A stretch of DNA of 64,000 nt from Methylobacterium sp. FF17 (lineage in GTDB: Bacteria; Pseudomonadota; Alphaproteobacteria; Rhizobiales; Beijerinckiaceae): contig NZ_CP107532.1 of NCBI RefSeq assembly GCF_025813715.1, positions 124,001-188,000 on the forward strand, read 5' to 3'. The translations under genes were made by a program, and so were the position numbers. The notes under the pieces are model-generated. The model saw only the letters and a program-made list of their open reading frames with translations, made no database searches and was not told the origin of the DNA. Positions 1 to 64,000 of the stretch are shown here, piece by piece (positions within the stretch are counted from its first letter, which is position 1; each line of letters opens with the position of its first letter).

Positions 1-63
1 GCCGGCAAGACCGAGGCCCGCTGCGTCAAAACCCGAGCTGATGTTGTGGGCTGAAATGGACAT
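1..63 (-). CDS. 5' end of an unidentified gene, cut by the window edge
   Basis: An ATG on the minus strand at 63..61 opens a frame that runs without a stop off the left edge. It is preceded at a normal distance by a GAGGAGA ribosome-binding site at about 71-77. The 21 visible residues begin MSISAHNISSGFDAAG and match no family I can name. The good ribosome-binding site is the main support. The neighbouring plus-strand ORF looks phage-like, so this could belong to prophage debris, but that is inference. Confidence 0.4.
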   Translation of the reverse strand, partial: MSISAHNISSGFDAAGLGLAG

Positions 64-296
64 CGGGGGGTCTCCTCGGGCTCGCTTGCTGGGGTGACGA
101 TCTCAGCTCGCGGACTCGACGTCGAGGGGGAGTCAACACCTGTTCCTGGCCCGTACACCAAAACAGGTCGACGATTTCGAGGGCGGTTAGCGACCCGTTA
201 CTCCTATTGTAAGAATCGAATTATCCGCTGGATGGCGTCACCGGCTTCGGGCCCCATGTGTGGGCGGATGCACCATGGCGGCGCACGCTCGCGGGC

Positions 297-887
297 ATGC
301 CTTTCACACTCGATTTCGACAGCGCGGAGTTCACGCGGCAGGCCAAGGCCTACGTAGCGAAAACCGTGCGACCTGCCCTCGACGAGGCGGTTCTCTACAT
401 CGCGGCGTCAGCCCGGAAACGCCTGTCCGAGGCGACCCCGATATATTTCGACCGCCCCATCGAGTGGACGGTCGACGGCTTCGCTTACAAGAAGGTCGAG
501 GGCGCCACGGCGGCGGAGGCCTTCGTCTACGTCCTGCCAGGACGCGCCCGGTACCTCGGCCTGGAAGTGTATGGCGGCGAGCGCGTCGCGGGCGATTTCG
601 CGACGACGGATCAGGGCCCCCTCGTCCCCGGGCGTGACGCCGTCCTCGACGAGCACGGCAACCTTCCCCGGGGCTATATCTCCGACGCCGTGTCACGCGG
701 CGCCCGGTGGATCGAGGCGAAACCCGGCCGCCCGCCCATCCTGGTGCTGCCCGGGCGCGACCGAGTGGAGGTCCTCGCGGTCATCACCGAGAAGACCACC
801 TACAAGGCGCGATTCCCGTTCCACGACCTCGTCGAGAAGGTCGTCTTCGAGAAAGGCGCGGCCGCCGTGGCCAAGTACCTGAAGTGA
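297..887 (+). CDS. hypothetical protein, possibly phage-derived
   Basis: This is an open frame of 196 aa starting at MPFTLDFDS. The longer version from 258 adds 13 arginine/proline-rich residues that look non-coding. The N-terminal half (about residues 5-45) is a predicted helix of the kind seen in head-tail or minor tail proteins of tailed phages (LDFDSAEFTRQAKAYVAKTV). The rest is mixed alpha/beta with no motif I recognise. No signal peptide or membrane segment is visible. No other phage gene stands next to it, so it may be a prophage leftover. The functional call is weak; that it is coding is moderately supported by codon use and length. Confidence 0.45.
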   Translation: MPFTLDFDSAEFTRQAKAYVAKTVRPALDEAVLYIAASARKRLSEATPIYFDRPIEWTVDGFAYKKVEGATAAEAFVYVLPGRARYLGLEVYGGERVAGDFATTDQGPLVPGRDAVLDEHGNLPRGYISDAVSRGARWIEAKPGRPPILVLPGRDRVEVLAVITEKTTYKARFPFHDLVEKVVFEKGAAAVAKYLK

Positions 888-912
888 CGCGGACGGAGCA
901 CGCCGCGTCACG

Positions 913-1239
913 CTAGCTCGGGCACAGGGGCAGCAGCGCGTAGTCCGAGACGTTGTCCTGCTGGGCTGTCGGGAACTGGGGCGAGGCCTTGAATGTCTTG
1001 ATCGGGCCCCGCCACGAGGCCCCGCCGTCGAACGACGCGTAGGCCTGCCCGAACCGAGTCGCGGAACCGTCGACGTAAGTGGGAACGACGATGGCTCCGA
1101 GGCCGGGCATCGGGAACGCTCGCGAGAACGCGTTGGCGACGACGGCCGGCGGGGCCAGGACGTAGGCGCCCGTGCCGTCCGCGTGGATGATCTGCGCGCT
1201 GGGGTTGCTCGCCACGAGGCCGTCGGGTGTCATCCGCAA
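913..1239 (-). pseudogene. C-terminal fragment of an unidentified, possibly BNR-repeat-like, protein
   Basis: The frame encodes about 107 aa with a plausible protein texture. One segment (about residues 62-78, FGQAYASFDGGASWRGP) resembles the S-x-D-G-G-x-S-W Asp-box seen in sialidase/BNR beta-propellers. An in-frame TAA lies immediately upstream of the only available start codons, so this looks like the tail of a longer, lost gene. No ribosome-binding site is evident. The region 1240-1412 on its left-hand side in transcription order holds nothing I can identify. The family assignment rests on one short motif and is tentative. Confidence 0.35.
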
Positions 1240-1412
1240 TTAAGCGTCCAAATCATATTGCGGTTTCTGATCACGACTTTGGCCCATGAGGCGGCATGGC
1301 ACCAAGCTTCAGGGTCCGTCCGGATAGTAATGCGGCTCGACCGTGCCCTCGGACGGGGATCATGACGGCAGCGGCGTTGAAGAAGGCCTGGAAAATCCGA
1401 TCCCGGGCGATG

Positions 1413-2130
1413 TCACCGGCCCACTTCCGCAACGCTTTGGCCCCCGGGCGCTATCAATGTCGCGAACCGCTGTACAGCTTCGCGTAGGTTCTCAGGTGGG
1501 AACCCGCCAAACCCGAGCATTAGGCCGGGACGGCCGGGCAGAGCGGCGTACATGGTCGAGATTGGGCGGGCCACAAGCCTCGCCGAAAGCATCCGACGGG
1601 CAAGCTCCACGTCATCGGTCCCATCCGGCAGCCACAGGACGATATGCATCCCTTGGTCGCTGGCCTGGACGCGGAAGCCTGCCGGCAACTCTCGCGTAAG
1701 TGCATCCATCAGAATGGAGCGTCGTTCGGCGTAGATGCCTCGTATGCGTCGGATGTGCGCTTCGAAGAATCCTTCCCGCATGTAGGCCGCGAGCACGTGC
1801 TGTTCGGTGGTGGGCGAGTGCCGGTCGAGGATGGCCCTGGCCCCTGCGAAAGCTTCTGTCAGGGGTTCGGGTGCGATGACATAGCCGAGACGCAGTGAAG
1901 GGAACAGGACCTTGCTGAGCGTGCCGAGATAGACAACTCGTGATGGATCGAGTCCCTGCATCGAGGGGAAGGGGTGGCCGGCATAGCGAAGCTCGCTGTC
2001 GTAATCGTCCTCGACGATCCAGGCGTCGTGCTGACGGGCCCAGGCGATAAGAGCCATCCGCCGGGCCATGCTGAGAGGCATCCCAAGCGGATACTGGTGC
2101 GACGGCGTCACGAAAGCTGCGCGGGCTCCA
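1413..2130 (-). pseudogene. truncated MocR/PdxR-type regulator (aminotransferase half only)
   Basis: MocR regulators join an N-terminal GntR winged helix to a fold-type I aminotransferase domain that binds PLP. Here only the C-terminal half of the aminotransferase domain remains. It includes VTPSHQYPLG, the conserved IVEDDYDSE segment, the PLP-lysine region LGTLSKVLFPSLRLGY and an intact tail (LMLGFGGFPPENL). The DNA-binding domain and the first half of the enzyme domain are missing. The frame continues upstream to 2237, but those roughly 37 residues are encoded by an interspersed AAGCGGAC-type repeat, not by mocR. The gene therefore cannot make a functional regulator. It ends tail-to-tail with nothing obvious and its upstream neighbour is the LysR gene on the same strand. 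Confidence 0.75.
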
Positions 2131-2133
2131 CCG

Positions 2134-2206
2134 TAGGGCGGACGGACGGGTCCCGACCCAACTTGGTCGTACAGACGGTTCTCCCATCTACTCTGAAGCG
2201 GACATG
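2134..2206. repeat. interspersed AAGCGGAC-type repeat, copy 1
   Basis: This copy contains the core GGTCCCGACCCAACTTGGTC followed by CTGAAGCGGACAT. It is similar in sequence and module order to copies near 8100-8240, 12006-12135, 14971-15035, 34500-34560, 38758-38850 and 41046-41200. It sits exactly at the 5' breakpoint of the mocR remnant. Confidence 0.6.
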
Positions 2207-2246
2207 CAACGTCATGCTGTTCTGGCGATGACGGCAAGCCACCGTG

Positions 2247-3176
2247 TTACCAGCCTTGTAATCCGTTCAAGGAAACCGGCATCCCAAACCGAGTTCGCAA
2301 GTCGTCGAGAAGCCAACGACCCGCCCGGCCGAGCGGGCGTGCGCGCATGTGTGCAGCGTACACCGTCAACGTGCCGGTGGAAGCAGAGGGCTCCTCATCA
2401 ACACGAAGTGTCACGAGGCGACCGTTCTTCAGGAACGGCGCGACGAGATCTTCCGGCATCCGACACCAGCCCAGCCCGGCAAGGAGGAAGTCCAGCCGGC
2501 GACCAAGGTCGACGAAGCGCCAAACCCTTGTTCCGATGATGCCGTAGCTCGCCCCGTCCGGCGTGGCCGGATCGGACAGGACCAACTGGATGTGCTCCTC
2601 GATGTCCGCCCACGTCGCCGCACGACCGAGCTGCGCCAGGGTGTGTGTCGGTGCGACCACCGGAATAAGTCGCGCCTCGACCAGCGGTAGGGCGACAATG
2701 TCTTCCGGTACGCTCGGGAGCAGTAGGCAGAAAGCAAGTGCAGCCTCGCCCCGACGCAGGCGTCGCTCGGCCCCGCGCAATCCCTCCGTCGAGAAGCTGA
2801 CCGGCAGATGGGGAAAAGCGTCACGGAGCGCGCGCAGGCTCTCGATAAGAGGAGCCGTGGGCACCAGTGGGTCGATTGCGACCGCGAGTTCGGGCTCGAT
2901 CCCCTCGCGGGCCCCCGCCGCCACCGCTTCGAAGCGGCTGGCGCTTGCCAGTATGAAGCGTGCCTGCACCACGAGCGCTCGGCCGACGTCCGTCAACCGT
3001 GGGCGATGGCCGGAGCGGTCAAATAGCGTGACGCCCTGTACGCCCTCCAGCGTCGCCACGGTCTGACTGATCGCCGACTGAGCGCGCTTCAAACGCCGAC
3101 CGGCAGCCGAGAAGCTTCCGAGCTCGGCGATGGTCACCAGCACACGAAGCTGATCAAGGGTAAGGCTGCCGATCAT
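2247..3176 (-). CDS. LysR-family transcriptional regulator
   Basis: The protein has 309 aa, the normal size for the family. It shows an N-terminal winged helix (residues about 5-64, LDQLRVLVTIAELGSFSAAGRRLKRAQSAISQTVATLE) and a periplasmic-binding-protein-like effector domain (about 92-295). It is divergently oriented to the azoreductase gene at 3310, the classical arrangement in which a LysR protein controls its neighbour and itself. The 133-bp intergenic region holds a short GATA-N5-TATC inverted repeat at 3191-3203 that may be part of its operator. The effector is unknown. The gene ends shortly before the truncated mocR. Confidence 0.92.
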   Translation of the reverse strand: MIGSLTLDQLRVLVTIAELGSFSAAGRRLKRAQSAISQTVATLEGVQGVTLFDRSGHRPRLTDVGRALVVQARFILASASRFEAVAAGAREGIEPELAVAIDPLVPTAPLIESLRALRDAFPHLPVSFSTEGLRGAERRLRRGEAALAFCLLLPSVPEDIVALPLVEARLIPVVAPTHTLAQLGRAATWADIEEHIQLVLSDPATPDGASYGIIGTRVWRFVDLGRRLDFLLAGLGWCRMPEDLVAPFLKNGRLVTLRVDEEPSASTGTLTVYAAHMRARPLGRAGRWLLDDLRTRFGMPVSLNGLQGW

Positions 3177-3309
3177 CCATCACCTGGGCTGATAGAAAGT
3201 ATCGTCTTTTAATCGCTTCCGAGCGGGACATCCAACGGGCAAATACGTGTCACTCGACCCGTTCAAACGGCACCGATTCCCATCCCAGGCACCCATCGTG
3301 GAGACTTAC
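3177..3309. promoter_or_regulatory. divergent promoter region of LysR gene and azoreductase
   Basis: This AT-richer spacer separates the two start codons. It contains a GATA-gaaag-TATC inverted repeat (3191-3203), compatible with a LysR-type T-N11-A box. No -35/-10 pair is strong enough to name. The azoreductase start is supported by GGAG at about 3300-3303. Confidence 0.35.
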
Positions 3310-3924
3310 ATGCGCCGCCTCCTCATCGTAGAGGCTAGCCCCCGCGGCGACCACTCGATCTCGCGCAATCTCACCAGTCGCTTCGTCGCCCGGTGGCAAT
3401 CCGCTCACCCGAACGGAGAGATCGTCGAACGCGACCTGATGCAGACGGATCTGCCTTTCGTAACCGCACCCTGGCTCCAGGCCTACTTCACCCCGCCGGA
3501 ACGCCATTCGGCGGAGATGAAGTCGGTGCTGCGCCTCTCAGATGAGTTGGTCGCTGAGCTGTTGGCGGCTGATCATCTCGTCATCGCGACGCCTGTCTAC
3601 AACTACAACGTCCCAGCAGTGCTGAAGGCTTGGATCGATCACATCGTCCGCAAGGGCATGACGCTTGGGATGGATGGCAAGGGTCTTGTCACCGGTAGGA
3701 AGGCGACCGTCTTGCTCGCCTCCGGCGGAGTCTACGCAGAAGGCTCGCCAATCCGGGACCGGGACATCGCTACCCAGTACCTGCGCCTGATCTTGAACGT
3801 GATCGGCATCACTGACGTGACGTTCGTGGCTGCAGGAAACGCCAAGTCCGTCGACATGGGCGAAACTGTGATGGATTCGTTCATCGACCGCTTTCAGGCC
3901 GAAATCGACGCTGAAGCGGCTTGA
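3310..3924 (+). CDS. azoR: FMN-dependent NADH-azoreductase
   Basis: The protein has 204 aa with the flavodoxin-like fold of the AzoR family. Seen in sequence: an N-terminal beta strand and phosphate-binding loop ([18 protein letters not shown]), the FMN-contacting [21 protein letters not shown] segment at about residues 93-115, and the LASGGVY loop at about 137-143. Family members reduce quinones, azo dyes and nitro-aromatics with NADH by a ping-pong mechanism in the cytosol. I chose ATG 3310, not 3247, because GTGGAG lies six bases upstream and the family begins at this position. It is divergent from the LysR gene at 2247, which is its likely regulator. Confidence 0.93.
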
Positions 3925-4184
3925 ACGGCACGATGCTGCAGCGGCCTAAGAGGGATGAAAAATAGCGCGGCGACCGTCCGTCAGTTCGCCCCGCACGCTT
4001 TGGGAAGCTCATGGCCGAAAACGCCGCCTTGCAGTTACACGCTGCGGCAGAGTGTAAGGGTGAACCCCTCCGGATCATGCCGACGAAGGTTGTGAACTCA
4101 CTCGACCTTTGTGAAGCCCGAACGAACGAGAAGGCCTGTCTTCGTCGAATGGACGGATTGCCGCCGCAGGGATAGCTTCGTCTC

Positions 4185-5075
4185 ATGCTTAGGTCGCTCG
4201 ACCTCCTCAGACAAACGGCACAGCCTTCGTGCGTCATCGCCGACGGCGACGAACACATCATCCTCTTCGACGGGGGCGTCGGCTACGCCAAGCCTTGGCA
4301 CTGGCACGATGGCCTCATGCTGTTGCTGCCCTGGGTCGGTATCCTCAAGCTCAAGCACGAGGGTCAGCGTGACGGCGCCTGGCTCACCGACGACCGCTTT
4401 GCCGTCGTCCCCGCCTCGCACGCTCACGACACGAGTGCTTTCCGGTCCGACCAGACACACATCGCCGTCTACGTCAGGGATGCGGCGTTACGGCGTATCG
4501 AGGCGCAGCTTGGCTCGCTCAATCGTTTCCGAGCCGCGATCCGCACGAGCGCCATGTTCTCGGTCTCCCCGGAGATCCGCACCCTGCATGCCTTATGTCG
4601 CGAGGGCAGCGGGGACCCTGTGGGCCGAGACGCTGTTCGCGCCCATCTCTCCGCGGCGCTTCTCATCCGGTGCCTTGGTGCCATCGAGAGAGGCGCGCCC
4701 CTCCCGACTGCCTCACGTCACGGACATGGCGCTGCGCTGATCCGTGAGGCAAAAGCCTTCGTTGCCGCACGGCTGGACCAGGACGTCCCGCTCGACCTCC
4801 TTGCCGCGAATCTCCGTGTCTCGCGGCGGCACATCACCCGCCTGTTCCAGGCGGAGGTCGGACAATCGGTCGGTGCGTTCCAGCGAGCCAAGCGCCTCGA
4901 CGCAGCACGTGCCATGCTGACCACGACGGACCTGTCGGTCGACGAGATCGCGAGCCGAGTCGGTTTCGAGAGCGGCTCGGCTCTATCCCGGGCCCTGCGT
5001 CGAGAGGGCGGTTTGGCCGCTACGGGCATCCGCACCTCATCCTCCAAGTCGATGGCCCGCTCGGTCGCGACGTAG
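4185..5075 (+). CDS. AraC-family transcriptional regulator
   Basis: The 296-aa protein has an N-terminal cupin-like sensing domain (about residues 15-110, including the metal-box-like PWHWHDGLMLLLPW) and two C-terminal helix-turn-helix motifs (about 188-275: LDLLAANLRVSRRHITRLFQ and VDEIASRVGFESGSALSRALR). This is the standard AraC/XylS order. The last 20 residues (after RREGG) depart from the usual family ending FRRxxGxSPxxYR and may reflect a small 3' change. It precedes the phzF gene by 95 bp on the same strand. Its target is not evident; the azoreductase or the PhzF cluster are candidates by position only. Confidence 0.88.
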   Translation: MLRSLDLLRQTAQPSCVIADGDEHIILFDGGVGYAKPWHWHDGLMLLLPWVGILKLKHEGQRDGAWLTDDRFAVVPASHAHDTSAFRSDQTHIAVYVRDAALRRIEAQLGSLNRFRAAIRTSAMFSVSPEIRTLHALCREGSGDPVGRDAVRAHLSAALLIRCLGAIERGAPLPTASRHGHGAALIREAKAFVAARLDQDVPLDLLAANLRVSRRHITRLFQAEVGQSVGAFQRAKRLDAARAMLTTTDLSVDEIASRVGFESGSALSRALRREGGLAATGIRTSSSKSMARSVAT

Positions 5076-5170
5076 GGCCCGCACGGCCGCGCACGTGGCA
5101 CCCGTTCCGGCGAGTATGGGGATCACGGCGCCGAAGAGATCCGGCGCGCTCCGAGCCAGGGATAGGAGTC

Positions 5171-6067
5171 ATGAGCGAAGTCGAAGTCGTCCGCGTCTTT
5201 ACCTGTGACGGCGCGGGAGGGAATCCGTGCCCCGTCTTCGCGGAGGCCAACGCCCTTGATGCAGACGCGATGCAGGCGGTGGCGCGGCGATACGGCCACG
5301 AGAGTGGTTTCGTGCTGTCGCCCGCGGACGATGCGCACGAGTTGGCGTTCCGGTTCTTCGTACCGAATCATGAAATGGAGATGTGCGCGCATGCCACTAT
5401 CGGCGCACTCTGGGTGCTCGCGCGCCGGGGGCGGCTGACGAATGCACCAGTCCGGATCGCAACGGCGAGCGGAACCGTCACAGGCTTCGTGCAGAAGCGG
5501 GATGACGGGTCGTGGCGCGTGGAGATCACCCAGCCTGCCGGGCGAGTGGCACCGCTCACGTCGGATGCGGTGGAGGCGGTCTGCGCCGCCCTAGGCATCG
5601 GCCGCGAAGCCCTTGCTGACCTTCCGCTGCACAACGCAGCCACATCACGGGTGAAGACCCTGGTTCCGATGCGCCTCCCGGCGGGTCTCCACGCTCTCGG
5701 CCCCGATCCGGCCGCCGTCGAGGCCGTCTGTCGCAGCATCGGTTCGACTGGGCTCTACCCCTACGCGGTCGTGGACGGGCCGGGACGGGTGTTCGAGGCT
5801 CGCCAGTTCCCGCGGTCGTCCGGCTACCTGGAAGATGCTGCAACGGGCATCGCCGCGGCAGCCCTGGCGTTCGGCCTCCTGCACGACGGCACCATCGAAG
5901 CAGACGACAGCCCAATCCTGATCCACCAGGGTCGAGCGATGGGTCATCTGTCGGAGATCCGGGTCCGGATCGGCTTCGCCGGCGACCGCGCCCTGGGTTG
6001 CCTACTCGGCGGAGAGGTCGCATCCGGCGCTGATCTCAGCATAACTCCTGCGGGGGTGTCCGCATGA
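5171..6067 (+). CDS. PhzF-family isomerase/epimerase
   Basis: The 298-aa protein shows the double diaminopimelate-epimerase-like fold of the PhzF family. Visible conserved pieces are the N-terminal VFTCDGAGGNPCPVF, the acidic catalytic residue in YGHESGFV (about residue 42), the CAHATIGA loop (about 75) and EDAATGIAAAAL near residue 222. PhzF itself isomerises a phenazine precursor, but most family members act on other, unknown substrates. No phenazine genes are present here, so the substrate is open. The stop overlaps the start of the next gene (ATGA at 6064-6067), which indicates translational coupling to the RidA-like gene. Confidence 0.88.
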   Translation: MSEVEVVRVFTCDGAGGNPCPVFAEANALDADAMQAVARRYGHESGFVLSPADDAHELAFRFFVPNHEMEMCAHATIGALWVLARRGRLTNAPVRIATASGTVTGFVQKRDDGSWRVEITQPAGRVAPLTSDAVEAVCAALGIGREALADLPLHNAATSRVKTLVPMRLPAGLHALGPDPAAVEAVCRSIGSTGLYPYAVVDGPGRVFEARQFPRSSGYLEDAATGIAAAALAFGLLHDGTIEADDSPILIHQGRAMGHLSEIRVRIGFAGDRALGCLLGGEVASGADLSITPAGVSA

Positions 6068-6528
6068 ACGCGGCGATCCTTTCCCGGTTGGCCGCCGCTG
6101 GCCTTGCTCTGCCGCGACCGACGGTGCCGGCAGCCAACTACGTGCCGTTCACGCGCGCCGGCGCCCTGCTGTTCGTCGCTGGGCAGACGCCTATTCGGGA
6201 CAGCGAGCCGCTGTATCGTGGCGTCGTCGGCGAAGACGTCACCGTCGAGGAGGCGCAGGCCGCGGCGCGTGCCTGTGCGCTGAACATCCTCGCCCAGGTT
6301 GGCATCGCAGTGGGGGACGAACCCCATCGGGTGCGATGCCTGCGCCTCACCGGCTTCGTTCGCTGTCGCGATGACTTCAGGCACCAGGCGCGGGTGATGG
6401 ACGGCGCCTCCGACCTCATGGTGCTCGCGCTGGAAGAGGATGGGCGGCACGCGCGAACCTCCGTCGGGACCAACGCTCTACCACGCGGCGTCCCCGTTGA
6501 GGTCGAGGGCCTATTCGAGCTGGTGTGA
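6064..6528 (+). CDS. RidA/YjgF-family protein
   Basis: The 154-aa protein has the chorismate-mutase-like trimer fold of RidA proteins, which hydrolyse reactive enamine/imine intermediates such as 2-aminoacrylate. The segments FTRAGALLFVAGQTP, AARACALNILAQVG and the C-terminal HARTSVGTNALPRGVPVEVEG match the family, and the last carries the Arg that binds the substrate carboxylate. It is about 25 residues longer than canonical RidA and belongs to the longer YjgF-like subgroup. It overlaps phzF by 4 bp and lies 83 bp before the binding-protein gene, so the three probably form one amine or amino-acid-related operon. Confidence 0.88.
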   Translation: MNAAILSRLAAAGLALPRPTVPAANYVPFTRAGALLFVAGQTPIRDSEPLYRGVVGEDVTVEEAQAAARACALNILAQVGIAVGDEPHRVRCLRLTGFVRCRDDFRHQARVMDGASDLMVLALEEDGRHARTSVGTNALPRGVPVEVEGLFELV

Positions 6529-6611
6529 CCGCTTTCGTCCCCCAACGGGGACGTCCCGCCTCGTCAAGCGACTATGCTACCGCCCCGCTTACGGACGAAG
6601 GAAATCGAAAA

Positions 6612-7529
6612 ATGTATGCCTCGAAACGCGCGGCTGCAGCCGCAACGGTGACGCTTGCCTTGTGTTCAACTTCCGGCGCCCTGGCCGATGAGCTGACGGG
6701 CACCCTGAAGAAGGTCAAAGAAACGGGCGTGATCACGCTTGGCTTTCGCGACGCCTCGGTGCCCTTCTCCTACCTAGACGGGGATCAGAAGCCGGTCGGC
6801 TACGCACTCGACATCTGCCGTCACATCGTCGACGCCGTGAAGGTGCGGCTCGGGCTCGCGCAGCTTGAGGTTCGTCTGAACGGGGTGACCTCGGCGACCC
6901 GCCTCCCGCTGATCGCCAATGGCACCATCGACCTCGAATGCGGCTCGACGACAAACACCTTCGAGCGCCGCAACCAGGTTGCGTTCACCAACACCAACTT
7001 CCTGACCGCGACGCGCTACGTGGCGAAGAAGGGCGCCGGCCTGCACACCATCGACGATCTGCGGGGCCGGACCGTGGTCTCGACCTCCGGGACGATCAAC
7101 CTGCGGCAGATCAACGAAGCCAACGTCGCGCGCAACCTCGGGCTGACGATCCTGCCGGCCGTCGATCACGCCGAAGCGTTCCTGATGGTCCAGAGTGGTC
7201 GAGCGGCGGGCTTCGTGATGGACGACGTGCTGCTCGCCTCCCTTGTGGCAGCCGCGCGGGACCCCGGGGCGTACGAGATCTCGACGGAGGCGCTGTCGAA
7301 GCCCGAACCCTACGCCGTCATGCTACGCAGGGACGACGCGCCGTTCAAGGCTGTTGCCGATGCTGCGACGGCCAAACTCTACGCCAGCCCCGAGGGCAGG
7401 AAACTCTATGACCAGTGGTTTACCCAATCGATTCCACCACGCAGCATCAATCTGAACCTGCCGATGAGCGACGCGCTTTCGAAGGCGTACGCTCGTCCGA
7501 GCGACAGTCACGACCCGAACTCGTATTGA
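6612..7529 (+). CDS. periplasmic amino-acid-type ABC transporter substrate-binding protein
   Basis: The protein starts at MYASKRAAAAATVTLALCSTSGALA, a clear Sec signal peptide with cleavage after ALA. AAGGA lies just upstream of ATG 6612, so the longer frame from 6525 is not used. The mature part is a family-3 solute-binding protein of the GltI/glutamate-aspartate type: ITLGFRDASVPFSYLDGDQKPVGYALDIC, then IDLECGSTTNTFERR and a second lobe from about residue 125. No ABC permease or ATPase gene is adjacent, so it is an orphan binding protein that must borrow a transporter or act as a sensor. It follows phzF-ridA in the same direction. Confidence 0.9.
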   Translation: MYASKRAAAAATVTLALCSTSGALADELTGTLKKVKETGVITLGFRDASVPFSYLDGDQKPVGYALDICRHIVDAVKVRLGLAQLEVRLNGVTSATRLPLIANGTIDLECGSTTNTFERRNQVAFTNTNFLTATRYVAKKGAGLHTIDDLRGRTVVSTSGTINLRQINEANVARNLGLTILPAVDHAEAFLMVQSGRAAGFVMDDVLLASLVAAARDPGAYEISTEALSKPEPYAVMLRRDDAPFKAVADAATAKLYASPEGRKLYDQWFTQSIPPRSINLNLPMSDALSKAYARPSDSHDPNSY

Positions 7530-7563
7530 GTGCCATCCGTAGCCGGGTTTTGATGGCCAACCG

Positions 7564-7953
7564 CTATGCGCTCCCGTTGGCCTTTGCCATCCGACCCAGG
7601 TGGCTCACACCGAAGCCCTCCGGGTATTTGAGTCCGTAGCCGAGGCTGCGGTCGAAGCCGATATGCGCGGCCCAGATAAGACCTATCTGCAAGGCCTGCG
7701 GCGCATGGCCGGAGCCACCCCAGACGAGGCACGCGAGCGGCAGGACGTACCAGTGAGCGAGGTTGTACAACACCGCGCCCGGCTTGCTCCCCGCAACGTA
7801 GCCGATCATGCTCAAGTCGGGCACGAAGAAGAGGGCAGCGAATAGCCACCAGCTACCGCCCTGCCAAGCGTAGGCCATAGATGCGGCAACCAGGACGGCG
7901 AAGCCTTCGGATCGCACGAGCACCCTCGGCCATCCGCTGACGATCCCGTTCAT
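7564..7953 (-). CDS. DUF4260 integral membrane protein
   Basis: The 129-aa protein starts at MNGIVSGWPRVLVRSEG, supported by GGGGAG just upstream on the minus strand; the frame extends to 8046 without need. Four hydrophobic segments are visible (about residues 15-30, 33-50, 60-78, 84-100). The motifs FFVPDLSMIGYVAG, GAVLYNLAHWYVLP and the C-terminal GLKYPEGFGVSHLGR are typical of DUF4260. Its role is unknown. It faces the binding-protein gene tail-to-tail across 34 bp. Confidence 0.85.
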   Translation of the reverse strand: MNGIVSGWPRVLVRSEGFAVLVAASMAYAWQGGSWWLFAALFFVPDLSMIGYVAGSKPGAVLYNLAHWYVLPLACLVWGGSGHAPQALQIGLIWAAHIGFDRSLGYGLKYPEGFGVSHLGRMAKANGSA

Positions 7954-8354
7954 CGTACGCTCCCCAAAACAATGCACACTCCCGAAGATCCGGCACTCAA
8001 CAATATGCGTTAAGCTGCCTCCGCGTAGCCGCGCCTGCGATCTCACAAGAGTAGGATCACTCGCATCCCTGAAGGTCCGCTCCTCCTTTGCAGGGGCAAA
8101 AAGCGGACCGTCCGAGAAGCACCCGCCCTAGTCGTAGGTCTTTGGCCGCGAGGTCGCCCGGAAGCGGACTTTCCCGGGGCCTGCAACGGGTGGGCAGCGG
8201 ACGCTGACCCTTTAGCCTGAAGCGGACGTTCCGCCTCCGATCAGATCTTACAGTTGAGGCCGGTCTAAGCCGTCCTCAAAAGCTTCCATCGGCCAGCTGG
8301 GTGTTGTGCAACCGCGCTCTGTGTGAATGCTCGATTGGCGCTGAAGCAGGGGGT
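7954..8354. other. gene-free stretch holding interspersed repeat copy 2
   Basis: This stretch has no convincing coding frame. From about 8098 to 8243 it carries the repeat described separately. The remaining part before 8100 contains the promoter and ribosome-binding site of the DUF4260 gene. Confidence 0.5.
8098..8243. repeat. interspersed AAGCGGAC-type repeat, copy 2
   Basis: This copy has four AGCGGAC cores (8101, 8162, 8196, 8221). The block CCCGGAAGCGGACTTT plus GGGTGGGCAGCGGACGCTGA, then CCTGAAGCGGACGTTCCG, aligns end to end with the copy at 12030-12125. Confidence 0.65.
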
Positions 8355-8636
8355 TCAACCCGCTGCTGAAGATCCACCGCCTTCGCTCCGCAGATCCATC
8401 TCCGCAGCTTCCGCGAAGGGCAAGACGGCAACCTGTCGACCCTCCTCGTCCGTGATCTCGAAGGTCCGGCTCAGAGCACATCGAAGGGACGTGCCGGTTC
8501 TAAGGGCTTCACCGATGATGTGCTTGGCACTCAGCACCGCATCACGCCACGCAGCATCGAGGCTGGGGTACTCCCCTCCTTCAGGGTCCTCCACGTAGGT
8601 CTGCTCCGACCGGATGTGGGAGTAGAACATCGGCAT
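8355..8636 (-). CDS. DUF6894-like micro-protein
   Basis: The 93-aa protein has the layout of DUF6894 proteins: a short N-terminal strand with aromatic residues (MPMFYSHIRSEQTYVEDPEGGEYPSLDAA), a helix with Ala/Ile (WRDAVLSAKHIIGEALR), and a beta C-terminus describing an edited signal (RTFEITDEEGRQVAVLPF). The family function is unknown. It is divergent in sequence from the three better examples in this window. It lies downstream of, and on the same strand as, the Crp/Fnr gene at 8754, with 117 AT-rich bp between them that could hold its own promoter. Confidence 0.7.
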   Translation of the reverse strand: MPMFYSHIRSEQTYVEDPEGGEYPSLDAAWRDAVLSAKHIIGEALRTGTSLRCALSRTFEITDEEGRQVAVLPFAEAAEMDLRSEGGGSSAAG

Positions 8637-8753
8637 TCGGAGGCTACTTTCGTTACCAGAAATTAAAAACCCTAACTTACAATAAAACGTTCCGTCGCAA
8701 GGTACTTAGAACGATATCGTACACTTGTCCTACAGGTGGAGCTGGCTACACAC

Positions 8754-9485
8754 TTACGAGAAATGCGGAGGTGCCTCGCCTCTGAATGGACCGATGAGGC
8801 GCTCGTACTCTGCCTCTGGGAAGCCGTAGCTGTCACCGGCGAGTGCAAGCAGCCCATCCCGATCCAGCAATTTGAGGTGCCCGCGCGTTGCTCGGATCAA
8901 GCCCAAGCCTTCGACCTCCTGGATGGCAAGGGTGACACCGGAGCGTTGGACGCCTAGCATCAAGGAGAGGAACTCGTGCGTAAGGGCGAGATCGTCGCCT
9001 TCCAATCGGTCGTGAGCCATCAACAGCCACCGCGCGAGACGTTCCCTCATCCGATAGGCACCGTTCGCCAGCGCTGAGTGACTGAGGGTCAAAATCTGGA
9101 ACTGGACGTACCGCAGCAGCACGCCTTGCAGGGTAGAACTTGCCTGCGTGGCCTCGACCAGAACGTCGGTGCGTACCCGGAGCCAGGGTGCGCCGACTTG
9201 AACGAGGATGTCATGGGATGCCCGATCTGATCCCAGCACAGCCGCTGTGCTGACCATGCCCTCGAACCCGAAGCACCCAACTTCGATCTTGCGGCCGTCG
9301 CTCGTAACCGCAAGGTTCGATGAGAGGCCGCCTTCCGGGAAGTATGTGAACTCCAGCGGCTGGCCCTGATGGATCAAGACCTCGCCCTTGTGAACGTTGA
9401 CGCGTTCTAGGTGTGGCAGCAACCGGCCAAGATCATCCAACGACAGCGCCTGAAGTAGCCGATTGCAGGTTGTCGTCACACTCAT
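8754..9485 (-). CDS. Crp/Fnr-family regulator (type B)
   Basis: The 243-aa protein has an N-terminal cyclic-nucleotide-binding-type beta roll (about residues 12-125), a long dimerisation helix containing RERLARWLLMAHDRL, and a winged helix (about 165-215, LTHEFLSLMLGVQRSGVTLAIQEVEGLGLIRATRG). The roll lacks the cAMP-binding RS pair and there is no FNR-type Cys cluster, so the signal is unknown. It closely resembles the protein from 10929, including the ending GDSYGFPEAEYERLI against GSYGTPEAEYVRLI, which indicates paralogy. It is one of seven such genes in the window. Confidence 0.92.
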   Translation of the reverse strand: MSVTTTCNRLLQALSLDDLGRLLPHLERVNVHKGEVLIHQGQPLEFTYFPEGGLSSNLAVTSDGRKIEVGCFGFEGMVSTAAVLGSDRASHDILVQVGAPWLRVRTDVLVEATQASSTLQGVLLRYVQFQILTLSHSALANGAYRMRERLARWLLMAHDRLEGDDLALTHEFLSLMLGVQRSGVTLAIQEVEGLGLIRATRGHLKLLDRDGLLALAGDSYGFPEAEYERLIGPFRGEAPPHFS

Positions 9486-9810
9486 TGCGGCACTCCGAAT
9501 TACCTGATGTCGAGGCGAAAGCAGCCCTTTCCCGGTCCAGCTTCAGGGCGTGACCGATTATCGGCTGAAGCGAGGAGGCTACAAGAGCTGGTCTGAGATC
9601 TACCTCTGCGCTCCTTCAAGATTGGGGAACGTGGGCGCGTGGGTGATCAAGGCGGCCAAAAACCTACTTCCAGGCACCACCGGCCCGCCTCGTCCGCGTG
9701 CTAGTTCGAGAGGCGCACGAACACTGCCACGAGGAAGCCATCGGCGAACACGAGCTGCCTCTCGGTGTCCTTGCTGCCGGTCGCGACCTACACGGGCTGG
9801 AGTTGAAGGT
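9486..9810. other. gene-free stretch between two Crp/Fnr genes
   Basis: No supported gene. It contains the upstream region of the 8754-9485 regulator. From about 9690 to 9835 a short plus-strand frame (LVREAHEHCHEEAIGEHELP onward) has protein-like composition and could be the tail of a decayed gene. It has no start and no recognisable family, so I do not annotate it as coding. Confidence 0.3.
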
Positions 9811-10653
9811 TCATGCCGCCGTTCGGTTTCCCAGATGCAGGTAGTTCGACCGGAACTCGCCGACCGCCTTGAGCCGAGGCAGATTGAGGATCGTCAGGCG
9901 CCGACCCTTCAGCTCAATCAGCCCCTGGCGCCTGAGTTCCTGCAGGGAGCGGTTCACGTGGACGTTCGAGAGCCCGGTTGCGTCTGCCAACTCCCCCTGA
10001 GTCACAGATAGGTCGAAGCTGTCGCCCTCGGTCCGGTCGACCGCGCGCAGCCGGACGAGAAGCTCGCAGAACAGATGGGCGAGCCGTTCCACGGCTGAGC
10101 GGCAGCCGACGTTCACCAACCACTCGCGCAGGGTTGCCTCGTCCACAAGCGTACTCATGCGTAGCGCCCGCGCGACCTGCGGATGATGCTGGGTCAAATG
10201 GGCGATGATTTCAGGGGAGACATGCACCACCCGGCAGGCCGACACCGTACTGATGGTGTGGTCCATGGTGTCGAGGAGGGCCACGTCGTGGTCGCCGAGA
10301 TCCCCCGGCAGCAGGTAGGCCAGGATCTGACGGGCACCGGTCTGGCGCACCTTGTGCCGGCAGGCCATGCCGTCGAGGATCAGGAACACGCCCTCGGGCC
10401 GGTCGCCCTCGCGGATCAGGTCGATGCGCGGCCCGATCAGGCGGGGATTGGCGCTGATCTGGGCCAGGATTGCACGATCCGCCTCCGAGAGCACCCCGAA
10501 GCCTTCAAGCTTGCGGATGAGCGGGTTGCGTCGGGCTTCGGACGGTTCCAGCAAGCGGTAGCCCGCCTGCTGCGGAGCGTCGGTGAGATGGATACCCACC
10601 AGGGCATCGTCCTCGGAGAGCAGTGCGAAACGTTGCTGAGCGAAGGGGGGCAT
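9811..10653 (-). CDS. Crp/Fnr-family regulator (type A)
   Basis: The 280-aa protein belongs to the NPLIRKLEGF subgroup. It has a roughly 35-residue N-terminal extension, a beta-roll sensor (about residues 45-160, with IREGDRPEGVFLILDGMACRHK), the helix LVDEATLREWLVNVGCRSAVERLAHLFCELL, and a winged helix (about 215-260) with recognition segment LADATGLSNVHVNRSLQELRR. There is no cysteine pattern for an FeS cluster. It is divergent from the type-B regulator at 10929 across 275 AT-rich bp, so each may control the other. Paralogues are at 12829, 13926 and 47164. Confidence 0.93.
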   Translation of the reverse strand: MPPFAQQRFALLSEDDALVGIHLTDAPQQAGYRLLEPSEARRNPLIRKLEGFGVLSEADRAILAQISANPRLIGPRIDLIREGDRPEGVFLILDGMACRHKVRQTGARQILAYLLPGDLGDHDVALLDTMDHTISTVSACRVVHVSPEIIAHLTQHHPQVARALRMSTLVDEATLREWLVNVGCRSAVERLAHLFCELLVRLRAVDRTEGDSFDLSVTQGELADATGLSNVHVNRSLQELRRQGLIELKGRRLTILNLPRLKAVGEFRSNYLHLGNRTAA

Positions 10654-10928
10654 GCATGGCTCCTCGAAGAAAGGCTGTCTGCCACCTCAAGGACGCAGGG
10701 CTGTATGCCGCAAGCTATAAACATGTATTCGATTGCGCGTAAGGTAATGGAACCCTCCGGAGCGGTATCGAACGCCTGAATGTCCGCTACCGAACTTTTG
10801 AACGTTCGACACCGAACATAAGTACAAAATGGTTGTTTGGCTTATAATAACTTGCAAACATGGGTTATTGAACCTACAAGATATGCATTGCCTGCTGGTA
10901 TGAACTGAGCGCAGGCGACTGAGAGACC
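10654..10928. promoter_or_regulatory. AT-rich divergent promoter region between two Crp/Fnr genes
   Basis: The spacer between oppositely oriented regulators is conspicuously AT-rich against a GC-rich genome. It contains a repeated ACCGAAC word (about 10789 and 10812) around TTGAACGTTCGA, a near-palindrome at about 10798-10809 that is a candidate operator. I cannot name a definite -35/-10 pair. Confidence 0.35.
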
Positions 10929-11678
10929 GTGTGCGCTCTTGCTCCAGCATGGGGACAAGAGCCCGTGGCTCACATTGAACAATCGAGCGTACGCAATCGC
11001 CTGCTCAAGGCCATGCTGTCCGAGGATTTCGCCCGGCTTCAGCCTCACCTGGAGCCGATCGACCTGCAGTCCGGCCAGACCCTGATCAAGCCCAATGGCC
11101 ACATTGAGCACCTCCACTTCATGGAAAGCGGCATCGCCTCGATCACGGCTGAGAGTGCGAACGGCCGGGTCGAGATCGGGATGATCGGCCGCGAAGGTGT
11201 GGTGGGCGCCACGCCCGTGCTCCTCGGCTCGGATCGGGTGCCGTACGACCACTTCATCCAGCTGCCCGGCGTTGCCCTGCGCATCCGTGCGGGGACCGTG
11301 AGCGGCGCGATGGAGGAGAGCCCAGCGCTGCGCAAGCTGCTCCTGCGCTACATTCTCACCGAGATGATCCAGGTCCGGCAGACGGCTCTGGCCAATGCGA
11401 CCCAGGAGATCGAGGCGCGCCTCGCCCGCTGGCTGCTGATGTGCCACGACCGGGTCGACGGAGACGAGCTCCTGCTCAAGCACGAGTTCCTCTCGATGAT
11501 GCTGGGGGTGCGGCGCTCCGGGGTGACCCTGGCGATGCAGCAGCTCGAGGGCGCTGGCCGCATCCGGGCCAAGCGCGGGCGCGTGACCGTGATCAACCGC
11601 GAACTCCTGGAGGACATGGCGGACGGCAGCTACGGGACCCCGGAGGCCGAGTACGTGCGGCTGATCGAAGGAGCCTGA
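10929..11678 (+). CDS. Crp/Fnr-family regulator (type B)
   Basis: The 249-aa protein starts with GTG at 10929 after GAGAGA. It has a beta-roll sensor (about residues 25-135), the dimer helix with EARLARWLLMCHDRVDGDELLLKHEFLSMMLG, and a winged helix (about 170-220, VRRSGVTLAMQQLEGAGRIRAKRGRVTV). It is a paralogue of the gene at 8754. Its stop is two bases before the ATG of a DUF6894 gene with GAGG between them, so the two are translationally coupled. The effector is unknown; no FeS cysteines are present. Confidence 0.92.
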   Translation: MCALAPAWGQEPVAHIEQSSVRNRLLKAMLSEDFARLQPHLEPIDLQSGQTLIKPNGHIEHLHFMESGIASITAESANGRVEIGMIGREGVVGATPVLLGSDRVPYDHFIQLPGVALRIRAGTVSGAMEESPALRKLLLRYILTEMIQVRQTALANATQEIEARLARWLLMCHDRVDGDELLLKHEFLSMMLGVRRSGVTLAMQQLEGAGRIRAKRGRVTVINRELLEDMADGSYGTPEAEYVRLIEGA

Positions 11679-11680
11679 GG

Positions 11681-11950
11681 ATGCCTCGCTACTTCTTCAA
11701 TCTTCGCTACGGCCCCGGCGCCGACAAGCTGGCGGTCGATCCCGAAGGGGATGAACTCGCCGATGATGAGGCCGCGCATCAGTACGCATTGCGGGAAGCG
11801 CGTGGCCTGATCGCTGGGCCGCCTTCCCTCGTCGTGCGGGATTGGTTTGTGTGCTCGTTCGAGATCGAGGACGAGAATGGCCGATGCGTCCGCATGGTGC
11901 CGTTCAGCGAACTCGTGACTGAAGAGGATAACGAGGCGCAAGCGGGCTGA
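11681..11950 (+). CDS. DUF6894 micro-protein, coupled to a Crp/Fnr gene
   Basis: The 89-aa protein begins MPRYFFNLRYG, the family signature, followed by a D-P-E-G-D-E-L-A-D turn, a helix (AAHQYALREARGLIA) and a C-terminal strand region (FEIEDENGRCVRMVPFSELV). The start overlaps the upstream regulator's end region, with GAGG as ribosome-binding site. The tight spacing suggests a shared function with the regulator at 10929, for example as partner or small effector, but the family role is unknown. Confidence 0.85.
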   Translation: MPRYFFNLRYGPGADKLAVDPEGDELADDEAAHQYALREARGLIAGPPSLVVRDWFVCSFEIEDENGRCVRMVPFSELVTEEDNEAQAG

Positions 11951-12005
11951 ACGCAAGGTCTGCATCAGCCAGAAGGCGCCCGAACGCGGGCGGGTCGGAA
12001 AACAC

Positions 12006-12135
12006 CCTTTACGGTCGTAGATTTTCATCTACCAAGCTGCCGGGAAGCGAACCTCTCTAAGGCCTGAGAAGGGTGGGGAGCGGACCCTGACCCTTCGCCC
12101 TGAAGCAGGCGTACCGTCTCCGACCCAACGCGGAT
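12006..12135. repeat. interspersed AAGCGGAC-type repeat, copy 3
   Basis: The stretch contains ACGGTCGTAGATTTTC, then CTGCCGGGAAGCGAACC, then GGGTGGGGAGCGGACCCTGA and CCCTGAAGCAGGCGTACCG. It aligns module by module with copy 2 (8098-8243) and, in its first half, with copy 4 (14971-15035). Confidence 0.65.
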
Positions 12136-12220
12136 GTTTGCGCCGATAGGTTGCAACGACTTGAGATAATGGAAATTAGAACATCAACCGTGGGCTCAAA
12201 ACTGCTGCGGTGGCCTTGGG

Positions 12221-12439
12221 TTACCGACGAGGATAAAGCGGCTCGAACCGCTCAATGAACCGCATGCCGTCCCAAAGATCGACGGCATACCCATCAGCAA
12301 GGGCTCGCGCCTTGTCCTTGGCTTCATCGTCTTCCAAAGCAGAAATCGGCGTGTTCAGAACCTCGCCTCCGCAGGCGTTGCGCATCACGGCCCGGTAGCA
12401 CGGTGTCCCATCCGGCTCGGCAGATGGGGGCCCGCTCAC
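12221..12439 (-). CDS. small hypothetical protein downstream of DUF6894 gene
   Basis: About 72 aa (76 aa if the GTG at 12451 is used). I prefer GTG 12439 because it overlaps the upstream gene's TGA as GTGA, a common coupled start. The sequence has YRAVMRNACGGEVLNTPISALEDDEAKDKARALADGYAVDLWDG, a fold resembling the short strand-helix-strand proteins that often accompany DUF6894 genes in this genus. No membrane segment or signal peptide is visible. Function unknown. Confidence 0.6.
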   Translation of the reverse strand: MSGPPSAEPDGTPCYRAVMRNACGGEVLNTPISALEDDEAKDKARALADGYAVDLWDGMRFIERFEPLYPRR

Positions 12440-12675
12440 CGGATGAGCCACGTGCCTGTGTAGGTCACAGCGGCCGAGTAGATGGGATGCCCTTCCTCGT
12501 TGGTCACCAGCACCGAAAAGGCTTGGTGTTCGCCGTCCTTCGGCACCTCGTGCGCTGCGATCCCGGGCAAGATCTTCTTCGCATAACGAGCCGCCTCCTC
12601 AGGGCCCGGAAGGACCGTGCCCTCTTCGTCGCGAAGCGTCTGGCCGTCATGGATATCGAAGAAGTAGCGAGGCAC
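12436..12675 (-). CDS. DUF6894 micro-protein
   Basis: The 79-aa protein starts with GTG at 12675 (VPRYFFDIHDG). GGAGA lies five bases upstream and its close paralogue at 50890 starts with ATG at the same residue. The helix GPEEAARYAKKILPGIAAHEVPKDGEHQAF and the strand pair VLVTNEEGHPIYSAAVTYTGTWLIR are nearly identical to the 50890 protein, so one is probably a recent copy of the other. It overlaps the small gene downstream by four bases. Function unknown. Confidence 0.85.
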   Translation of the reverse strand: MPRYFFDIHDGQTLRDEEGTVLPGPEEAARYAKKILPGIAAHEVPKDGEHQAFSVLVTNEEGHPIYSAAVTYTGTWLIR

Positions 12676-12828
12676 AGGGCTCTCCGCGCAGCAGGCGGGA
12701 GCACACAAGGTCTCACAGGCGCGGAAGGCCGAGGGAAGGGCCGCGATGCACTACGTTATAGACGCTATGCCTACCGGGAATTTAACAAATGGGTGTGATT
12801 TCTCGTCCCTGCGGAACGGTCGGGTATC

Positions 12829-13563
12829 TCACATAACAGGGTACGGGGGAGCCTTCGGGTTTAGGTGAAGGTAGTTCGGATCGAAGCCCGCATAGGCCTT
12901 GATGGCTGCCACGTCGGGTAGGGTGACATACCTCTCCTTGAGCACGACCAACCCTAGACCCCGCAACGCCTGAAGCACGCGGTTGACGTGCACGTTCGAG
13001 AGCCCGGTTGCGTCGCCGAGATCAAGCTGCGTTAGGGGGAACGCGTAGCTGTTCTCTGTCGCAAGCCCGACCGCTTGAAGGCGGATGAGGAACTCGCAGA
13101 ACAGGTGCGCGACCTGCTCGTCAGCGGAGCGACGACCCATGCACACCAACCACTCCCGCAGGATCGCCTCATCAACCAGGCCAGCCCACTGCAAGGCGCG
13201 GTTCAGGACCGGGTAATTCCCCGTGAGGTCGTTCATCACCGAACGTGGGATACGCACCACGTCGCAGGAGCTGATCGTTCCGATGCAGTGGTCCATCGCG
13301 CCGAGGATCGACACGTTCAGGTCGCAGAAGTCCCCGGGAATGAGAAAGGCGACGATTGATCGCCCGCCGTTCGGAAGGGCCTTGTAGCGGCAGGCAAAAC
13401 CTTTCTGGATCAGGTGAACGTGATCCGGCACGTCTCCCTCCGAAATGAGGTTGGTGCGAGGATTAGTTACGCGAAGGTGGGCACTCGCATCCCTAAGGGC
13501 TCTTTCGTCGGGCTCGGAGAGCGAGAAACGGCGTCCAAGCTTCTGGATGAGCGGATTGAGCAT
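12829..13563 (-). CDS. Crp/Fnr-family regulator (type A)
   Basis: The 244-aa protein begins MLNPLIQKLGRRFSLSEPDERAL, the type-A start. It has a beta-roll sensor (about residues 20-125, ISEGDVPDHVHLIQKGFACRYK), the helix LVDEAILREWLVCMGRRSADEQVAHLFCEFL, and a winged helix (about 178-225, LDLGDATGLSNVHVNRVLQALRGLGLVVLK). It is the most divergent of the four type-A proteins. It is divergent from the type-A regulator at 13926 across 362 bp of AT-rich DNA. No FeS cysteine cluster is seen. Confidence 0.92.
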   Translation of the reverse strand: MLNPLIQKLGRRFSLSEPDERALRDASAHLRVTNPRTNLISEGDVPDHVHLIQKGFACRYKALPNGGRSIVAFLIPGDFCDLNVSILGAMDHCIGTISSCDVVRIPRSVMNDLTGNYPVLNRALQWAGLVDEAILREWLVCMGRRSADEQVAHLFCEFLIRLQAVGLATENSYAFPLTQLDLGDATGLSNVHVNRVLQALRGLGLVVLKERYVTLPDVAAIKAYAGFDPNYLHLNPKAPPYPVM

Positions 13564-13925
13564 GTGCCCCCCTGGGCCATGCCCTCTGGTCGGTGTGACG
13601 TCCTAAGCAACGACAATCCAGAAAGTTGCGCTGAACGTTGGAATATAATCTGTGAGGTTATCGCAATCTGATCGGTTCAACGACGAAAATTATGATGAGA
13701 AGAGCTTTCGCTAAAAGCTTCCACCCGGTACGCCGTAGAAACAAGCATAGAAGCTAACTTTAACGATCCTACTCGCTATGCAAAAGCTTAGCTGTTTCTG
13801 AGAGCGATATGTGGGATTTCGGACGATTTCGTTAGGTCGATTGTGCGCAATCCATCATCGGTTTATAGGCTGCACGATGATCTCTGCCGTGTCGGAAGGA
13901 AGCGGCAATTGCACCGGAGCCATTC
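13564..13925. promoter_or_regulatory. AT-rich divergent region between two type-A Crp/Fnr genes
   Basis: No gene is visible in these 362 bp. The sequence is much richer in A+T than its surroundings and contains two AAGCTTC/AAGCTTA words and several A/T runs, as expected for promoters of the two flanking regulators. I cannot assign exact promoter elements. Confidence 0.35.
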
Positions 13926-14678
13926 ATGACACAGGTTACATCGTCTGCGGTAAGCTCCTCCAGCCCCTTCATCCGTAAGCTGGAAGCGTTCGCCGTGCTG
14001 TCGGACGAAGACCGCCTGATGCTAGAGCGGATCAGCACCGAACCTTATGTCGTCGACCCGCAGACCGACCTCGTACGGGAAGGCGACAAGCCTGATGGCG
14101 TTTACCTCATCATGGAGGGCATGGCCTGTCGCCATAAGCGGCTGGTGAGCGGCGCGCGCCAAATCATGGCCTACCTCGTGCCGGGCGACCTGTGCGACCT
14201 CGACGTGGCTCTGCTGGACCAGATGGATCACACCATCACGACGCTGTCTGACTGCAAGGTCGTTCGCCTCTCCCCGAAGACTGTCGCAGACATCATGGAG
14301 GACCACCCGGCCGTTGCACGCGGACTGCGTATCGGCACCCTGGTCGACGAGGCCACCTTGCGCGAGTGGCTGCTCAATGTCGGCCGCCGGACGCCGATCC
14401 AGCGGCTCGCCCACCTGTTCTGCGAACTATTCGAGCGCTTGGCAGTCGTCGGCCAGGTCCGACATGACAGCTTCAGCCTGCCGCTCGCGCACACGGATCT
14501 GGCCGACACCACGGGCCTGACCAAGGTGCATGTCACGCGCTCTATCCAGGAACTCAGGCGGCAGCGGCTGATTGACCTTACGGATGGTGACCTGAAGATA
14601 CTGGACCTTCCTCGACTGCGGGAAATAGCCGGCTTCAGGGCGAACTATCTGCACCTCGGAGACGCTGCTGCCGCATGA
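13926..14678 (+). CDS. Crp/Fnr-family regulator (type A)
   Basis: The 250-aa protein shows PFIRKLEAFAVLSDEDRLMLERIS, a beta-roll sensor (about residues 35-140, VREGDKPDGVYLIMEGMACRHK), the helix LVDEATLREWLLNVGRRTPIQRLAHLFCELFERL, and a winged helix (about 190-235, LADTTGLTKVHVTRSIQELRRQRLIDL). It is clearly paralogous to the genes at 9811 and 47164. Its TGA overlaps the ATG of the following small gene (ATGA at 14675). The effector is unknown. Confidence 0.93.
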   Translation: MTQVTSSAVSSSSPFIRKLEAFAVLSDEDRLMLERISTEPYVVDPQTDLVREGDKPDGVYLIMEGMACRHKRLVSGARQIMAYLVPGDLCDLDVALLDQMDHTITTLSDCKVVRLSPKTVADIMEDHPAVARGLRIGTLVDEATLREWLLNVGRRTPIQRLAHLFCELFERLAVVGQVRHDSFSLPLAHTDLADTTGLTKVHVTRSIQELRRQRLIDLTDGDLKILDLPRLREIAGFRANYLHLGDAAAA

Positions 14679-14920
14679 ACCTTCGTCTACAGCCAGTTCA
14701 GGTTGCCACGGGCAGCGATGACCAGGAAAGCCGCCTCGTCTTCGCGAGCGGCTTTCTCATCGCAGTGCTGGTCTGCCTCTCGGCCCAGCACGAGGCGGAT
14801 GCAGGCAAGTGGTACCTGGAGGCCGGGTTCGGCCTTATTCAGGATGTCACCGCACCGCTTTTCGCCGACTTGGATGAAGCCCAAGCCTGGATCAGGGATC
14901 AGCTTACCGTTCAGTCTTGA
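14675..14920 (+). CDS. small hypothetical protein coupled to Crp/Fnr gene
   Basis: The 81-aa protein has the pattern of a short strand-rich protein (ESRLVFASGFLIAVLVCLSAQHEADAGKWYLEAGFGLIQD) with a C-terminal helix (FADLDEAQAWIRDQL). I recognise no domain with certainty. The ATGA overlap with the upstream regulator argues that it is translated and functionally linked. No signal peptide is evident. Confidence 0.6.
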   Translation: MNLRLQPVQVATGSDDQESRLVFASGFLIAVLVCLSAQHEADAGKWYLEAGFGLIQDVTAPLFADLDEAQAWIRDQLTVQS

Positions 14921-14970
14921 CGTCACAGGCTGACCTCGCCGATCACGTGGTTTATGCCACTACCTGCAAA

Positions 14971-15035
14971 CTAGGTCGTCCTACACCAAGCTGACCCTAA
15001 GCGGACCTTTCAAGTGCCTGTGAAGGGTCGAGAGC
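14971..15035. repeat. interspersed AAGCGGAC-type repeat, copy 4 (partial)
   Basis: The stretch contains TAGGTCGTCCTACACCAAGC, then CCCTAAGCGGACCTTTC and GTGAAGGGTCGAGAGC, matching copy 3 in order. It ends about 55 bp left of the IS element, so the insertion lies beside or within the repeat's neighbourhood. Confidence 0.55.
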
Positions 15036-15088
15036 ACGCTCACCGACGATGTTCGCTTCCGTGGATCTCCGCCCCAAAAGCAGATGGG

Positions 15089-15103
15089 GTGGATGGCTCC
15101 CGC
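15089..15103 (+). repeat. left subterminal inverted repeat of the IS
   Basis: GTGGATGGCTCCCGC is the exact reverse complement of 16449-16463. Its inner ten bases also recur inverted at 15168-15177. Confidence 0.8.
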
Positions 15104-15179
15104 TCCAACTGACGGCATCGCGGTGCCAAGATGTGGTTGCTGTCGAAGCAGCAGCGACGCAGATGTAGGAGCCATCCCC

Positions 15180-16208
15180 ATGGAGATCACCACCGTCGGC
15201 ATCGATCTGGCCAAGAGCATCTTCCAGGTTCACGCCATCGACGCAGCTGGGCAGGTCGTCGTTCGCAAGGCGCTGAGGCGGGCGCAGGTCGTGCCGTTCT
15301 TCGCCAAGCTGCCGCGCTGCCTGGTTGGCATGGAGGCGTGCGGAACGTCCCACCACTGGGCCCGGGAACTGATGAGGCTCGGCCACGACGTGCGGCTGAT
15401 GCCGCCGGCTTACGTGAAGCCATACGTCAAGCGCGGCAAAACCGATGCGAACGATGCCGCCGCCATCTGCGAGGCGGTGACGCGCCCCAGCATGCGGTTC
15501 GTGCCGGTGAAGTCGACTGAGCAGCAGGCGGCGCTGGCGCTGCACCGGACGCGCGACCTGCTGGTCAAGCAACGCACCCAGTTGGTGAACATGATCCGCG
15601 GCCTGCTCGCCGAGTTCGGGATCGAGATGGCGCGGGGCCTGCGCCATGCGCTCGAACTGGCGGCCAGGCTCTCAGCCGGAGACGCGGCCGAGGTGCCGCC
15701 GTTAGCCCATCGTGTGGTAACCGGGCTGGCCGATCAGATCGGCGCCGTGCAGATCCAGCTCACCCGGCTGGAGAAGGAGTTGCTGGCCTGGCATCGGGAC
15801 AACGACCTGTCGCAGCGCCTAGCGACGATCCCCGGGATCGGCATCGTCTCGGCGACAGCGCTGGCCGCCTCGGTGAGCGAGCCCGAGCGCTTCCGCTCCG
15901 GTCGGCAGTTCGCGGCCTCGTTGGGCCTGACACCGCTGCAGAACTGCAGCGGCGGCAAGGAGCGCCTGGGCCGGATCTCGCGCATGGGCGACCGTTATCT
16001 GCGACGCCTGCTCGTGGTCGGCATGACCTCTCTGATCCGGCGTGCGAAGGCGACGCCGACGTCGGTCGACCCACGGCTGCCGGCGCTGCTCCAGCGCAAG
16101 CCAGTGCGTGTCGTGACCGTGGCAGCGGCCAATCGCACGGCGCGGGTCGCCTGGGCGATCATGACCCGCGGCGGCACCTACCGCGCACCCGCGGCCACGG
16201 CCGCCTGA
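15180..16208 (+). CDS. IS110-family transposase (DEDD recombinase)
   Basis: The 342-aa protein starts MEITTVGIDLAKSIFQVH, the standard family start; the frame extension to 15084 lies in the IS left end and is not coding. The RuvC-like DEDD domain fills about residues 5-150: Asp in GIDLAK, Glu in VGMEACG, then KTDANDAAAICEAV. The C-terminal Transposase_20 domain (about 200-300) has RLATIPGIGIVSATALAASV and the GGKERLGRISRMGDRYLRRLL segment with the catalytic Ser. The gene looks intact. Such enzymes act with an RNA guide encoded in the element's non-coding end. Confidence 0.95.
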   Translation: MEITTVGIDLAKSIFQVHAIDAAGQVVVRKALRRAQVVPFFAKLPRCLVGMEACGTSHHWARELMRLGHDVRLMPPAYVKPYVKRGKTDANDAAAICEAVTRPSMRFVPVKSTEQQAALALHRTRDLLVKQRTQLVNMIRGLLAEFGIEMARGLRHALELAARLSAGDAAEVPPLAHRVVTGLADQIGAVQIQLTRLEKELLAWHRDNDLSQRLATIPGIGIVSATALAASVSEPERFRSGRQFAASLGLTPLQNCSGGKERLGRISRMGDRYLRRLLVVGMTSLIRRAKATPTSVDPRLPALLQRKPVRVVTVAAANRTARVAWAIMTRGGTYRAPAATAA

Positions 16209-16448
16209 CCGGAGGAAGCGGAGCACTTTTCCAGGTTGCGAGGACGATGAGAGTTGATGGCGAACCGGTCAGACCGGGAGCCGGGACACCCCGCCGCCAG
16301 TCCAGGGCATCATAGCCCGCAAAGCAGAGTGGGACCCAGCTCGCGGATACCATCAGGGCCAGCGGTCAACATGAACGACTGCATCAACAGGCCGGACACA
16401 AGACTGCACCCGACCAACGCGTCAGAACCTCAATTCGTCACTTGCAAT
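16209..16448 (+). ncRNA. candidate bridge/seekRNA region of the IS1111-like element
   Basis: These 240 bases lie between the transposase stop and the right inverted repeat and hold no credible gene. In IS1111-group elements the 3' non-coding end encodes the guide RNA that pairs with donor and target DNA. Position and size fit; I have not derived a secondary structure or the guide loops. The overlapping short frames here lack coding character. Confidence 0.45.
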
Positions 16449-16463
16449 GCGGGAGCCATCCAC
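16449..16463 (-). repeat. right subterminal inverted repeat of the IS
   Basis: GCGGGAGCCATCCAC is the exact reverse complement of 15089-15103. From 16464 to the integrase stop (16623) there are 159 bp without a gene. Confidence 0.8.
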
Positions 16464-16622
16464 ACAGGACAGGCAGAAATCCACCCGGTGCAGAAAGGCT
16501 GGGTCGGCCCAAGAACGTCTATATCCAAGACAGTCAAATGCCGGTTTGACAACGACATTGGACGCGCTGCGGTTGTAAAGTCTGAATGGCCCCCTCAACG
16601 TTGCCGCCGAGGAGGCCGGCTT

Positions 16623-17255
16623 TCAGATTTCGGTCGCTTCTGCCAGAGCGAGCGCGTCTTCAACGTCCACGCCGAGGTATCGTACCGTGCTCTCGATTTT
16701 TGTATGCCCGAGCAGAATTTGCACAGCGCGTAAGTTGCCGGTTCGCTTGTAGATCAATGACGCCTTTGTTCGACGTAGAGAATGAGTACCGTAGTCCTCA
16801 CGCCGTAGTCCTATGCCCGTCACCCATTCATCTACCAGACGGGCGTACTGCCGGGTGCTTATGTGCGCCTCATGGTTGATCCGGCTGGGAAAGGCGTAAT
16901 CGTCAAGCCCGCCACCTCGGCACCCCAACCAAGTCAAAATGCTGGTACGTGCTGGTTCAAGCAGTTCGAACTGTACAGGCCGTCCGGTCTTTCGCTGAAC
17001 GACGATGACGCGTGGACGGACGTGCCCACCGCTGACAAGCTCACCGATCTTCAATTTGACGATGTCACAACCGCGCAGCTTGCTGTCGATAGCAAGGTCG
17101 AACATGGCGCGGTCGCGTACACGTCGCTGCCCGTCAAGCCAGAAACGGATGGCCCAAACCTGCTGTGGTTTGAGAGCGCGTTTGGCACCGAGCTTCTGTC
17201 CTGCGTTCCACGGTCGACAGTTTTTGAAGGCTGGGTCGTGCTCTGAATGTCCCAT
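16623..17255 (-). CDS. tyrosine recombinase/integrase
   Basis: The 210-aa protein consists of little more than the catalytic domain of phage-type integrases. The conserved residues are visible in order: Arg in DSKLRGCDIVKLKIG (about residue 60), Lys in VVQRKTGRPV (about 88), HSLRR (about 157-161), LLGH (about 181-184) and the nucleophile Tyr in TVRYLGVD (about 193). The N-terminal core-binding region is short (about 45 residues), as in a widespread small integrase family of Rhizobiales. No tRNA gene or att repeat is seen beside it. It lies between the IS and a stretch of decayed genes, consistent with an old mobile segment. Confidence 0.92.
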   Translation of the reverse strand: MGHSEHDPAFKNCRPWNAGQKLGAKRALKPQQVWAIRFWLDGQRRVRDRAMFDLAIDSKLRGCDIVKLKIGELVSGGHVRPRVIVVQRKTGRPVQFELLEPARTSILTWLGCRGGGLDDYAFPSRINHEAHISTRQYARLVDEWVTGIGLRREDYGTHSLRRTKASLIYKRTGNLRAVQILLGHTKIESTVRYLGVDVEDALALAEATEI

Positions 17256-17499
17256 CTCTCATCTCCCAACCGGTCCATGCCGGTAGATAGAAAGGGTGCT
17301 TCGAAACTAGCCTGCGCATCATCGGTTCGACGTTCGGTATGTGAGCCACAGAGCTGCCAAGCTTAAATTGCAGCCATGCTGCGTCCGATCCAACCCCGTC
17401 ATAGCGAGGGATCTGGCCGTTGCCCGACAGCAGAACTTTGCCGCGCAGTTCAAATTACTTCGACGGGACGCATCGTAGATGTCTCGCGCACTCGTACAG
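17256..17499. other. gene-free stretch upstream of the integrase
   Basis: I see no gene, repeat or strong structure here beyond the probable promoter of the integrase. The right part may include further, unrecognisable 5' sequence of the decayed metallophosphoesterase. Confidence 0.4.
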
Positions 17500-17713
17500 A
17501 ACCCAGGCATGCTAAATTCTCAGGCCATCCCGGGTAGCTACTAGGCCCATCGGATATGGCCTCGTTCCTGGCACGGCGACCTCCACGTCTACGGATATTT
17601 TCAAGGCAGCATTCTGCCCCCCTCAAACACTACTCGACGTCGGCGTCGATTGCGGGGAGTGGCGTCCTGTGACGTTGGGGGAAATCATGTTGAGGATGGC
17701 GGACGCCCCTTCA
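17500..17713 (+). pseudogene. decayed metallophosphoesterase remnant
   Basis: Translation in one frame gives NPGMLNSQAIPGSY, a stop (TAG), then AHRIWPRSWHGDLHVYG. After a frameshift near 17620-17635 it gives LLDVGVDCGEWRPVTLGEIM. These align in order with DPGMPKPVALWASHYGHRVWPLAWHGDLHLYG and SLDVGVDCWDWAPVRLGAI of the metallophosphoesterase at 42857-43407. The stop, the frameshift and loss of the GHSHG metal motif (GYFQG here) show it is dead. The N-terminal half is not recognisable. Confidence 0.75.
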
Positions 17714-17801
17714 CCCAACCCCGGTGCGGTGATGCCCGCAAGCCGGCGGCGGTATAATAGGGTCCGGAACCATGACACCGCAACGATTGGCCGGGCCTGT
17801 T

Positions 17802-18185
17802 TCAGGGCGGCGCCGTATCCTCGGCCTGCTCGGCTTCCACCAGGGAGAACACCACGGTCTCAAGCGCTACCGACTTCGAAAACGCGTTTCGCGACACGCG
17901 CCGTCCGATCGCTTGGCACATGAGGTGGATCTCGGGGCCCCTACCCGCCTCCGACGGGTAGAGGCGGCCCGTCCAACTCTTGATCCCATGCGGCACCACC
18001 GAGGCCGTCACGAACCCGATGAGGTCTCCCTCCGCCGTGCCGACCAGGATGCGGCCACGATGCGGCATCGGCATCTCGGTGGGGCCGGCTTCATACGTGC
18101 CGGACACCGCCTCCCCGAATTGCCAGAGTCGGATTTCGGCACCGGTCGCGCTGCGCCACGTCCCCTCAAACATTGAAACGTCCAC
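17802..18185 (-). CDS. avidin-like beta-barrel protein
   Basis: The 127-aa frame (GTG 18185; ATG 18173 is an alternative) follows the strand order of avidin/streptavidin: FEGTWRSATGAEIRL, then VSGTYEAG, a GFVTASVV strand, SWTGRLY, IHLMCQAIG and a final ETVVFSL strand. Streptavidin has GTWYNQLGS, LTGTYESA, LGWTVAW, TTWSGQY, INTQWLLTS and HDTFTKV at the same places. The GTW and SGTYE motifs and the SWTG strand are kept, but the Trp residues of GWTVAW and TQWLLT that line the biotin pocket are replaced (Phe and Met/Cys). No signal peptide is visible. Biotin binding is therefore doubtful; a related ligand or structural role is possible. The fold call is mine from pattern matching. Confidence 0.6.
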   Translation of the reverse strand: MDVSMFEGTWRSATGAEIRLWQFGEAVSGTYEAGPTEMPMPHRGRILVGTAEGDLIGFVTASVVPHGIKSWTGRLYPSEAGRGPEIHLMCQAIGRRVSRNAFSKSVALETVVFSLVEAEQAEDTAPP

Positions 18186-18300
18186 ACCTGCTCGCTCGGC
18201 CGGCTCCGGTCGGCGGCGCGCGATATCTATGCATGGCTATATCGCCATAGCCAACGCCTCCGACGATCGCGAAAAGTCCCGTCCCGATACGAGACCTCCC

Positions 18301-18829
18301 TCAGTCATGGGCTCGGGCGAGGTCACAGAACACAAAGTCGATGGGCTCGGCCACATCGTGCATCAGCCTGGGTACCGCCTCAGCATCGTCCAGGTCCACC
18401 ACCGGAACGCTGGCACGCTCTGAGGGGACGTCACTGGCCACGCCGACGATCAGCGAATCGCCTCGATAGAGGGCTGCCCGTTCGCATTGCGAAAGACCTG
18501 GATTTTCGGGATGGCCCTGCGCTTGAAGCCTCCGACCCCGACGAGGTTGCAAGGGCTCACCAGCCGGAGCAACTCAGCGAGGGTCGCCTCCGGCTCGTTG
18601 TCCAGCTCGTGGGCTTGGGCCCAGCGACGACCCGAGGAGACCAACACACCGCTCGCGCCGGCCCTGGGGTGCTTGTAGGAGTCCTTCCCCGGACGGTCGG
18701 TGTCGAAGTCGTGGTGGGCGGCTTAAGGTTCGCCACCTTCAGGCTACGTCCGACAAGAAAAGGGATGTCCCGCACCCGTAAGGTCCTCTTCCCGGCACCG
18801 CTCCATCCGGCAAGCCCTATCACCCGCAT
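18301..18829 (-). pseudogene. mobB: mobB (molybdopterin-guanine dinucleotide synthesis adaptor), frameshifted
   Basis: Three consecutive reading frames give one MobB protein. First comes MRVIGLAGWSGAGKRTLRVR with the P-loop (18829 down to about 18722). A one-base slip leads to HHDFDTDRPGKDSYKHPRAG and VLVSSGRRWAQAHELDNEPE up to a TGA near 18450. A second slip near 18490 restores LIVGVASDVPSERASVPVVDLDDAEAV to the end. The P-loop also reads GAGKRT where GKTT is usual. MobB delivers GTP/MPT for the bis-MGD cofactor. Its position just upstream of a bis-MGD formate dehydrogenase is meaningful, but this copy cannot be functional, so cofactor synthesis must rely on other genes. Confidence 0.82.
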
Positions 18830-19074
18830 CCCGAATATCGCCTGCTACCCTGCTCCCGAACGCCGACACCGTGGCGCTCCAACTTCGTTGGCAAGCCGGA
18901 GCCATGCTTCCAAGGCTCGCCCCCCGCGTCACGCCGGCAGTTTCAAACGATTGCAAATAAGATATACCACCTGAACTATATCGCGTATCGACGGTCAGCC
19001 TTAGGCTAAACGCCAGGCCACCGACAGAACGGGCACGCCATGCACCGCCTCACCGCTCCTTCGCGAGCCCGACC
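18830..19074 (+). promoter_or_regulatory. upstream region of the fdh1 operon
   Basis: The 245-bp spacer becomes AT-rich at 18940-18985. TTGCAA at 18951-18956, followed 19 bases later by CTATAT (18976-18981), is a weak candidate promoter for the 19075-24187 operon. I see no known operator. Confidence 0.3.
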
Positions 19075-19398
19075 ATGACCGGACATCCCACCTTCGCTGC
19101 GACCGGCCGGGCGGATGCGGTCACGCAAGCCTACGTCGATCAGGCGAAGCCGCCGCTCACGCAGGAGCTCGTCGAGCGGGTCCGCAAAGCGTTGGCTGAG
19201 ACGCTCGATCCCCCGGACGGGACCGGGTCGGAAGGAGACCTGCCTGGTCGTCTCAACGCCGCCCTGGACGCCTTCGAGGCGGAACTCCGGTCCATCGTCG
19301 GGCCGCGGGTCGCGTCGTTGGATACGGCCACCGGTGCCGTGACGATGGAACACCGCTCTGAAGCCGGCCAGCCGCTCCGGGCATTCGGCGGCCAATAG
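19075..19398 (+). CDS. small hypothetical protein ahead of fdh1B
   Basis: The 107-aa protein is hydrophilic and mostly helical (AVTQAYVDQAKPPLTQELVERVRKALAETL, then LPGRLNAALDAFEAELRSIVG) with no cysteine and no recognised domain. It lies 54 bp upstream of the fdh1 beta-subunit gene in the same direction and is probably in its operon. A role in enzyme maturation is possible by position only. Confidence 0.55.
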   Translation: MTGHPTFAATGRADAVTQAYVDQAKPPLTQELVERVRKALAETLDPPDGTGSEGDLPGRLNAALDAFEAELRSIVGPRVASLDTATGAVTMEHRSEAGQPLRAFGGQ

Positions 19399-19452
19399 AC
19401 CGAGCCCTGCCCGCACCCATCACCCGCACGAACACACGGAACCGGATCGCCC

Positions 19453-21171
19453 ATGAGTGAGGCCGCAGGGACAGTCAGGAATTTCTCCCACCCCGGCAAG
19501 GGCCGCAACAAGGCCCGCCCGGTGCCGAAGGGCCGCCAGGTCGAGCCGCGCGCCAAGGTCGAGATCGAGGAACTTCTCGGAACGCGCCCCCGCCAACGCG
19601 ATCTGCTGATCGAGCATCTCCACTTGATCCAGGACACCTACGGGCAGATCGGGGCGGACCACCTTGCGGCGCTGGCCGACGAGATGGGCCTCGCCTTCGC
19701 CGAGGTGTTCGAGACGGCGACGTTCTACGCCCACTTCGACGTGGTGAAGGAGGGCGACGCCGACATCCCGCGCCTGACCGTCCGCGTCTGCGACAGCATC
19801 ACCTGCGCGATGTTCGGGGCCGACGAATTGCTTACGACGCTCCAGTGCGAGCTGGCATCGGACCAGGTCCGCGTCGTGCGCGCCCCGTGTGTCGGGTTGT
19901 GCGACCACGCGCCCGCCGTCGAGGTCGGGCACAATTTCCTGCGCAAGGCCGATCTGGCATCCGTGCGGGCCGCGGTGGAAGCCGGCGACACCCATGCCCA
20001 CCTGCCCGACTACATCGATTACGACGCTTACCGGGCGACTGGTGGATACGCGACGCTCGACCGTCTTCGCAGCGGTGAACTCTCCGTCGACGACGTCTTC
20101 CAGGTGCTCGACGATGGCGGCTTGCGCGGCCTCGGCGGCGCCGGCTTCCCGACCGGACGCAAGTGGAGGTCGGTACGCGGCGAGCCTGGCCCGCGGCTGA
20201 TGGCGGTCAACGGCGACGAAGGCGAGCCCGGCACGTTCAAGGACCAGCTTTACCTCAACACCGATCCGCACCGCTTCCTCGAAGGCATGCTGATCGGCGC
20301 CCATGTGGTCGAGGCGCCGGACGTCTACATCTACCTACGCGACGAGTACCCGATCTCGCGCGAGATCCTGACCCGTGAAATCGCACGGATTCCTGCCGGA
20401 GGACCAAGCATCCATCTCCGCCGCGGGGCCGGGGCCTACATCTGCGGCGAGGAATCCTCGCTGATCGAGTCGCTCGAAGGCAAGCGCGGGCTCCCGCGGC
20501 ACAAGCCGCCGTTCCCGTTCCAAGTTGGCCTGTTCAATCGCCCGACCCTCATCAACAACATCGAGACGCTTTTTTGGGTTCGCGACCTTATCGGGCGCGG
20601 CGCCGGCTGGTGGAAGGGTCACGGCCGCAACGACCGCGTTGGCCTGCGCTCCTATTCGGTGTCGGGGCGCGTGAGGCAGCCCGGCGTGAAGCTGGCGCCC
20701 GCCGGCCTCACCATCCAGGAACTCATCGATGAGCACTGCGGCGGCATGCTGGAGGGGCACGCCTTCGCGGCATACCTGCCAGGTGGCGCGTCCGGTGGCA
20801 TCCTGCCAGCGTCGATGAACGACATCCCGCTCGATTTCGGCACCCTCGAAAAATATGGGTGCTTCATCGGTTCGGCGGCCGTCGTGGTGATGTCTGACCG
20901 GGACGACGTGCGCGGGGCCGCTCTGAACCTAATGCGGTTCTTTGAAGACGAGAGCTGCGGGCAGTGTACGCCCTGCCGCTCTGGCACCCAGAAGGCCCGC
21001 ATCCTAATGGAGGACCGTGTCTGGGACACCGAGCTTTTGGGGGAGCTTGCTCAATGCATGCGCGACTCCTCGATCTGTGGGTTGGGCCAGGCGGCCTCGA
21101 ACCCCCTGAGCAGCGTCATCCGGTTCTTCCCCGACCTCTTCCCGGCCTCCCGGGCGCTGGCTGCCGAATGA
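19453..21171 (+). CDS. fdh1B: NAD-dependent formate dehydrogenase, beta subunit (NuoE/NuoF fusion)
   Basis: The 572-aa subunit passes electrons from the alpha subunit to NAD+ in the cytosol. Residues about 30-185 are a NuoE-like thioredoxin-fold domain with the [2Fe-2S] cysteines in VCDSITCAM and APCVGLCDH. Residues about 215-560 are NuoF-like: the glycine-rich FMN loop GLGGAGFPTGRKW, the NADH-binding GDEGEPGTFKD, and the [4Fe-4S] motif SCGQCTPC (Cys 502, 505, 508) completed by Cys 542. The length equals the 572 residues known for the Methylorubrum extorquens FDH1 beta subunit. It is followed by the alpha subunit after 43 bp. Confidence 0.97.
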   Translation: MSEAAGTVRNFSHPGKGRNKARPVPKGRQVEPRAKVEIEELLGTRPRQRDLLIEHLHLIQDTYGQIGADHLAALADEMGLAFAEVFETATFYAHFDVVKEGDADIPRLTVRVCDSITCAMFGADELLTTLQCELASDQVRVVRAPCVGLCDHAPAVEVGHNFLRKADLASVRAAVEAGDTHAHLPDYIDYDAYRATGGYATLDRLRSGELSVDDVFQVLDDGGLRGLGGAGFPTGRKWRSVRGEPGPRLMAVNGDEGEPGTFKDQLYLNTDPHRFLEGMLIGAHVVEAPDVYIYLRDEYPISREILTREIARIPAGGPSIHLRRGAGAYICGEESSLIESLEGKRGLPRHKPPFPFQVGLFNRPTLINNIETLFWVRDLIGRGAGWWKGHGRNDRVGLRSYSVSGRVRQPGVKLAPAGLTIQELIDEHCGGMLEGHAFAAYLPGGASGGILPASMNDIPLDFGTLEKYGCFIGSAAVVVMSDRDDVRGAALNLMRFFEDESCGQCTPCRSGTQKARILMEDRVWDTELLGELAQCMRDSSICGLGQAASNPLSSVIRFFPDLFPASRALAAE

Positions 21172-21214
21172 CTGTCGAGATCACCCTTTCCACGCCTAAG
21201 CCCGGAGCGGACGC

Positions 21215-24187
21215 ATGAGCAATGCCCCCGAAACGTACGGCGAAAAGTCCGCAAGCCCCGAGGTCCGAGCCGACGCTGCGCAGGATGCCGGCGGCCAGGC
21301 GCAGGGCTCGAAGCCGGAAGCGGGCGGCGCCTACTCGCAGGGGGCGAAGTCCGGGGGGCAGGCCGCCCCCGAGCCGTCCGGGACGTTCGGCTTAAGGGAC
21401 GGCCCGGTCGCCCCGCCGTCGATCGCGTTCGAGTTCGACGGCCGGCAGGTCGAAGCCCGGCCGGGCGAGACGATCTGGGCGGTGGCCAAGCGTATCGGGA
21501 CGCACATCCCGCACCTCTGTCACAAGCCCGATCCCGGCTATCGCCCGGACGGCAACTGCCGTGCCTGCATGGTCGAGATCGAGGGCGAGCGCGTGCTAGC
21601 TGCCTCGTGCAAGCGGACCCCTGCCATCGGCATGAAGGTGAAGTCGGCATCCGAGCGGGCCACCAAGGCGCGAGCGATGGTGCTCGAACTGCTGGTCGCC
21701 GACCAGCCCGAGCGCGAGACCTCACATGACCCAACCTCACACTTCTGGGTTCAGGCCGACTTTCTAGACGTTACCGAAAGCCGCTTCCCGGCGGCCGAGC
21801 GATGGACCGGGGACTTCAGCCACCCGGCGATGAGCGTCAACCTCGACGCCTGCATCCAGTGCAATCTCTGCGTCCGGGCCTGCCGCGAGGTCCAGGTCAA
21901 CGACGTCATCGGCATGGCCTACCGCTCCGCCGAGGCCAAAATTGTGTTCGACTTCGACGACCCGATGGGCGGCTCGACCTGCGTCGCCTGTGGCGAATGC
22001 GTTCAGGCCTGCCCGACCGGGGCGCTGATGCCGTCCGCTTACCTCGACGCCGAGCACAAGACCCGCACGGTCTATCCCGACCGCGAGGTGACGTCGCTGT
22101 GCCCGTATTGCGGCGTCGGCTGCCAGGTCTCCTACAAGGTCAAGAACGAGCGGATCGTCTACGCTGAAGGCGTGGACGGGCCTGCGAACCACAACCGGCT
22201 CTGCGTGAAGGGTCGCTTCGGATTCGATTACATCCACCACCCCCATCGCCTGACGGCGCCGTTGATCCGGCTCGACAACGTCCCGAAGGACGCCAACGAC
22301 CAGGTCGATCCCGCCAACCCGTGGACCCACTTCCGCGAGGCGACCTGGGAAGAGGCCCTCGACCGCGCCGCAGGCGGCCTGACGACCGTCCGCGACACCC
22401 ACGGGCGCAGGTCCCTCGCCGGCTTCGGCTCGGCCAAGGGCTCGAACGAGGAGGCTTACCTCTTCCAGAAGCTCGTCCGGCTCGGCTTCGGCTCCAATAA
22501 CGTCGACCACTGCACGCGCCTGTGCCACGCGTCCTCGGTCGCCGCACTGATGGAAGGCCTGAATTCCGGCGCCGTCACGGCGCCGTTCTCGGCGGCGCTC
22601 GACGCCGAGGTCATCATCGTGATCGGTGCCAACCCGACCGTGAACCATCCGGTCGCGGCGACCTTCCTCAAGAATGCCGTGAAGCAGCACGGTGCCAAGC
22701 TGATCGTCATGGACCCTCGGCGGCAGGTCCTGTCTCGGCATGCCTTCAAGCACCTCGCCTTCAAGCCGGGCTCGGACGTCGCGATGCTGAACGCGATGCT
22801 CAACGTCATTGTCACGGAGCGGCTCTACGACGAGCAGTACATCGCCGGCTACACCGAGAACTTCGAGGCGCTGAAAGAGAAGATTGTCGACTTCACGCCG
22901 GAGAGGATGGCCCCGGTCTGCGGTATCGACGCTGAGACCCTGCGCGAGGTCGCCCGGCTCTACGCCCGGGCCAAGTCCTCGATCATCTTCTGGGGCATGG
23001 GCGTCAGCCAGCACGTTCACGGCACCGACAACGCGCGGTGCCTCATCGCGCTCGCCCTCATCACCGGTCAGATCGGGCGCCCGGGTACGGGGCTGCACCC
23101 GCTTCGGGGCCAGAATAACGTCCAGGGCGCGTCCGATGCAGGCCTGATCCCGATGGTCTATCCTGACTACCAGTCGGTTGAGAAGGAGGCGGTGCGCAAG
23201 CTCTTCGAGGAGTTCTGGGGCCAGTCCCTCGACCCGAAGAACGGGCTGACGGTCGTCGAGATCATGCGCGCAATCCACGCCGGCGAGATCAAGGGCATGT
23301 TCGTCGAAGGCGAGAATCCGGCGATGTCGGACCCGGATCTCAACCACGCCCGACACGCGCTGGCGATGCTGGACCACCTCGTCGTGCAGGACCTGTTCTT
23401 GACCGAGACCGCGTTCCACGCCGACGTAGTGCTGCCAGCCTCGGCTTTTGCCGAGAAGGCTGGTACGTTCACCAACACCGACCGTCGGGTGCAGATCGCC
23501 CAGCCGGTGGTGTCGCCGCCGGGCGATGCCCGCCAGGATTGGTGGATCATCCAGGAACTCGCCAACCGGATGGGGCTGGTCTGGAACTACCGCGGGCCGG
23601 CCGACATCTTCGCCGAGATGGCCCGAGTGATGCCCTCGTTCAACAACATCACCTGGGAGCGCCTGGAACGAGAGGGGGCGGTGACCTACCCGGTCGACGC
23701 GCCCGACAAGCCGGGCAACGAGATCATCTTCTACGCCGGCTTCCCGACCGAGAGCGGCCGGGCCAAGATCGTGCCGGCGGCCATCGTCCCGCCTGACGAG
23801 GTGCCGGACGCTGAATTCCCGATGGTACTGTCAACCGGCCGGGTGCTGGAGCACTGGCACACTGGCTCGATGACGCGGCGCGCCGGCGTCCTCGATGCGC
23901 TCGAACCGGAGGCGGTGGCCTTCCTGGCGCCAAAGGAGCTCTACCGCCTCGGCCTCGAACCGGGTGACACGATGAAACTGGAGACCCGTCGGGGGGCCGT
24001 CCACTTAAAGGTGCGATCCGACCGCGACGTGCCGGCTGGCATGATCTTCATGCCGTTCTGCTACGCCGAGGCCGCCGCCAACCTGTTGACCAACCCGGCG
24101 CTTGATCCGATGGGCAAGATCCCGGAGTTCAAGTTCTGTGCCGCCCGGGCCTCCGCGGTCAATGTGACTCATATGGCGGCCGAATAG
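21215..24187 (+). CDS. fdh1A: NAD-dependent formate dehydrogenase, catalytic alpha subunit (W/Mo)
   Basis: The 990-aa subunit oxidises formate to CO2 at a bis-MGD tungsten or molybdenum centre, giving NADH through Fdh1B, the last step of methanol oxidation. After a low-complexity, Gly/Ala-rich tail of about 65 residues come a NuoG-like [2Fe-2S] domain (CHKPDPGYRPDGNCRACMVE), two ferredoxin-like [4Fe-4S] motifs (CIQCNLCVRAC and CVACGECVQACPTGAL), and the CPYCGVGC cluster that opens the molybdopterin domain. The metal-ligating Cys is Cys437 in HCTRLCH; no selenocysteine is used. The C-terminal dinucleotide-binding domain is complete. The order beta-alpha and the sizes match FDH1 of M. extorquens, shown to be a tungsten enzyme; metal choice here is inferred. 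Confidence 0.97.
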   Translation: MSNAPETYGEKSASPEVRADAAQDAGGQAQGSKPEAGGAYSQGAKSGGQAAPEPSGTFGLRDGPVAPPSIAFEFDGRQVEARPGETIWAVAKRIGTHIPHLCHKPDPGYRPDGNCRACMVEIEGERVLAASCKRTPAIGMKVKSASERATKARAMVLELLVADQPERETSHDPTSHFWVQADFLDVTESRFPAAERWTGDFSHPAMSVNLDACIQCNLCVRACREVQVNDVIGMAYRSAEAKIVFDFDDPMGGSTCVACGECVQACPTGALMPSAYLDAEHKTRTVYPDREVTSLCPYCGVGCQVSYKVKNERIVYAEGVDGPANHNRLCVKGRFGFDYIHHPHRLTAPLIRLDNVPKDANDQVDPANPWTHFREATWEEALDRAAGGLTTVRDTHGRRSLAGFGSAKGSNEEAYLFQKLVRLGFGSNNVDHCTRLCHASSVAALMEGLNSGAVTAPFSAALDAEVIIVIGANPTVNHPVAATFLKNAVKQHGAKLIVMDPRRQVLSRHAFKHLAFKPGSDVAMLNAMLNVIVTERLYDEQYIAGYTENFEALKEKIVDFTPERMAPVCGIDAETLREVARLYARAKSSIIFWGMGVSQHVHGTDNARCLIALALITGQIGRPGTGLHPLRGQNNVQGASDAGLIPMVYPDYQSVEKEAVRKLFEEFWGQSLDPKNGLTVVEIMRAIHAGEIKGMFVEGENPAMSDPDLNHARHALAMLDHLVVQDLFLTETAFHADVVLPASAFAEKAGTFTNTDRRVQIAQPVVSPPGDARQDWWIIQELANRMGLVWNYRGPADIFAEMARVMPSFNNITWERLEREGAVTYPVDAPDKPGNEIIFYAGFPTESGRAKIVPAAIVPPDEVPDAEFPMVLSTGRVLEHWHTGSMTRRAGVLDALEPEAVAFLAPKELYRLGLEPGDTMKLETRRGAVHLKVRSDRDVPAGMIFMPFCYAEAAANLLTNPALDPMGKIPEFKFCAARASAVNVTHMAAE

Positions 24188-24199
24188 CCGCCGGCAGTC

Positions 24200-24325
24200 C
24201 TATATGGCGGTCGGCTTCATGAGCGTGGCGAGCTGGTCGAACTCGCCCGCGACGGCCTCGTACTCCAGCCGCTCCATGCGGAGGTAACCGTCGAGGAACT
24301 CCAATTCCCAGACGTTGCCGTCCGT
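24200..24325 (-). pseudogene. C-terminal gene remnant behind a kinase stop codon
   Basis: Directly after the kinase stop (24328-24326), and in the same frame, 41 further codons read DGNVWELEFLDGYLRMERLE and on to LMKPTAI before a TAG at 24202-24200. The composition is protein-like and unlike the kinase end, so this looks like the tail of another small gene whose head was lost. I cannot name its family. Confidence 0.4.
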
Positions 24326-27076
24326 TCAGTGGGCGGTCTGCGGCGCATCCTCGGCTTGTAGGCCGGCGAGGGGGGCATCAATCGTGCAAACGACACCGCC
24401 AGCCGGGTAGGACAGGTCGACATCGCCTCCGAAGTTGCCGGCCAGGCCCCGCCCGATCAAACGCGAGCCGAACCCGGTGCGCGTCGGCGGCACTACGGCG
24501 GGACCACCCGCTTCCGACCAACGCAAGGCGCAATGGAGCTCGCCGTCTACGTCGCGAAGCTGCCAGGTGATCGACACCTGTCCGTTCGCCGTCGAGAGCG
24601 CCCCGTACTTGGCCGCGTTGGTCGCGAGCTCGTGCAGCATGAGCGACAACGACATCGCCGCCTTGGCCCCGACGGTGAAGGTCGGGCCGTCCAACACGAA
24701 ACGGCTCGGGTTGTCCTCGTGGGTCTGCAGGGCGCTTCCGATCAGGGTCTTGATGGGTGCCGCACCCATCTCGCCCCCGAGGAGCAGGTCGTGAGACTTG
24801 CTAAGCGCGATCAGGCGACCGGCCAAGACTTCCTTGGCGGTGTCCAGGTCGGTGGCCGTGCGCATGGTCTGGGTGGCGATGGACTGGACCATCGCCAGCA
24901 TGTTCTTCATGCGATGGCTGAGTTCGAGGTTCAGAGTCTTCTGCCGTTCCTCCGCCTCGATCCTCGCCAAGGCCGCGCGCGTCCTGTCCGCGATGTTGTT
25001 GGCGAAGCTGATCTCCTCCGGTTTCCAGGCGTATGGGACATCTTTCAGGGCGTAGAGCAGGGCGACGAACCGCCCGTGTTCCATCAAGGGCAGGTTGAGC
25101 AGCGAACGCACGTGGATGGCCGCGAGGGCGTCTTCATCCGAGGCGGTCCGAGGGTCCCCGCCCACGTCGTCGATGATCACGGCGTGTCCGCCCTTCAGGG
25201 CGTCAATGTACGAGCCGTAGTCCCGGAAGCCGTGCAGGCCGCCGATGCTCGGCAGTCCCGGCGCCGTCCATCCCCGTTCCACGAGGATGGTCTCGCGGTC
25301 ATGGTCCACCGCGCCGTAGCCGGCATGGGACAGGTACAAGGTCCGACCAAGGATCTCGGCCGCGACCCTTGCGATCTCGGACGGATCGCTAGTGTTGCGC
25401 AGCCGGTCGCCGAGTTCGACCAGGGCCGTACGCCTGGCATCGGCGCGCTTGCGGTCGGAGACGTCGATGAACATGGCTGCGAACCGAAGTTCGGTCTCGC
25501 GGTACGCCCGGACCTCGAACACGCGTCCGAGTTCGGGCACCTCGATGTCGAAGACCTCCGGCGTGCCGGTCTCAACGACTCGGGCGTAGACCTGGATCAC
25601 CCAATCCGGGACGCTGGGGATGACCTCGCGCACGGTTCGGCCCACGGTCTCGATTGGCAGGCCGGACTGCGAGGCGAAGGCCGGGTTGATCTCCACGAAC
25701 CGGCAATCGATTGCCCTACCTTCCGCATCGCGGATGATCTCGCCGCTGAAGAAGCCCTCCTGCATCCCCTCGAACAGCCCGCGCCAGCGCTTCTCGCTGT
25801 CCGCGATCAGTTGCTCGGAGGCCCGCTGCCGGGTGATGTCCCGCGAGACCACCAGCAGCCGCTCGGGCCGGCCGTCGGCTCCCCGGATCGGCGTGACCTG
25901 CACGTCCCACCACTTCGGGGTTCCCTTCAGCGTGTCGGCTGGGGCCTGGAAGTGGCCGGTGCCGCCGGCCAGCGCTTCCCAGAACGCCGACTTGGCATCG
26001 GCCCTGGCCTGCCCGTGCCAGAACCCGGTCCAGTCGCAGCCCCTGACCTGATTGAAATCCTCGGCCTCCATCACTGCGAGGCCGCCCTCGTTCATGAAGG
26101 TCAGCTTGGCATCGGGATCGAGTACCTTGATGCAGTCGGCCGAGGAAGCCAGCACGCCTCGCATGAACGCGGCGTCGGCCTGCTCCTTGGCGGCGGCGTC
26201 ACGCTGTACCGTTCGGTCGCGTAGGATCTTGAGGAAGCCCTCGTGCCGCCCATCCTCGTCGCGCAGCGGCATCATCTCGCCGTTGGCCCAGAACAGGCTA
26301 CCGTCCTTGCGCAGGTGCCAGCGCTCGTCGGTGCCGCGCCCATGCAGCAGGGCCGAGGCCATCTCCTGCTCGGGGATGCCGGCCGCGACGTCCTCCTCGG
26401 TGAAGAAGACATGGGCGGGCTTGCCGCACATGTCGGCCTGGTCCCAGCCGAGGATGAGTTCGGCACCCGGGGACCAGCTCGTCACCATCCCCTTCAGGTC
26501 CATCGAGACGATGGCGTAGTCGACCGCGCTCTCCAGGATGGCTTTGTTGCGCCGGTCGCTCTCCTTGCGCAGCCTCAGCGACCGCCTCAGTTCGAGGGTG
26601 GTGACGACCTGGTGCGCCAACGTCCGCAACACGAACGCCTGCGCCGGCGTGAGCTTGTTGGGTTTGGTGTCCAAGACGCACAGCGCACCGAGGGCCACAC
26701 CATCCGGGGTCTTGAGCGGGGCGCCGGCGTAGAACCGGACTTGAGGCCCCTCGGTCACCAGGGGATTGGCCGCCGTTCGTTCGTCCCGGGTCAGGTCCTC
26801 GATCTGGAAGACGTCGTCCTGTTGCACGGCATAGGCGCAGATCGACTGCGACAGCGGCGTTTCGCTCTGCCCGAAACCCGTCTCGGCCTTGAACCATTGC
26901 CGGTCGCCGTCGAGGAGCGAGATCAGGGACACCGGCATGCCGCAGGCATCGGACGCCACCTTCACGATGTCGTCGAACTCCGACTCCGCAGGCGTGTCGA
27001 GAATGGCGTAGCTGGCCATCTCGGCCTGCCTATGCTTCTCGATCCGCTCGTCCCGACCGAACATCAGCCCGCCCAT
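24326..27076 (-). CDS. HWE-family sensor histidine kinase with GAF and PAS domains
   Basis: I choose ATG 27076 (MGGLMFGRDERIEKH) because AAGGA lies just upstream and the longer frame to 27364 overlaps the next kinase; this gives 916 aa. Domain order: GAF (about residues 15-150, SLISLLDGDRQWFKAETGF), three PAS domains (about 165-290, 300-420, 430-545), a second GAF (about 550-700), then the HWE catalytic core. The phosphoacceptor is His in LELSHRMKNML (about residue 725). The N-box HELATNAAKYG and the WSEAGGP and GFGSRLI motifs define the HWE class. No membrane segment is seen, so it is cytoplasmic. Such kinases often feed the PhyR general-stress pathway; no partner is encoded nearby. Confidence 0.93.
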   Translation of the reverse strand: MGGLMFGRDERIEKHRQAEMASYAILDTPAESEFDDIVKVASDACGMPVSLISLLDGDRQWFKAETGFGQSETPLSQSICAYAVQQDDVFQIEDLTRDERTAANPLVTEGPQVRFYAGAPLKTPDGVALGALCVLDTKPNKLTPAQAFVLRTLAHQVVTTLELRRSLRLRKESDRRNKAILESAVDYAIVSMDLKGMVTSWSPGAELILGWDQADMCGKPAHVFFTEEDVAAGIPEQEMASALLHGRGTDERWHLRKDGSLFWANGEMMPLRDEDGRHEGFLKILRDRTVQRDAAAKEQADAAFMRGVLASSADCIKVLDPDAKLTFMNEGGLAVMEAEDFNQVRGCDWTGFWHGQARADAKSAFWEALAGGTGHFQAPADTLKGTPKWWDVQVTPIRGADGRPERLLVVSRDITRQRASEQLIADSEKRWRGLFEGMQEGFFSGEIIRDAEGRAIDCRFVEINPAFASQSGLPIETVGRTVREVIPSVPDWVIQVYARVVETGTPEVFDIEVPELGRVFEVRAYRETELRFAAMFIDVSDRKRADARRTALVELGDRLRNTSDPSEIARVAAEILGRTLYLSHAGYGAVDHDRETILVERGWTAPGLPSIGGLHGFRDYGSYIDALKGGHAVIIDDVGGDPRTASDEDALAAIHVRSLLNLPLMEHGRFVALLYALKDVPYAWKPEEISFANNIADRTRAALARIEAEERQKTLNLELSHRMKNMLAMVQSIATQTMRTATDLDTAKEVLAGRLIALSKSHDLLLGGEMGAAPIKTLIGSALQTHEDNPSRFVLDGPTFTVGAKAAMSLSLMLHELATNAAKYGALSTANGQVSITWQLRDVDGELHCALRWSEAGGPAVVPPTRTGFGSRLIGRGLAGNFGGDVDLSYPAGGVVCTIDAPLAGLQAEDAPQTAH

Positions 27077-27233
27077 CGTTTCCTTAGTGCCACTCCGGAT
27101 ACGAGGCCGGCTCAAGAGGGGTTTGCCCGCATTCGCCAGAGCCTTCAATGGCATGCCATCTCCCGGCCCGACCGGATCCCCATGGCATGCGGCCGGACCA
27201 CACCATGCTTCCGGTGGAAAGGCCTTCGGGCAC

Positions 27234-28976
27234 TCAGGCCGTGCCGAACGGTCGCGTGCCGGCAGCCTCGCTGAACGATGTGAAGCGGTCCGGCTCGTCG
27301 AGGGGAACGTCGAGGCTGCAGCGTAGTCCCTGCGATGCAAACTCCAGCCGGACCATGCCGCCAAGCTCGCGGCTGACCCCGCCCGTGATCAGGCGTGTGC
27401 CGAAGCCGCGCTTGCCCGGCTCTCGCACCGGCGGACCTCCGCTCTCGCACCACTCCATGATGAGGCGCCTGGCGCCGCTCTCGCCGGTGACTACGTCCCA
27501 GGAAACATCGACGCGCCCCGCCTCGCTGGACAGTGCGCCGTACTTGGCCGCGTTGGTGGTCAACTCGTGAACGGTCATGCCGAGCGCCAGGACGTAGCGC
27601 GGCGGCAGGTCGAGGTCGGCCCCCTCAAGGGCGAAGCGGTGCGCCTGGTCGCCCCGGAAGGGGGCGAGCTCGTTCTCCAGCACCGTCCGCAGCGACGCGC
27701 CGCCCCAGTCGTCGCGCGACAGCAGGTCGTGGGTCTTGGACAGGGAAAGGATGCGCCCTTCTAGCCGCTCGCCCTTGTCGTCGTCGCGGCGGGTCTGCCG
27801 GGCGAGGGATTGCACGGTGGTCAGGGTGTTGCGAACGCGGTGGTTCAGCTCGTGCAGCATCATCGTCTGGCGTTCCTGTAGGACGTGGCTGCGGGCGACC
27901 TCGTCGCGCAACTCGCCCTCGTGCCGCTGCAGCGAGGCGGCCATGGCATCGAACGCCTCTCCGAGCTGCCCGAACTCGCCGCTTCCGGAGATCCCAGTGC
28001 GCGCCCCCAACTCGCCGGCACGCCAGGCGCTGGCCGCCGCGAGCAGGCGTCGCACGGGTCGGCGGATGAAGGCACGTCCGGCCAGGAGGGCGGCCATGAT
28101 AGCCATGGCGGCCCCGAGGCCGATCAGCACGATCCCGCGCCGGGTCGCGGCGTCGATGTCCGCGAAGACGGTGGCAGGCGAGAGGCCCACCGCCACGGTG
28201 ATGGAATCGAGGGCGTCGGACGAGGCTCCGGCCACCGCCGTGATGCGGGTGTCACCAAGCAAGCCGGTAAGGTCGGCCACGCCCCCACGGTGTTCCTTCA
28301 GGGCCGTCCAGAAGGTCGGAGGCAGCGGCTTGCCCGCCCATAGCTCGTGGTCCGGCAGACGGGCCAGGATCGTGCCATTCCGGTCCGCGACCGTGAGCGC
28401 CGCGTCGGGCGGCAGCCCGGCGGTGGCCTGCCGGGCCGCGAGGTAGGACAGGTCGATGCTCGTGATCACCATTCCGTCGGGGCGACCGTCTCCGTCGCTG
28501 TCACCGATGGCCTGCGCGAACTGGATGGTCGGGCGGTGGGTGACCCGCCCCGTCACGACCTCCCCGACGGCGAACCCGCCGGTGCGCATCGCATCCTTGA
28601 AATACGAACGGTCGGCGACCGAGTAGGACCCCGCCGGAGACCCGATTGTGTTGCATCGGATGCGCCCGTCCGCTTCGACCACGCCGAAGAAGAAGGAGCC
28701 TGGTACCTGCCCGACGACCGTGGACAGGTACGCGGTGCAGGCCCGTTCGTCCTTGCCTCGGATCTCCGGCAGGCCTGCCAAGATGCCGAGAACTTGCCTT
28801 GCCCCGCGTCCGAACTGCCCGAGGTCGGCCGCGACGCTCCGGGCCGCACGCATCGCCTCGTTACGGACGGCCTCGGCGCGGGCGGCGCGCAGCGCGTACT
28901 CGTTGTAGCCCTGGACGGCCAATGCCGGGATGAGGGCCAGGACGACCAGGCCCACGATCCGCTTCGTCAATGACAT
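27234..28976 (-). CDS. membrane-bound HWE histidine kinase with Cache and HAMP domains
   Basis: The 580-aa protein has an N-terminal membrane helix (about residues 8-26), a periplasmic double-Cache-like domain (about 35-265, with YSVADRSYFKDAM, MVITSIDLSYLA and the dyad ALTVADRNGTILAR), a second membrane helix (about 278-300), HAMP (to about 350), and the HWE core with His in LHELNHRVRNTL at about residue 385. N-box HELTTNAAKYG and WCESGGP are present. A periplasmic small-molecule ligand such as an organic acid or amino acid is likely but unknown. It is 157 bp upstream of the kinase at 24326 on the same strand. Confidence 0.93.
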   Translation of the reverse strand: MSLTKRIVGLVVLALIPALAVQGYNEYALRAARAEAVRNEAMRAARSVAADLGQFGRGARQVLGILAGLPEIRGKDERACTAYLSTVVGQVPGSFFFGVVEADGRIRCNTIGSPAGSYSVADRSYFKDAMRTGGFAVGEVVTGRVTHRPTIQFAQAIGDSDGDGRPDGMVITSIDLSYLAARQATAGLPPDAALTVADRNGTILARLPDHELWAGKPLPPTFWTALKEHRGGVADLTGLLGDTRITAVAGASSDALDSITVAVGLSPATVFADIDAATRRGIVLIGLGAAMAIMAALLAGRAFIRRPVRRLLAAASAWRAGELGARTGISGSGEFGQLGEAFDAMAASLQRHEGELRDEVARSHVLQERQTMMLHELNHRVRNTLTTVQSLARQTRRDDDKGERLEGRILSLSKTHDLLSRDDWGGASLRTVLENELAPFRGDQAHRFALEGADLDLPPRYVLALGMTVHELTTNAAKYGALSSEAGRVDVSWDVVTGESGARRLIMEWCESGGPPVREPGKRGFGTRLITGGVSRELGGMVRLEFASQGLRCSLDVPLDEPDRFTSFSEAAGTRPFGTA

Positions 28977-29094
28977 CGAGAGCTTCGTCCTGAGCCTAGG
29001 TACCCCCGTCGCGCGTCTCGGGATCTGCCCATTGAAGTAGGCAGGGCTCCCGGGATGGCCATGGCGATCCTGCCGATCCGTGAAGGACGCGGCA

Positions 29095-32000
29095 TCACGT
29101 GCGCTCCGCCGGCTCCTTGCGCCCCTCGATCATCGAGCGGATGCGGGCGGCCATAGCCTCTATTGGGAACGGCTTGGTCAGGACCGCCATGCCGGGTGCG
29201 AGTTGCCCGTTCCCGAGGATCGCGTTCTCGGCGTAGCCGGTGATGAACAGGACCTTCAGGTCGGGCCGCGACACCTGGGCGGCATCGGCCATCTGCCGAC
29301 CGTTCATCCCGCCGGGCAGGCCGACGTCGGTCACCAGCAGGTCGATGCGCACGTTGGACTGCAGCAGCTTGAGCCCCGCCGCGCTGTCGCCCGCCTCGAT
29401 GGCGGTGTAGCCGAGCTCCTCCAGGATGTCGGTCACGAGCATCCGCACGGTGGGCTCGTCATCGACCACCAGGACGGTTTCGCCCTGCTCCGAGCGGGGC
29501 AGCGGGTCGATCCCAGCCGAGCTTTCCTCGTCCTCGACCTCGCCGTAGTGGCGGGGCAGGTAGATGCAAACGGTCGTTCCCTGGCCCACTTCGGAGTAGA
29601 TCCGCACCTGTCCGCCAGACTGCTGCGCAAACCCGTAGATCATCGACAGCCCGAGCCCCGTGCCCTCGCCGATGGGCTTGGTGGTGAAGAACGGCTCGAA
29701 CACCCGTGCGATCACCTCCGGCGACATGCCGGTGCCGGTGTCGGTGACGGAGAGCGACAGGTACTGCCCCGCCGGGATGTCGTGCTTCCTGGCGGCCTGC
29801 TCGTCGAGCCACTTGTTGGCGGTCTCGACCGTGATGCGCCCGCCGTCCGGCATGGCGTCTCGGGCGTTGATGCACAGGTTCAGCAGCGCGTTCTCAAGCT
29901 GCGACGGGTCCACCAAGGTCGGCCAGAGGCCGGACGCCCCCACCACCTCGACGGGAATGCCGGGGCCGACAGTGCGCTGGACCATCTCCTGCATGCCGGC
30001 GACGAGCTTGTTCACGTCGGTCGGCTTGGGGTCGAGGGTCTGGCGACGCGAGAAGGCGAGCAGGCGGTGGGTCAGGGCCGCGGCGCGCTTCGAGGCGCCC
30101 TGGGCGGCGGCCATGTAGCGTTCGATGTCGGTGAAGCGCCCCTGCTGCATGCGGTTCTGCATCATCTCCAGGGAGCCGCAGATGCCGGCGAGAAGGTTGT
30201 TGAAGTCGTGCGCCAGGCCGCCGGTCAACTGGCCGACCGCCTCCATCTTCTGGGATTGCCGCAGCCTCTCCTCGGTCTCGACCAGGACGGCCGACCGCTC
30301 GGCGACCCGCTGTTCGAGCGTATCGTTCAGGCTCCGCAATGCGGCGAGGGCGCGGTCGCGCTCCGCCTCGACCGTGCGGCGCGTCTCGACGTCGAGGAGG
30401 ACGCCCGGGAAGCTCTGGGGCGTGCCGTCCGGTGCGTGCTCGACGCGCCCGTTCGCCTCCAGCCAGTAGTATTTTCCGTCTGTGCGCCGGACCCGGTACT
30501 GGTGGGCGTAGGCGCCGCCCCGGGCGATGACCTCGTCGATGGCCTCGGCGAGGCCCGCCTGGTCGTCGGGGTGGACGGTTGCCACGATCTGCGCCAGCGG
30601 GATGCCGTCCCTGCCGAGCGCCGGGTCGAGACCGAAGGCCTCGGCGAACGCCTCGTCCACCGTGAAGCGGTCCGTCGTGAGGTCCCAGTTCCAGGTTCCG
30701 ATGATGGCGCCCGCCGCGAGCGCGAGTTGGACCCGCTGGACGTTCTGCCGGGCGAGGGCCTCGCTGGCGCGCAGGCGTTCCTCGGCCGTACGACGCTCGG
30801 TGACGTCGTTGAAGATGATCGCGATCTGCCGGTCGACTGCGTCCCCGACCGGGACGGCCCGGACGTCGAACCAGCGTCCGAACGCCTTGGCGTAGCTCTC
30901 GAAGTTCTCGGGCTCCCGGGTCCTGGCGACGCGGCCGTAGGTCTCGAACCAGAAGCGCTCCAGGTCGGGGGCGAACTCGGTGACCCACTTGCCGCGCAGG
31001 TTGACCCCGGCCTCGCGCTCGAAGGCGGGATTGGCCTCCACGAACAGGTAGTCCACCGGCACGTCGTCGGCATCGAACTTGACCTGCACGATGGCGAAGG
31101 CGGCCTGCACGGTGTCGATGATCGTCCGGAAGCGCTCCTCGCCCTTCCGCAGCGCGTCCTCGACCCGTCGCCGCTCGGTCTCGTCCCGGGCGATCTTCAG
31201 AAAGCCTAGCTCCCTTCCGTCCGCGTCGCGCAGCACCCGCAACGACCCGTTGAGGAAGACCCTGCCGCCGTCCTTGCGAGCGTGCCAGCGGACGTCCGGC
31301 GACTGGCCGTCCAGGCGCGCGCGGGCCATTTCCTTGGCCGGTTGGCCCGCCTGGATATCCTTCGGCGTGAACAGCATGTCGGCGCTCCGCCCCATGATCT
31401 CCCCGGCGTCGTAGCCGAAGATCTCTGCGGCGCCGGCCGACCAGCTCGTGACGGCCCGCTCGCCGTCGAGGGTCAGAATGGCATAGTCGGTGGCGGCCTC
31501 GACGATGAGGCTCAGGCGCTGCTCGCGCTCGCGCAGTTCCTCGGTCGCCGCATGCATTTCGGTGACGTCGTTGCCCTCGACGAAGATGCCGGTGACGTCA
31601 CCGGACCCGTCGCGGATCGGCTGGTAGATGAAGTCGATGATCCGGCGCTCGCTCGACCCCCCGGGCGTACGCTCCAGCCAGATCTCGACGCCGCGTCCGA
31701 TGAACGGCTCCCCGGTCGTGTAGACCCGGTCGAGCAGGTCGAAGAACGGCTGGCCGTCGATGTCCTTGAGGGCCTCCCGAACGGTGAGGCCGATCACGTC
31801 GCGGTCGCCGATCAGGCGCCGGTAGGCGTCGTTGGTCAGCTCGAAGCGATGGCTCGGCTCGCGCACCACCGCCATGAAGCTCGGGGCCTGCTCGAACATC
31901 TCGCGCAGGCGGTCCCCCTCGGCCCTGAGGGATACGTTGATCCCTCGCAAGCTGCCTTCCAGCGCCTTGCGCTTCGTGGTCTCGGTCAGGATCGAGATGA

Positions 32001-32436
32001 CCCCGCCGATACCGTTCGATGCGGTGTCATCGTCGATGGGGCTGAAGCCATAGGTCCAGTAGGCGTCCTCAAGCCGACCCTGGCGCAGGATTGGCACGTG
32101 CTGGTCCTCGTACCAGGTGTGGCCACCGCCATTGCGGACCTTGTCGACCTCGGAGCCGATGACGGGCCAGATCTCGCCCCAACTCTCGGCAGCTGGCCGC
32201 CCGAGGGCAGAGGGGTGGCGCTCCGGACCGGCCGAGGGCACGAATCCGTCGTTGTAGAAAAAGGTCGCTTCCGGGCCCCAGAAGATCTGCATGGGGTGGT
32301 GGTTGTTCAGCAGCAGCCGAACCGCGGTCCGCAGGCCTGCGGGCCAACCCTCCGGGCTGCCGAGCGAGGTCGTGGTCCAGTCGAAGGCACGCATCCGCGT
32401 CGCCATCTCGCCGGGGCCGGCCAGGAAGGACATCAT
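29095..32436 (-). CDS. multi-PAS hybrid sensor histidine kinase
   Basis: The 1113-aa soluble protein has a degenerate N-terminal PAS-like module (about residues 15-155, LGSPEGWPAGLRTAVRLLL, WGPEATFFYNDGF), then four further PAS domains (about 175-300, 310-425, 435-555, 575-700), a coiled-coil linker, HisKA with phospho-His in [13 protein letters not shown] (about 735), an HATPase domain (NARDAMPDGG, DTGTGMSPEVIARVFEPFFTTK, GTGLGLSM), and a C-terminal receiver (about 985-1100) with Asp in DLLVTDVGLPGG. Its start overlaps the stop of a Crp/Fnr gene (ATGA at 32433-32436), linking kinase and regulator in one transcript. PAS ligands are unknown. Confidence 0.94.
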   Translation of the reverse strand: MMSFLAGPGEMATRMRAFDWTTTSLGSPEGWPAGLRTAVRLLLNNHHPMQIFWGPEATFFYNDGFVPSAGPERHPSALGRPAAESWGEIWPVIGSEVDKVRNGGGHTWYEDQHVPILRQGRLEDAYWTYGFSPIDDDTASNGIGGVISILTETTKRKALEGSLRGINVSLRAEGDRLREMFEQAPSFMAVVREPSHRFELTNDAYRRLIGDRDVIGLTVREALKDIDGQPFFDLLDRVYTTGEPFIGRGVEIWLERTPGGSSERRIIDFIYQPIRDGSGDVTGIFVEGNDVTEMHAATEELREREQRLSLIVEAATDYAILTLDGERAVTSWSAGAAEIFGYDAGEIMGRSADMLFTPKDIQAGQPAKEMARARLDGQSPDVRWHARKDGGRVFLNGSLRVLRDADGRELGFLKIARDETERRRVEDALRKGEERFRTIIDTVQAAFAIVQVKFDADDVPVDYLFVEANPAFEREAGVNLRGKWVTEFAPDLERFWFETYGRVARTREPENFESYAKAFGRWFDVRAVPVGDAVDRQIAIIFNDVTERRTAEERLRASEALARQNVQRVQLALAAGAIIGTWNWDLTTDRFTVDEAFAEAFGLDPALGRDGIPLAQIVATVHPDDQAGLAEAIDEVIARGGAYAHQYRVRRTDGKYYWLEANGRVEHAPDGTPQSFPGVLLDVETRRTVEAERDRALAALRSLNDTLEQRVAERSAVLVETEERLRQSQKMEAVGQLTGGLAHDFNNLLAGICGSLEMMQNRMQQGRFTDIERYMAAAQGASKRAAALTHRLLAFSRRQTLDPKPTDVNKLVAGMQEMVQRTVGPGIPVEVVGASGLWPTLVDPSQLENALLNLCINARDAMPDGGRITVETANKWLDEQAARKHDIPAGQYLSLSVTDTGTGMSPEVIARVFEPFFTTKPIGEGTGLGLSMIYGFAQQSGGQVRIYSEVGQGTTVCIYLPRHYGEVEDEESSAGIDPLPRSEQGETVLVVDDEPTVRMLVTDILEELGYTAIEAGDSAAGLKLLQSNVRIDLLVTDVGLPGGMNGRQMADAAQVSRPDLKVLFITGYAENAILGNGQLAPGMAVLTKPFPIEAMAARIRSMIEGRKEPAERT

Positions 32437-33317
32437 CGGCCCGTTCCCCGGGCTTCGGGCAGGATGGCATCCGGCCGTGCCTTCGGCGGCGTGCCGGGTT
32501 CCGTCGCCTCGACGGCAACGATCTTACCGTCCCTCGCGTAGGTCGCCCCGAGAACGGTCCGAAAGTGCTTTCGCACGCGAGCGTGGCAGTCGCAGGCAGC
32601 CGCTTCGGTGCGTCCCCTGTCGAGCATGTGGATGCGGCCATGCCCGAGATGGATCAGGCCCTGGCGTTGGAGCTCGGCGAGTACCGCGGCGATGTGCGAG
32701 CGCCCGACCCCCAACATGCTGCCCACGACGACCTGGGTGACCGGCAGGGCATCGGTCCCGAGCCGGTCCTGAAGGCCGAGGAGCCAGCGCAGCACACGCT
32801 GCTCAATGGGATGGCCGGCGTTGCAGGCTACCGACTGCAGGACCTGGGCGAGCATGCAGTCGGCGTAGCGCACGAACAGGTCGTTCATCGTCGGCGATGC
32901 CTGCTTGGCCTCGCGGAGGCGATCGGCATCCATGCGGAGGGCCGAGCCCTCGACGAGGACGACGCAGCGGGTGAAGGCCGGCAGGTACCCTTGGCTCACC
33001 ACTCCGCCAATGGCGCCTTCGTGCCCGACCGTCGCGGTCTCGACGGTGCGGTCCCCGCCCAGTCGAACGACGAGGGTCGCCACGGTCTGGTCGAGGGGGA
33101 ACGTGACGTGCGAGACGTCCTCGTCCACGTCGAACAGCGTGTCCCCGCGAGAATGGTCGCGTCGCACGACATGCGGTTCCAGCAGCGCCGTGTCCGTGGC
33201 GCCGAGCGCCGACAGGAGCAGGTTTCCCTCGAAGGGATGTGTTGAATGGCTCGACATGAGGCTCGGTGTTCGAAGCCGGCCCATGCGCGTCCGGAGGACG
33301 GCGTATGCCATGCCCAT
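32433..33317 (-). CDS. Crp/Fnr-family regulator coupled to a hybrid kinase
   Basis: The 294-aa frame contains a beta-roll sensor (about residues 35-145), a dimer helix, and a winged helix (about 195-235, VTQVVVGSMLGVGRSHIAAVLAELQRQGLIHLG). It has a C-terminal extension of about 55 residues with a Cys pair (AAACDCHARVRKH) not found in the other six paralogues of this window. The first 20 residues may be untranslated; ATG 33257 (MSSHSTHPFEGN) is an alternative start and neither has a strong ribosome-binding site. The stop overlaps the start of the hybrid kinase. Confidence 0.88.
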   Translation of the reverse strand: MGMAYAVLRTRMGRLRTPSLMSSHSTHPFEGNLLLSALGATDTALLEPHVVRRDHSRGDTLFDVDEDVSHVTFPLDQTVATLVVRLGGDRTVETATVGHEGAIGGVVSQGYLPAFTRCVVLVEGSALRMDADRLREAKQASPTMNDLFVRYADCMLAQVLQSVACNAGHPIEQRVLRWLLGLQDRLGTDALPVTQVVVGSMLGVGRSHIAAVLAELQRQGLIHLGHGRIHMLDRGRTEAAACDCHARVRKHFRTVLGATYARDGKIVAVEATEPGTPPKARPDAILPEARGTGR

Positions 33318-33538
33318 CGGTTGTCCACAATCGGACGATTGCCTTCTTTCGTGAGCGTGATGCTACCCCTGCCTTTGCCCTGCGTTCGACGGCTGGGCAC
33401 TTGCCTGCTTGAGCCCGAACCGGCCTCGCAGGGACCACGCACTTTGCGGACGGCGTTCCGCTTTATCATCACGGGATTTCGCAGCCACCTTCGAGACGTC
33501 CGGCCGGATCTGGTCGGAACACGGGAAGGCACCGCCGC

Positions 33539-33557
33539 CTTGCCCCGGTGGGGCAAG
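33539..33557. other. perfect 8-bp stem-loop upstream of the DUF4126 gene
   Basis: CTTGCCCC-GGT-GGGGCAAG forms a perfect stem with a three-base loop, 23 bp before ATG 33581. There is no T run after it on either strand. It could be an operator or an mRNA leader hairpin. The rest of 33318-33580 has no gene. Confidence 0.5.
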
Positions 33558-33580
33558 TCTCATGTGGAAGGGCATCCAGG

Positions 33581-34075
33581 ATGCAGGGCTACGTAACTTC
33601 TTTCGGTCTGGGTTTCGTTGCGGGGATGCGCAACATGACGGCCTGCGCTGCCTTGGCTTGGGCCGCCTCCGACGGTCGTACGCGGGGTAACCTCATCCCT
33701 GCCGGTCCCGGTGCCCGCATGCTCGCCACAGGGGCGGCAATCGCCGAGATGGCTGGGGACAAGATGCCGTTCGCTCCGGATCGGCGCATCCCGCCGTCCT
33801 TCGCGTTACGGATCGCCGTCGGCGCGTTCGGTGGGTGGGCGTTGGCCGGGCAGCGTTCGTCCCCCGAGGTCGGGGCCTTGGCCGGCGTTGCCGGTGCTGT
33901 CGCTGGGACGCTCCTCGGACGCGCCGCTCGGGGCCCCGACTCCCGCACGACGCCCGGCCGCGCCAAGGGCCTCGCCGAAGATGCCGCCGCCGTCGGCCTC
34001 GCCGTCCTGGTGATCTCCTCAGCCGAACGCCAACACCGGACGACCGATGCGATCTTCCCAACCCGCGGCACCTAG
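33581..34075 (+). CDS. DUF4126 family membrane protein
   Basis: The 164-aa protein starts MQGYVTSFGLGFVAGMRNMTACAALAWA; GTG 33548 would add 11 residues of unlikely sequence. It is rich in Gly/Ala helices with at least three probable membrane segments (about residues 5-25, 80-110, 135-152). The segment GARMLATGAAIAEMAGDKMPFAPDRRIPPSFALRIAVGAFGGWALAG is characteristic of DUF4126. Function unknown. It is divergent from the Crp/Fnr gene at 32433. Confidence 0.8.
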   Translation: MQGYVTSFGLGFVAGMRNMTACAALAWAASDGRTRGNLIPAGPGARMLATGAAIAEMAGDKMPFAPDRRIPPSFALRIAVGAFGGWALAGQRSSPEVGALAGVAGAVAGTLLGRAARGPDSRTTPGRAKGLAEDAAAVGLAVLVISSAERQHRTTDAIFPTRGT

Positions 34076-34760
34076 GACCACCGTGCCTTGCGTGGTGGCG
34101 CATGCCCCTCATCATGGAGGGCGAACGCTACCGTGTCAGGTCGCCGGGGGGAGACGCTTCGCACGGTTTGAGATGAGCGAGGCGACCCATGGCTGAGGGT
34201 CGCCTCTCTTTACTCTAGGTTGATTGCGCACATAACTTCGGTGTCAAAAAGCGGATCTTTGGGTCGGCTATCATCAAGCGGGCGTATCAGAACTGCCGTA
34301 GTGCAGGACGACCATGATGTTGGTGATATTAATCGCCGGGTTCGCGCCATGTGTAGTAGCGCCCCTGTATCGGTCGCTAGTTCCTGCAGCGTCGTAGTAT
34401 TCTCGGCTTTGACGATGAGAGCGGCTGAGCGGAGGGGTAGGCCTCTGTCGATAGGACCTATGTCTGCTTGAAGAAATTAGCCACCGAAAGCAGCCAGACC
34501 GCTACCCACCCAACCCGGTCATAGAGCGGACGGTTGGGACCCGACCCTACGTTACCGTTGATCGGCACAATTGCGCATCTGAAAAGTGGTCGTTCATCGA
34601 TGGATATTGTTACGGTCGGGGTGTCCGTAGGTTCCGTGTCCTGGCTTGATCGAGTGCTTCGTAGCGACGCTCGACCATCGGGTGAGGCAGCCGGTGTTCA
34701 GTGATATGAACCGTGCGAAGCCGAGGTTCTGAAAGGGGCTGCGAGGAAACTTGCACCCCA
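34076..34760. other. gene-free stretch of about 690 bp
   Basis: No frame here has convincing coding character; an 83-codon plus-strand frame at 34220 has no ribosome-binding site and random composition. The stretch contains interspersed repeat copy 5 (34500-34560) and becomes AT-richer from 34200 to 34480, which suggests lost genes or regulatory DNA. Confidence 0.4.
34500..34560. repeat. interspersed AAGCGGAC-type repeat, copy 5 (partial)
   Basis: ATAGAGCGGACGGTTGGGAC followed by CCGACCCTACGTTACCGT matches the first module of copies 1 and 6 (AGAGCGGACCG, GTCCCGACCCAAG). Confidence 0.5.
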
Positions 34761-34787
34761 TGTCACATCGGACAGCACTGCGTCGTC
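34761..34787 (+). promoter_or_regulatory. ECF41-type promoter of the membrane-protein/sigma operon
   Basis: TGTCACA at 34761-34767 and CGTC at 34784-34787 are separated by 16 bases and lie 33 bp before ATG 34821. This equals the known ECF41 promoter pattern and is repeated at 37391-37365 and 38673-38647. It implies that the sigma factor activates its own operon. Confidence 0.75.
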
Positions 34788-34820
34788 ACTCACGTGAACC
34801 AATCATGTGGGGAGAGCTCG

Positions 34821-35219
34821 ATGACCAAAGCCATTCCGGTACTCGCCGGTATCCTCGGCGCGGGACTGGCCGGAAACGGCATCTTCATGCTCACCGCGCC
34901 CGAGGCATGGTATTTCGCGGTGCCAGGCGTGACGACGACAGGCCCATTCAATCAGCACTTCCTACGCGATATCGGCCTGATTTTCGTGCTGATCGGGTCG
35001 GGGTTCGCGTACGGCGCGTTCCGACCCGGACCGCGCTCGCTGCTCTGGAGCATGGGTGCGATCTGGCTCTCGGGCCATGCGCTCTTCCATTTTTGGGAGG
35101 TTGTGGTGGGCATTTGCGCGCCGGAGGTTCTACCCCGCGACTTCCCCGCGGTAACACTTCCTGCGCTTGTTGCTGTCGCCCTCAGCGTCTGGTCGTTCCG
35201 CCATGCCGACCATCGATGA
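34821..35219 (+). CDS. four-helix membrane protein in the ECF41 operon
   Basis: The 132-aa protein starts at ATG 34821 after GGGGAGAG. Four hydrophobic segments are visible (about residues 4-24, 45-66, 75-95, 108-126). The first contains GAGLAGNGIFMLTAPEAWYFAVPG. I do not recognise a named family with certainty; it resembles small DoxX/DUF4345-like membrane proteins. Its end overlaps the start of the ECF41 sigma gene by 17 bp, and the shared ECF41 promoter upstream shows it is part of that regulon, perhaps in the place of the redox genes usually found beside ECF41. Confidence 0.75.
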   Translation: MTKAIPVLAGILGAGLAGNGIFMLTAPEAWYFAVPGVTTTGPFNQHFLRDIGLIFVLIGSGFAYGAFRPGPRSLLWSMGAIWLSGHALFHFWEVVVGICAPEVLPRDFPAVTLPALVAVALSVWSFRHADHR

Positions 35220-36102
35220 TCCGACCCGCGTGTTCGAGGAGGAGCGGGCGCGGCTCGTCCGCCTCGCCTACCGCATGCTCGGGTCCCTCGGCGAAGCCGA
35301 GGATGTCGTACAGGACGCCTGGCTGCGCTGGCGGCACGTCGACCATCCTGGGGTCGCCTCGCCCGGCGCCTTCCTGTCACGGACGGTGACGCGGCTTTGC
35401 CTTGACGTCATGAAGTCCGCTCGGGTCCGTCGTGAGACCTATCTTGGAACCTGGCTGCCCGAGCCCGTTGCCCTGGTTGCGGACGAAGCCCCCGGCGATG
35501 ACCTCACGTTCACGCTGATGCTCGCCCTGGAGAGGCTCTCGCCACTGGAGCGGGCCGCGTTCCTCCTGCACGACGTCTTTGCGGTCCCGCTTGATGAGAT
35601 TGCCGAGACGCTTCGGCGAGAGCCCCCGGCGGTCCGTCAACTCGCGGCGAGAGCCAGGAAGCACGTGCAAGCCGCACGTCCCCGCTTCCCCGTCGAGAGG
35701 GAAGAGGGCGCGCGCATCGCCAAGGCCTTCTTCGAGGCATCTACGACGGGCGACGTCGCAGCGCTGCGCAGCATGCTCGCCGATGCCGTCGTGGTGCACT
35801 CCGACGGAGGCGGAAAGGTGCTCGCTTTCCCGCGGCCGATCATCGGAATCGACAAGGTCACGCGCATGTTCGAGGGGGTCGTGCGCAAGTCGTGGATCCA
35901 GCATGCCCGGAAGCTGCGGGACCTCTGGATCGATGGCCTGCCCGGCTACCTCAGCATGGAGCCGGGCGGGATGCTTCAGACCGTCGCCCTGGATATCCAG
36001 GGCGGTATGATCGTCGGCATCTACTTTATCCGCAACCCGGACAAGCTCCAGCGAATGGCGCTGTCGTTCGGAGGGGCGGCGGGAGCGCCGACCCCTCACT
36101 GA
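35203..36102 (+). CDS. ECF41-group RNA polymerase sigma factor with SnoaL-like C-terminal domain
   Basis: The 299-aa protein has sigma region 2 (about residues 12-75, RLAYRMLGSLGEAEDVVQDAWLRW), region 4 (about 110-160, LSPLERAAFLLHDVFAVPLDEIAETL), and a SnoaL/NTF2-like C-terminal domain of about 125 residues. The two signatures of ECF41 are present: a DGGGKV version of the DGGG(K/R) motif near residue 205 and NPDKL near the C-terminus. In this group the C-terminal domain takes over the role of an anti-sigma factor. I chose ATG 35203, where the sequence MPTIDDPTRVFEEERARL begins. Known ECF41 loci also carry oxidoreductase or epimerase genes, here the SDR at 36559. Confidence 0.93.
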   Translation: MPTIDDPTRVFEEERARLVRLAYRMLGSLGEAEDVVQDAWLRWRHVDHPGVASPGAFLSRTVTRLCLDVMKSARVRRETYLGTWLPEPVALVADEAPGDDLTFTLMLALERLSPLERAAFLLHDVFAVPLDEIAETLRREPPAVRQLAARARKHVQAARPRFPVEREEGARIAKAFFEASTTGDVAALRSMLADAVVVHSDGGGKVLAFPRPIIGIDKVTRMFEGVVRKSWIQHARKLRDLWIDGLPGYLSMEPGGMLQTVALDIQGGMIVGIYFIRNPDKLQRMALSFGGAAGAPTPH

Positions 36103-36105
36103 GCC

Positions 36106-36546
36106 TCAACGGCGGGCGATTGCCAGCTCCCTTCGGCAGGCCGTCGAGAACGCGCAGAGCGGATCGAGGTCGCTGGCGTGGCGGATGTCGGCGAAGGCGG
36201 CGAGATCCTTGTTCGGGGCGAAGTAGGTCTCGCCGATGCACTGCATGACTCGCTCGGCTTGCTAGAGCGTCTCCGGCTCTCCGAAGAGCCGAATCTTATT
36301 CACGATGGCATAGAGGTTCACCAGCTTGGCCGGGTCGTCGAGTTCGTGCCGGAAGGCATCGCCGAACAAGGTCGACGCCTCCCTGATGAACTCGCCATAG
36401 AGCGCTTCCCGCCGCGCCCGGTCCTGCACCAGGAGGGTCGCGCGCTCCTGGCTGTGTTGCGTCAGCCAAGTGGTCGCGAAAGAGGCCATCGCGCCGATGG
36501 CCGAACCAGCCAGCGCAGACAGCGCCGGAAAATAGGCTGCATCCAT
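36106..36546 (-). pseudogene. membrane-anchored hypothetical protein interrupted by an amber stop
   Basis: A 94-codon frame (MDAAYFPALSALAGSAIGAMASFATTWLTQH, one membrane helix then a helical cytosolic part) ends at TAG 36264-36262. The same frame continues for 51 more sense codons (QAERVMQCIGETYFAPNKDL to ELAIARR) to TGA 36108-36106. The joined product has the size and layout of a widespread alphaproteobacterial family of about 145 aa with an N-terminal helix and a YxAPNK motif, so a single C/T change has split it. Readthrough is possible but unsupported. Function unknown. It is 12 bp from the SDR gene and on the same strand. Confidence 0.75.
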
Positions 36547-36558
36547 CGGCGGGGGGCC

Positions 36559-37317
36559 TCAGGCCGTGCGCTTCGGCTGTGCCGCCAGCCAGTCGCCGTA
36601 GCGCCGCTGCGAGAGCCACGCGTCACCGGCGGGCGTCAGCCAGGGGCCGCCGAGGACCACCCCGAAATACGGTGCGGTGTCGTCCGCGCGGACGTCGTGC
36701 GTCTCGCCGAGGCCCTGAAAATGACGCTTCACCAACTCGACCATCGGCAGCCGCTCGGGCCCGGCGATCTCGACCATGCCGTTTCGCGGTGGCGCCAGCG
36801 CGGCCTCGGCGACCTTCGCGGCCACGTCGGCCGACGCGATGGGCTGGATCGACGCGGAGGTCACGCGCGCGACGCCATCGACGAGCGCGGCTCCCGCGAT
36901 GGCGGCGACGAACTCGAAGAACTGGGTGGCGCGGACGAGCGTCCAGGGCACACCCGCCGAGGCGATCAACTCCTCCTGAGCAAGCTTGGCGCGGAAGTAG
37001 CCGCTTTCGAGCAGGAGCTCGGTGCCGACGACCGAGAGCGCGACGTGGTGGGAGACGCCGGCATCCTTCTCGGCGGCGGCGAGGTTCCGTCCGGCGCGGA
37101 CGAAGAAGTCCATTGCCGCCTCGTCGGCGAACGATGGCGAGTTGGCGACGTCGACCACCACAGTGGCGCCCTTCAACGCTTCCGCGAGGCCTTCGCCCGT
37201 GACGGCGTTGACGCCGGTGTTCGGCGAGGCCGCGAGAACCTCGTGGCTGGCGGCTTTCAGGGTGGTGACAACCTGAGAGCCTATCAGCCCCGTGCCGCCG
37301 ATGACGACGATCTTCAT
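36559..37317 (-). CDS. NmrA-like NAD(P)-binding SDR oxidoreductase, ECF41 target
   Basis: The 252-aa protein starts MKIVVIGGTGLIGSQVV, an atypical-SDR Rossmann fold with GGTGLIG (residues 7-13); GGAG precedes ATG 37317. The middle HHVALSVVGTELLLESGYFRAKLAQEELI and VPWTLVRATQFFEFVA are typical of NmrA-like proteins that reduce or sense with NADPH, and no Ser-Tyr-Lys triad of classical SDRs is seen. An ECF41-type promoter sits 48 bp upstream, so it is a direct target of the sigma factor at 35203. Its substrate is unknown; a role in redox or quinone stress is suggested by its relatives. Confidence 0.9.
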   Translation of the reverse strand: MKIVVIGGTGLIGSQVVTTLKAASHEVLAASPNTGVNAVTGEGLAEALKGATVVVDVANSPSFADEAAMDFFVRAGRNLAAAEKDAGVSHHVALSVVGTELLLESGYFRAKLAQEELIASAGVPWTLVRATQFFEFVAAIAGAALVDGVARVTSASIQPIASADVAAKVAEAALAPPRNGMVEIAGPERLPMVELVKRHFQGLGETHDVRADDTAPYFGVVLGGPWLTPAGDAWLSQRRYGDWLAAQPKRTA

Positions 37318-37364
37318 GTGACGCTCCACTTCAAGTCCGGTCCCAGCGGGACGGTCAGAGTGAT

Positions 37365-37391
37365 GACGAGGAGCGCCCCTGTAATGTGACA
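37365..37391 (-). promoter_or_regulatory. ECF41-type promoter of the SDR gene
   Basis: On the minus strand TGTCACA (37391-37385), then 16 bases, then CGTC (37368-37365), 48 bp before the ATG at 37317. The elements and spacing are identical to those at 34761 and 38673. Confidence 0.75.
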
Positions 37392-37465
37392 TAGACAGTG
37401 AGAATCGATGCTTTCGACTTCGACCCCGGCGAGGGCATGATATTCCGGGATGCTCGGTCTGGGGG

Positions 37466-37485
37466 CGGCTCTGAGAGAAGAGCCG
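37466..37485. other. 7-bp stem-loop between MBL and SDR genes
   Basis: CGGCTCT-gagaga-AGAGCCG is a perfect stem-loop in the 313-bp spacer 37318-37630, 145 bp beyond the stop of the hydrolase gene at 37631. On the minus strand it could terminate hydrolase transcription, though no T run follows. The rest of the spacer carries only the SDR promoter. Confidence 0.4.
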
Positions 37486-37630
37486 TTCCGGGACGAACCT
37501 GCCGGAACAGCGCGCGACCTCACGGAAGCGCATCCTCGGAATAAATTTCGGGGATGAACAAGTTTCGATGGGTCATCCGTGTACCAGTCCCAGTCGAATG
37601 GAGGACCCGGCCGGGACGAACCCCATGCAG

Positions 37631-38578
37631 TCAGTAGTCCCAGAAAACGGGAACCCATCGAAAAGCGTCGCCATCAACCGCGACCCGGCCGACCGACGGG
37701 AACGGCAGGTGCGTCGCGATCAACTGCTCGCCGGTCGCCGCCAATTCTCTCAGGAGTCGAACGCGAACACGCTCTGCCTCCTCGGGATCGTGTTCGAAGC
37801 CGTTGTGCCAGTCGGGATGCTCAAACCCGACCGAGAACACGGCGTCACCAGCGAAGGTCAGCCGGTCGCTGCCGGATGCCAAGCGTACCACGCTGTGTCC
37901 CGGGGTGTGGCCGCCGGTACGATGGACGACCACCCCTGGCGCGACCTCGTTCTCCTCTTCGAAGAGATAAATTTGACTGCGGTACTCTCGCGTGAACCGC
38001 TGGGCTGCTGCTCGAAGTGCCTCAGGGAAACCCTCTGGCATGTTAACATGGGTAAAATCGGGCGCTTCCCAGAACTTGACCTCAGCAGCCGCCACGTGGA
38101 TCCGCAGGTCCGAGCGCAGTCGCTCTTTCACTCCATCGACGAGGAGCCCCCCGACATGGTCCATGTGCATGTGGGTTAGAACCACGTCCGTCACGGACCC
38201 TAGGTCAATGCCTACGGCGTCCAATCGCCTGACCAGTTGCCCAGCCCGCGGCAGGTTCAGGTTTGGATCAAATCCCAGCCCGGCGTCTATGAGAATAGTC
38301 TGGCCTGCGCTGCGAACCACGACCACGTTCAACGACCAGTCGAACGCGTCCTGCGGCAGGAACATGTCGTTCAGCCAGACAGCCCTTACCGCCGGTTCGA
38401 CGTTGTGTCCCAGCATCTTGGTCGGGAGCGGCAGCACCCCATCGCTGACGACCAGTACGTCAATGTCGCCGATCCGTAACGCGTAGCGCGAGGACACCAA
38501 CTCCTCGCCCCCCGCACGCGCAGAGCCAGCACATCCCCGATCCGGCTCCCAAGTGTCGGCATGTGCTGCACCAGTCAT
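37631..38578 (-). CDS. metallo-beta-lactamase-fold hydrolase, ECF41 target
   Basis: The protein of about 315 aa has the metal-binding motif THMHMDHVGG (about residue 150), a later His in GGHTPGHS, and Asp in FAGDAVFSVGFEHPDW. AAAGGG lies six bases before the second ATG (38578); the ATG at 38584 is an alternative and the longer frame to 38752 overlaps the promoter. Members hydrolyse lactones, esters or thioesters; the AidC/AHL-lactonase-like group is closest in layout but I cannot fix a substrate. An ECF41-type promoter lies about 69 bp upstream, placing it in the sigma factor's regulon. Confidence 0.88.
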   Translation of the reverse strand: MTGAAHADTWEPDRGCAGSARAGGEELVSSRYALRIGDIDVLVVSDGVLPLPTKMLGHNVEPAVRAVWLNDMFLPQDAFDWSLNVVVVRSAGQTILIDAGLGFDPNLNLPRAGQLVRRLDAVGIDLGSVTDVVLTHMHMDHVGGLLVDGVKERLRSDLRIHVAAAEVKFWEAPDFTHVNMPEGFPEALRAAAQRFTREYRSQIYLFEEENEVAPGVVVHRTGGHTPGHSVVRLASGSDRLTFAGDAVFSVGFEHPDWHNGFEHDPEEAERVRVRLLRELAATGEQLIATHLPFPSVGRVAVDGDAFRWVPVFWDY

Positions 38579-38646
38579 CGTCATCCCTTTCGTGGGACGC
38601 GCGTGCGTCTGTTCCGGCAATCGCGAAACGCGCGTCATGCCACTAG

Positions 38647-38673
38647 GACGAAACTGGGTCAGCAGATGTGACA
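38647..38673 (-). promoter_or_regulatory. ECF41-type promoter of the MBL-fold hydrolase gene
   Basis: On the minus strand TGTCACA (38673-38667), 16 bases, then CGTC (38650-38647), reading towards the hydrolase gene. It is the third identical copy in 4 kb. Confidence 0.75.
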
Positions 38674-38757
38674 TGAGCGCTGAGAATTTGGATTTAGGGG
38701 CGATGTACGCTTCTATGCATCGCCACCCACAAGCGAGCTGGCAGAAAGTCACCCGTC

Positions 38758-38850
38758 ACGGTCGTAGACCTGACAGGTGGGTCCCAACCCTGAGCGGTCA
38801 TTCGAACATCCTGCCGAACCGCTTGGAAACGGACATTGCCGCTGTTCCCA
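38758..38850. repeat. interspersed AAGCGGAC-type repeat, copy 7 (degenerate)
   Basis: The block contains ACGGTCGTAGACCTGAC, GGGTCCCAACCCTGAGCGGTC and GGAAACGGACATTGCCG, degenerate forms of the shared modules. It lies in the 468-bp stretch 38579-39046, which otherwise holds only the hydrolase promoter and no gene. Confidence 0.45.
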
Positions 38851-39046
38851 TCGTGCGGGTGGCCGGATTGCCAGCGCGGTCGTGATCCAGGCACGAAGCG
38901 CCTCGCTACCGTGCAGCTAGCCTTCACCGGTCTGACCGATCAGCACCGCATGGGAGGACCTCGTTCACGATCAGCGTGTCCAGCGGGCCAACATCCTCAT
39001 TCCAAAATGTCAGCCAACGCTGAATGATCCCACTGTCGCGGCCCTG

Positions 39047-39979
39047 TCAGCCGCCCTTGGCGAACGCGTGGACGGTGGCCGGAACGCCCACCTCGAAGGG
39101 TGTTGGTTCAAAGCCGAAGCGGCGGGTGAACTTACTACCGTCGACGACATAGGGGCGGTCCCAGGTAAATCCGACGTCGGCCACTTCCCAGGCGAATCGG
39201 TAGAAGAGGCCCAGCGGCCGTAGCAGCGCATAGGGGACTGCCCAGATCCTAAGCCGCTTGTTCAGGGCCGACGCGCCCAGCGTCAGGAGAGCTCGCGGAG
39301 TCCGCGTCGGCGCGCACGGCATATTCCACGCCTGACCAAAATCCTCGTCACTGGTATCTAGGAGCAGCACCGCCGCACGAGCGATGTCGGGCACATAGGC
39401 AAAATCGTGCGGCGTGTTGGCCGGAACCAAGAGCTGTGCTGGCTTGCCCTTCGCCAGTTCGCCGAACGCGTTCGCACCGAGATGGGAGACGGCGACGCCG
39501 GGTCCATAGAAGTCGGAGCAGCGCAGGGCCGCGACATGCACGCGCTCACGCGCCGCCTGCCAGATCCGTGTGACCTCGGCCAGAATGACCGGCTTCTCGG
39601 CCGTGGTTGCCAGCGGCATGTCCTCGGTGCGCGACACCGTCTGCGGCCCGAGCTGGTAGAGATTGTCGATGAACACCAGCCGCGCGCCTGCCCTCGCACA
39701 GCCCTCGACCAAGTTGTGCATCGTCTGGGGCCAGACCCGCCGCCATAGCCGCGCGTCGTAGGCGAAGCCGACTGCAAGCACCGCCTGTGCCGAGCCAGCC
39801 AACGCGCGGCGCACGTCTCCGGCGTCCAGCACGTCGCAGACCAAGTGCTCGACGTTCGGCGGCAGGGCAGAGGGCCGCGTGCGCGTGGCAATCCGCACGC
39901 GATCGCCACGCGCCGTCAGTTGCTCGACGATCGGCCGTCCCACCGCGCCATATCCAAACACCGTGATCTGCTGCATCAT
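39047..39979 (-). CDS. NAD(P)-dependent epimerase/dehydratase (atypical SDR)
   Basis: The 310-aa protein starts MMQQITVFGYGAVGRPIVEQL after AGGACA; the longer frame to 40324 is antisense to the divergent regulator. The Rossmann motif GYGAVG, the AVLAVGFAYDARLW segment, FIDNLYQLGP and PANTPHDFAYVPDIARAAVLLL are typical of extended/atypical SDRs annotated as NAD-dependent epimerases. The substrate is unknown. It is divergent from the LysR gene at 40071 with a 91-bp spacer containing a good palindrome, so it is probably that regulator's target. Confidence 0.87.
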   Translation of the reverse strand: MMQQITVFGYGAVGRPIVEQLTARGDRVRIATRTRPSALPPNVEHLVCDVLDAGDVRRALAGSAQAVLAVGFAYDARLWRRVWPQTMHNLVEGCARAGARLVFIDNLYQLGPQTVSRTEDMPLATTAEKPVILAEVTRIWQAARERVHVAALRCSDFYGPGVAVSHLGANAFGELAKGKPAQLLVPANTPHDFAYVPDIARAAVLLLDTSDEDFGQAWNMPCAPTRTPRALLTLGASALNKRLRIWAVPYALLRPLGLFYRFAWEVADVGFTWDRPYVVDGSKFTRRFGFEPTPFEVGVPATVHAFAKGG

Positions 39980-40043
39980 TGTCCTGTCCCTTGCTTCTGA
40001 GGGGGGAGAATGGACGCCCATTTCACAACCGAAAATTGCCGAA

Positions 40044-40066
40044 TTCCGTAGCTCTGCTATACGGAA
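40044..40066. promoter_or_regulatory. candidate LysR operator (7-bp inverted repeat)
   Basis: TTCCGTA (40044-40050) and TACGGAA (40060-40066) form a perfect inverted repeat around nine bases. It lies immediately before the LysR start (40071) and 65 bp from the divergent epimerase start (39979), the usual place for autoregulation and target control. Confidence 0.6.
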
Positions 40067-40070
40067 AGGA

Positions 40071-40982
40071 ATGAGTACCGATCCTGACTGGGCCCTGTAC
40101 CGCACCCTCCTCTCCGTTCTCGACGAAGGGTCTTTGTCTGCCGCTGCGCGGGCACTGGGCCTCACCCAGCCCACGGTCGCACGGCATGTCGATGCCCTTG
40201 AGGCCGCGCTGGGCGCCGATCTGTTCGTGCGATCGCAGCGCGGGCTGGAACCGACCGATCTCGCCTTGTCGGTGCGCCCACACGCAAGAATCATGGCCAC
40301 CACCGCGGCTGCCTTGTTGCGCACAGCAAGCGGCGGGGATGGCGCGGTCAGCGGAATCGTCCGGATTACGGCTAGCGACGTCGTCGGCGTCGAGCACCTG
40401 CCCCCAGTTCTGACCCAGCTGCGACGTGCTCATCCAGGGCTGGTGATTGAACTGTCACTGTCGGATCGGGTCAGCGATCTGCTCGCACGGGAGGCGGACA
40501 TAGCTATCCGCATGACCGAGCCGACCCAGAGCGCGCTGCTGGCGCGCCGCCTGCCATCGGTCGAACTCGGCTTACACGCGCATCGCGATTATTTGGCGGA
40601 CCGCGGCATGCCCGACACCGCAGACGATCTCAGTGGGCATGACCTGATCGGCTACGACACCCGGACGCCGGCGCTTCGGACCATGGCGGCGCGCCTGCCG
40701 TGGCTCGACTGGCGCGGTTTTGCGCTGCGTACGGACAGCAATCTCGCCCAACTCGCCGCTATTCGAGCAGGATTTGGCATCGGCATGTGCCAAGTCGTGG
40801 TCGCCCGCCGCGAACCAGTGCTGACCCGCGTTCTGCCAGACATCACCTTGCCGCTTCCGCTTTGGATCGTGATGCACGAGGACCTCAAGACGAACACGCG
40901 CTACCGGGTGGTATTTAACGCCTTGGCACACGGCCTTGGCACCTCAACCGATCCAATCAACACAAATGGCACCGTTACTTGA
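40071..40982 (+). CDS. LysR-family transcriptional regulator
   Basis: The 303-aa protein starts at ATG 40071 preceded by GGAAAGGA. It shows the N-terminal winged helix (about residues 6-64, YRTLLSVLDEGSLSAAARALGLTQPTVARHVDALE) and an effector domain (about 88-290) that most resembles the subgroup with the READIAIRMTEP motif. It is divergently coupled to the epimerase at 39047. The effector is unknown. Confidence 0.92.
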   Translation: MSTDPDWALYRTLLSVLDEGSLSAAARALGLTQPTVARHVDALEAALGADLFVRSQRGLEPTDLALSVRPHARIMATTAAALLRTASGGDGAVSGIVRITASDVVGVEHLPPVLTQLRRAHPGLVIELSLSDRVSDLLAREADIAIRMTEPTQSALLARRLPSVELGLHAHRDYLADRGMPDTADDLSGHDLIGYDTRTPALRTMAARLPWLDWRGFALRTDSNLAQLAAIRAGFGIGMCQVVVARREPVLTRVLPDITLPLPLWIVMHEDLKTNTRYRVVFNALAHGLGTSTDPINTNGTVT

Positions 40983-41045
40983 GCGTCCGGTTCGGCGACA
41001 CCGGCATTCAGAACTGGACAGACCACTTCCCACCCAACTCAGCCC

Positions 41046-41200
41046 TAGAGCGGACCGTCCAGTCCCGACCCAAGGTAGTCGTACAAGTTGCTGCAAGAGC
41101 TGCCCGGAAGCGGACATAAGGCTGAGTCTTGATCGGCGTCGAAAATTGAGCCCTTCCGGACCTTTCACCATGTCTCTTTGAGGGTCCGCTTCAAGGCAGG
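41046..41200. repeat. interspersed AAGCGGAC-type repeat, copy 6
   Basis: Contains TAGAGCGGACCGTCCAGTCC, CGACCCAAGGTAGTCGTACA, CTGCCCGGAAGCGGACATAA and, inverted, GGGTCCGCTTCAAGG. It occupies most of the gene-free stretch 40983-41392; the remainder (41200-41392) shows nothing I recognise. Confidence 0.6.
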
Positions 41201-41392
41201 AAGGAGACACCGTTCAGGCGGCCATATCGTCAGCATGTCGTGGCCCATTATGCGGCTAAAACCGAGCAGCTCTGGCAGGTACGCCGACCACCTTCTGGGA
41301 ACGCAAGACGGCCCGACGCTGCCGGGAAGCGGAACGTCGGGCCGTCCGACTTGCTCGAAGACGCCAGCGACGTCAGGGAGCGGTGCCCATCG

Positions 41393-41887
41393 CTAGGCTG
41401 GGATGGCGGCAGCGAGCGAGGCGTCGGGTGGTGCCTTGGGACGTGGCATCGCCATCACCGGACACGGCGGCGGATCGTCGTCATCGTCATGCCATCCCGG
41501 ACGGACATACCGGTGTAGGTCCGCAAGACGGCGTAGACGGCGCGGCCTGGCCTGCCTCGGCTGGGCGGCGACCTTAAGCGGAGCGGGCCTGCGGTCGAGT
41601 TCGCCTAGCGCAGCGAGGACGGCATCGACCGGTACTGGTTCGGCCCTGCTGCCGATGAGGCAGCGCAGGCTCGGAGCATTCTCCACGGCGTATGCATCCG
41701 ACGCCCAGGACGCCAGGATCGCTCGCTTGTCGCCTTGGGACAGCGCCGGGTGGGCCAACACCTCCCTTGGGTGACGAAATACGTCGCCGGGAGCGATGAA
41801 TGCCTGCCACGCCTCGAAGGAAGCCGGGGGTGCGCCAACTGGGTTCGTGGCGCTCGTACGGGAAAGGTGGGTCTCCATCATCGACAT
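41393..41887 (-). CDS. hypothetical protein with charged, proline-rich tail
   Basis: The 164-aa protein has a helical first half (about residues 20-100: FEAWQAFIAPGDVFRHPREV, then LSQGDKRAILASWASDAYAVENAPSLRCLIG) and a low-complexity C-terminus with a DDDDD run and prolines. I recognise this layout as a recurring hypothetical protein of methylobacteria without known role. AGGAAGG lies about eight bases before the first of three closely spaced ATGs. It is downstream of hsp20 on the same strand, separated by a stem-loop. Confidence 0.7.
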   Translation of the reverse strand: MSMMETHLSRTSATNPVGAPPASFEAWQAFIAPGDVFRHPREVLAHPALSQGDKRAILASWASDAYAVENAPSLRCLIGSRAEPVPVDAVLAALGELDRRPAPLKVAAQPRQARPRRLRRLADLHRYVRPGWHDDDDDPPPCPVMAMPRPKAPPDASLAAAIPA

Positions 41888-41922
41888 CGATCATCCTTCC
41901 TGAAGATGGGTTGGATGGGCGG

Positions 41923-41952
41923 CGCCTCCCTCACGGGTGCATAAGGGAGGCG
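41923..41952 (-). terminator. stem-loop after hsp20
   Basis: CGCCTCCCT (41923-41931) and AGGGAGGCG (41944-41952) form a perfect 9-bp stem with a 12-base loop, 18 bp beyond the hsp20 stop. No T tract follows, so intrinsic termination is uncertain; it could instead stabilise the hsp20 mRNA end or sit in the leader of the next gene. Confidence 0.45.
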
Positions 41953-41970
41953 TTCGACGGTAAGTCGGCT

Positions 41971-42453
41971 TCAGGCCGCTTGACGCTCGGCCTCGATCCG
42001 AGGCCGAGCATTGTCCTGCCCAACGGCAGCCTGCGTGCCGCCAATGGGAATGCGCCTCGGCTTCAAGGTCTCCGGCACCTCGCGCTTGAGGTCGACGGTT
42101 AGCAGGCCGTTCTCAAGCGTCGCGCCGACGACCTTCACGTGGTCGGCTAGGTTAAAGGTCTGGCGGAACGCGCGGGCCGCAATCCCGCGATGCAGTATCT
42201 GGCGCCCGCCCTCCGAGGACTTCCTCTGGCCAGTGACCAGAAGGGTGGTGTCGTGCTGGGTCAGATCGATCTCGTCGGGCGCGAAGCCGGCGACGGCCAT
42301 CGTGATCCGGTACGCATCGTCCGCCACCCTCTCGATGTCGTAGGGCGGCCACGCCGAGGAAGCCTCGGTCTGCGTGGCCTGATCCAGCAGCGAGAACAGG
42401 CGGTCGAAGCCGACGGTGGAACGGTAGAGTGGGGCGAAATCGAGGGTCCTCAT
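41971..42453 (-). CDS. Hsp20/IbpA small heat-shock protein
   Basis: The 160-aa chaperone starts MRTLDFAPLYRSTVGFDRLFSLLD (ATG 42453, eight bases after AGGAGG). The alpha-crystallin domain fills about residues 32-125: PYDIERVADDAYRITMAVAGF, the LTQHDTTLLVTGQR strand, GIAARAFRQTFNLADHVKV and the conserved ENGLLTVDLKREVPE. The C-terminal RRIPIG is the I-x-I/V dimer-dimer contact. It holds unfolding proteins for refolding by other chaperones. The leader combines an EcfG-like promoter (42574-42550) with a ROSE-like thermometer, so both general stress and heat probably induce it. Confidence 0.95.
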   Translation of the reverse strand: MRTLDFAPLYRSTVGFDRLFSLLDQATQTEASSAWPPYDIERVADDAYRITMAVAGFAPDEIDLTQHDTTLLVTGQRKSSEGGRQILHRGIAARAFRQTFNLADHVKVVGATLENGLLTVDLKREVPETLKPRRIPIGGTQAAVGQDNARPRIEAERQAA

Positions 42454-42541
42454 GACCACATCCTCCTACGAGCAACGTGATGACAAGGGTCGCCGGATGC
42501 CTGTCCCGGCGCCCGTTCAGCGAGCCAGTCGATGGCCTCGC
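42454..42541 (-). promoter_or_regulatory. ROSE-like RNA thermometer in the hsp20 leader
   Basis: In the mRNA sense, UUGCUC (42475-42470), a GUAG loop and GAGGA of the Shine-Dalgarno (AGGAGG, 42466-42461) form the hairpin typical of ROSE elements, where UYGCU pairs with AGGA with one G-G mismatch. An upstream GCCGG/CCGGC hairpin is also present. The leader predicted from the promoter is about 90 bases, the usual ROSE size. Structure was drawn by eye. Confidence 0.65.
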
Positions 42542-42549
42542 GCGCACTG

Positions 42550-42574
42550 AACGCGTACGTCGCATTCAGGTTCC
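42550..42574 (-). promoter_or_regulatory. EcfG-type (general stress) promoter of hsp20
   Basis: On the minus strand GGAAC (42574-42570), 16 bases, then CGTT (42553-42550), which is the alphaproteobacterial EcfG consensus GGAAC-N16/17-CGTT. The start point would be near 42542. Confidence 0.65.
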
Positions 42575-42856
42575 GCAAAAATTAGCATCCCCGGGATAGG
42601 CGCCTTCCCATGGGTGGTGGCAGCGCCCTGGGGGCGTGCGCCCCACCTGAAGCCTCGTTACGCATCGCCCTTTTTCCTTGGGCTTGGTTTCGGCCAAGGA
42701 GAATGACCGAGGGTGCGTTGGCAGGCGACCGATGACGTCCCATCTGCGCAATCCACGAGGAGCGTTCACCCGATGATAGCCACGGCAGTCCATCCTTACC
42801 CCTGACCGAGGAGCGCCGCGCCGACAGCCTGGCCTCAGCCGATTTCGGAGGCCATC

Positions 42857-43407
42857 GTGGCTAACAGTTTCTTCACGGCCGATACCATTTCGGGCCCAAG
42901 AGCATGCTCAAGGAGACGATGGGACGTCTCTATCTCTTCGCGTCCCTCAAGGAGCATTACGAGTCCTTGATCCGCGCCTGGAACGCGGTCGTCCGACCTC
43001 AGGACATCGTCTGGCACCTGGGGGATTTCGCCTACAAGTGCACCATCGAGTACGCCGAGTCCGTCAGGGCTCGCCTGAACGGGCGCATCCGCCTGATCCG
43101 CGGCAATCACGACGAGCTTGCCGAGCGCCTCGAATGGGACGCACCCATTGTCGACGTGCAGAGGGTGTTCGTCCAGGATCCGGGTATGCCGAAGCCCGTT
43201 GCGCTATGGGCCAGTCATTATGGTCATCGTGTATGGCCGCTCGCGTGGCACGGCGACCTGCACCTCTATGGTCATTCCCACGGCAGCCTGCCGGGTACCA
43301 AGACGAGCCTGGACGTCGGTGTCGATTGCTGGGACTGGGCGCCCGTGCGCTTGGGCGCCATCCGGGAGCGGATGGCGGGGACGCCGAAAACCACCCTCGT
43401 CGCCTGA
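42857..43407 (+). pseudogene. metallophosphoesterase with a frameshift in its first metal motif
   Basis: From GTG 42857 (GGAG just upstream) the frame reads VANSFFTADT, then needs one extra base near 42886 to continue FGPKSMLKETMGRL and on through the intact body. Relatives read TADTHFGH here, so a C of the His codon seems deleted. Downstream the calcineurin-like motifs are complete: HLGDFAYK, RGNHDE and YGHSHG. A protein from ATG 42904 (167 aa) would lack the D-x-H metal ligands and is probably inactive. A base-call error cannot be excluded. A far more decayed copy lies at 17500-17713. Confidence 0.72.
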
Positions 43408-43409
43408 AC

Positions 43410-43460
43410 CCGTATCGGTCGGTCAAGGTTCGCCCTGGCGGAAGTCACTGACCGATACGG
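43410..43460. other. 11-bp inverted repeat between metallophosphoesterase and next ORF
   Basis: CCGTATCGGTC (43410-43420) and GACCGATACGG (43450-43460) are perfect inverted copies around 29 bases, starting three bases after the stop at 43407 and ending 11 bases before the next ATG. It can form a strong hairpin and might be a terminator, an operator or a trace of a small mobile repeat. Confidence 0.6.
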
Positions 43461-43470
43461 ACCAAGATTG

Positions 43471-43680
43471 ATGGATGCCTGGGCCATGGACGACGATCCC
43501 ACTCCCGTTGCCGTCACCGTGGAGGCCTGCGGCCAGGATCACACGCGCTACCGGTGGCACCTGACCGACGCGGACAGCGTGTCCGTCCGGGTCTCGCCGG
43601 AAGCCTACGCTACGCCGGAGGATGCGGGATCGGCTGGGGACAAGGCCCTGAAGGCGTTCGGGTCAGCCTTCCAAGCCTGA
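43471..43680 (+). CDS. small hypothetical protein
   Basis: The 69-aa protein (MDAWAMDDDPTPVAVTVEAC, then HLTDADSVSVRVSPEAYATPEDA) is acidic with an apparent beta strand followed by a helix (AGDKALKAFGSAFQA), similar in layout to small DUF-type proteins of this genus. I recognise no named family. It follows the 11-bp inverted repeat and lies tail-to-tail with the kinase at 43793. Confidence 0.5.
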   Translation: MDAWAMDDDPTPVAVTVEACGQDHTRYRWHLTDADSVSVRVSPEAYATPEDAGSAGDKALKAFGSAFQA

Positions 43681-43792
43681 GCCTTCGGCATCGGAGGGTC
43701 CCTTCGCGGAATAGGGAGGCGCCTGGTAAACTGGAGCCTGGAGCAGGGTGCCTACGATACGGACGGAAGAACCAAAAACGCTTTCCGGGAGC

Positions 43793-44803
43793 TCAATGCT
43801 GGGATGTGCGCAGCGGGGCACGGATGGATACCCGCATCCCATCGGGATGGTAGGCGACATCAACCTGTGCTTCCGCCTGAAGCGTCAGAACTTTCCTGAG
43901 GATGCGCGAACCGTAGCCCTCGCGCGTCGGGATGGCGACGGGTGGCCCGCCGCGTTCGTTCCAGGTCCAATGCAGAACCGTGCCGCCTGAGCCTTCCACC
44001 AGTGCCCACGTCACCTCGATCCGGCCATTCGGGTACCCTAGGGACCCGTGCCGAAGCGCGTTGGTCGTCATCTCGTGCAGCGCCATCCCGAACGGCACCG
44101 CAAGCTCGGAGGGAAGGATGACCAGCGGGCCGGATAGCGTGAGGCGACCGCGCTCGTCGTAGGGCCCGAGCTCGGCCCTCAGCAGTCCCTCGAATGACAC
44201 GGCCTGGTCGACATCCTCGGTGATCAGCGCATGGGTCTTGGCCAGCGAGGCGATGCGGCCGGAGAAGGCACGGGTGAACTCGGCGATGGACGACGAAGAG
44301 CGCGCGGTGGCGTTCAGCACGGCTTGGACCGTAGCGAGGGTGTTCTTCACCCGGTGGTGAAGCTCGCGGACCATCAGGCCCTGGCGGTCCTCGGCGGCGC
44401 GGCGATGGGTGACATCCCGCTGGGCCGAGATCCAGCGCAAGATGCTGCCGTCCGCCTCGCGCACCGGCGTGATCAGCCACTCGACCATGTAGGTCGAGCC
44501 GTCCTTGCGGTAGTTGAGGGCCTCGCCCTGGAAGCCCTCACCGGCGCCGAGAGCCGCACGCATCCGATCGATGACCGCGCGCTCGGTCGCAGGTCCTTGC
44601 AGCATCCGGGGCGTGCGACCGACGACCTCGCGCGCCGCGTAACCGGTCATGCGGGTGAAGGCCGGGTTGACGTACTCAATGCGGGGGCCAGGCTCATGGA
44701 GGTCCGCCGAGGTGATAAGGATGGCCTCGCCGGAAGCCTCGACCGCTGCGAAGAGGACGCCAAGATCGGGGCGGACCGGCTCGACGTCATCCTGTCCGTC
44801 CAA
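43793..44803 (-). CDS. PAS (LOV-like, no photoactive Cys) HWE histidine kinase
   Basis: The 336-aa soluble protein has one PAS domain (about residues 15-135) that is close to LOV domains: NPAFTRMTGYAAREVVG, then GRTPRMLQG where LOV has GRNCRFLQG, and WISAQRDVT at the end. The flavin-reactive Cys is replaced, so classical blue-light adduct chemistry is not possible. The HWE core follows with His in VRELHHRVKNTLA (about 152), HEMTTNALRHG and WNERGGPP. The gene runs opposite to the YqcI-type gene. No partner regulator is adjacent. Confidence 0.92.
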   Translation of the reverse strand: MDGQDDVEPVRPDLGVLFAAVEASGEAILITSADLHEPGPRIEYVNPAFTRMTGYAAREVVGRTPRMLQGPATERAVIDRMRAALGAGEGFQGEALNYRKDGSTYMVEWLITPVREADGSILRWISAQRDVTHRRAAEDRQGLMVRELHHRVKNTLATVQAVLNATARSSSSIAEFTRAFSGRIASLAKTHALITEDVDQAVSFEGLLRAELGPYDERGRLTLSGPLVILPSELAVPFGMALHEMTTNALRHGSLGYPNGRIEVTWALVEGSGGTVLHWTWNERGGPPVAIPTREGYGSRILRKVLTLQAEAQVDVAYHPDGMRVSIRAPLRTSQH

Positions 44804-45020
44804 AGCGCATTACCCCCGGGGTGCCAAGAGGCAGTCCGGACACAGTGCCCAGGTCCCACCTCCCTCTTATCGGGTAAACCCATGTTTAGCGGCGGTGGTT
44901 TCCCCGATGGCCCAAGTGCCTGTGGGCGAACCCGCGTCAGACCTTCTTGGTGTGCGAATCGCGAAGCATTCGACGTGAAGTCGTTTCCTGTGGGCAAGTG
45001 TCGCCGTCCGCACCGGCACT
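44804..45020. other. divergent intergenic region
   Basis: The 308-bp space 44804-45111 between the kinase and the YqcI-type gene contains no gene. Apart from the EcfG-type promoter at 45021 I see no recognisable element. Confidence 0.4.
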
Positions 45021-45045
45021 GGAACGACGGTCGAACAACGCCGTT
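45021..45045 (+). promoter_or_regulatory. EcfG-type (general stress) promoter of the YqcI/YcgG gene
   Basis: GGAAC (45021-45025), 16 bases, CGTT (45042-45045), identical in layout to the hsp20 promoter and 67 bp before ATG 45112. Confidence 0.6.
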
Positions 45046-45111
45046 GCCGAGTCCCGCGACGGTCAAAAGATGCTTTCGTGGGCACCTCTTTGCAGCAAGT
45101 GCCGAGTAAAC

Positions 45112-45816
45112 ATGCAATTCCCCCGAGACGACCGCACCCATCCCAAGGCTGAGGAGTTCCGTTCCTTCATCCGGGACGCGGGCTTTCCCTGCGTGGGTGC
45201 CAAGTCGGCGCTGTCCAAGGGACAGATGCGGATCATGGTGGCCCGGGACATCACCTCGGCCTGGGACGACATGCGCATCTACCCGGGCCTTCTGGCCTTC
45301 GCGGCGCGCTACCGTCGGCAGCCCGATCTGTTCCAAAGCTTCGCCGTCGTCTTCGAGGGACCAGGCACGCTGGATGAGGAAGGCTTCGAGCGTCACCTCT
45401 GGGAGCGGGTCCAGTCCCTCTCCGACAAGGATGCCTGGCTCGGACACCCCTTGGACGAGAGCGTGGCCTCGGAACCGGACAGCCCGCACTTCTCGCTGAG
45501 CTTCGCGGGCGAAGCGTTCTTCGTGGTCGGCCTTCACCCCAAGGCCAGCCGGCCGGCTCGGCGCTTCTCCTCGCCGGCCCTGGTGTTCAACCTGCATGCG
45601 CAGTTCGAGGAGCTGCGGGAGGCCGGGCGTTACGAGAAGCTGCGCTCCTCCATCCTGCAGCGGGACGAGGTACTGGCCGGCTCGGCCAACCCGATGCTGG
45701 CACGGCACGGCGAGGTGTCCGAAGCGCGCCAGTACAGCGGTCGCGCCGTCGACGAGGGCTGGCGCTGCCCCTTCAGACCACGCAACGCGAACGGCGAGGT
45801 CCCGAACGTCCGCTAG
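45112..45816 (+). CDS. YqcI/YcgG family protein (GntA-type heme enzyme family)
   Basis: The 234-aa protein matches the YqcI/YcgG family: FRSFIRDAGFPCVGAKSALSKGQMRIMVARDI at the N-terminus, the SFAVVFEGPGTLDEEGFERHLWERVQSL centre, DSPHFSLSFAGEAFFVVGLHP and FNLHAQFEELREAGRYEKLRSSI. Characterised relatives are heme-dependent N-hydroxylases such as GntA of guanitoxin synthesis, but most members are uncharacterised. ATG 45112 fits the family start; the longer frame to 44947 would run through the EcfG-type promoter. That promoter suggests stress induction. It lies 97 bp before an SDR gene. Confidence 0.88.
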   Translation: MQFPRDDRTHPKAEEFRSFIRDAGFPCVGAKSALSKGQMRIMVARDITSAWDDMRIYPGLLAFAARYRRQPDLFQSFAVVFEGPGTLDEEGFERHLWERVQSLSDKDAWLGHPLDESVASEPDSPHFSLSFAGEAFFVVGLHPKASRPARRFSSPALVFNLHAQFEELREAGRYEKLRSSILQRDEVLAGSANPMLARHGEVSEARQYSGRAVDEGWRCPFRPRNANGEVPNVR

Positions 45817-45913
45817 CGTCCGGAGTACCGTTCGCAGGATCTCGCAACGGATTGGCTCCTCACGCGTACCTCCTCGCCCCCGCCTTGAGCGGAGGATAAC
45901 GGAGCATGCCGAC

Positions 45914-46912
45914 ATGAGACACAAGCCGCTGCACGAGCAGGTCATCGTCATCACCGGCGCGTCGAGCGGCATCGGGCTGGCGACCGCTCGCATGGCCGCC
46001 AAGCGCGGCGCCCGTGTCGTGCTTGCTGCCCGCAGCGGCGACGTGCTGGCCGAGGTCGCAGCCGAACTCGGTCCCAGGGCAGCTTACGTCGTCGCCGATG
46101 TCGGTCGGCGCGAGGACGTCCAGGCGATTGCGGACGAGGCACGGGCGAGCTTCGGCGGCTTCGACACCTGGGTCAACGTCGCCGGCCTGACTGTCTACGG
46201 TCCCTTGAGCGAGATCGACTACGCCGACCACGAGCGCCTGATCCAGACCAACCTCTGGGGTACGGTGAACGGCTCCCTGGTGGCGGTCGAGGAGTTGCGC
46301 AAGCACGGGGGCGCCCTCATCAACGTCGGCAGCGTCGCCTCCGATCTCGCCTTTCCCTTCCAGGGGCTCTACGCCACCTCGAAGCACGCGGTGAAGGGGT
46401 TCACCGACACCTTGCGCATGGAGCTGATCGCCGAGGGCGCCCCGGTCTCTGTCACCCTGGTCAAGCCCGCTTCCATCGACACGCCGCTACCGAACCGGGC
46501 TCGCAACTACATGGACCGGGAGCCGACGCTGCCACCACCGATCTACCCGCCGGCCGAGGTCGCCAACGCCATCCTGCACGCCGCCGTGCACCCGCAGCGC
46601 GACATCTTCGTGGGTGGCGGCGGCAAGATGTTCGTGATGGGCAAGGAGTTCGTGCCCGGCGCCTACGATGAGCTCGCGCCCGCCATCATCGCCCTGCAGA
46701 AGCGCTCGGAGGCTCCGCGGAACCCCACGGGGGCCCTCCATGCTCCCGTCGATGCCGGTAAGGAGCGCGGGGATGCGCCGATCTACGTCATGCGCACGAG
46801 CGCCTACACCCGCGCCACGCTTCATCCGCTGACAACGACGGCGATTGCGGTCGGCTTGGCTGCCACGGCAGCCTTGGTTCTCGGAAGCCAGCGAGCCAAG
46901 CGTCAGCTCTGA
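45914..46912 (+). CDS. short-chain dehydrogenase/reductase with C-terminal membrane anchor
   Basis: The 332-aa protein has the classical SDR elements: the nucleotide motif TGASSGIG (about residues 15-22), NVAG (about 90-93), Ser in INVGSVASD (about 137-141), and YATSK with the catalytic Tyr and Lys (about 153-157). An extension of about 75 residues ends in a hydrophobic helix (TAIAVGLAATAALVLGS) and a basic tail, so it is probably membrane-attached. The substrate is unknown. It may be co-transcribed with the YqcI-type gene and share its stress promoter. GGAG lies shortly before ATG 45914. Confidence 0.92.
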   Translation: MRHKPLHEQVIVITGASSGIGLATARMAAKRGARVVLAARSGDVLAEVAAELGPRAAYVVADVGRREDVQAIADEARASFGGFDTWVNVAGLTVYGPLSEIDYADHERLIQTNLWGTVNGSLVAVEELRKHGGALINVGSVASDLAFPFQGLYATSKHAVKGFTDTLRMELIAEGAPVSVTLVKPASIDTPLPNRARNYMDREPTLPPPIYPPAEVANAILHAAVHPQRDIFVGGGGKMFVMGKEFVPGAYDELAPAIIALQKRSEAPRNPTGALHAPVDAGKERGDAPIYVMRTSAYTRATLHPLTTTAIAVGLAATAALVLGSQRAKRQL

Positions 46913-47163
46913 TGAACGTCGAGCCCGGGACGCCGTGCCGCTGCGGTTCGACACGGCACCGGCGATGTCCCGGGAAAGCCGACCCACCCGACCACCACCG
47001 TTCGCCTGTGGGTACGTCGGACGTCAGGGCTTCGGCTTACCGCGATGGTCCCATCGCTTGCCAAACACGCGTAGACTCAATCGAACCATCCGTTGGAAAC
47101 GGAGCCTGAGCCCATCGACAGAGGCGTCGGCGAGCATCCGGACCGTCGCCGCGGATAGGGACG

Positions 47164-47931
47164 TCAGGGGACGGCCACGGACACGAAGGGCAACCCGGCC
47201 CGATGCCGGCTCAAATGCAAATAGTCGGGCTTGAACTCGGCCAGTGCCCGGAGCGCAGGCATGTCGAGGATGGTCAGCGTCTTGCCGCCGAGATGGATCA
47301 AGCCCCGCCGCCTGAGTTCCTGCAGCGAGCGATTGACGTGCACGTTGCTCAACCCGGTCGTGTCACCGAGTTCCGCCTGGTTGACGGGCAACGCATACCC
47401 GTTCCCCGTGACCAACCCGACGACGTCCATGCGAAGGAAAAGCTCGCAGAACAGGTGCGCCAACCGCTCGACGGCCGTGCGGCAGCCGACGTTCATGACC
47501 CATTCCCGCAAGGTCGCCTCGTCCACGAGCGTACCCAGGCGCAAGGTGCGATCAATTTTAGGATGGCTTCGCCGAATGCCTGTAAGCAGCGCCGGCTCGA
47601 TCCATGTCACCCTGCAGGCCGAGAACGTGGCGATGCCATGGTCCATCCGGTCGAGGAGCCCTGCATCGAGATCGCCGAGATCCCCGGGCACCAAGTAGGC
47701 TACGATCTGGCGCGCCCCACCCACGCGCATCTTGTAGCGGTACGCCATGCCTTCCAGGACCAGGAGGATGCCCCGGGGCTTGTCGCCCTCCAGAACCAGG
47801 TCCGTACCGGACGGCACGGTCTCGCTCGATGCGCCCAGCGCCTCAAGCGCGACGCATTCGACCTCGGACAAGGAGGTGAAGGCTTCGAGCTTGCGAACCA
47901 AAGGGTTCGCGGAGCGACGGGCTTGCATCAT
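47164..47931 (-). CDS. Crp/Fnr-family regulator (type A)
   Basis: The 255-aa protein begins MQARRSANPLVRKLEAFTSLSE and has the beta-roll sensor (about residues 30-145, LEGDKPRGILLVLEGMAYRYK), the helix LVDEATLREWVMNVGCRTAVERLAHLFCELF and the winged helix (about 195-240, LGDTTGLSNVHVNRSLQELRRRGLIHLG). It is most like the protein at 9811, with which it shares the recognition segment SNVHVNRSLQELRR exactly, so both may bind the same DNA site. There are no FeS cysteines. The 250 bp beyond its stop (46913-47163) contain no gene. Confidence 0.93.
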   Translation of the reverse strand: MMQARRSANPLVRKLEAFTSLSEVECVALEALGASSETVPSGTDLVLEGDKPRGILLVLEGMAYRYKMRVGGARQIVAYLVPGDLGDLDAGLLDRMDHGIATFSACRVTWIEPALLTGIRRSHPKIDRTLRLGTLVDEATLREWVMNVGCRTAVERLAHLFCELFLRMDVVGLVTGNGYALPVNQAELGDTTGLSNVHVNRSLQELRRRGLIHLGGKTLTILDMPALRALAEFKPDYLHLSRHRAGLPFVSVAVP

Positions 47932-48443
47932 TCAGGGCGGTGGACCCTCGGTGAAAGGCGAGTTTTTCACTCACGTGGAAGAAGAAAACCGCTCGATACA
48001 GCGAGTATCCGAGAACGCTTCCGCGCTTCAAGACATCATTTTCGTGGCCCCATGGGTAATTCACATCGAGGAGGCTAACCTCGACGTGAAAATACATCGG
48101 TAGGCTTCTTCAGGGTTCCAAGACGACCGGACCCAGGCCCTCAAGACGTACTGAATCGGCCTCGGCAGAAACTTCGGTTACGTACCGGACGGCCGCTTGC
48201 GTCGGTGACTTCGGGTGCATCCCGACACGTGGAATGCATCGCCGCAATCCGGGGCGCGTACTTCCGCTTCGGCGCGCAAGAGGGCCGGGGCACGGACAGC
48301 GGCCCCTCGTGGCGAGAGCGTCCGTGTCGCCGTCGGACCGGCCGCGAGGTGCCAAGCAGGGGCCTCTCCGCTCGCTTGGCGCGCAGGCTTTCGAACGCGC
48401 GCAACCAAGGTGCAAGCCACCTTAGGACACGCTATGACCGGAT
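47932..48443. other. gene-free stretch of about 510 bp
   Basis: It contains the promoter region of the Crp/Fnr gene at its left end, which is AT-richer up to about 48110. The rest is GC-rich without a frame of coding character, a recognisable repeat or a known RNA. Confidence 0.35.
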
Positions 48444-48635
48444 ATGGCCGTTCGCGATCCCACCACCATTTCCGGCCCGGGCGAGATCCACACCATCCTC
48501 GGGGAACGGGCATGGTCCGGCCCCTTCGTCATCGGGGGTGAGGCATCGAATGCCGGTTTTCGCTTCGTTTCCCCGCGTAGGGAAGCCGCGAACCGCCACA
48601 GCGCTTCGCACGCCGAGGACGCGACCGCGTCATGA
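48444..48635 (+). CDS. small hypothetical protein coupled to a hybrid kinase
   Basis: The 63-codon frame (MAVRDPTTISGPGEIHTILGERAWSGPFVIGG) has no recognisable domain. It is included because its stop overlaps the start of the following kinase (ATGA at 48632-48635), as in coupled gene pairs. The ribosome-binding site is weak. It may be a leader peptide or a genuine small protein. Confidence 0.4.
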   Translation: MAVRDPTTISGPGEIHTILGERAWSGPFVIGGEASNAGFRFVSPRREAANRHSASHAEDATAS

Positions 48636-50653
48636 GTAACACCGAAGGCAGGCCGATGCGGGCCCACGATTTCGCCGCCGACCTCGTGGACATCGCGAGC
48701 ATCGAGGCGATCCCGACCCTCCTCGACGTCGTCTGCCGCACGACCGGCATGGGGTTCGCGGCCGTCGCCCGTGTCACGGAACATCGCTGGGTCGCCTGCG
48801 CCGTCCGCGACGACATCGCCTTCGGGCTCCAGCCGGGCGGCGAGCTGAAGGTCGCCACCACGATCTGCCATGAGATCCGGCAATCGCGAACCGCCGTGAT
48901 GATCGACCACGTGGCAGCGGACGAGGCGTATTGCGGGCATCTCACCCCGGCGCTCTACGAATTCCAGAGCTACGTCTCGATGCCCATCGTGATGCCGGAC
49001 GGCACGTTCTTCGGGACCCTGTGCGCCATCGACCCGAAGCCGGCGCAGGTGAGCAGGCCGGAGGTGGTCGGCATGTTCAAGCTGTTCGCCGATCTCATCG
49101 CGTTCCACCTCGACGCGCACCGACGCGTCGCGATGAGCGCGGTCCGGCGCGACCTGGCCTGGAGGAACTCACAGGATCTCCAGGCGGTGGTGGATGGGTC
49201 GGGGATCATCCGCGCGGCGAACCAGGCATGGCACGCCATCCTTGGCTGGCAGCCCGAGGAGGTCATCGGACGGAGCCACCTCGACTTCAACCATCCCGAC
49301 CATCAGGCCGCGAGCGAGAAGGTCCTGGCGGACAGCGCGACGCAGGCCATTCCGGCCTATGAAACGCGTAACCTCCACAAGGATGGTAGCGACCGTTGGA
49401 TCGCCTGGGTCGCGGCGCCGGAGGGCGGGCTCATCTATGCCAGCGGCCGTGACGTGACCCGCGAGAAATCCGCGGCGGCCGAGCTTCTCGGAATGCAGGA
49501 GCAGCTCCGCCAGGCGCAGAAGATGGAGGCGGTCGGCCAGTTGACCGGAGGCGTCGCGCACGACTTCAACAACCTGCTGACCGTCATCAAGTCCTCCACG
49601 GACCTGCTGAAGCGACCGGATCTCGCGGAGGAACGTCGCCAGCGCTACATCGGCGCGATCTCCGACACGGTCGACCGTGCCGCCAGGCTCACGGGACAGT
49701 TGCTGGCCTTCGCCCGTCGACAGGCGCTGAAGCCCGAGGTGTTCGCCGTCGGCGACAGCGTCCGGGCTATCGGCGAGATGATGGGCACGCTGACCGGCTC
49801 GCGCATCGGGATCACCACCGACCTGTCGGAGGAGACATGCCTCGTCGACGCCGACCCGAGCCAGTTCGACACGGCCCTCGTGAACATGGCCGTCAACGCC
49901 CGCGATGCCATGGGCGGGGAAGGCCGGCTCGTCATCGGCGTGCGTCCGGTCGAGCTCATGCCCGCCGTGCGCCGGCAGCCCGCCGTCAGGGGCGCCTTCG
50001 TCGCGGTCTCGGTCACCGACACCGGCTGCGGCATCCCGGCCGGCAAGCTCGAACAGATCTTCGAGCCGTTCTACACCACCAAGGGCGTGGGCGAGGGCAC
50101 GGGCCTCGGCCTGAGCCAGGTCTTCGGCTTCGCCAAGCAGTCGGGAGGCGAGGTCACCGTCGAGAGCGAGGAGGGCCGCGGCACCACCTTCACCCTCTAT
50201 CTTCCGCGTGTGCATGAGAAGGGGCAGGCAGCGGACGTCGGCGAGCCCGAACCGTTGGTGGATGGCCATGGAACCTGCGTGCTCGTGGTCGAGGACAACG
50301 TCGACGTCGGCACCTTCGCCACCCAGACCCTGGCCGAGCTCGGCTACCGGGCGACCTGGGCGGCCGGCGCCGACGAGGCCCTCACCCGACTGGCCGAGGA
50401 CGCGGACCGCTTCGACGTGGTGTTCTCGGACGTGGTGATGCCGGGCATGAACGGCGTCGACCTCGCCCAGGAGATCCGCCGTCGGCATCCGGGCCTTCCG
50501 GTGGTCCTGACCTCCGGCTACAGCCACGTGCTGGCGCAGAACGGCACCTATGGTTTCGAGCTGCTGCACAAGCCCTACTCGGTCGAACAGCTCTCGCGCG
50601 TCCTGCGGAAAGCCGCCACGTGGCAACGGCGCAAGCGCATCCTGGAACGGTAG
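48632..50653 (+). CDS. GAF-PAS hybrid sensor histidine kinase
   Basis: The 673-aa soluble protein has a GAF domain (about residues 15-170, [20 protein letters not shown]), a PAS domain (about 185-290), HisKA with phospho-His in [12 protein letters not shown] (about 311), an HATPase domain ([42 protein letters not shown]), and a receiver (about 545-665) with Asp in [11 protein letters not shown]. It resembles the hybrid kinases at 52825 and 59863. The receiver has no output domain, so the signal must pass to another protein. Confidence 0.94.
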
Positions 50654-50889
50654 ACCAGTCCGATGCCTCCCTGACCGGGAACCGTGCAGCCTTCGGCACG
50701 GACAGCCTTCGCCCCACCACGCACGAACGGTCGAGTACCCGACCGTCACGGTCGGGTGCCAGGCCGTGCAACCTATGTCATGGCAAGCCGGAGCCCCGTC
50801 GCCCATCGTTCGACCATCGCGGTTCCATCCATGGCCTTCCGCGCCTGCGAGACCTGTGCGCTCCCGCCTCATGATGCGTGGAGCGTCAC

Positions 50890-51129
50890 ATGCCTCGGTA
50901 TTTCTTCGACATCCACGACGGTCACACCGAGCACGACATCGAAGGGACGGAATTTTCCGGTCCCGAGGAAGCCGTGCGGCACGCCAAGAGGATCCTGCCC
51001 GAGATCGCCGTCCACGAGGTGCCGGCGGACGGCGAGCACCATGCCATGTCGGTCCTCGTGACAAACGAGGACAGCCATCCCATCTACTCAGCAGCCTTGT
51101 CCTATGTCGGGATCTGGCTGGTCCGATAG
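50890..51129 (+). CDS. DUF6894 micro-protein
   Basis: The 79-aa protein MPRYFFDIHDGHTEHDIEGT is the near twin of the one at 12436-12675, including SVLVTNEDSHPIYSAALSYVG. GGAG precedes ATG 50890 by about six bases. It sits between the hybrid kinase and the KaiC operon, in the same direction. The repeated association of this family with sensory genes in the window hints at a signalling role, which is inference. Confidence 0.88.
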   Translation: MPRYFFDIHDGHTEHDIEGTEFSGPEEAVRHAKRILPEIAVHEVPADGEHHAMSVLVTNEDSHPIYSAALSYVGIWLVR

Positions 51130-51295
51130 GCCTGGGACGCAATGATCTCGTTCATGGGACGGGGCCCTGGGCGATGCCCGTGCGGAGATCCTTGGGGACC
51201 TATCGCGACACGCTGCGTTGAACCATGAATGTCCTTTCGGACGCCCGTAGGCCATTCCCCTCGCGGATGGCTTCGGGACAGGTCCATCCCCTATC

Positions 51296-52834
51296 ATGGT
51301 GCCCATGCCTGACGAGAGTCCAAGCCCCGCCCCGACCGGTTGCCGCAACGTCGTGTCCACGGGTATTCCTGGCCTCGACGACATCCTTTCGGGTGGCCTG
51401 ACCCGGGGACGGCTCTTCCTGGTCGAGGGCACGCCCGGCACCGGCAAGACGACCCTCTCGCTGCAGTTCCTGCTCGAAGGCGTCAGCCAGGGCGAGAAAG
51501 GGCTCTACGTCACCCTGTCGGAGAGCGCCGACGAACTCCACGCCGGTGCCGCGTCTCATGGCTGGAGCCTGGACGGCATCGAGGTCTATGAGCTTGTCAA
51601 CGAGCTCGGCCTCGACCCTGACAGCGAGCAATCCATCCTGCACCCGTCCGAGGTCGAACTCGGCGAGACCGTGCGCGAAGTCATGGAGCGCGTCGACGCG
51701 CTCAAGCCAACCCGCGTGGTGTTCGACAGCCTCTCCGAGCTCCGCCTTCTCGCCCAGAACCCGCTGCGGTACCGGCGCCAGATCCTGGCCCTGAAGCAGT
51801 TCTTCGCTTCGCGTCGCTGCACGGTGCTGATGCTCGACGACAACACGGCGGACGTCCAGCTTCACAGCATCGCGCATGGCGTGCTTGTCTTGGAGCAGAT
51901 GGAGCGCGAGTTCGGGTCCGAGCGTCGGCGCATCCGTGTGGCCAAGATGCGTGGCGTAAAGTTTCGGGGCGGCTTCCACGATCTTGCGCTCGACACCGGT
52001 GGCGTCACCGTCTTCCCCCGGCTCATCGCGGCCGAGCACGGCGCGGACTTCGAGCCGGTCACAACCTCGACCGGTCTTCCCGAACTCGACCTGCTGCTCG
52101 GCGGCGGCCTCGTGCAGGGTACCAACACCCTGCTCATGGGCCCGTCCGGCTCCGGCAAGACGACCACCGCCGTCCGCTGCCTGCTCGCGGCGCTGGAGCG
52201 GGGCGCACGCGCGACCTATTTCCTGTTCGACGAGGGCAAGGCGACCTTGCTCGCCAGGTCCGCACTCCTCGGCATGGACCTGCGGCCGTACGTCAAGACC
52301 GGCGCACTCAACCTCATGCAGATCGACCCGGCCGAGATCTCGCCGGGCGAGTTCGCCTGCCGGGCCCGCGAGGCCGTCGAGGACCATGGCTCGACCTTCG
52401 TGGCCATCGACAGCCTCAACGCCTACGTCCACGCCATGCCGGACGAGCAGTACCTCGTCCTGCAGATGCACGAGCTGCTGAGCTACCTCAACCAGAAGGG
52501 GGTGACGACCGTCCTTGTCCTTGGGCAGCACGGGGTCATCGGCGAGGTCCGCAGCGACGTCGACCTGAGCTACCTCAGCGACGGCATCGTGCTGTTCCGG
52601 TACTTCGAGGCCGAAGGCGCGGTCCGGACCGCCTTGTCCGTGGTGAAGAGCCGGGTGAATGCACATGAGCGCACCATCCGCGAACTTATGATCTCGGGCA
52701 CGGGCCTGCAGGTCGGCGAGGCTCTGACCGACTTCCAGGGCGTTCTCACCGGGTTGCCCGCCTACGGCGGAAAGGTCGCCATGCTGAAAGCCGACACCCC
52801 CACGGCGCCCGGCGCAAGCGCAAGATGCCCTTAG
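51296..52834 (+). CDS. KaiC-like double-domain RecA-family ATPase
   Basis: The 512-aa protein has two KaiC domains (about residues 20-250 and 262-495), each with a Walker A motif: GTPGTGKTT near residue 45 and GPSGSGKTT near 282. This is the cyanobacterial KaiC layout. At the position of the KaiC phosphorylation pair Ser431-Thr432 the second domain reads Ser425-Tyr426 (LSYLSDG), as in many proteobacterial homologues. The C-terminal IRELMISGTGLQV corresponds to KaiC IREFMISD. No kaiA or kaiB lies nearby. It overlaps the following hybrid kinase by 10 bp, so the pair is one signalling module. Confidence 0.94.
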   Translation: MVPMPDESPSPAPTGCRNVVSTGIPGLDDILSGGLTRGRLFLVEGTPGTGKTTLSLQFLLEGVSQGEKGLYVTLSESADELHAGAASHGWSLDGIEVYELVNELGLDPDSEQSILHPSEVELGETVREVMERVDALKPTRVVFDSLSELRLLAQNPLRYRRQILALKQFFASRRCTVLMLDDNTADVQLHSIAHGVLVLEQMEREFGSERRRIRVAKMRGVKFRGGFHDLALDTGGVTVFPRLIAAEHGADFEPVTTSTGLPELDLLLGGGLVQGTNTLLMGPSGSGKTTTAVRCLLAALERGARATYFLFDEGKATLLARSALLGMDLRPYVKTGALNLMQIDPAEISPGEFACRAREAVEDHGSTFVAIDSLNAYVHAMPDEQYLVLQMHELLSYLNQKGVTTVLVLGQHGVIGEVRSDVDLSYLSDGIVLFRYFEAEGAVRTALSVVKSRVNAHERTIRELMISGTGLQVGEALTDFQGVLTGLPAYGGKVAMLKADTPTAPGASARCP

Positions 52835-54876
52835 CCTTGGCGGACACCGAGAACCGGGTCCTGATCCTGGCGCCGCGCGGGCGCGACGCGGGGGTCATCG
52901 AGCAGTTGCTCGCCAAGGCGAGCACTCCCGTCCGCATCTGCCCGGATGTCGCGACCTGGGTCGGCGAACTCGCAAATGGCGCGGCCGCCGCCATCGTCAC
53001 CGAGGAGGCCCTGGTCGAGGCCGATACGGCCACACTGAACGAGTGGGTCGACCATCAACCGCCGTGGTCCGATTTCCCCTTCGTCATGCTGGCGACCCGC
53101 CAAGTCGGACGTCGGCCCGCGCGCGCCGCCGCCATCATCGAGCGCCTTGGCAACGTCGTCTTGCTGGAGCGGCCGATCAACGCCGAGACGCTGGCGAGCG
53201 CGGTCGCGTCCGCCTTGCGCGTGCGGCGCCGCCAGTACCAGGCACGCGGGCACATCCTCGAACGCGAGCAGGCGCAGGAGCGTCTCAGGATCGCCAACGA
53301 AACGCTGGAGCGTCGCGTCGAGGAGCGCACGCGAGAGGTGGAAGCGGCGCGCGAGACGCTGGCCTTCGCGCTCGATTCCGCTGGCATGGGCTCTTGGGAC
53401 CTCGATCTCGTGAACGACACCGCTCGGCGTTCCGGGCGCTACGACGCGATCTTCGGCTACGACAAGCCGGTGGCCTCCTGGGGACGCGCCGACCTTCTCG
53501 GCCATGCCGTCCCGGAGGACCGGCCCCTCGTGGAGGCAGCTTTCGCGCGAGCGGTGGAGACCGGCCTCCTCGACATCGAGTGCCGCATCCTACGCCCAGA
53601 TGGCGCCGTCCGATGGATCGCCGCGAAGGGCCGGGCGGAATATGACCGTAACGGGCTGCCGGTGCGCATGGCGGGCATCGTCCTTGACCGGTCCGATCAA
53701 CGCGTGACCGAGGATGCCCTGCGGCAGGCCCAGAAGATGGAGGCCATCGGGCAGTTGACCGGGGGCGTGGCGCACGACTTCAACAACCTGCTAACTGTCA
53801 TCGTCGGCGGTCTCGACATGGTAATCCGCAAGCCGGAGAACACCGAGCGGGTCGTGCGCCTGGCCGAGGCTGCCATGGGGGCCGCGCGCAGGGGCGAGCA
53901 GCTCACCCAACAGCTCCTGGCCTTTTCCCGCCGCCAGATGCTGCGGCCCCAGACCCTCAACCCGAACCGTCTCCTCCTCGACTTCCGGCCCTTGGCCGAG
54001 AGGGCCGCCGGCGGCGCCATCGAGATGGTCTTCGATCTCGATCCCGCCATCGACCCCATCCGCATCGACCCGTCCCAATTCGAGGCGGCCGTACTGAACC
54101 TGGTGGTCAACGCCCGTGATGCGATGGAGGGTGGCGATCGTGTGGCGCGCATCGCGGTGCGAAGCCGCAACGTCCGCCTCGACACAGCTGCCGTCGCGGA
54201 CAAGGGCGTGCCACCCGGAGACTATGTCGAAGTCTCCGTCTCCGACCTCGGCAGCGGCATCCCGGCGGACTTGCTCGCCCGCATCTTCGAGCCGTTCTTC
54301 ACGACGAAGGAAGTCGGCAAGGGAACCGGTCTGGGCCTGTCCCAGGTCTATGGCTTCACCCGCAGCGCCGGTGGCTACGTCGACATCCAGTCCGAGGTCG
54401 GAGCAGGCACAACGTTCCGCATCCGCATCCCCCGTTCCGCCGATGCGGCCGGGGAGGAAGTCGGCACCGGCCCTGCGAGCGTACTTCCCCTGCGCCGCGC
54501 CGTCGAAGGCGACACCGTGCTCCTGGTGGAGGATGACGAGGGGGTGCTCGGCATGGCGGTCGAGAGCCTGGAGGAGTTGCGCTACAGGGTCGTGGTCGCC
54601 CGCAATGCCGCGGAAGCGCTGGACCACCTCAGAGGCGTCGAGCGCATCGACATCCTGTTCTCCGACGTGGTGATGCCCGGTGGGATGAACGGCTCGCAAC
54701 TCGCGGTCGAGGCGCAGCGCCTGCGTCCCGGCTTGAAGGTCCTGCTGACCTCCGGCTACGTCGCTAACCTCGACGAGGGCCAGGTCATCGGAAAGGGCGA
54801 ACTCCCGGTCCTGAACAAGCCTTATCGACGCGATGAGCTCGCGCGCTCCCTCCGGCTCGTCCTCTCGGGCGAATAG
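52825..54876 (+). CDS. hybrid histidine kinase paired with KaiC-like ATPase
   Basis: The 683-aa protein has an N-terminal receiver-like domain lacking a clear phospho-Asp (about residues 8-135), a coiled coil (about 140-175), a PAS domain (about 178-295), HisKA with [12 protein letters not shown] (His at about 317), an HATPase domain (NARDAMEGGDRV, DLGSGIPADLLARIFEPFFTTK) and a C-terminal receiver (about 560-675) with Asp in [12 protein letters not shown]. The 10-bp overlap with the kaiC-like gene indicates stoichiometric co-expression; proteobacterial KaiC proteins commonly act with such kinases. No output domain is present. Confidence 0.94.
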   Translation: MPLALADTENRVLILAPRGRDAGVIEQLLAKASTPVRICPDVATWVGELANGAAAAIVTEEALVEADTATLNEWVDHQPPWSDFPFVMLATRQVGRRPARAAAIIERLGNVVLLERPINAETLASAVASALRVRRRQYQARGHILEREQAQERLRIANETLERRVEERTREVEAARETLAFALDSAGMGSWDLDLVNDTARRSGRYDAIFGYDKPVASWGRADLLGHAVPEDRPLVEAAFARAVETGLLDIECRILRPDGAVRWIAAKGRAEYDRNGLPVRMAGIVLDRSDQRVTEDALRQAQKMEAIGQLTGGVAHDFNNLLTVIVGGLDMVIRKPENTERVVRLAEAAMGAARRGEQLTQQLLAFSRRQMLRPQTLNPNRLLLDFRPLAERAAGGAIEMVFDLDPAIDPIRIDPSQFEAAVLNLVVNARDAMEGGDRVARIAVRSRNVRLDTAAVADKGVPPGDYVEVSVSDLGSGIPADLLARIFEPFFTTKEVGKGTGLGLSQVYGFTRSAGGYVDIQSEVGAGTTFRIRIPRSADAAGEEVGTGPASVLPLRRAVEGDTVLLVEDDEGVLGMAVESLEELRYRVVVARNAAEALDHLRGVERIDILFSDVVMPGGMNGSQLAVEAQRLRPGLKVLLTSGYVANLDEGQVIGKGELPVLNKPYRRDELARSLRLVLSGE

Positions 54877-55009
54877 GGACCGCTCAAGTATCACCACGAC
54901 GTCGCCCGCAAGCGGGTCAGGGTCCCCTTGGGAGGCTGCCAATCCGTTCGCGGTAGGGATGGTACGCCTTGCCTTGCTCAAATCCCATCGATGACGATGC
55001 CAGACGGCC

Positions 55010-55288
55010 TCAGGACGTCGCCGATGGGATCGTGGAGGGTGTCGGTTCGCCGCCACGTTCGGCGTAGGGGGGCCTATCGACCAGCGTTCCGATGAGGCGA
55101 AGCAGGGCTTGCTGCTCAGGCTTACCTGAACCATCGCTCAGGAAGGCTCCGAGCTCGATATGACGAAGCTGTCCCCCGGAGGGGCCGTTGGGCTGGTGGA
55201 TGACGAAGGCGCGACCGTTCGTCGGCTCACGGCCGAGGTGCCAGGTGTCGCCGCTCGGGCTCTGGTAGAGTTCCCGTCGGTTCGACAT
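55010..55288 (-). CDS. small hypothetical protein of methylobacterial type
   Basis: The 92-aa protein MSNRRELYQSPSGDTWHLGR, then FVIHQPNGPSGGQLRHIELGAFLS and EQQALLRLIGTL, matches a small conserved hypothetical family common in Rhizobiales. It has a beta-rich first half and one helix; no signal or membrane segment. Function unknown. Confidence 0.75.
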   Translation of the reverse strand: MSNRRELYQSPSGDTWHLGREPTNGRAFVIHQPNGPSGGQLRHIELGAFLSDGSGKPEQQALLRLIGTLVDRPPYAERGGEPTPSTIPSATS

Positions 55289-55479
55289 GCGCTAGCCCTT
55301 CCTCTTGGCTCGGGCCCATGCCTACCGGGAGGGTCACGCGAGAGGCCGTTTCAGAATGCCGGTTCGTCAGACCGTAATCATATAACACACGACGAGCCAA
55401 CGAACTGTATCCTTTTACACAACTGGCGGTCCCGCGATGGTAAGGACTTGGGCCGGCATTGTTCGGCGGGAGCCGATCA

Positions 55480-55704
55480 ATGACCATGAGGTCTCGAAGA
55501 CTGACGCATCGTAGACGGGCCGACTGCCTTGCGGAGGTGTCCGCCTGCATCGCCGAGGCGGAGACCTCCACCTCCGCCCAGGCCCTCACCGTCATGCTCC
55601 TGGCGAGGACCGGCTTCGACGCGTCCGAGGCCGTCCAAGGACTCTGGGTCGACATGGATGCCCTGGCGGTCCTGCGGGATGTCCGACGTTGCCTTCAGGG
55701 CTGA
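55480..55704 (+). CDS. small hypothetical protein
   Basis: The 74-aa protein starts MTMRSRRLTHRRRADCLAEV after GGGAG. It is all-helical (ADCLAEVSACIAEAETSTSAQALTVMLLARTG, then VQGLWVDMDALAVLRDVRRCL). I recognise no family. Coding is supported by composition and start context only. Confidence 0.5.
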   Translation: MTMRSRRLTHRRRADCLAEVSACIAEAETSTSAQALTVMLLARTGFDASEAVQGLWVDMDALAVLRDVRRCLQG

Positions 55705-55930
55705 CATCGGACGGCGAGGCTGGCTCGAACGATCCGACCGCCGCAAGACGAAGCCATTCCGGAGAAGAACGGCGAAACACCTCCGATGCTCGGACGCCCC
55801 CGACGGCATCGCGGAACAATGCCGGGCCCGAGGCGTCTCGGCTTCGAGGTCATCGAAGCCGAATGCGCCTGCCTGACCTTCATTACCCGCCCGGACGTGC
55901 CGTTTCACGAACCTCAAGGCTTAATCGCGC

Positions 55931-57055
55931 TTGTCATCGAACCCGAACGATCACGGTCCGGCGGTCCACGAAACCAGCGTCGGACCGTACGATGCATCCA
56001 CGAGCGATGCGGTCAGCCGTTACCCGGATGCGACGGCCCCGTCGGACAGGGGCGACGTCGCCTTGGTCCTGAGCGGGGGCAATGCGCTCGGCGCCTATCA
56101 TGCGGGCGTGTACGAGGTCCTGCACGAGCGCGGCATCCGTCCGGGTTGGATCGTGGGCGCCTCGATGGGGGCGGTCACGGCCGCCATCGTCGCCGGGAAC
56201 GCTCCCGAGGACCGCGTCTCCCAGCTTCGCCGGTTCTGGAGCGAGGCGACCCAGCACACCGCCCCCAGCGTCTCCGGTATGCTGAAGCCGCGGCAGGTCT
56301 ATAATGGCCTGCATGCCGTCCTGACGCTCATGTGGGGACGGCCCAACATCTTCCAGCATCGCTGGCCCGGCCTGTGGTCGGCCTTGCCCGGGGTGCCGAA
56401 CGACGTCGCGATGTTCGATCATGCGCCACTGCTGGCCAGCATCAACCGGTACGTCGACTTCGAGCGGCTCAATCGGGGCGACATCCGCGTGACGATAGGC
56501 TGCGTCGATGTCGCGTCGGGCGAGGAGGTGTACTTCGACACCGCGCACGGGACGGTGCGTGCCGAGCATGTCCTCGCCAGCACCTCGCTTCTCCCGGCCT
56601 TCCCACCGGTTGAGATCGATGGACGGCTGCTATGCGACCTCGGATACACCAACAACCTGCCTCTTGACCCAATCTTCGCGGACGAGCCGAAACGCGACCT
56701 CCTCTGCATCGCCTCGGACCTCTTCAACCTGCAGGCGCCCCGCCCAGGCTCGCTCGATGCCGTGCTGGAACGGGCCAACGACCTCATCTTCGCCAGTGCG
56801 GGCCGCCGGGCCATCTCGGCCCTTGAGCGGGAGTACGAGCTGAGACGGAGGTTGGAGCCGAACGGGCCGACCGTGACGTTCCTTCATACCGTCTACAAGG
56901 CGGCTGCCGACCAACTTTCAGCGAAGAGCTTCGACTTCTCGCCGTCCTCAATCCAGGACCGATGGGCTGCTGGAGAGCGGGACATGACACATGGCCTGGC
57001 AGGTCTGGCAGACCATGCCTCCGATGGCCGGCGCTTCGTCTACGAAGCGGTCTGA
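55931..57055 (+). CDS. patatin-like phospholipase
   Basis: The 374-aa protein has the oxyanion motif SGGNALGAYHAGV (about residues 48-60), the nucleophile Ser in GASMGA (about 76-81) and the catalytic Asp in CDLGYTNNLPL (about 236-246), the Ser-Asp dyad of patatins. Such enzymes hydrolyse membrane lipids or fatty-acyl esters; the C-terminal 120 residues match the bacterial DUF3734-like extension in layout. The only in-frame start that keeps the oxyanion motif is TTG 55931, with AAGG about 11 bases upstream, so the exact start is uncertain. No signal peptide is visible. Confidence 0.88.
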   Translation: MSSNPNDHGPAVHETSVGPYDASTSDAVSRYPDATAPSDRGDVALVLSGGNALGAYHAGVYEVLHERGIRPGWIVGASMGAVTAAIVAGNAPEDRVSQLRRFWSEATQHTAPSVSGMLKPRQVYNGLHAVLTLMWGRPNIFQHRWPGLWSALPGVPNDVAMFDHAPLLASINRYVDFERLNRGDIRVTIGCVDVASGEEVYFDTAHGTVRAEHVLASTSLLPAFPPVEIDGRLLCDLGYTNNLPLDPIFADEPKRDLLCIASDLFNLQAPRPGSLDAVLERANDLIFASAGRRAISALEREYELRRRLEPNGPTVTFLHTVYKAAADQLSAKSFDFSPSSIQDRWAAGERDMTHGLAGLADHASDGRRFVYEAV

Positions 57056-57300
57056 CGGGATGACGATGGCACGCCGGCACCTCCCGCGCCCGAAGACGCC
57101 ATAGATAACATCCTACGGAGACGGGGAAAGACACCATTGTGGTTCGCTTTTCAGCCAACCCGATCCCCCCCGCTGCACGGTCAGCGTGGAAGTAAATTCC
57201 TCGTTCGCCGGATCACGCCCGCGTGACGGACATTACCTCCTGGTGGAAGCGGTAGCGGGTCATCCGTGCCGACACACCTCGAACCAGGAGCGTCGACAGG

Positions 57301-58479
57301 ATGAAAGCACTCACGTGGCAGAGCCGGGGCAAGATCTCCTGCGAGACTGTACCCGATCCGAAGATCGAGCATGGGCGAGATGTCATCATCAAGGTGACCG
57401 CCTGCGCGATCTGCGGCTCTGACCTCCACCTCATGGGCGGCTTCATGCCCACGATGGAGTGCGGCGACGTCCTCGGCCACGAGACCATGGGCGAAGTCAT
57501 CGAGGTCGGACGCGACAACCAGAAGCTCAAGGTCGGCGACCGCATCGTGGTGCCTTTCACCATCTGCTGCGGCGAGTGCCGCCAGTGCAAGTGGGGCAAC
57601 TGGAGCTGCTGCGAGCGTACCAACCCCAATGGCAAGCTCCAGGCGGAGACCTACGGTTACCCGCTAGCCGGGTTGTTCGGCTTCTCGCACATCACCGGAG
57701 GGTTCGCCGGCGGCCAAGCCGAGTACCTGCGAGTGCCCTATGCCGACGTCGGCCCCATTGTGGTGCCCGAGGGTCTCACCGACGAGCAGGTCCTGTTCCT
57801 CAGCGACATCTTCCCGACCGCCTACCAAGCCGCCGAGCATTGCGACATCGGTCCGGAGGACACCGTAGCAATCTGGGGTTGCGGCCCGGTCGGCGTGCTC
57901 GCCGTCAAGTGCTGCCTGATGCTGGGCGCCAAGCGCGTCATTGCCATCGACAGCGTTCCCGAGCGCCTCGCCCTGGCGCGGGAAGCGGGCGCCGAGACCA
58001 TCGACCTGTCCAAGGAGAACATCCAGGACACGCTGATGGAGATGACCCACGGCCTCGGCCCGGACTCGGTCATCGAGGCGGTCGGTATGGAGTCCCACGG
58101 CGCCGACACCACCCTGCAGAAGGTGTCCTCCGCCATCATGGAGCACACCGTCAGCCTGGAACGCCCCTTCGCCCTGAACCAGGCGATCCTGGCCTGCCGT
58201 CCCGGCGGCAACGTCTCGATGCCGGGCGTGTTCGCGGGGCCGGTCGGTCCAGTTGCCCTCGGCATCCTGATGAACAAGGGCCTGACCCTGAAGACCGGCC
58301 AGACCCACATGGTGCGTTACATGAAGCCGCTGATGGAGCGCATCCAGAACGGCGACATCGACCCGTCCTTCATCATCAGCCACCGCTCCACCAACTTGGA
58401 GGACGGCCCGGCTCTGTACGACATGTTCCGGGACAAGAAGGACAACTGCACCAAGGTCGTGTTCAAGCCGCACGGGTAG
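57301..58479 (+). CDS. zinc-dependent alcohol dehydrogenase, formaldehyde-dehydrogenase-like
   Basis: The 392-aa protein is a medium-chain dehydrogenase. Catalytic zinc ligands are Cys in CAICGSDLH (about residue 38) and GHE (about 60); the structural zinc lobe is ICCGECRQCKWGNWSCC (about 90-110). The Rossmann motif GCGPVGVLA (about 198) binds NAD(P). The inserted loop and the SAIMEHTVSLERPFALNQAI segment place it in the glutathione-independent formaldehyde-dehydrogenase-like subgroup. In a methylotroph a role in aldehyde or formaldehyde handling is plausible but not shown. It ends 102 bp before a converging kinase gene. Confidence 0.92.
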   Translation: MKALTWQSRGKISCETVPDPKIEHGRDVIIKVTACAICGSDLHLMGGFMPTMECGDVLGHETMGEVIEVGRDNQKLKVGDRIVVPFTICCGECRQCKWGNWSCCERTNPNGKLQAETYGYPLAGLFGFSHITGGFAGGQAEYLRVPYADVGPIVVPEGLTDEQVLFLSDIFPTAYQAAEHCDIGPEDTVAIWGCGPVGVLAVKCCLMLGAKRVIAIDSVPERLALAREAGAETIDLSKENIQDTLMEMTHGLGPDSVIEAVGMESHGADTTLQKVSSAIMEHTVSLERPFALNQAILACRPGGNVSMPGVFAGPVGPVALGILMNKGLTLKTGQTHMVRYMKPLMERIQNGDIDPSFIISHRSTNLEDGPALYDMFRDKKDNCTKVVFKPHG

Positions 58480-58581
58480 GCTACGTCCGGCTCAGGGCCG
58501 ACACCGGACCTGAGGCGATACTCTGATCCCATCGGCCGTCCGGATCGATGGGACACGGGGCAGGGAAACGGCACCGGCCCG

Positions 58582-59598
58582 TCACGTCACGAGGAAAGCC
58601 TTGTTCATCCGGAGGATGACCACGACGCCGTCCGGGTCCCACTCGCGCTCGATGGACCCGTCCAGCTGCTGGGTCATCGCCCGCTTGAGCAACTTGCTCC
58701 CGTACCCTCCGGGAACGGTCGGCGCGGTCACCGGGGGACCTCCGCGCTCCGTCCAGGAAATCACCACCACGTCCTCGTGGGTGGGAGACGAGACATCCAG
58801 CGTACCGGTCGGAACCGAGAGGGCGCCGTACTTCAGGGAGTTCGTCGCCAGTTCGTGCACGACGAGGGCCAGCGTCGTGGCCGCCGCCTCGCCGACGCCC
58901 ATGCGCGGGACCGAGACGCGGATGCGGCCGCTGAAGGCGCCCATGTCGTCGTAGGGTGCCAGCAGGATGGCGAGGAGGTCGCCAAGCAGCGCGGCCTTGC
59001 CCTCTCCGCCGGGGAGCGGCCGGACGAGGTCGTGGGCCCGGCCCAGAGCGGTGAGCCGCTGGGTCAACTCGCGGGCCATGTCGACGGTGGTGGTGGTCGA
59101 GCGGGACGTGATGGCGGTCAGGGCCGTGGCGATGGCCAGCAGGTTCTTGACCCGATGGCTCATCTCGCCGGCGAGGAGCTCGTGGCCCTCCTCGGCCTGC
59201 TTGCGTCCGGTCGCATCGAGGAAGACACCGAACATCACCGCTCCGACGATGCCCTGGTCGTCGCCCTGACCCCGGGCGGAGATCCATCGGACCTCGTTGC
59301 CATCCATGATGCGGAAGTCGGTCTCATAGGGACCGAGGATGGCGCGCGTCGCCGAGAAGGCCGCCCTGACCCGGTCCCGGTCGGCCGGATGGATGCGCGA
59401 GGAGAGGTCCTCGAAGGTCACGTGGGGGCTCGGGGCAAGGCCCCATAGCCCGAAGCCGCGGGCGTCCATGGAAAAGGTATCGTCGTCGACATTCCAGGAC
59501 CAAAGGGCGACCCCGGCGGCCTCGATGGCCAATCGCAGGTGCTTTGCGGTCCAGGAAGGCGCGCAGTAAGCCCCCGGTGACGCTTCGACCTTTCCCAT
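58582..59598 (-). CDS. PAS-HWE histidine kinase
   Basis: The 338-aa soluble protein has one PAS domain (about residues 20-130, IEAAGVALWSWNVDDDTFSMD and the FRIMDGNEVRWISARGQ strand pair), then HWE core with His in GEMSHRVKNLLA (about 147), N-box HELATNSLKYG and WTERGGPP, ending GGYGSKLLK. No receiver is attached and none is adjacent. It is similar in size to the kinase at 43793 but not in its PAS domain. Confidence 0.93.
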   Translation of the reverse strand: MGKVEASPGAYCAPSWTAKHLRLAIEAAGVALWSWNVDDDTFSMDARGFGLWGLAPSPHVTFEDLSSRIHPADRDRVRAAFSATRAILGPYETDFRIMDGNEVRWISARGQGDDQGIVGAVMFGVFLDATGRKQAEEGHELLAGEMSHRVKNLLAIATALTAITSRSTTTTVDMARELTQRLTALGRAHDLVRPLPGGEGKAALLGDLLAILLAPYDDMGAFSGRIRVSVPRMGVGEAAATTLALVVHELATNSLKYGALSVPTGTLDVSSPTHEDVVVISWTERGGPPVTAPTVPGGYGSKLLKRAMTQQLDGSIEREWDPDGVVVILRMNKAFLVT

Positions 59599-59862
59599 CG
59601 AGCCTGCCTCGGTGCCGTGACATCGTCCCCTGCTCGAAGGGACCGGATGCGGAAACCTAACGTGGTTCTTCGGGGACGTCCCGGGACTTATGTGTCCTTT
59701 CGGTCACATCGAAGGCCGGTTTTCGGATTCCGGATGCATCGGACCTGGGACGAACGGAGCCTTGCGGCACATCCGACCGGCCGTCGGACACGTTGGGCAC
59801 GACCTACGGCTTCCACAAGCTGATGGGCACGGTGGCATGCCGTCCTCGAAGCACAGGAGCCG

Positions 59863-61854
59863 TCAGCGTCCCCCAAGGGTGGAACGCAATACCGTTTCCA
59901 GGTCCGCGACGCCGAACGGCTTTCGCAGCAGGACCGCGGACGGACCGACGGCCTTCTCGATGGCGTCCGTCTCGGAATAGCCGCTCGCGAAGATGATGGG
60001 CAGCGTCGGACGCTGCCTCCGCACGACCTCCGCCATCTGTGCACCGGTCATTCCCGGCATCGCGAAGTCGAGCAAGAGAAGGTCCGGATCGACCTCCTCC
60101 AGCATCGAGAGGCCCTGTTGGGCATCCTCTGCGGCCGTCACCTGGAAGCCGAGGGTCTCCAGAGATACGGTGAGGAACAGCCGCACATCCGGGTCGTCGT
60201 CCACCAAGAGGACCTTTTGGGCGGCATAGGATGCCGAAGGAGCTTGGTCACCGGCGGCGGCATCAACCCCGGCCTTCACCGGAACGAACGGGAGGCTGAG
60301 GACGATGGTGGTGCCTCGCGGGAGATCCCGTTCGATCCGTGCGGTGCCTCCGGCCTGCCTTGCCATGGCATAGACCTGGCTCAGGCCCAGACCTGTGCCC
60401 TGGCCGACGCCCTTGGTGGTGAAGAATGGCTCGAAGGCACGGGCGGCGACGGCCGTCGTCATGCCTGTCCCCGTGTCGGCGACGCTAATCTCGACGTACA
60501 TGCCGGGCGGCAGGTCGTGGTCCTCGGCGACCTTGCGCTCGGTTACGGCGACGATGAGGTCGCCTCCGTCCGGCATGGCATCGCGCGCGTTGATGGCGAG
60601 GTTCAGCAGCGCCATCTCAAGCTGGGTCGGATCGGTCAGCACGCCGAGATCCTCGGGGCCGCTGTCTAGGGTCAGACGGACGAGGGGGCCGGCGGAGGTC
60701 TGGAGGATCTCGGTCAGGCCCGCGACTAGGCTCGTGACGTTCGTGGGTCGCAGCTCAAGCTTCTGCGCACGCGAGAAGGCCAGCAACTGGGCGGTGAGCT
60801 TGGCTCCGCGCTCCGCTGCCTGCAGGCCGTTCCGAGCCAGGCGTGCGACGCGCGGCGCGTCGTCGGGCTTGCGCAGGATCAGGTCGAAGCTTCCCAGGGC
60901 GGCTTGGAGGAGGTTGTTGAAGTCGTGCGCCAGGCCGCCCGTGAGCTGTCGCAGGGCCTCCATCTTGTGTCCTTGGCGCAGGGCCTCCTCGCGACGCAGG
61001 TCTTCGGTGACGTCGCGCCCGACTGTGTAGAAGCTGCTGCCTTCCGCGTCCGCTTCTGGAACGGCGGACCAGGCGAAGGGAATGGCCGTGCCGTCCGACC
61101 TCAAGAGCCGGACATGGAACTGGTGCACGGCCTGGCCGCTTCGGAGCGTAGCGACGACCTCGCCGGTCAGCGTGAGGTCGTCCGGATGGATGATCTCCGA
61201 GAAGGGCCTTGCCAGCAGGTCCGCTTCCGGACGTCCGAGCTGGCGCGACCAAGCCGGGTTGATCGACGTCAGGTAGCCCTCGAAGGTGGCAACCCCGAAC
61301 AGGTCGCGGCTCGCCTCGAACAGGCGGTCGCGCTCGCGCTTCGCCTTGGCGACCTGACGGCGTTCGCCGATAACCCGGTCGGTCGTCTCGGTGCAGGCGC
61401 AGAACAGGCCGGCGATGCCGCCGCCCTTGTCCGGCACCGGGGTGTACGAGAACGAGAAGTGGGTCTCCTCGGGATAGCCGTTCCTGTGGAGCGTCAGGGT
61501 GAGGTCATCCATGTGGATCGGCTCGCCGGCGAACACGCGGTCCATCAGTCCGCCGACCGTCTCGATGACTTCTGGTCAGACCTCGAAGAAGGGCCGCGAG
61601 AGTGCGGCCGGATGCCGGGTCCCGAGCATCTCGGAGTAGCCGTCGTTGTAGAGGAGCGTGCGCTCCGGCCCCCAGGCGACGAACATGGGCTGGCCGGAAC
61701 CGAGCATCACCCGGACCAGGGTGAGCAAGGACTGGGGCCAATCGCCCGGGGGGCCGAGGGGCGTTCGGCTCCAATCCTGTTCGCGCAGGAGCGACCCTGT
61801 TTCGCCGCCATCGGGAAACGACCCGCACTTCGCTTGGAATACCGTGGAACTCAA
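59863..61854 (-). pseudogene. PAS hybrid histidine kinase interrupted by a TGA codon
   Basis: From TTG 61854 the frame encodes an N-terminal PAS-like module (REQDWSRTPLGPPGDWPQSL, WGPERTLLYNDGY) up to FFEV. There TGA (61578-61576) stands where relatives have Trp, and the same frame goes on PEVIETVGGLMDRVF to the end at 59863. The homologous kinase at 29095 reads WGEIWPVIGSEVDKV here. The remaining 560 codons from ATG 61545 encode PAS, HisKA ([13 protein letters not shown]), HATPase and a receiver (Asp in DLLLLDFAMPG) and might still give a shortened kinase. A single G-to-A change explains the break. Confidence 0.8.
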
Positions 61855-62234
61855 CGTCTGGCGCCTTCCCTGTGACGCCCACGACCGCGCCTGGTCGGTG
61901 GGTGCTGACTTGCCTATCCTTGCCTTCGGAACCGTCCTGTCGCTTCACGCGACCCGTCACCGCCGGTACGAGGGTCCCCGCGGTCCGCGACGTAGATGTG
62001 GCGGACAATCCGGCCGTCAAGCGACGCGTCGCGGCATCGTCCCGAGCGGGGACATGTGCGTTCGGGCGCTGCTCGGGCGCTCTCGCGAGGCAAGCGGACG
62101 CCCGCCTTTCCACCCATCGGGCCGGTGACCGGGCGATCCGGGATGCGACGTCGAAGCCTGTCGAGGAGCGGACCCTGGCCCGTTACGCGAGGTTCGATGG
62201 ATACGACCGGCCCAATGATCGGAGCTTTCCGACC
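61855..62234. other. gene-free stretch of 380 bp
   Basis: It lies between the broken kinase and the DUF2934 gene. Frames crossing it on both strands are arginine/proline-rich shadows. I see no repeat, RNA or promoter that can be defended. Confidence 0.35.
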
Positions 62235-62417
62235 ATGCCAGACGACGGGATCACCTTCGAACGCATTCGGGAACGTGCCTACGACATCTGGGACTGCAAC
62301 CATCGGCCGGATGGATTCGACGTGGAGTTCTGGCTCATGGCCAAACGCGAGCTCAATGCCGAGGCGGCCGCGGCGACGACGGCCCGCCGCGAGGACCTCA
62401 GCGAACTTGCGTCGTGA
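62235..62417 (+). CDS. DUF2934 micro-protein
   Basis: The 60-aa protein MPDDGITFERIRERAYDIWD, then RPDGFDVEFWLMAKREL matches DUF2934, short helical proteins frequent in Methylobacterium and Bradyrhizobium. The start at ATG 62235 is chosen because upstream in-frame sequence has no protein character. Function unknown. It faces the diguanylate cyclase gene tail-to-tail across 16 bp. Confidence 0.82.
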   Translation: MPDDGITFERIRERAYDIWDCNHRPDGFDVEFWLMAKRELNAEAAAATTARREDLSELAS

Positions 62418-62433
62418 GAAGGTCCGGGCTCGC

Positions 62434-63957
62434 TCAGCCCCCGACGACGCGCAAGGGCTGCCTTTCGCCGGACCGCACGACGGCGGACGCTGCGCAACGG
62501 GTCTGGTTGCGACCGCCCGCCTTGGCCTCGTAGAGGGCCGCATCCGCGCGGGCAAGGAGGTCGGCGGCATCGGCGACACCGGATGCCAGCCCGATGCTGA
62601 CCGTGACGGCACCCGCACCGATTCCGACGGATGCGACGGCCAGCGTCCTGACCTGGGCATGCACTTCCCCCGCGACGCGCAGGGCGCCGGCCTCGTCCGT
62701 GTCGGGCAGCAGGAGAACGAACTCCTCGCCGCCGACCCGGCAGACGAGATCCGAGGGGCGGTGCACGCATGCGGTCAGGCCCCGGGCGAGCCCCTTCAGC
62801 ACCTCGTCGCCGACCGCGTGGCCATAGCGGTCGTTGTAGCGCTTGAAGTGGTCCGCATCGACGACGAGCAGCGAGAGCGGCCTGCCCGTGCGGCCTGCAT
62901 CGGCGCAGGCTCGCCGGTACGCTTCCTCGAAGCGCCGGCGGTTGGCCAGCCCGGTCAGGGCGTCGGTCTCTGAGAGCCTCGCGAGTTCGGCCTGCATCGC
63001 GGCACGGCGGCGGAGCTCACGCCCGAACAGCACCGACAGGACGACCGTCAGCCCGCACAGGATCAGCACGACCGTGCCTATCACCAGGGCCTTGGCCCTC
63101 CAGCTGGCCTCCACCTCGTCGACCGAGAGTGCCACGTTCAGGATCAGCGGCAACTCGCCGACGCGGGTGAAGGTGTAGAGCCGCCGCACGCCGTCACGGA
63201 CGGAAGTTTCGACGAACGTACCCGCTCCCTCGCGAGCGAACCGGTCGAAGGTCCGGGAGCCGGCGATGTTCACGCCGACGTCGGCCTCCAGGAAGGGGTG
63301 GCGGGTGATGCGCGTGCCGTCCTTCAGGTAGAGGTTGATCGCACCCTCGTTGCCGAGACCGATCTGGTCGAAGAGGCGCCCGAAGTAGGTCAGCTTCAGG
63401 CTGCCCAGCACCAACCCGCCGAAGGAGCCATCGGGCTTGTCGATACGGCGACTGAAGTTGACCATGCGCTCGCCGGTCAGGCGCGAGACGATAGGCCGTC
63501 CGACGTAAAGCCCGAGATGGCGGTTGGCCTTGTGGGCCTGGAAGTAGTCACGGTCGGCGTAGTTGCCCTTGCGCGGGGGCGAGGCGGCGAGGTCCTCGAT
63601 GACGTCGCCGTTCTCGTCGAGGACGAACATCACGCCGAGGTCGCGCGCGCTCGCGGCGCGGTCGAACAGGACGAGCTGGCGCATGGTCGCGTCGAGTCGC
63701 GCCAGGCCAGGCGCCCGCAGGTTGTCCTGGACGGCCTGGAGCGTGAGGTCGATGACCTCGACGTTCCGGGCGATGTCGCGCTCGATGACCTGCAGAAGGT
63801 TGCGGGAGGTCTGCTCGGCCTTGTCCCAGGCGTCACGCCGCAGGTCCATCAGCATCAGGCCCGAGATGACGAGCATGCCGACAGGCGCGAGCACGCCGAG
63901 TGCGATCCAGGTGTGGGCGGAGCGAAGCCGTCGCGCGAGACGAAGCGGCATGGACAT
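62434..63957 (-). CDS. diguanylate cyclase with periplasmic Cache domain
   Basis: The 507-aa protein has a membrane helix (about residues 17-38), a periplasmic Cache region (about 45-290, GNYADRDYFQAHKANRHLGLYVGRP, LGSLKLTYFGRLFDQI), a second membrane helix (about 297-317) and a GGDEF domain (about 335-490). The active site reads GGEEF in CRVGGEEFVLLLP, and an RxxD inhibitory site (RPSD) lies five residues before it, so the enzyme should be active and subject to product inhibition by c-di-GMP. The Cache ligand is unknown. AAAGG precedes the ATG. Confidence 0.95.
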   Translation of the reverse strand: MSMPLRLARRLRSAHTWIALGVLAPVGMLVISGLMLMDLRRDAWDKAEQTSRNLLQVIERDIARNVEVIDLTLQAVQDNLRAPGLARLDATMRQLVLFDRAASARDLGVMFVLDENGDVIEDLAASPPRKGNYADRDYFQAHKANRHLGLYVGRPIVSRLTGERMVNFSRRIDKPDGSFGGLVLGSLKLTYFGRLFDQIGLGNEGAINLYLKDGTRITRHPFLEADVGVNIAGSRTFDRFAREGAGTFVETSVRDGVRRLYTFTRVGELPLILNVALSVDEVEASWRAKALVIGTVVLILCGLTVVLSVLFGRELRRRAAMQAELARLSETDALTGLANRRRFEEAYRRACADAGRTGRPLSLLVVDADHFKRYNDRYGHAVGDEVLKGLARGLTACVHRPSDLVCRVGGEEFVLLLPDTDEAGALRVAGEVHAQVRTLAVASVGIGAGAVTVSIGLASGVADAADLLARADAALYEAKAGGRNQTRCAASAVVRSGERQPLRVVGG

Positions 63958-64000
63958 CGACGGCCTTTCGCAAGCAGGGTTCTTCGTTGCTTGGTATCTG

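Follow-up and report, generated by a model that had tools for sequence, protein, structure and literature searches.

The window (the whole 64,000-nt stretch of Methylobacterium sp. FF17 DNA analysed here) very probably holds a real ECF41 regulon made of three transcription units, each with its own promoter. One target gene or operon is the general rule for ECF41 factors according to Wecke 2012 (PMC3426412), and the proposal of an earlier note on this DNA, namely an ECF41 factor with the known promoter and a regulon beyond the usual single target, is supported by the ECF41 assignment of the sigma factor and by three conserved promoter sites. ECF41 is a widespread sigma group for which one adjacent target is still the standing view; with its lactonase-like enzyme, its SDR and its unassigned His/Asp-bearing membrane protein, a conserved three-unit regulon points to specific candidates for the chemistry to which these factors respond, and the exchange of target genes under one promoter suggests by what steps a sigma regulon of few genes may come together and be rewired.

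Promoter sites in the window and in the genome

An exact pattern search of the window returned the three copies of TGTCACA-N16-CGTC that the earlier note had reported, with the same coordinates and strands. They are located at 34761..34787 (+ strand), 37365..37391 (- strand) and 38647..38673 (- strand), and are oriented, as had been claimed, towards the starts of the membrane-protein gene, of the SDR gene and of the MBL gene, with 33, 47 and 62 nt, respectively, between CGTC and the ATG. For each gene the likely start codon is internal to the longest frame: ATG 34821 for the membrane protein, ATG 35203 for the sigma factor, ATG 37317 for the SDR and ATG 38584 or 38578 for the MBL protein. The window contains no further exact copy, in agreement with what had been noted by eye (3 found vs 0.05 expected, with 0 of 100 shuffles reaching 3), and the genome-wide search that had been proposed found the exact N16 pattern only at these three sites in the 5.99 Mb genome.

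For a genome of this size, base composition leads one to expect about 2.3 exact matches with the N16 spacing. The number of sites per genome is unremarkable; their clustering and their facing gene starts are improbable, the probability for three random positions to fall within 3.9 kb being about 1e-6. Allowing one mismatch at N16 gave 35 places in the whole genome vs 30 for the reversed control, hence only exact matches are informative. When the spacing was extended to N14-18, five matches were obtained, precisely the three window sites and two N15 sites elsewhere. A T precedes CGTC at every one of the 56 exact sites recovered from the genus genomes described below, though it is not part of the search pattern, and the element is therefore better written as TGTCACA-N15/16-TCGTC. 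The three window sites have this form and the two N15 sites, lacking the T, do not, and we discarded the latter as extra targets in this genome. One of them is overlapped by the ORF listed on its own strand, and for the other there is no same-strand ORF of at least 130 aa downstream within 1.5 kb.

Sigma factor and products of the three units

The gene at 35203..36102 (+ strand), which overlaps the membrane-protein gene by 17 nt, encodes a 299-aa sigma factor that is, by family models and motifs, of the ECF41/SigJ type, with a C-terminal extension that is probably SnoaL-like. Precisely, its residues 8-286 match the SigJ subfamily model (NCBIfam NF007214) with 358.3 bits (cut-off 271), its best solved relative is SigJ (5xe7), in an alignment running through the C-terminal extension, and its translation contains TWLPEPV, that is the WLPEP motif located between regions 2 and 4 of the sigma factor, given as the linker motif of the ECF41 group by Wecke 2012 (PMC3426412). 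About 145 residues follow sigma region 4, and the match to Pfam SnoaL_2 has 20.9 bits, below the 27-bit cut-off. The sequence also contains DGGGKV and NPDKL, which we take to be conserved motifs of the group. No anti-sigma gene was recognised by family models beside the sigma gene, though the overlapping gene encodes an unassigned membrane protein. A second ECF41 factor is encoded elsewhere in the genome (C1:1551542); it is 54% identical to the window's sigma factor, and upstream of it, before its neighbour gene, lies one of the 35 one-mismatch sites, TGTCACA-N16-TGTC, in which the -10 element differs (TGTC).

The membrane protein (34821..35219, + strand) is 132 aa long and belongs to no Pfam family. 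It had been described as a four-helix protein, and the hydropathy plot does give four hydrophobic segments, with the third and the fourth close together. Residues H46, D50, H86 and H90, invariant in 48 aligned relatives, form H-x3-D and H-x3-H. A profile search and the scan of six relatives provided no credible Pfam or PDB relatives: in the designed beta-propellers matched by the profile no stretch passes on its own, HlyIII, DUF7471 and the other Pfam matches of the scanned relatives are below cut-offs, and the names DUF4345 or YjeT/DUF2065, given to relatives by some sources, are not borne out by Pfam scans.

The gene at 36559..37317 (- strand) encodes a 252-aa NmrA-like, NAD(P)-binding SDR, with PF13460, PF05368 and PF01370 above cut-offs. 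Just downstream there is a short ORF of 94 aa (36262..36546, - strand) with an early in-frame TAG, where relatives have a gene of about 146 aa.

The MBL-fold metallo-hydrolase (37631..38584, - strand; 317 aa from ATG 38584, ATG 38578 being possible) matches Lactamase_B (PF00753) with 85.6 bits (cut-off 22.7). Its HxHxDH and the later H, D and H, which are the metal ligands in the MBL superfamily and are predicted to be so here, align with those of 7y7u and 4le6. Together with 4zo2 and 1p9e these are the closest solved relatives, all lactonase- and methyl-parathion-hydrolase-like enzymes, one of which is presumably AidC. The fold and the metal-ligand pattern are common to the branch of the AHL lactonases (AidB, AidC) and methyl parathion hydrolase. 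An AidB-type AHL lactonase was considered and rejected, since the NF047979 equivalog scored 121.2 bits against a cut-off of 360 and the protein is, by that test, not an AidB member.

Conservation in the genus and in the order

We considered 99 genomes of the genus and, as exact sites, those with an N16 or N17 spacer. An exact site lies before the SDR gene in all the 20 genomes with a sigma ortholog, before the membrane-protein gene in 17 of the 19 genomes where this gene was found (one exception reads TGTCATA and the other is cut by a contig end) and before the MBL gene in 19/19 genus genomes or loci having it. The mean pairwise identity of the flanks and spacers around these sites is 0.50-0.64; hence, the conservation check suggested in the earlier note had a favourable outcome, the three sites being kept gene by gene while their surroundings diverge. 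In the SDR promoter the window departs from its relatives: its spacer is N16, whereas all 19 further orthologs of the genus have N17. There were on average 3.58 exact sites per genome (0.42 for the reversed control) in the 50 genus genomes with ECF41 and 0.90 (0.80) in the 49 without, with p = 6e-11, a value to be read with the non-independence of genomes within a genus in mind.

The units form a modular set: a gene under this promoter can change place, disappear or be replaced by another. The MBL gene keeps its site in three different placements, namely immediately upstream of the SDR gene, at a further distance of about 3 kb, and in divergent orientation to the membrane-protein gene. In 4 of the 20 genomes with a sigma ortholog there is no MBL match at E <= 1e-60, so the system can do without this gene, and in one genome most of the membrane-protein gene is gone. 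In related ECF41 loci the site stands before CMD, cupin, alpha/beta-hydrolase or class III cyclase genes.

At the order level, 28 MBL loci were read. Three of them have the site, and exactly these three have the membrane-protein and sigma genes beside the MBL gene. The remaining 25 have neither the motif nor a sigma match within 1.5 kb, the 15 of them read at 8.5-10.7 kb again have neither, and the best upstream matches in the 25 carry 2-4 mismatches, the same as in shuffles. An ECF41-like gene (E <= 1e-40) is present in 15 of the 26 order-level genomes, in 12 of these away from the MBL gene, which has no site; mere presence of such a gene elsewhere is thus not enough. We do not regard several recruitments of the MBL gene as a forced reading: the most parsimonious scenario has three changes of the motif label, but well-supported branches force only one, and a single origin of the recruitment is compatible with these sequences.

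Proposed regulon, rival explanations and known systems

We propose that the ECF41 factor, restrained by its own C-terminal SnoaL-like domain, would switch on the three units together, as the window's sigma factor presumably drives the three promoters. The first unit, the membrane-protein gene and the sigma gene, probably translationally coupled because they overlap, would provide positive feedback on the sigma factor; the second would comprise the NmrA-like SDR gene, followed in relatives by a second small gene; the third would give the MBL-fold hydrolase, of the lactonase/organophosphatase branch. The SnoaL-like domain may bind a small molecule, and the enzymes may act on the same compound or on its products; together they would then be an inducible means of clearing a reactive compound resembling a lactone, ester or quinone, as the gene families suggest. 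A tentative and rather doubtful further idea gives the membrane protein the role of the partner that this ECF41 branch lacks, on its input or its output side. It would represent a new family with four segments, whose invariant H-x3-D and H-x3-H, in or at the hydrophobic segments, would bind a metal or haem; co-produced with the sigma factor, it would sense or process a membrane-soluble compound and in this way set the ligand for the SnoaL-like domain, and the SDR and the MBL-fold hydrolase would then clear that compound.

A classical one-target system, in which the response is confined to the membrane-sigma operon (or to the SDR gene) and the other sites are inherited and silent, would be in line with Wecke 2012, where single targets were found in two species and three tested look-alike promoters were not activated, and with the single identified target of RpoE9 of S. 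meliloti (PMC6180224). We consider it very unlikely: those look-alikes departed from the exact consensus, while here exact sites are kept at all the three genes in 17 to 20 genus genomes despite diverged spacers, and the MBL site is missing from the order-level loci without an adjacent sigma gene. The second ECF41 factor could instead serve part of the sites, in a shared or cross-wired regulon, and sequence alone cannot assign a sigma factor to a promoter. The TGTC of that system's own -10 element and the order-level MBL site, which goes with an adjacent sigma gene and not with one elsewhere, speak against this explanation, and we regard it as improbable. As for chance or hitch-hiking, by which some two copies of the motif would be expected in each genome and the closeness of the genomes would account for its conservation, the composition expectation agrees with it, but the clustering, a site conservation far above that of the flanks and the different site numbers in genus genomes with and without ECF41 make it next to negligible.

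The three-unit regulon can be compared with Ecf41Bli, Ecf41Rsp, SigJ of Mycobacterium tuberculosis and RpoE9 of S. meliloti, with which the window's sigma factor has in common the architecture, the WLPEP linker and the long C-terminal extension. Also common to known ECF41 systems are the lack of a recognised adjoining anti-sigma gene, TGTCACA-N16-CGTC and an NmrA/epimerase-type neighbour, and the window promoters fit, in sequence, the published target TGTCACA-N16(+/-1)-CGTC. Unlike them, the window would have three transcription units, each under a separate promoter, where they have a single one, the gene that overlaps the sigma gene encodes a membrane protein and not a CMD, oxidoreductase or epimerase protein, and an MBL-fold hydrolase is a putative target. 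The comparison with related bacteria suggests that the sigma factor controls a few interchangeable genes of a detoxification-like kind, and not, as in the usual description, one gene. This is an extension of the one-target rule in degree and content and not the first departure from it, because Wecke 2012 (PMC3426412) had already drawn motif-bearing hypothetical genes and reported four cupin genes presumably in an operon with ECF41, and an Azospirillum ECF41 factor is cited, in PMC8999054 and PMC12826043, as controlling lateral flagella. Our literature search found no paper joining 'extracytoplasmic function', 'SnoaL-like' and 'metallo-beta-lactamase', and no ECF41 study in Methylobacterium was among the matches listed; the 2021 ECF reclassification and the Azospirillum ECF41 paper, which lay outside the search, may already note part of this.

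The order also contains MBL/SDR clusters without ECF41, in which the MBL relatives have about 72-84% identity and are often close to a gene for an NmrA-like SDR, a cupin, a CMD protein or an alpha/beta-hydrolase; in one genome (locus L192) the genes of an SDR, a membrane protein and an MBL protein lie in a row. Unlike the window, these clusters contain neither an exact ECF41 site nor an ECF41 match over the stretch read. Near several of them there is a putative LysR-type gene (cluster c10), recognised by reading alone.

Promoter sites and genes of the locus

The motif TGTCACA-N16-CGTC is described for ECF41 promoters in Wecke 2012 (PMC3426412). In the window exactly three occurrences were found, against 0.05 in shuffled sequence, with the positions and strands given in the earlier note, and each lies ahead of a gene start: 34761-34787 (+), with 33 nt from CGTC to the start codon of the membrane-protein gene; 37365-37391 (-), 47 nt from the SDR start codon; and 38647-38673 (-), 62 nt from that of the MBL-fold hydrolase (MBL). 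These three are also the sole N16 matches in the whole 5.99 Mb genome, where two N15 matches occur elsewhere. As about 2.3 such sites per genome are expected from composition, and the chance of three random sites all falling within 3.9 kb is about 1e-6, the count is ordinary and the improbable part is the clustering.

The four-segment membrane protein (34821-35219) overlaps the sigma gene (35203-36102) by 17 nt, and the matches in relatives, e.g. loci L008 and L013, overlap likewise. The sigma factor scored above the cut-off of the SigJ subfamily model and matched the solved SigJ 5xe7 (E 1e-44), with a SnoaL_2 match below the Pfam cut-off; its closest named relatives, among the best 80 of 549 loci, were from Methylobacterium (92%). 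The SDR gave NAD_binding_10, NmrA and Epimerase matches, all above cut-off, and the MBL protein was closest to solved lactonase and organophosphate-hydrolase structures, with the ligand residues kept in the alignments. By the features tested, the locus is classed from its sequence as an ECF41 system. The 94-aa ORF after the SDR (36262-36546) is a shortened form, cut off by a premature in-frame TAG, of a gene that in relatives encodes about 146 aa; therefore, the SDR unit may have lost its second gene in this genome. The stretch 39047-40982 contains an NAD-dependent epimerase-like gene and, divergent from it, a LysR-type regulator gene.

Conservation of the sites and presence of ECF41 genes

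The conservation in relatives that the earlier note had proposed to examine was found in a genus sample, a subset of 99 genomes out of a larger group. A sigma ortholog (at least 78%) was present in 20 of them, the copy of genome G051 being in three pieces, and all 20 carried an SDR with an exact site, spaced N17 in 19 and N16 in the window's genome only. The membrane gene was located in 19 of the 20, 17 with the exact N16 site, one with TGTCATA and one cut by a contig end; the 20th genome held only a remnant (L012). The MBL gene (E <= 1e-60) occurred in 19 genomes, always with an exact upstream site, and 16 of these had the sigma ortholog. In G022 and G055 the ECF41 close to the MBL gene is a less similar one (59-61%). 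The MBL gene of G025, situated near a contig end, is interrupted by an in-frame stop, and the best ECF41 found in that genome (65%) lies elsewhere. Four genomes with the sigma (G014, G029, G031, G084) gave no MBL match at E <= 1e-60. For the genus sites, the spacers had a mean pairwise identity of 0.56-0.63 and the flanks one of 0.50-0.64, and a T immediately preceded CGTC in 56/56 exact sites.

When N16 or N17 was accepted, exact sites averaged 3.58 per genome, against 0.42 for the reversed pattern, in the 50 members of the genus sample that had an ECF41 gene (E < 1e-30), and 0.90 against 0.80 in the 49 without; all these genomes share ancestry, and 11 of the 49 hold weaker sigma matches (E 1e-9 to 1e-3). 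Among the named sigma loci (the best 80 of the 549 found by sigma; N15-N17 counted), three sites fell within the fetched stretch in 10 of the 12 loci of the window's clade (L008-L019), several of which come from contigs that the genus sample also includes; in L011 the third site precedes a CMD gene. The other 68, of which 52 were longer than 12.6 kb, had three sites in none, two in 13, one in 46 and none in nine.

The MBL gene with and without the sigma factor

In an order sample of 297 genomes the MBL gene (E <= 1e-60) was present in 28, including the window's genome and G033. The other 26 gave 28 loci (L158-L185), two genomes giving two each; two further weaker copies were left without a locus. 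The motif was found in three of the 28, precisely those in which the membrane-sigma pair adjoins the MBL gene. In the remaining 25 neither was found within 1.5 kb, nor in the 15 of them fetched at 8.5-10.7 kb, and the best motif match upstream of these 25 genes carried 2-4 mismatches, the same as in shuffles. Some ECF41-like gene (E <= 1e-40) was present in 15 of the 26 genomes; hence, the MBL site goes with linkage to a sigma gene of this type. The MBL gene is variously placed: it may stand immediately upstream of the SDR or some 3 kb further away, or diverge from the membrane gene. In a quick tree of 47 MBL proteins (19 genus, 28 order) the motif-bearing genes fell in several well-supported groups, a pattern compatible with one recruitment or several.

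L192 (G558:C1:799000-809000) has SDR, membrane-protein and MBL genes consecutively on a single strand and an alpha/beta-hydrolase-like gene after them, with no ECF41 match and no motif; the module thus seems to exist under other control.

Relation to known ECF41 systems and other targets

According to the text of Wecke 2012 (PMC3426412), the ECF41 group recognises promoters with this motif, the extension of these factors controls their activity, and generally a single gene or operon is controlled; the neighbours named are CMD, oxidoreductase or epimerase genes and, in four cases, cupins, and hypothetical genes bearing the motif are also given. One target is identified for S. meliloti RpoE9 (PMC6180224), and Azospirillum RpoE10 is cited as a controller of lateral flagella. 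The window's locus differs from these in promoter number, in the membrane-protein partner of the sigma and in the hydrolase target, and would, as the earlier note suggested, extend the arrangement that Wecke 2012 gives as general. Beyond the sites, families, conservation and linkage observed here, we propose that the sigma would activate all three units, with positive feedback through the membrane-sigma operon, that its SnoaL-like domain would bind a ligand and that the enzymes could share a joint clearance function.

The membrane protein had no match in a Pfam scan. G36, G41, H46, D50, H86 and H90 were invariant in an alignment of 48 sequences, several of them partial (the window's, 31 picked from the best 120 of 2524 matches, 15 at class level and one from a sigma locus). 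The link of this family to ECF41 extends beyond the genus: of 20 class-level loci of the membrane gene, the window's own omitted, 11 had an ECF41-like sigma (35-53%) within the 1.5 kb flank, and in nine the membrane gene was closely preceded by an exact site.

The first long ORFs after 185 exact sites of the fetched loci were mostly assigned to the clusters of SDR, CMD, sigma, MBL and membrane protein; a cupin cluster also occurred, and a few ORFs were frame artefacts. Overlapping loci are counted repeatedly here, and the sigma represents the membrane gene where the longer frame was preferred. L210, in another ECF41 branch of the genus, has a CMD plus SDR-cupin-sigma, L187 and L188 combine SDR-membrane-sigma with an MBL gene and a class III cyclase that runs divergently, and L187 also includes an alpha/beta-hydrolase. 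The ECF41-site regulon is, on this gene content, predicted to be modular.

In L187, L188 and L189 (G051, G022, G055) an ECF41-type site belongs to a gene whose product has a class III adenylate/guanylate cyclase domain (the domain scan covered L187) and which is divergent to the SDR-membrane-sigma operon, whose own site in L189 is not exact. A link from ECF41 to cyclic nucleotides through this gene is possible. The L186-L187 island (G051:C40:106000-132000) holds eight exact sites, one of which precedes the alpha/beta-hydrolase gene, together with three ECF41 genes, of which one is fragmented. At L088 (G000:C1:1548500-1555500), with the second ECF41 of the window's genome, TGTCACA-N16-TGTC lies upstream of an ORF judged by eye to be flavodoxin-like.
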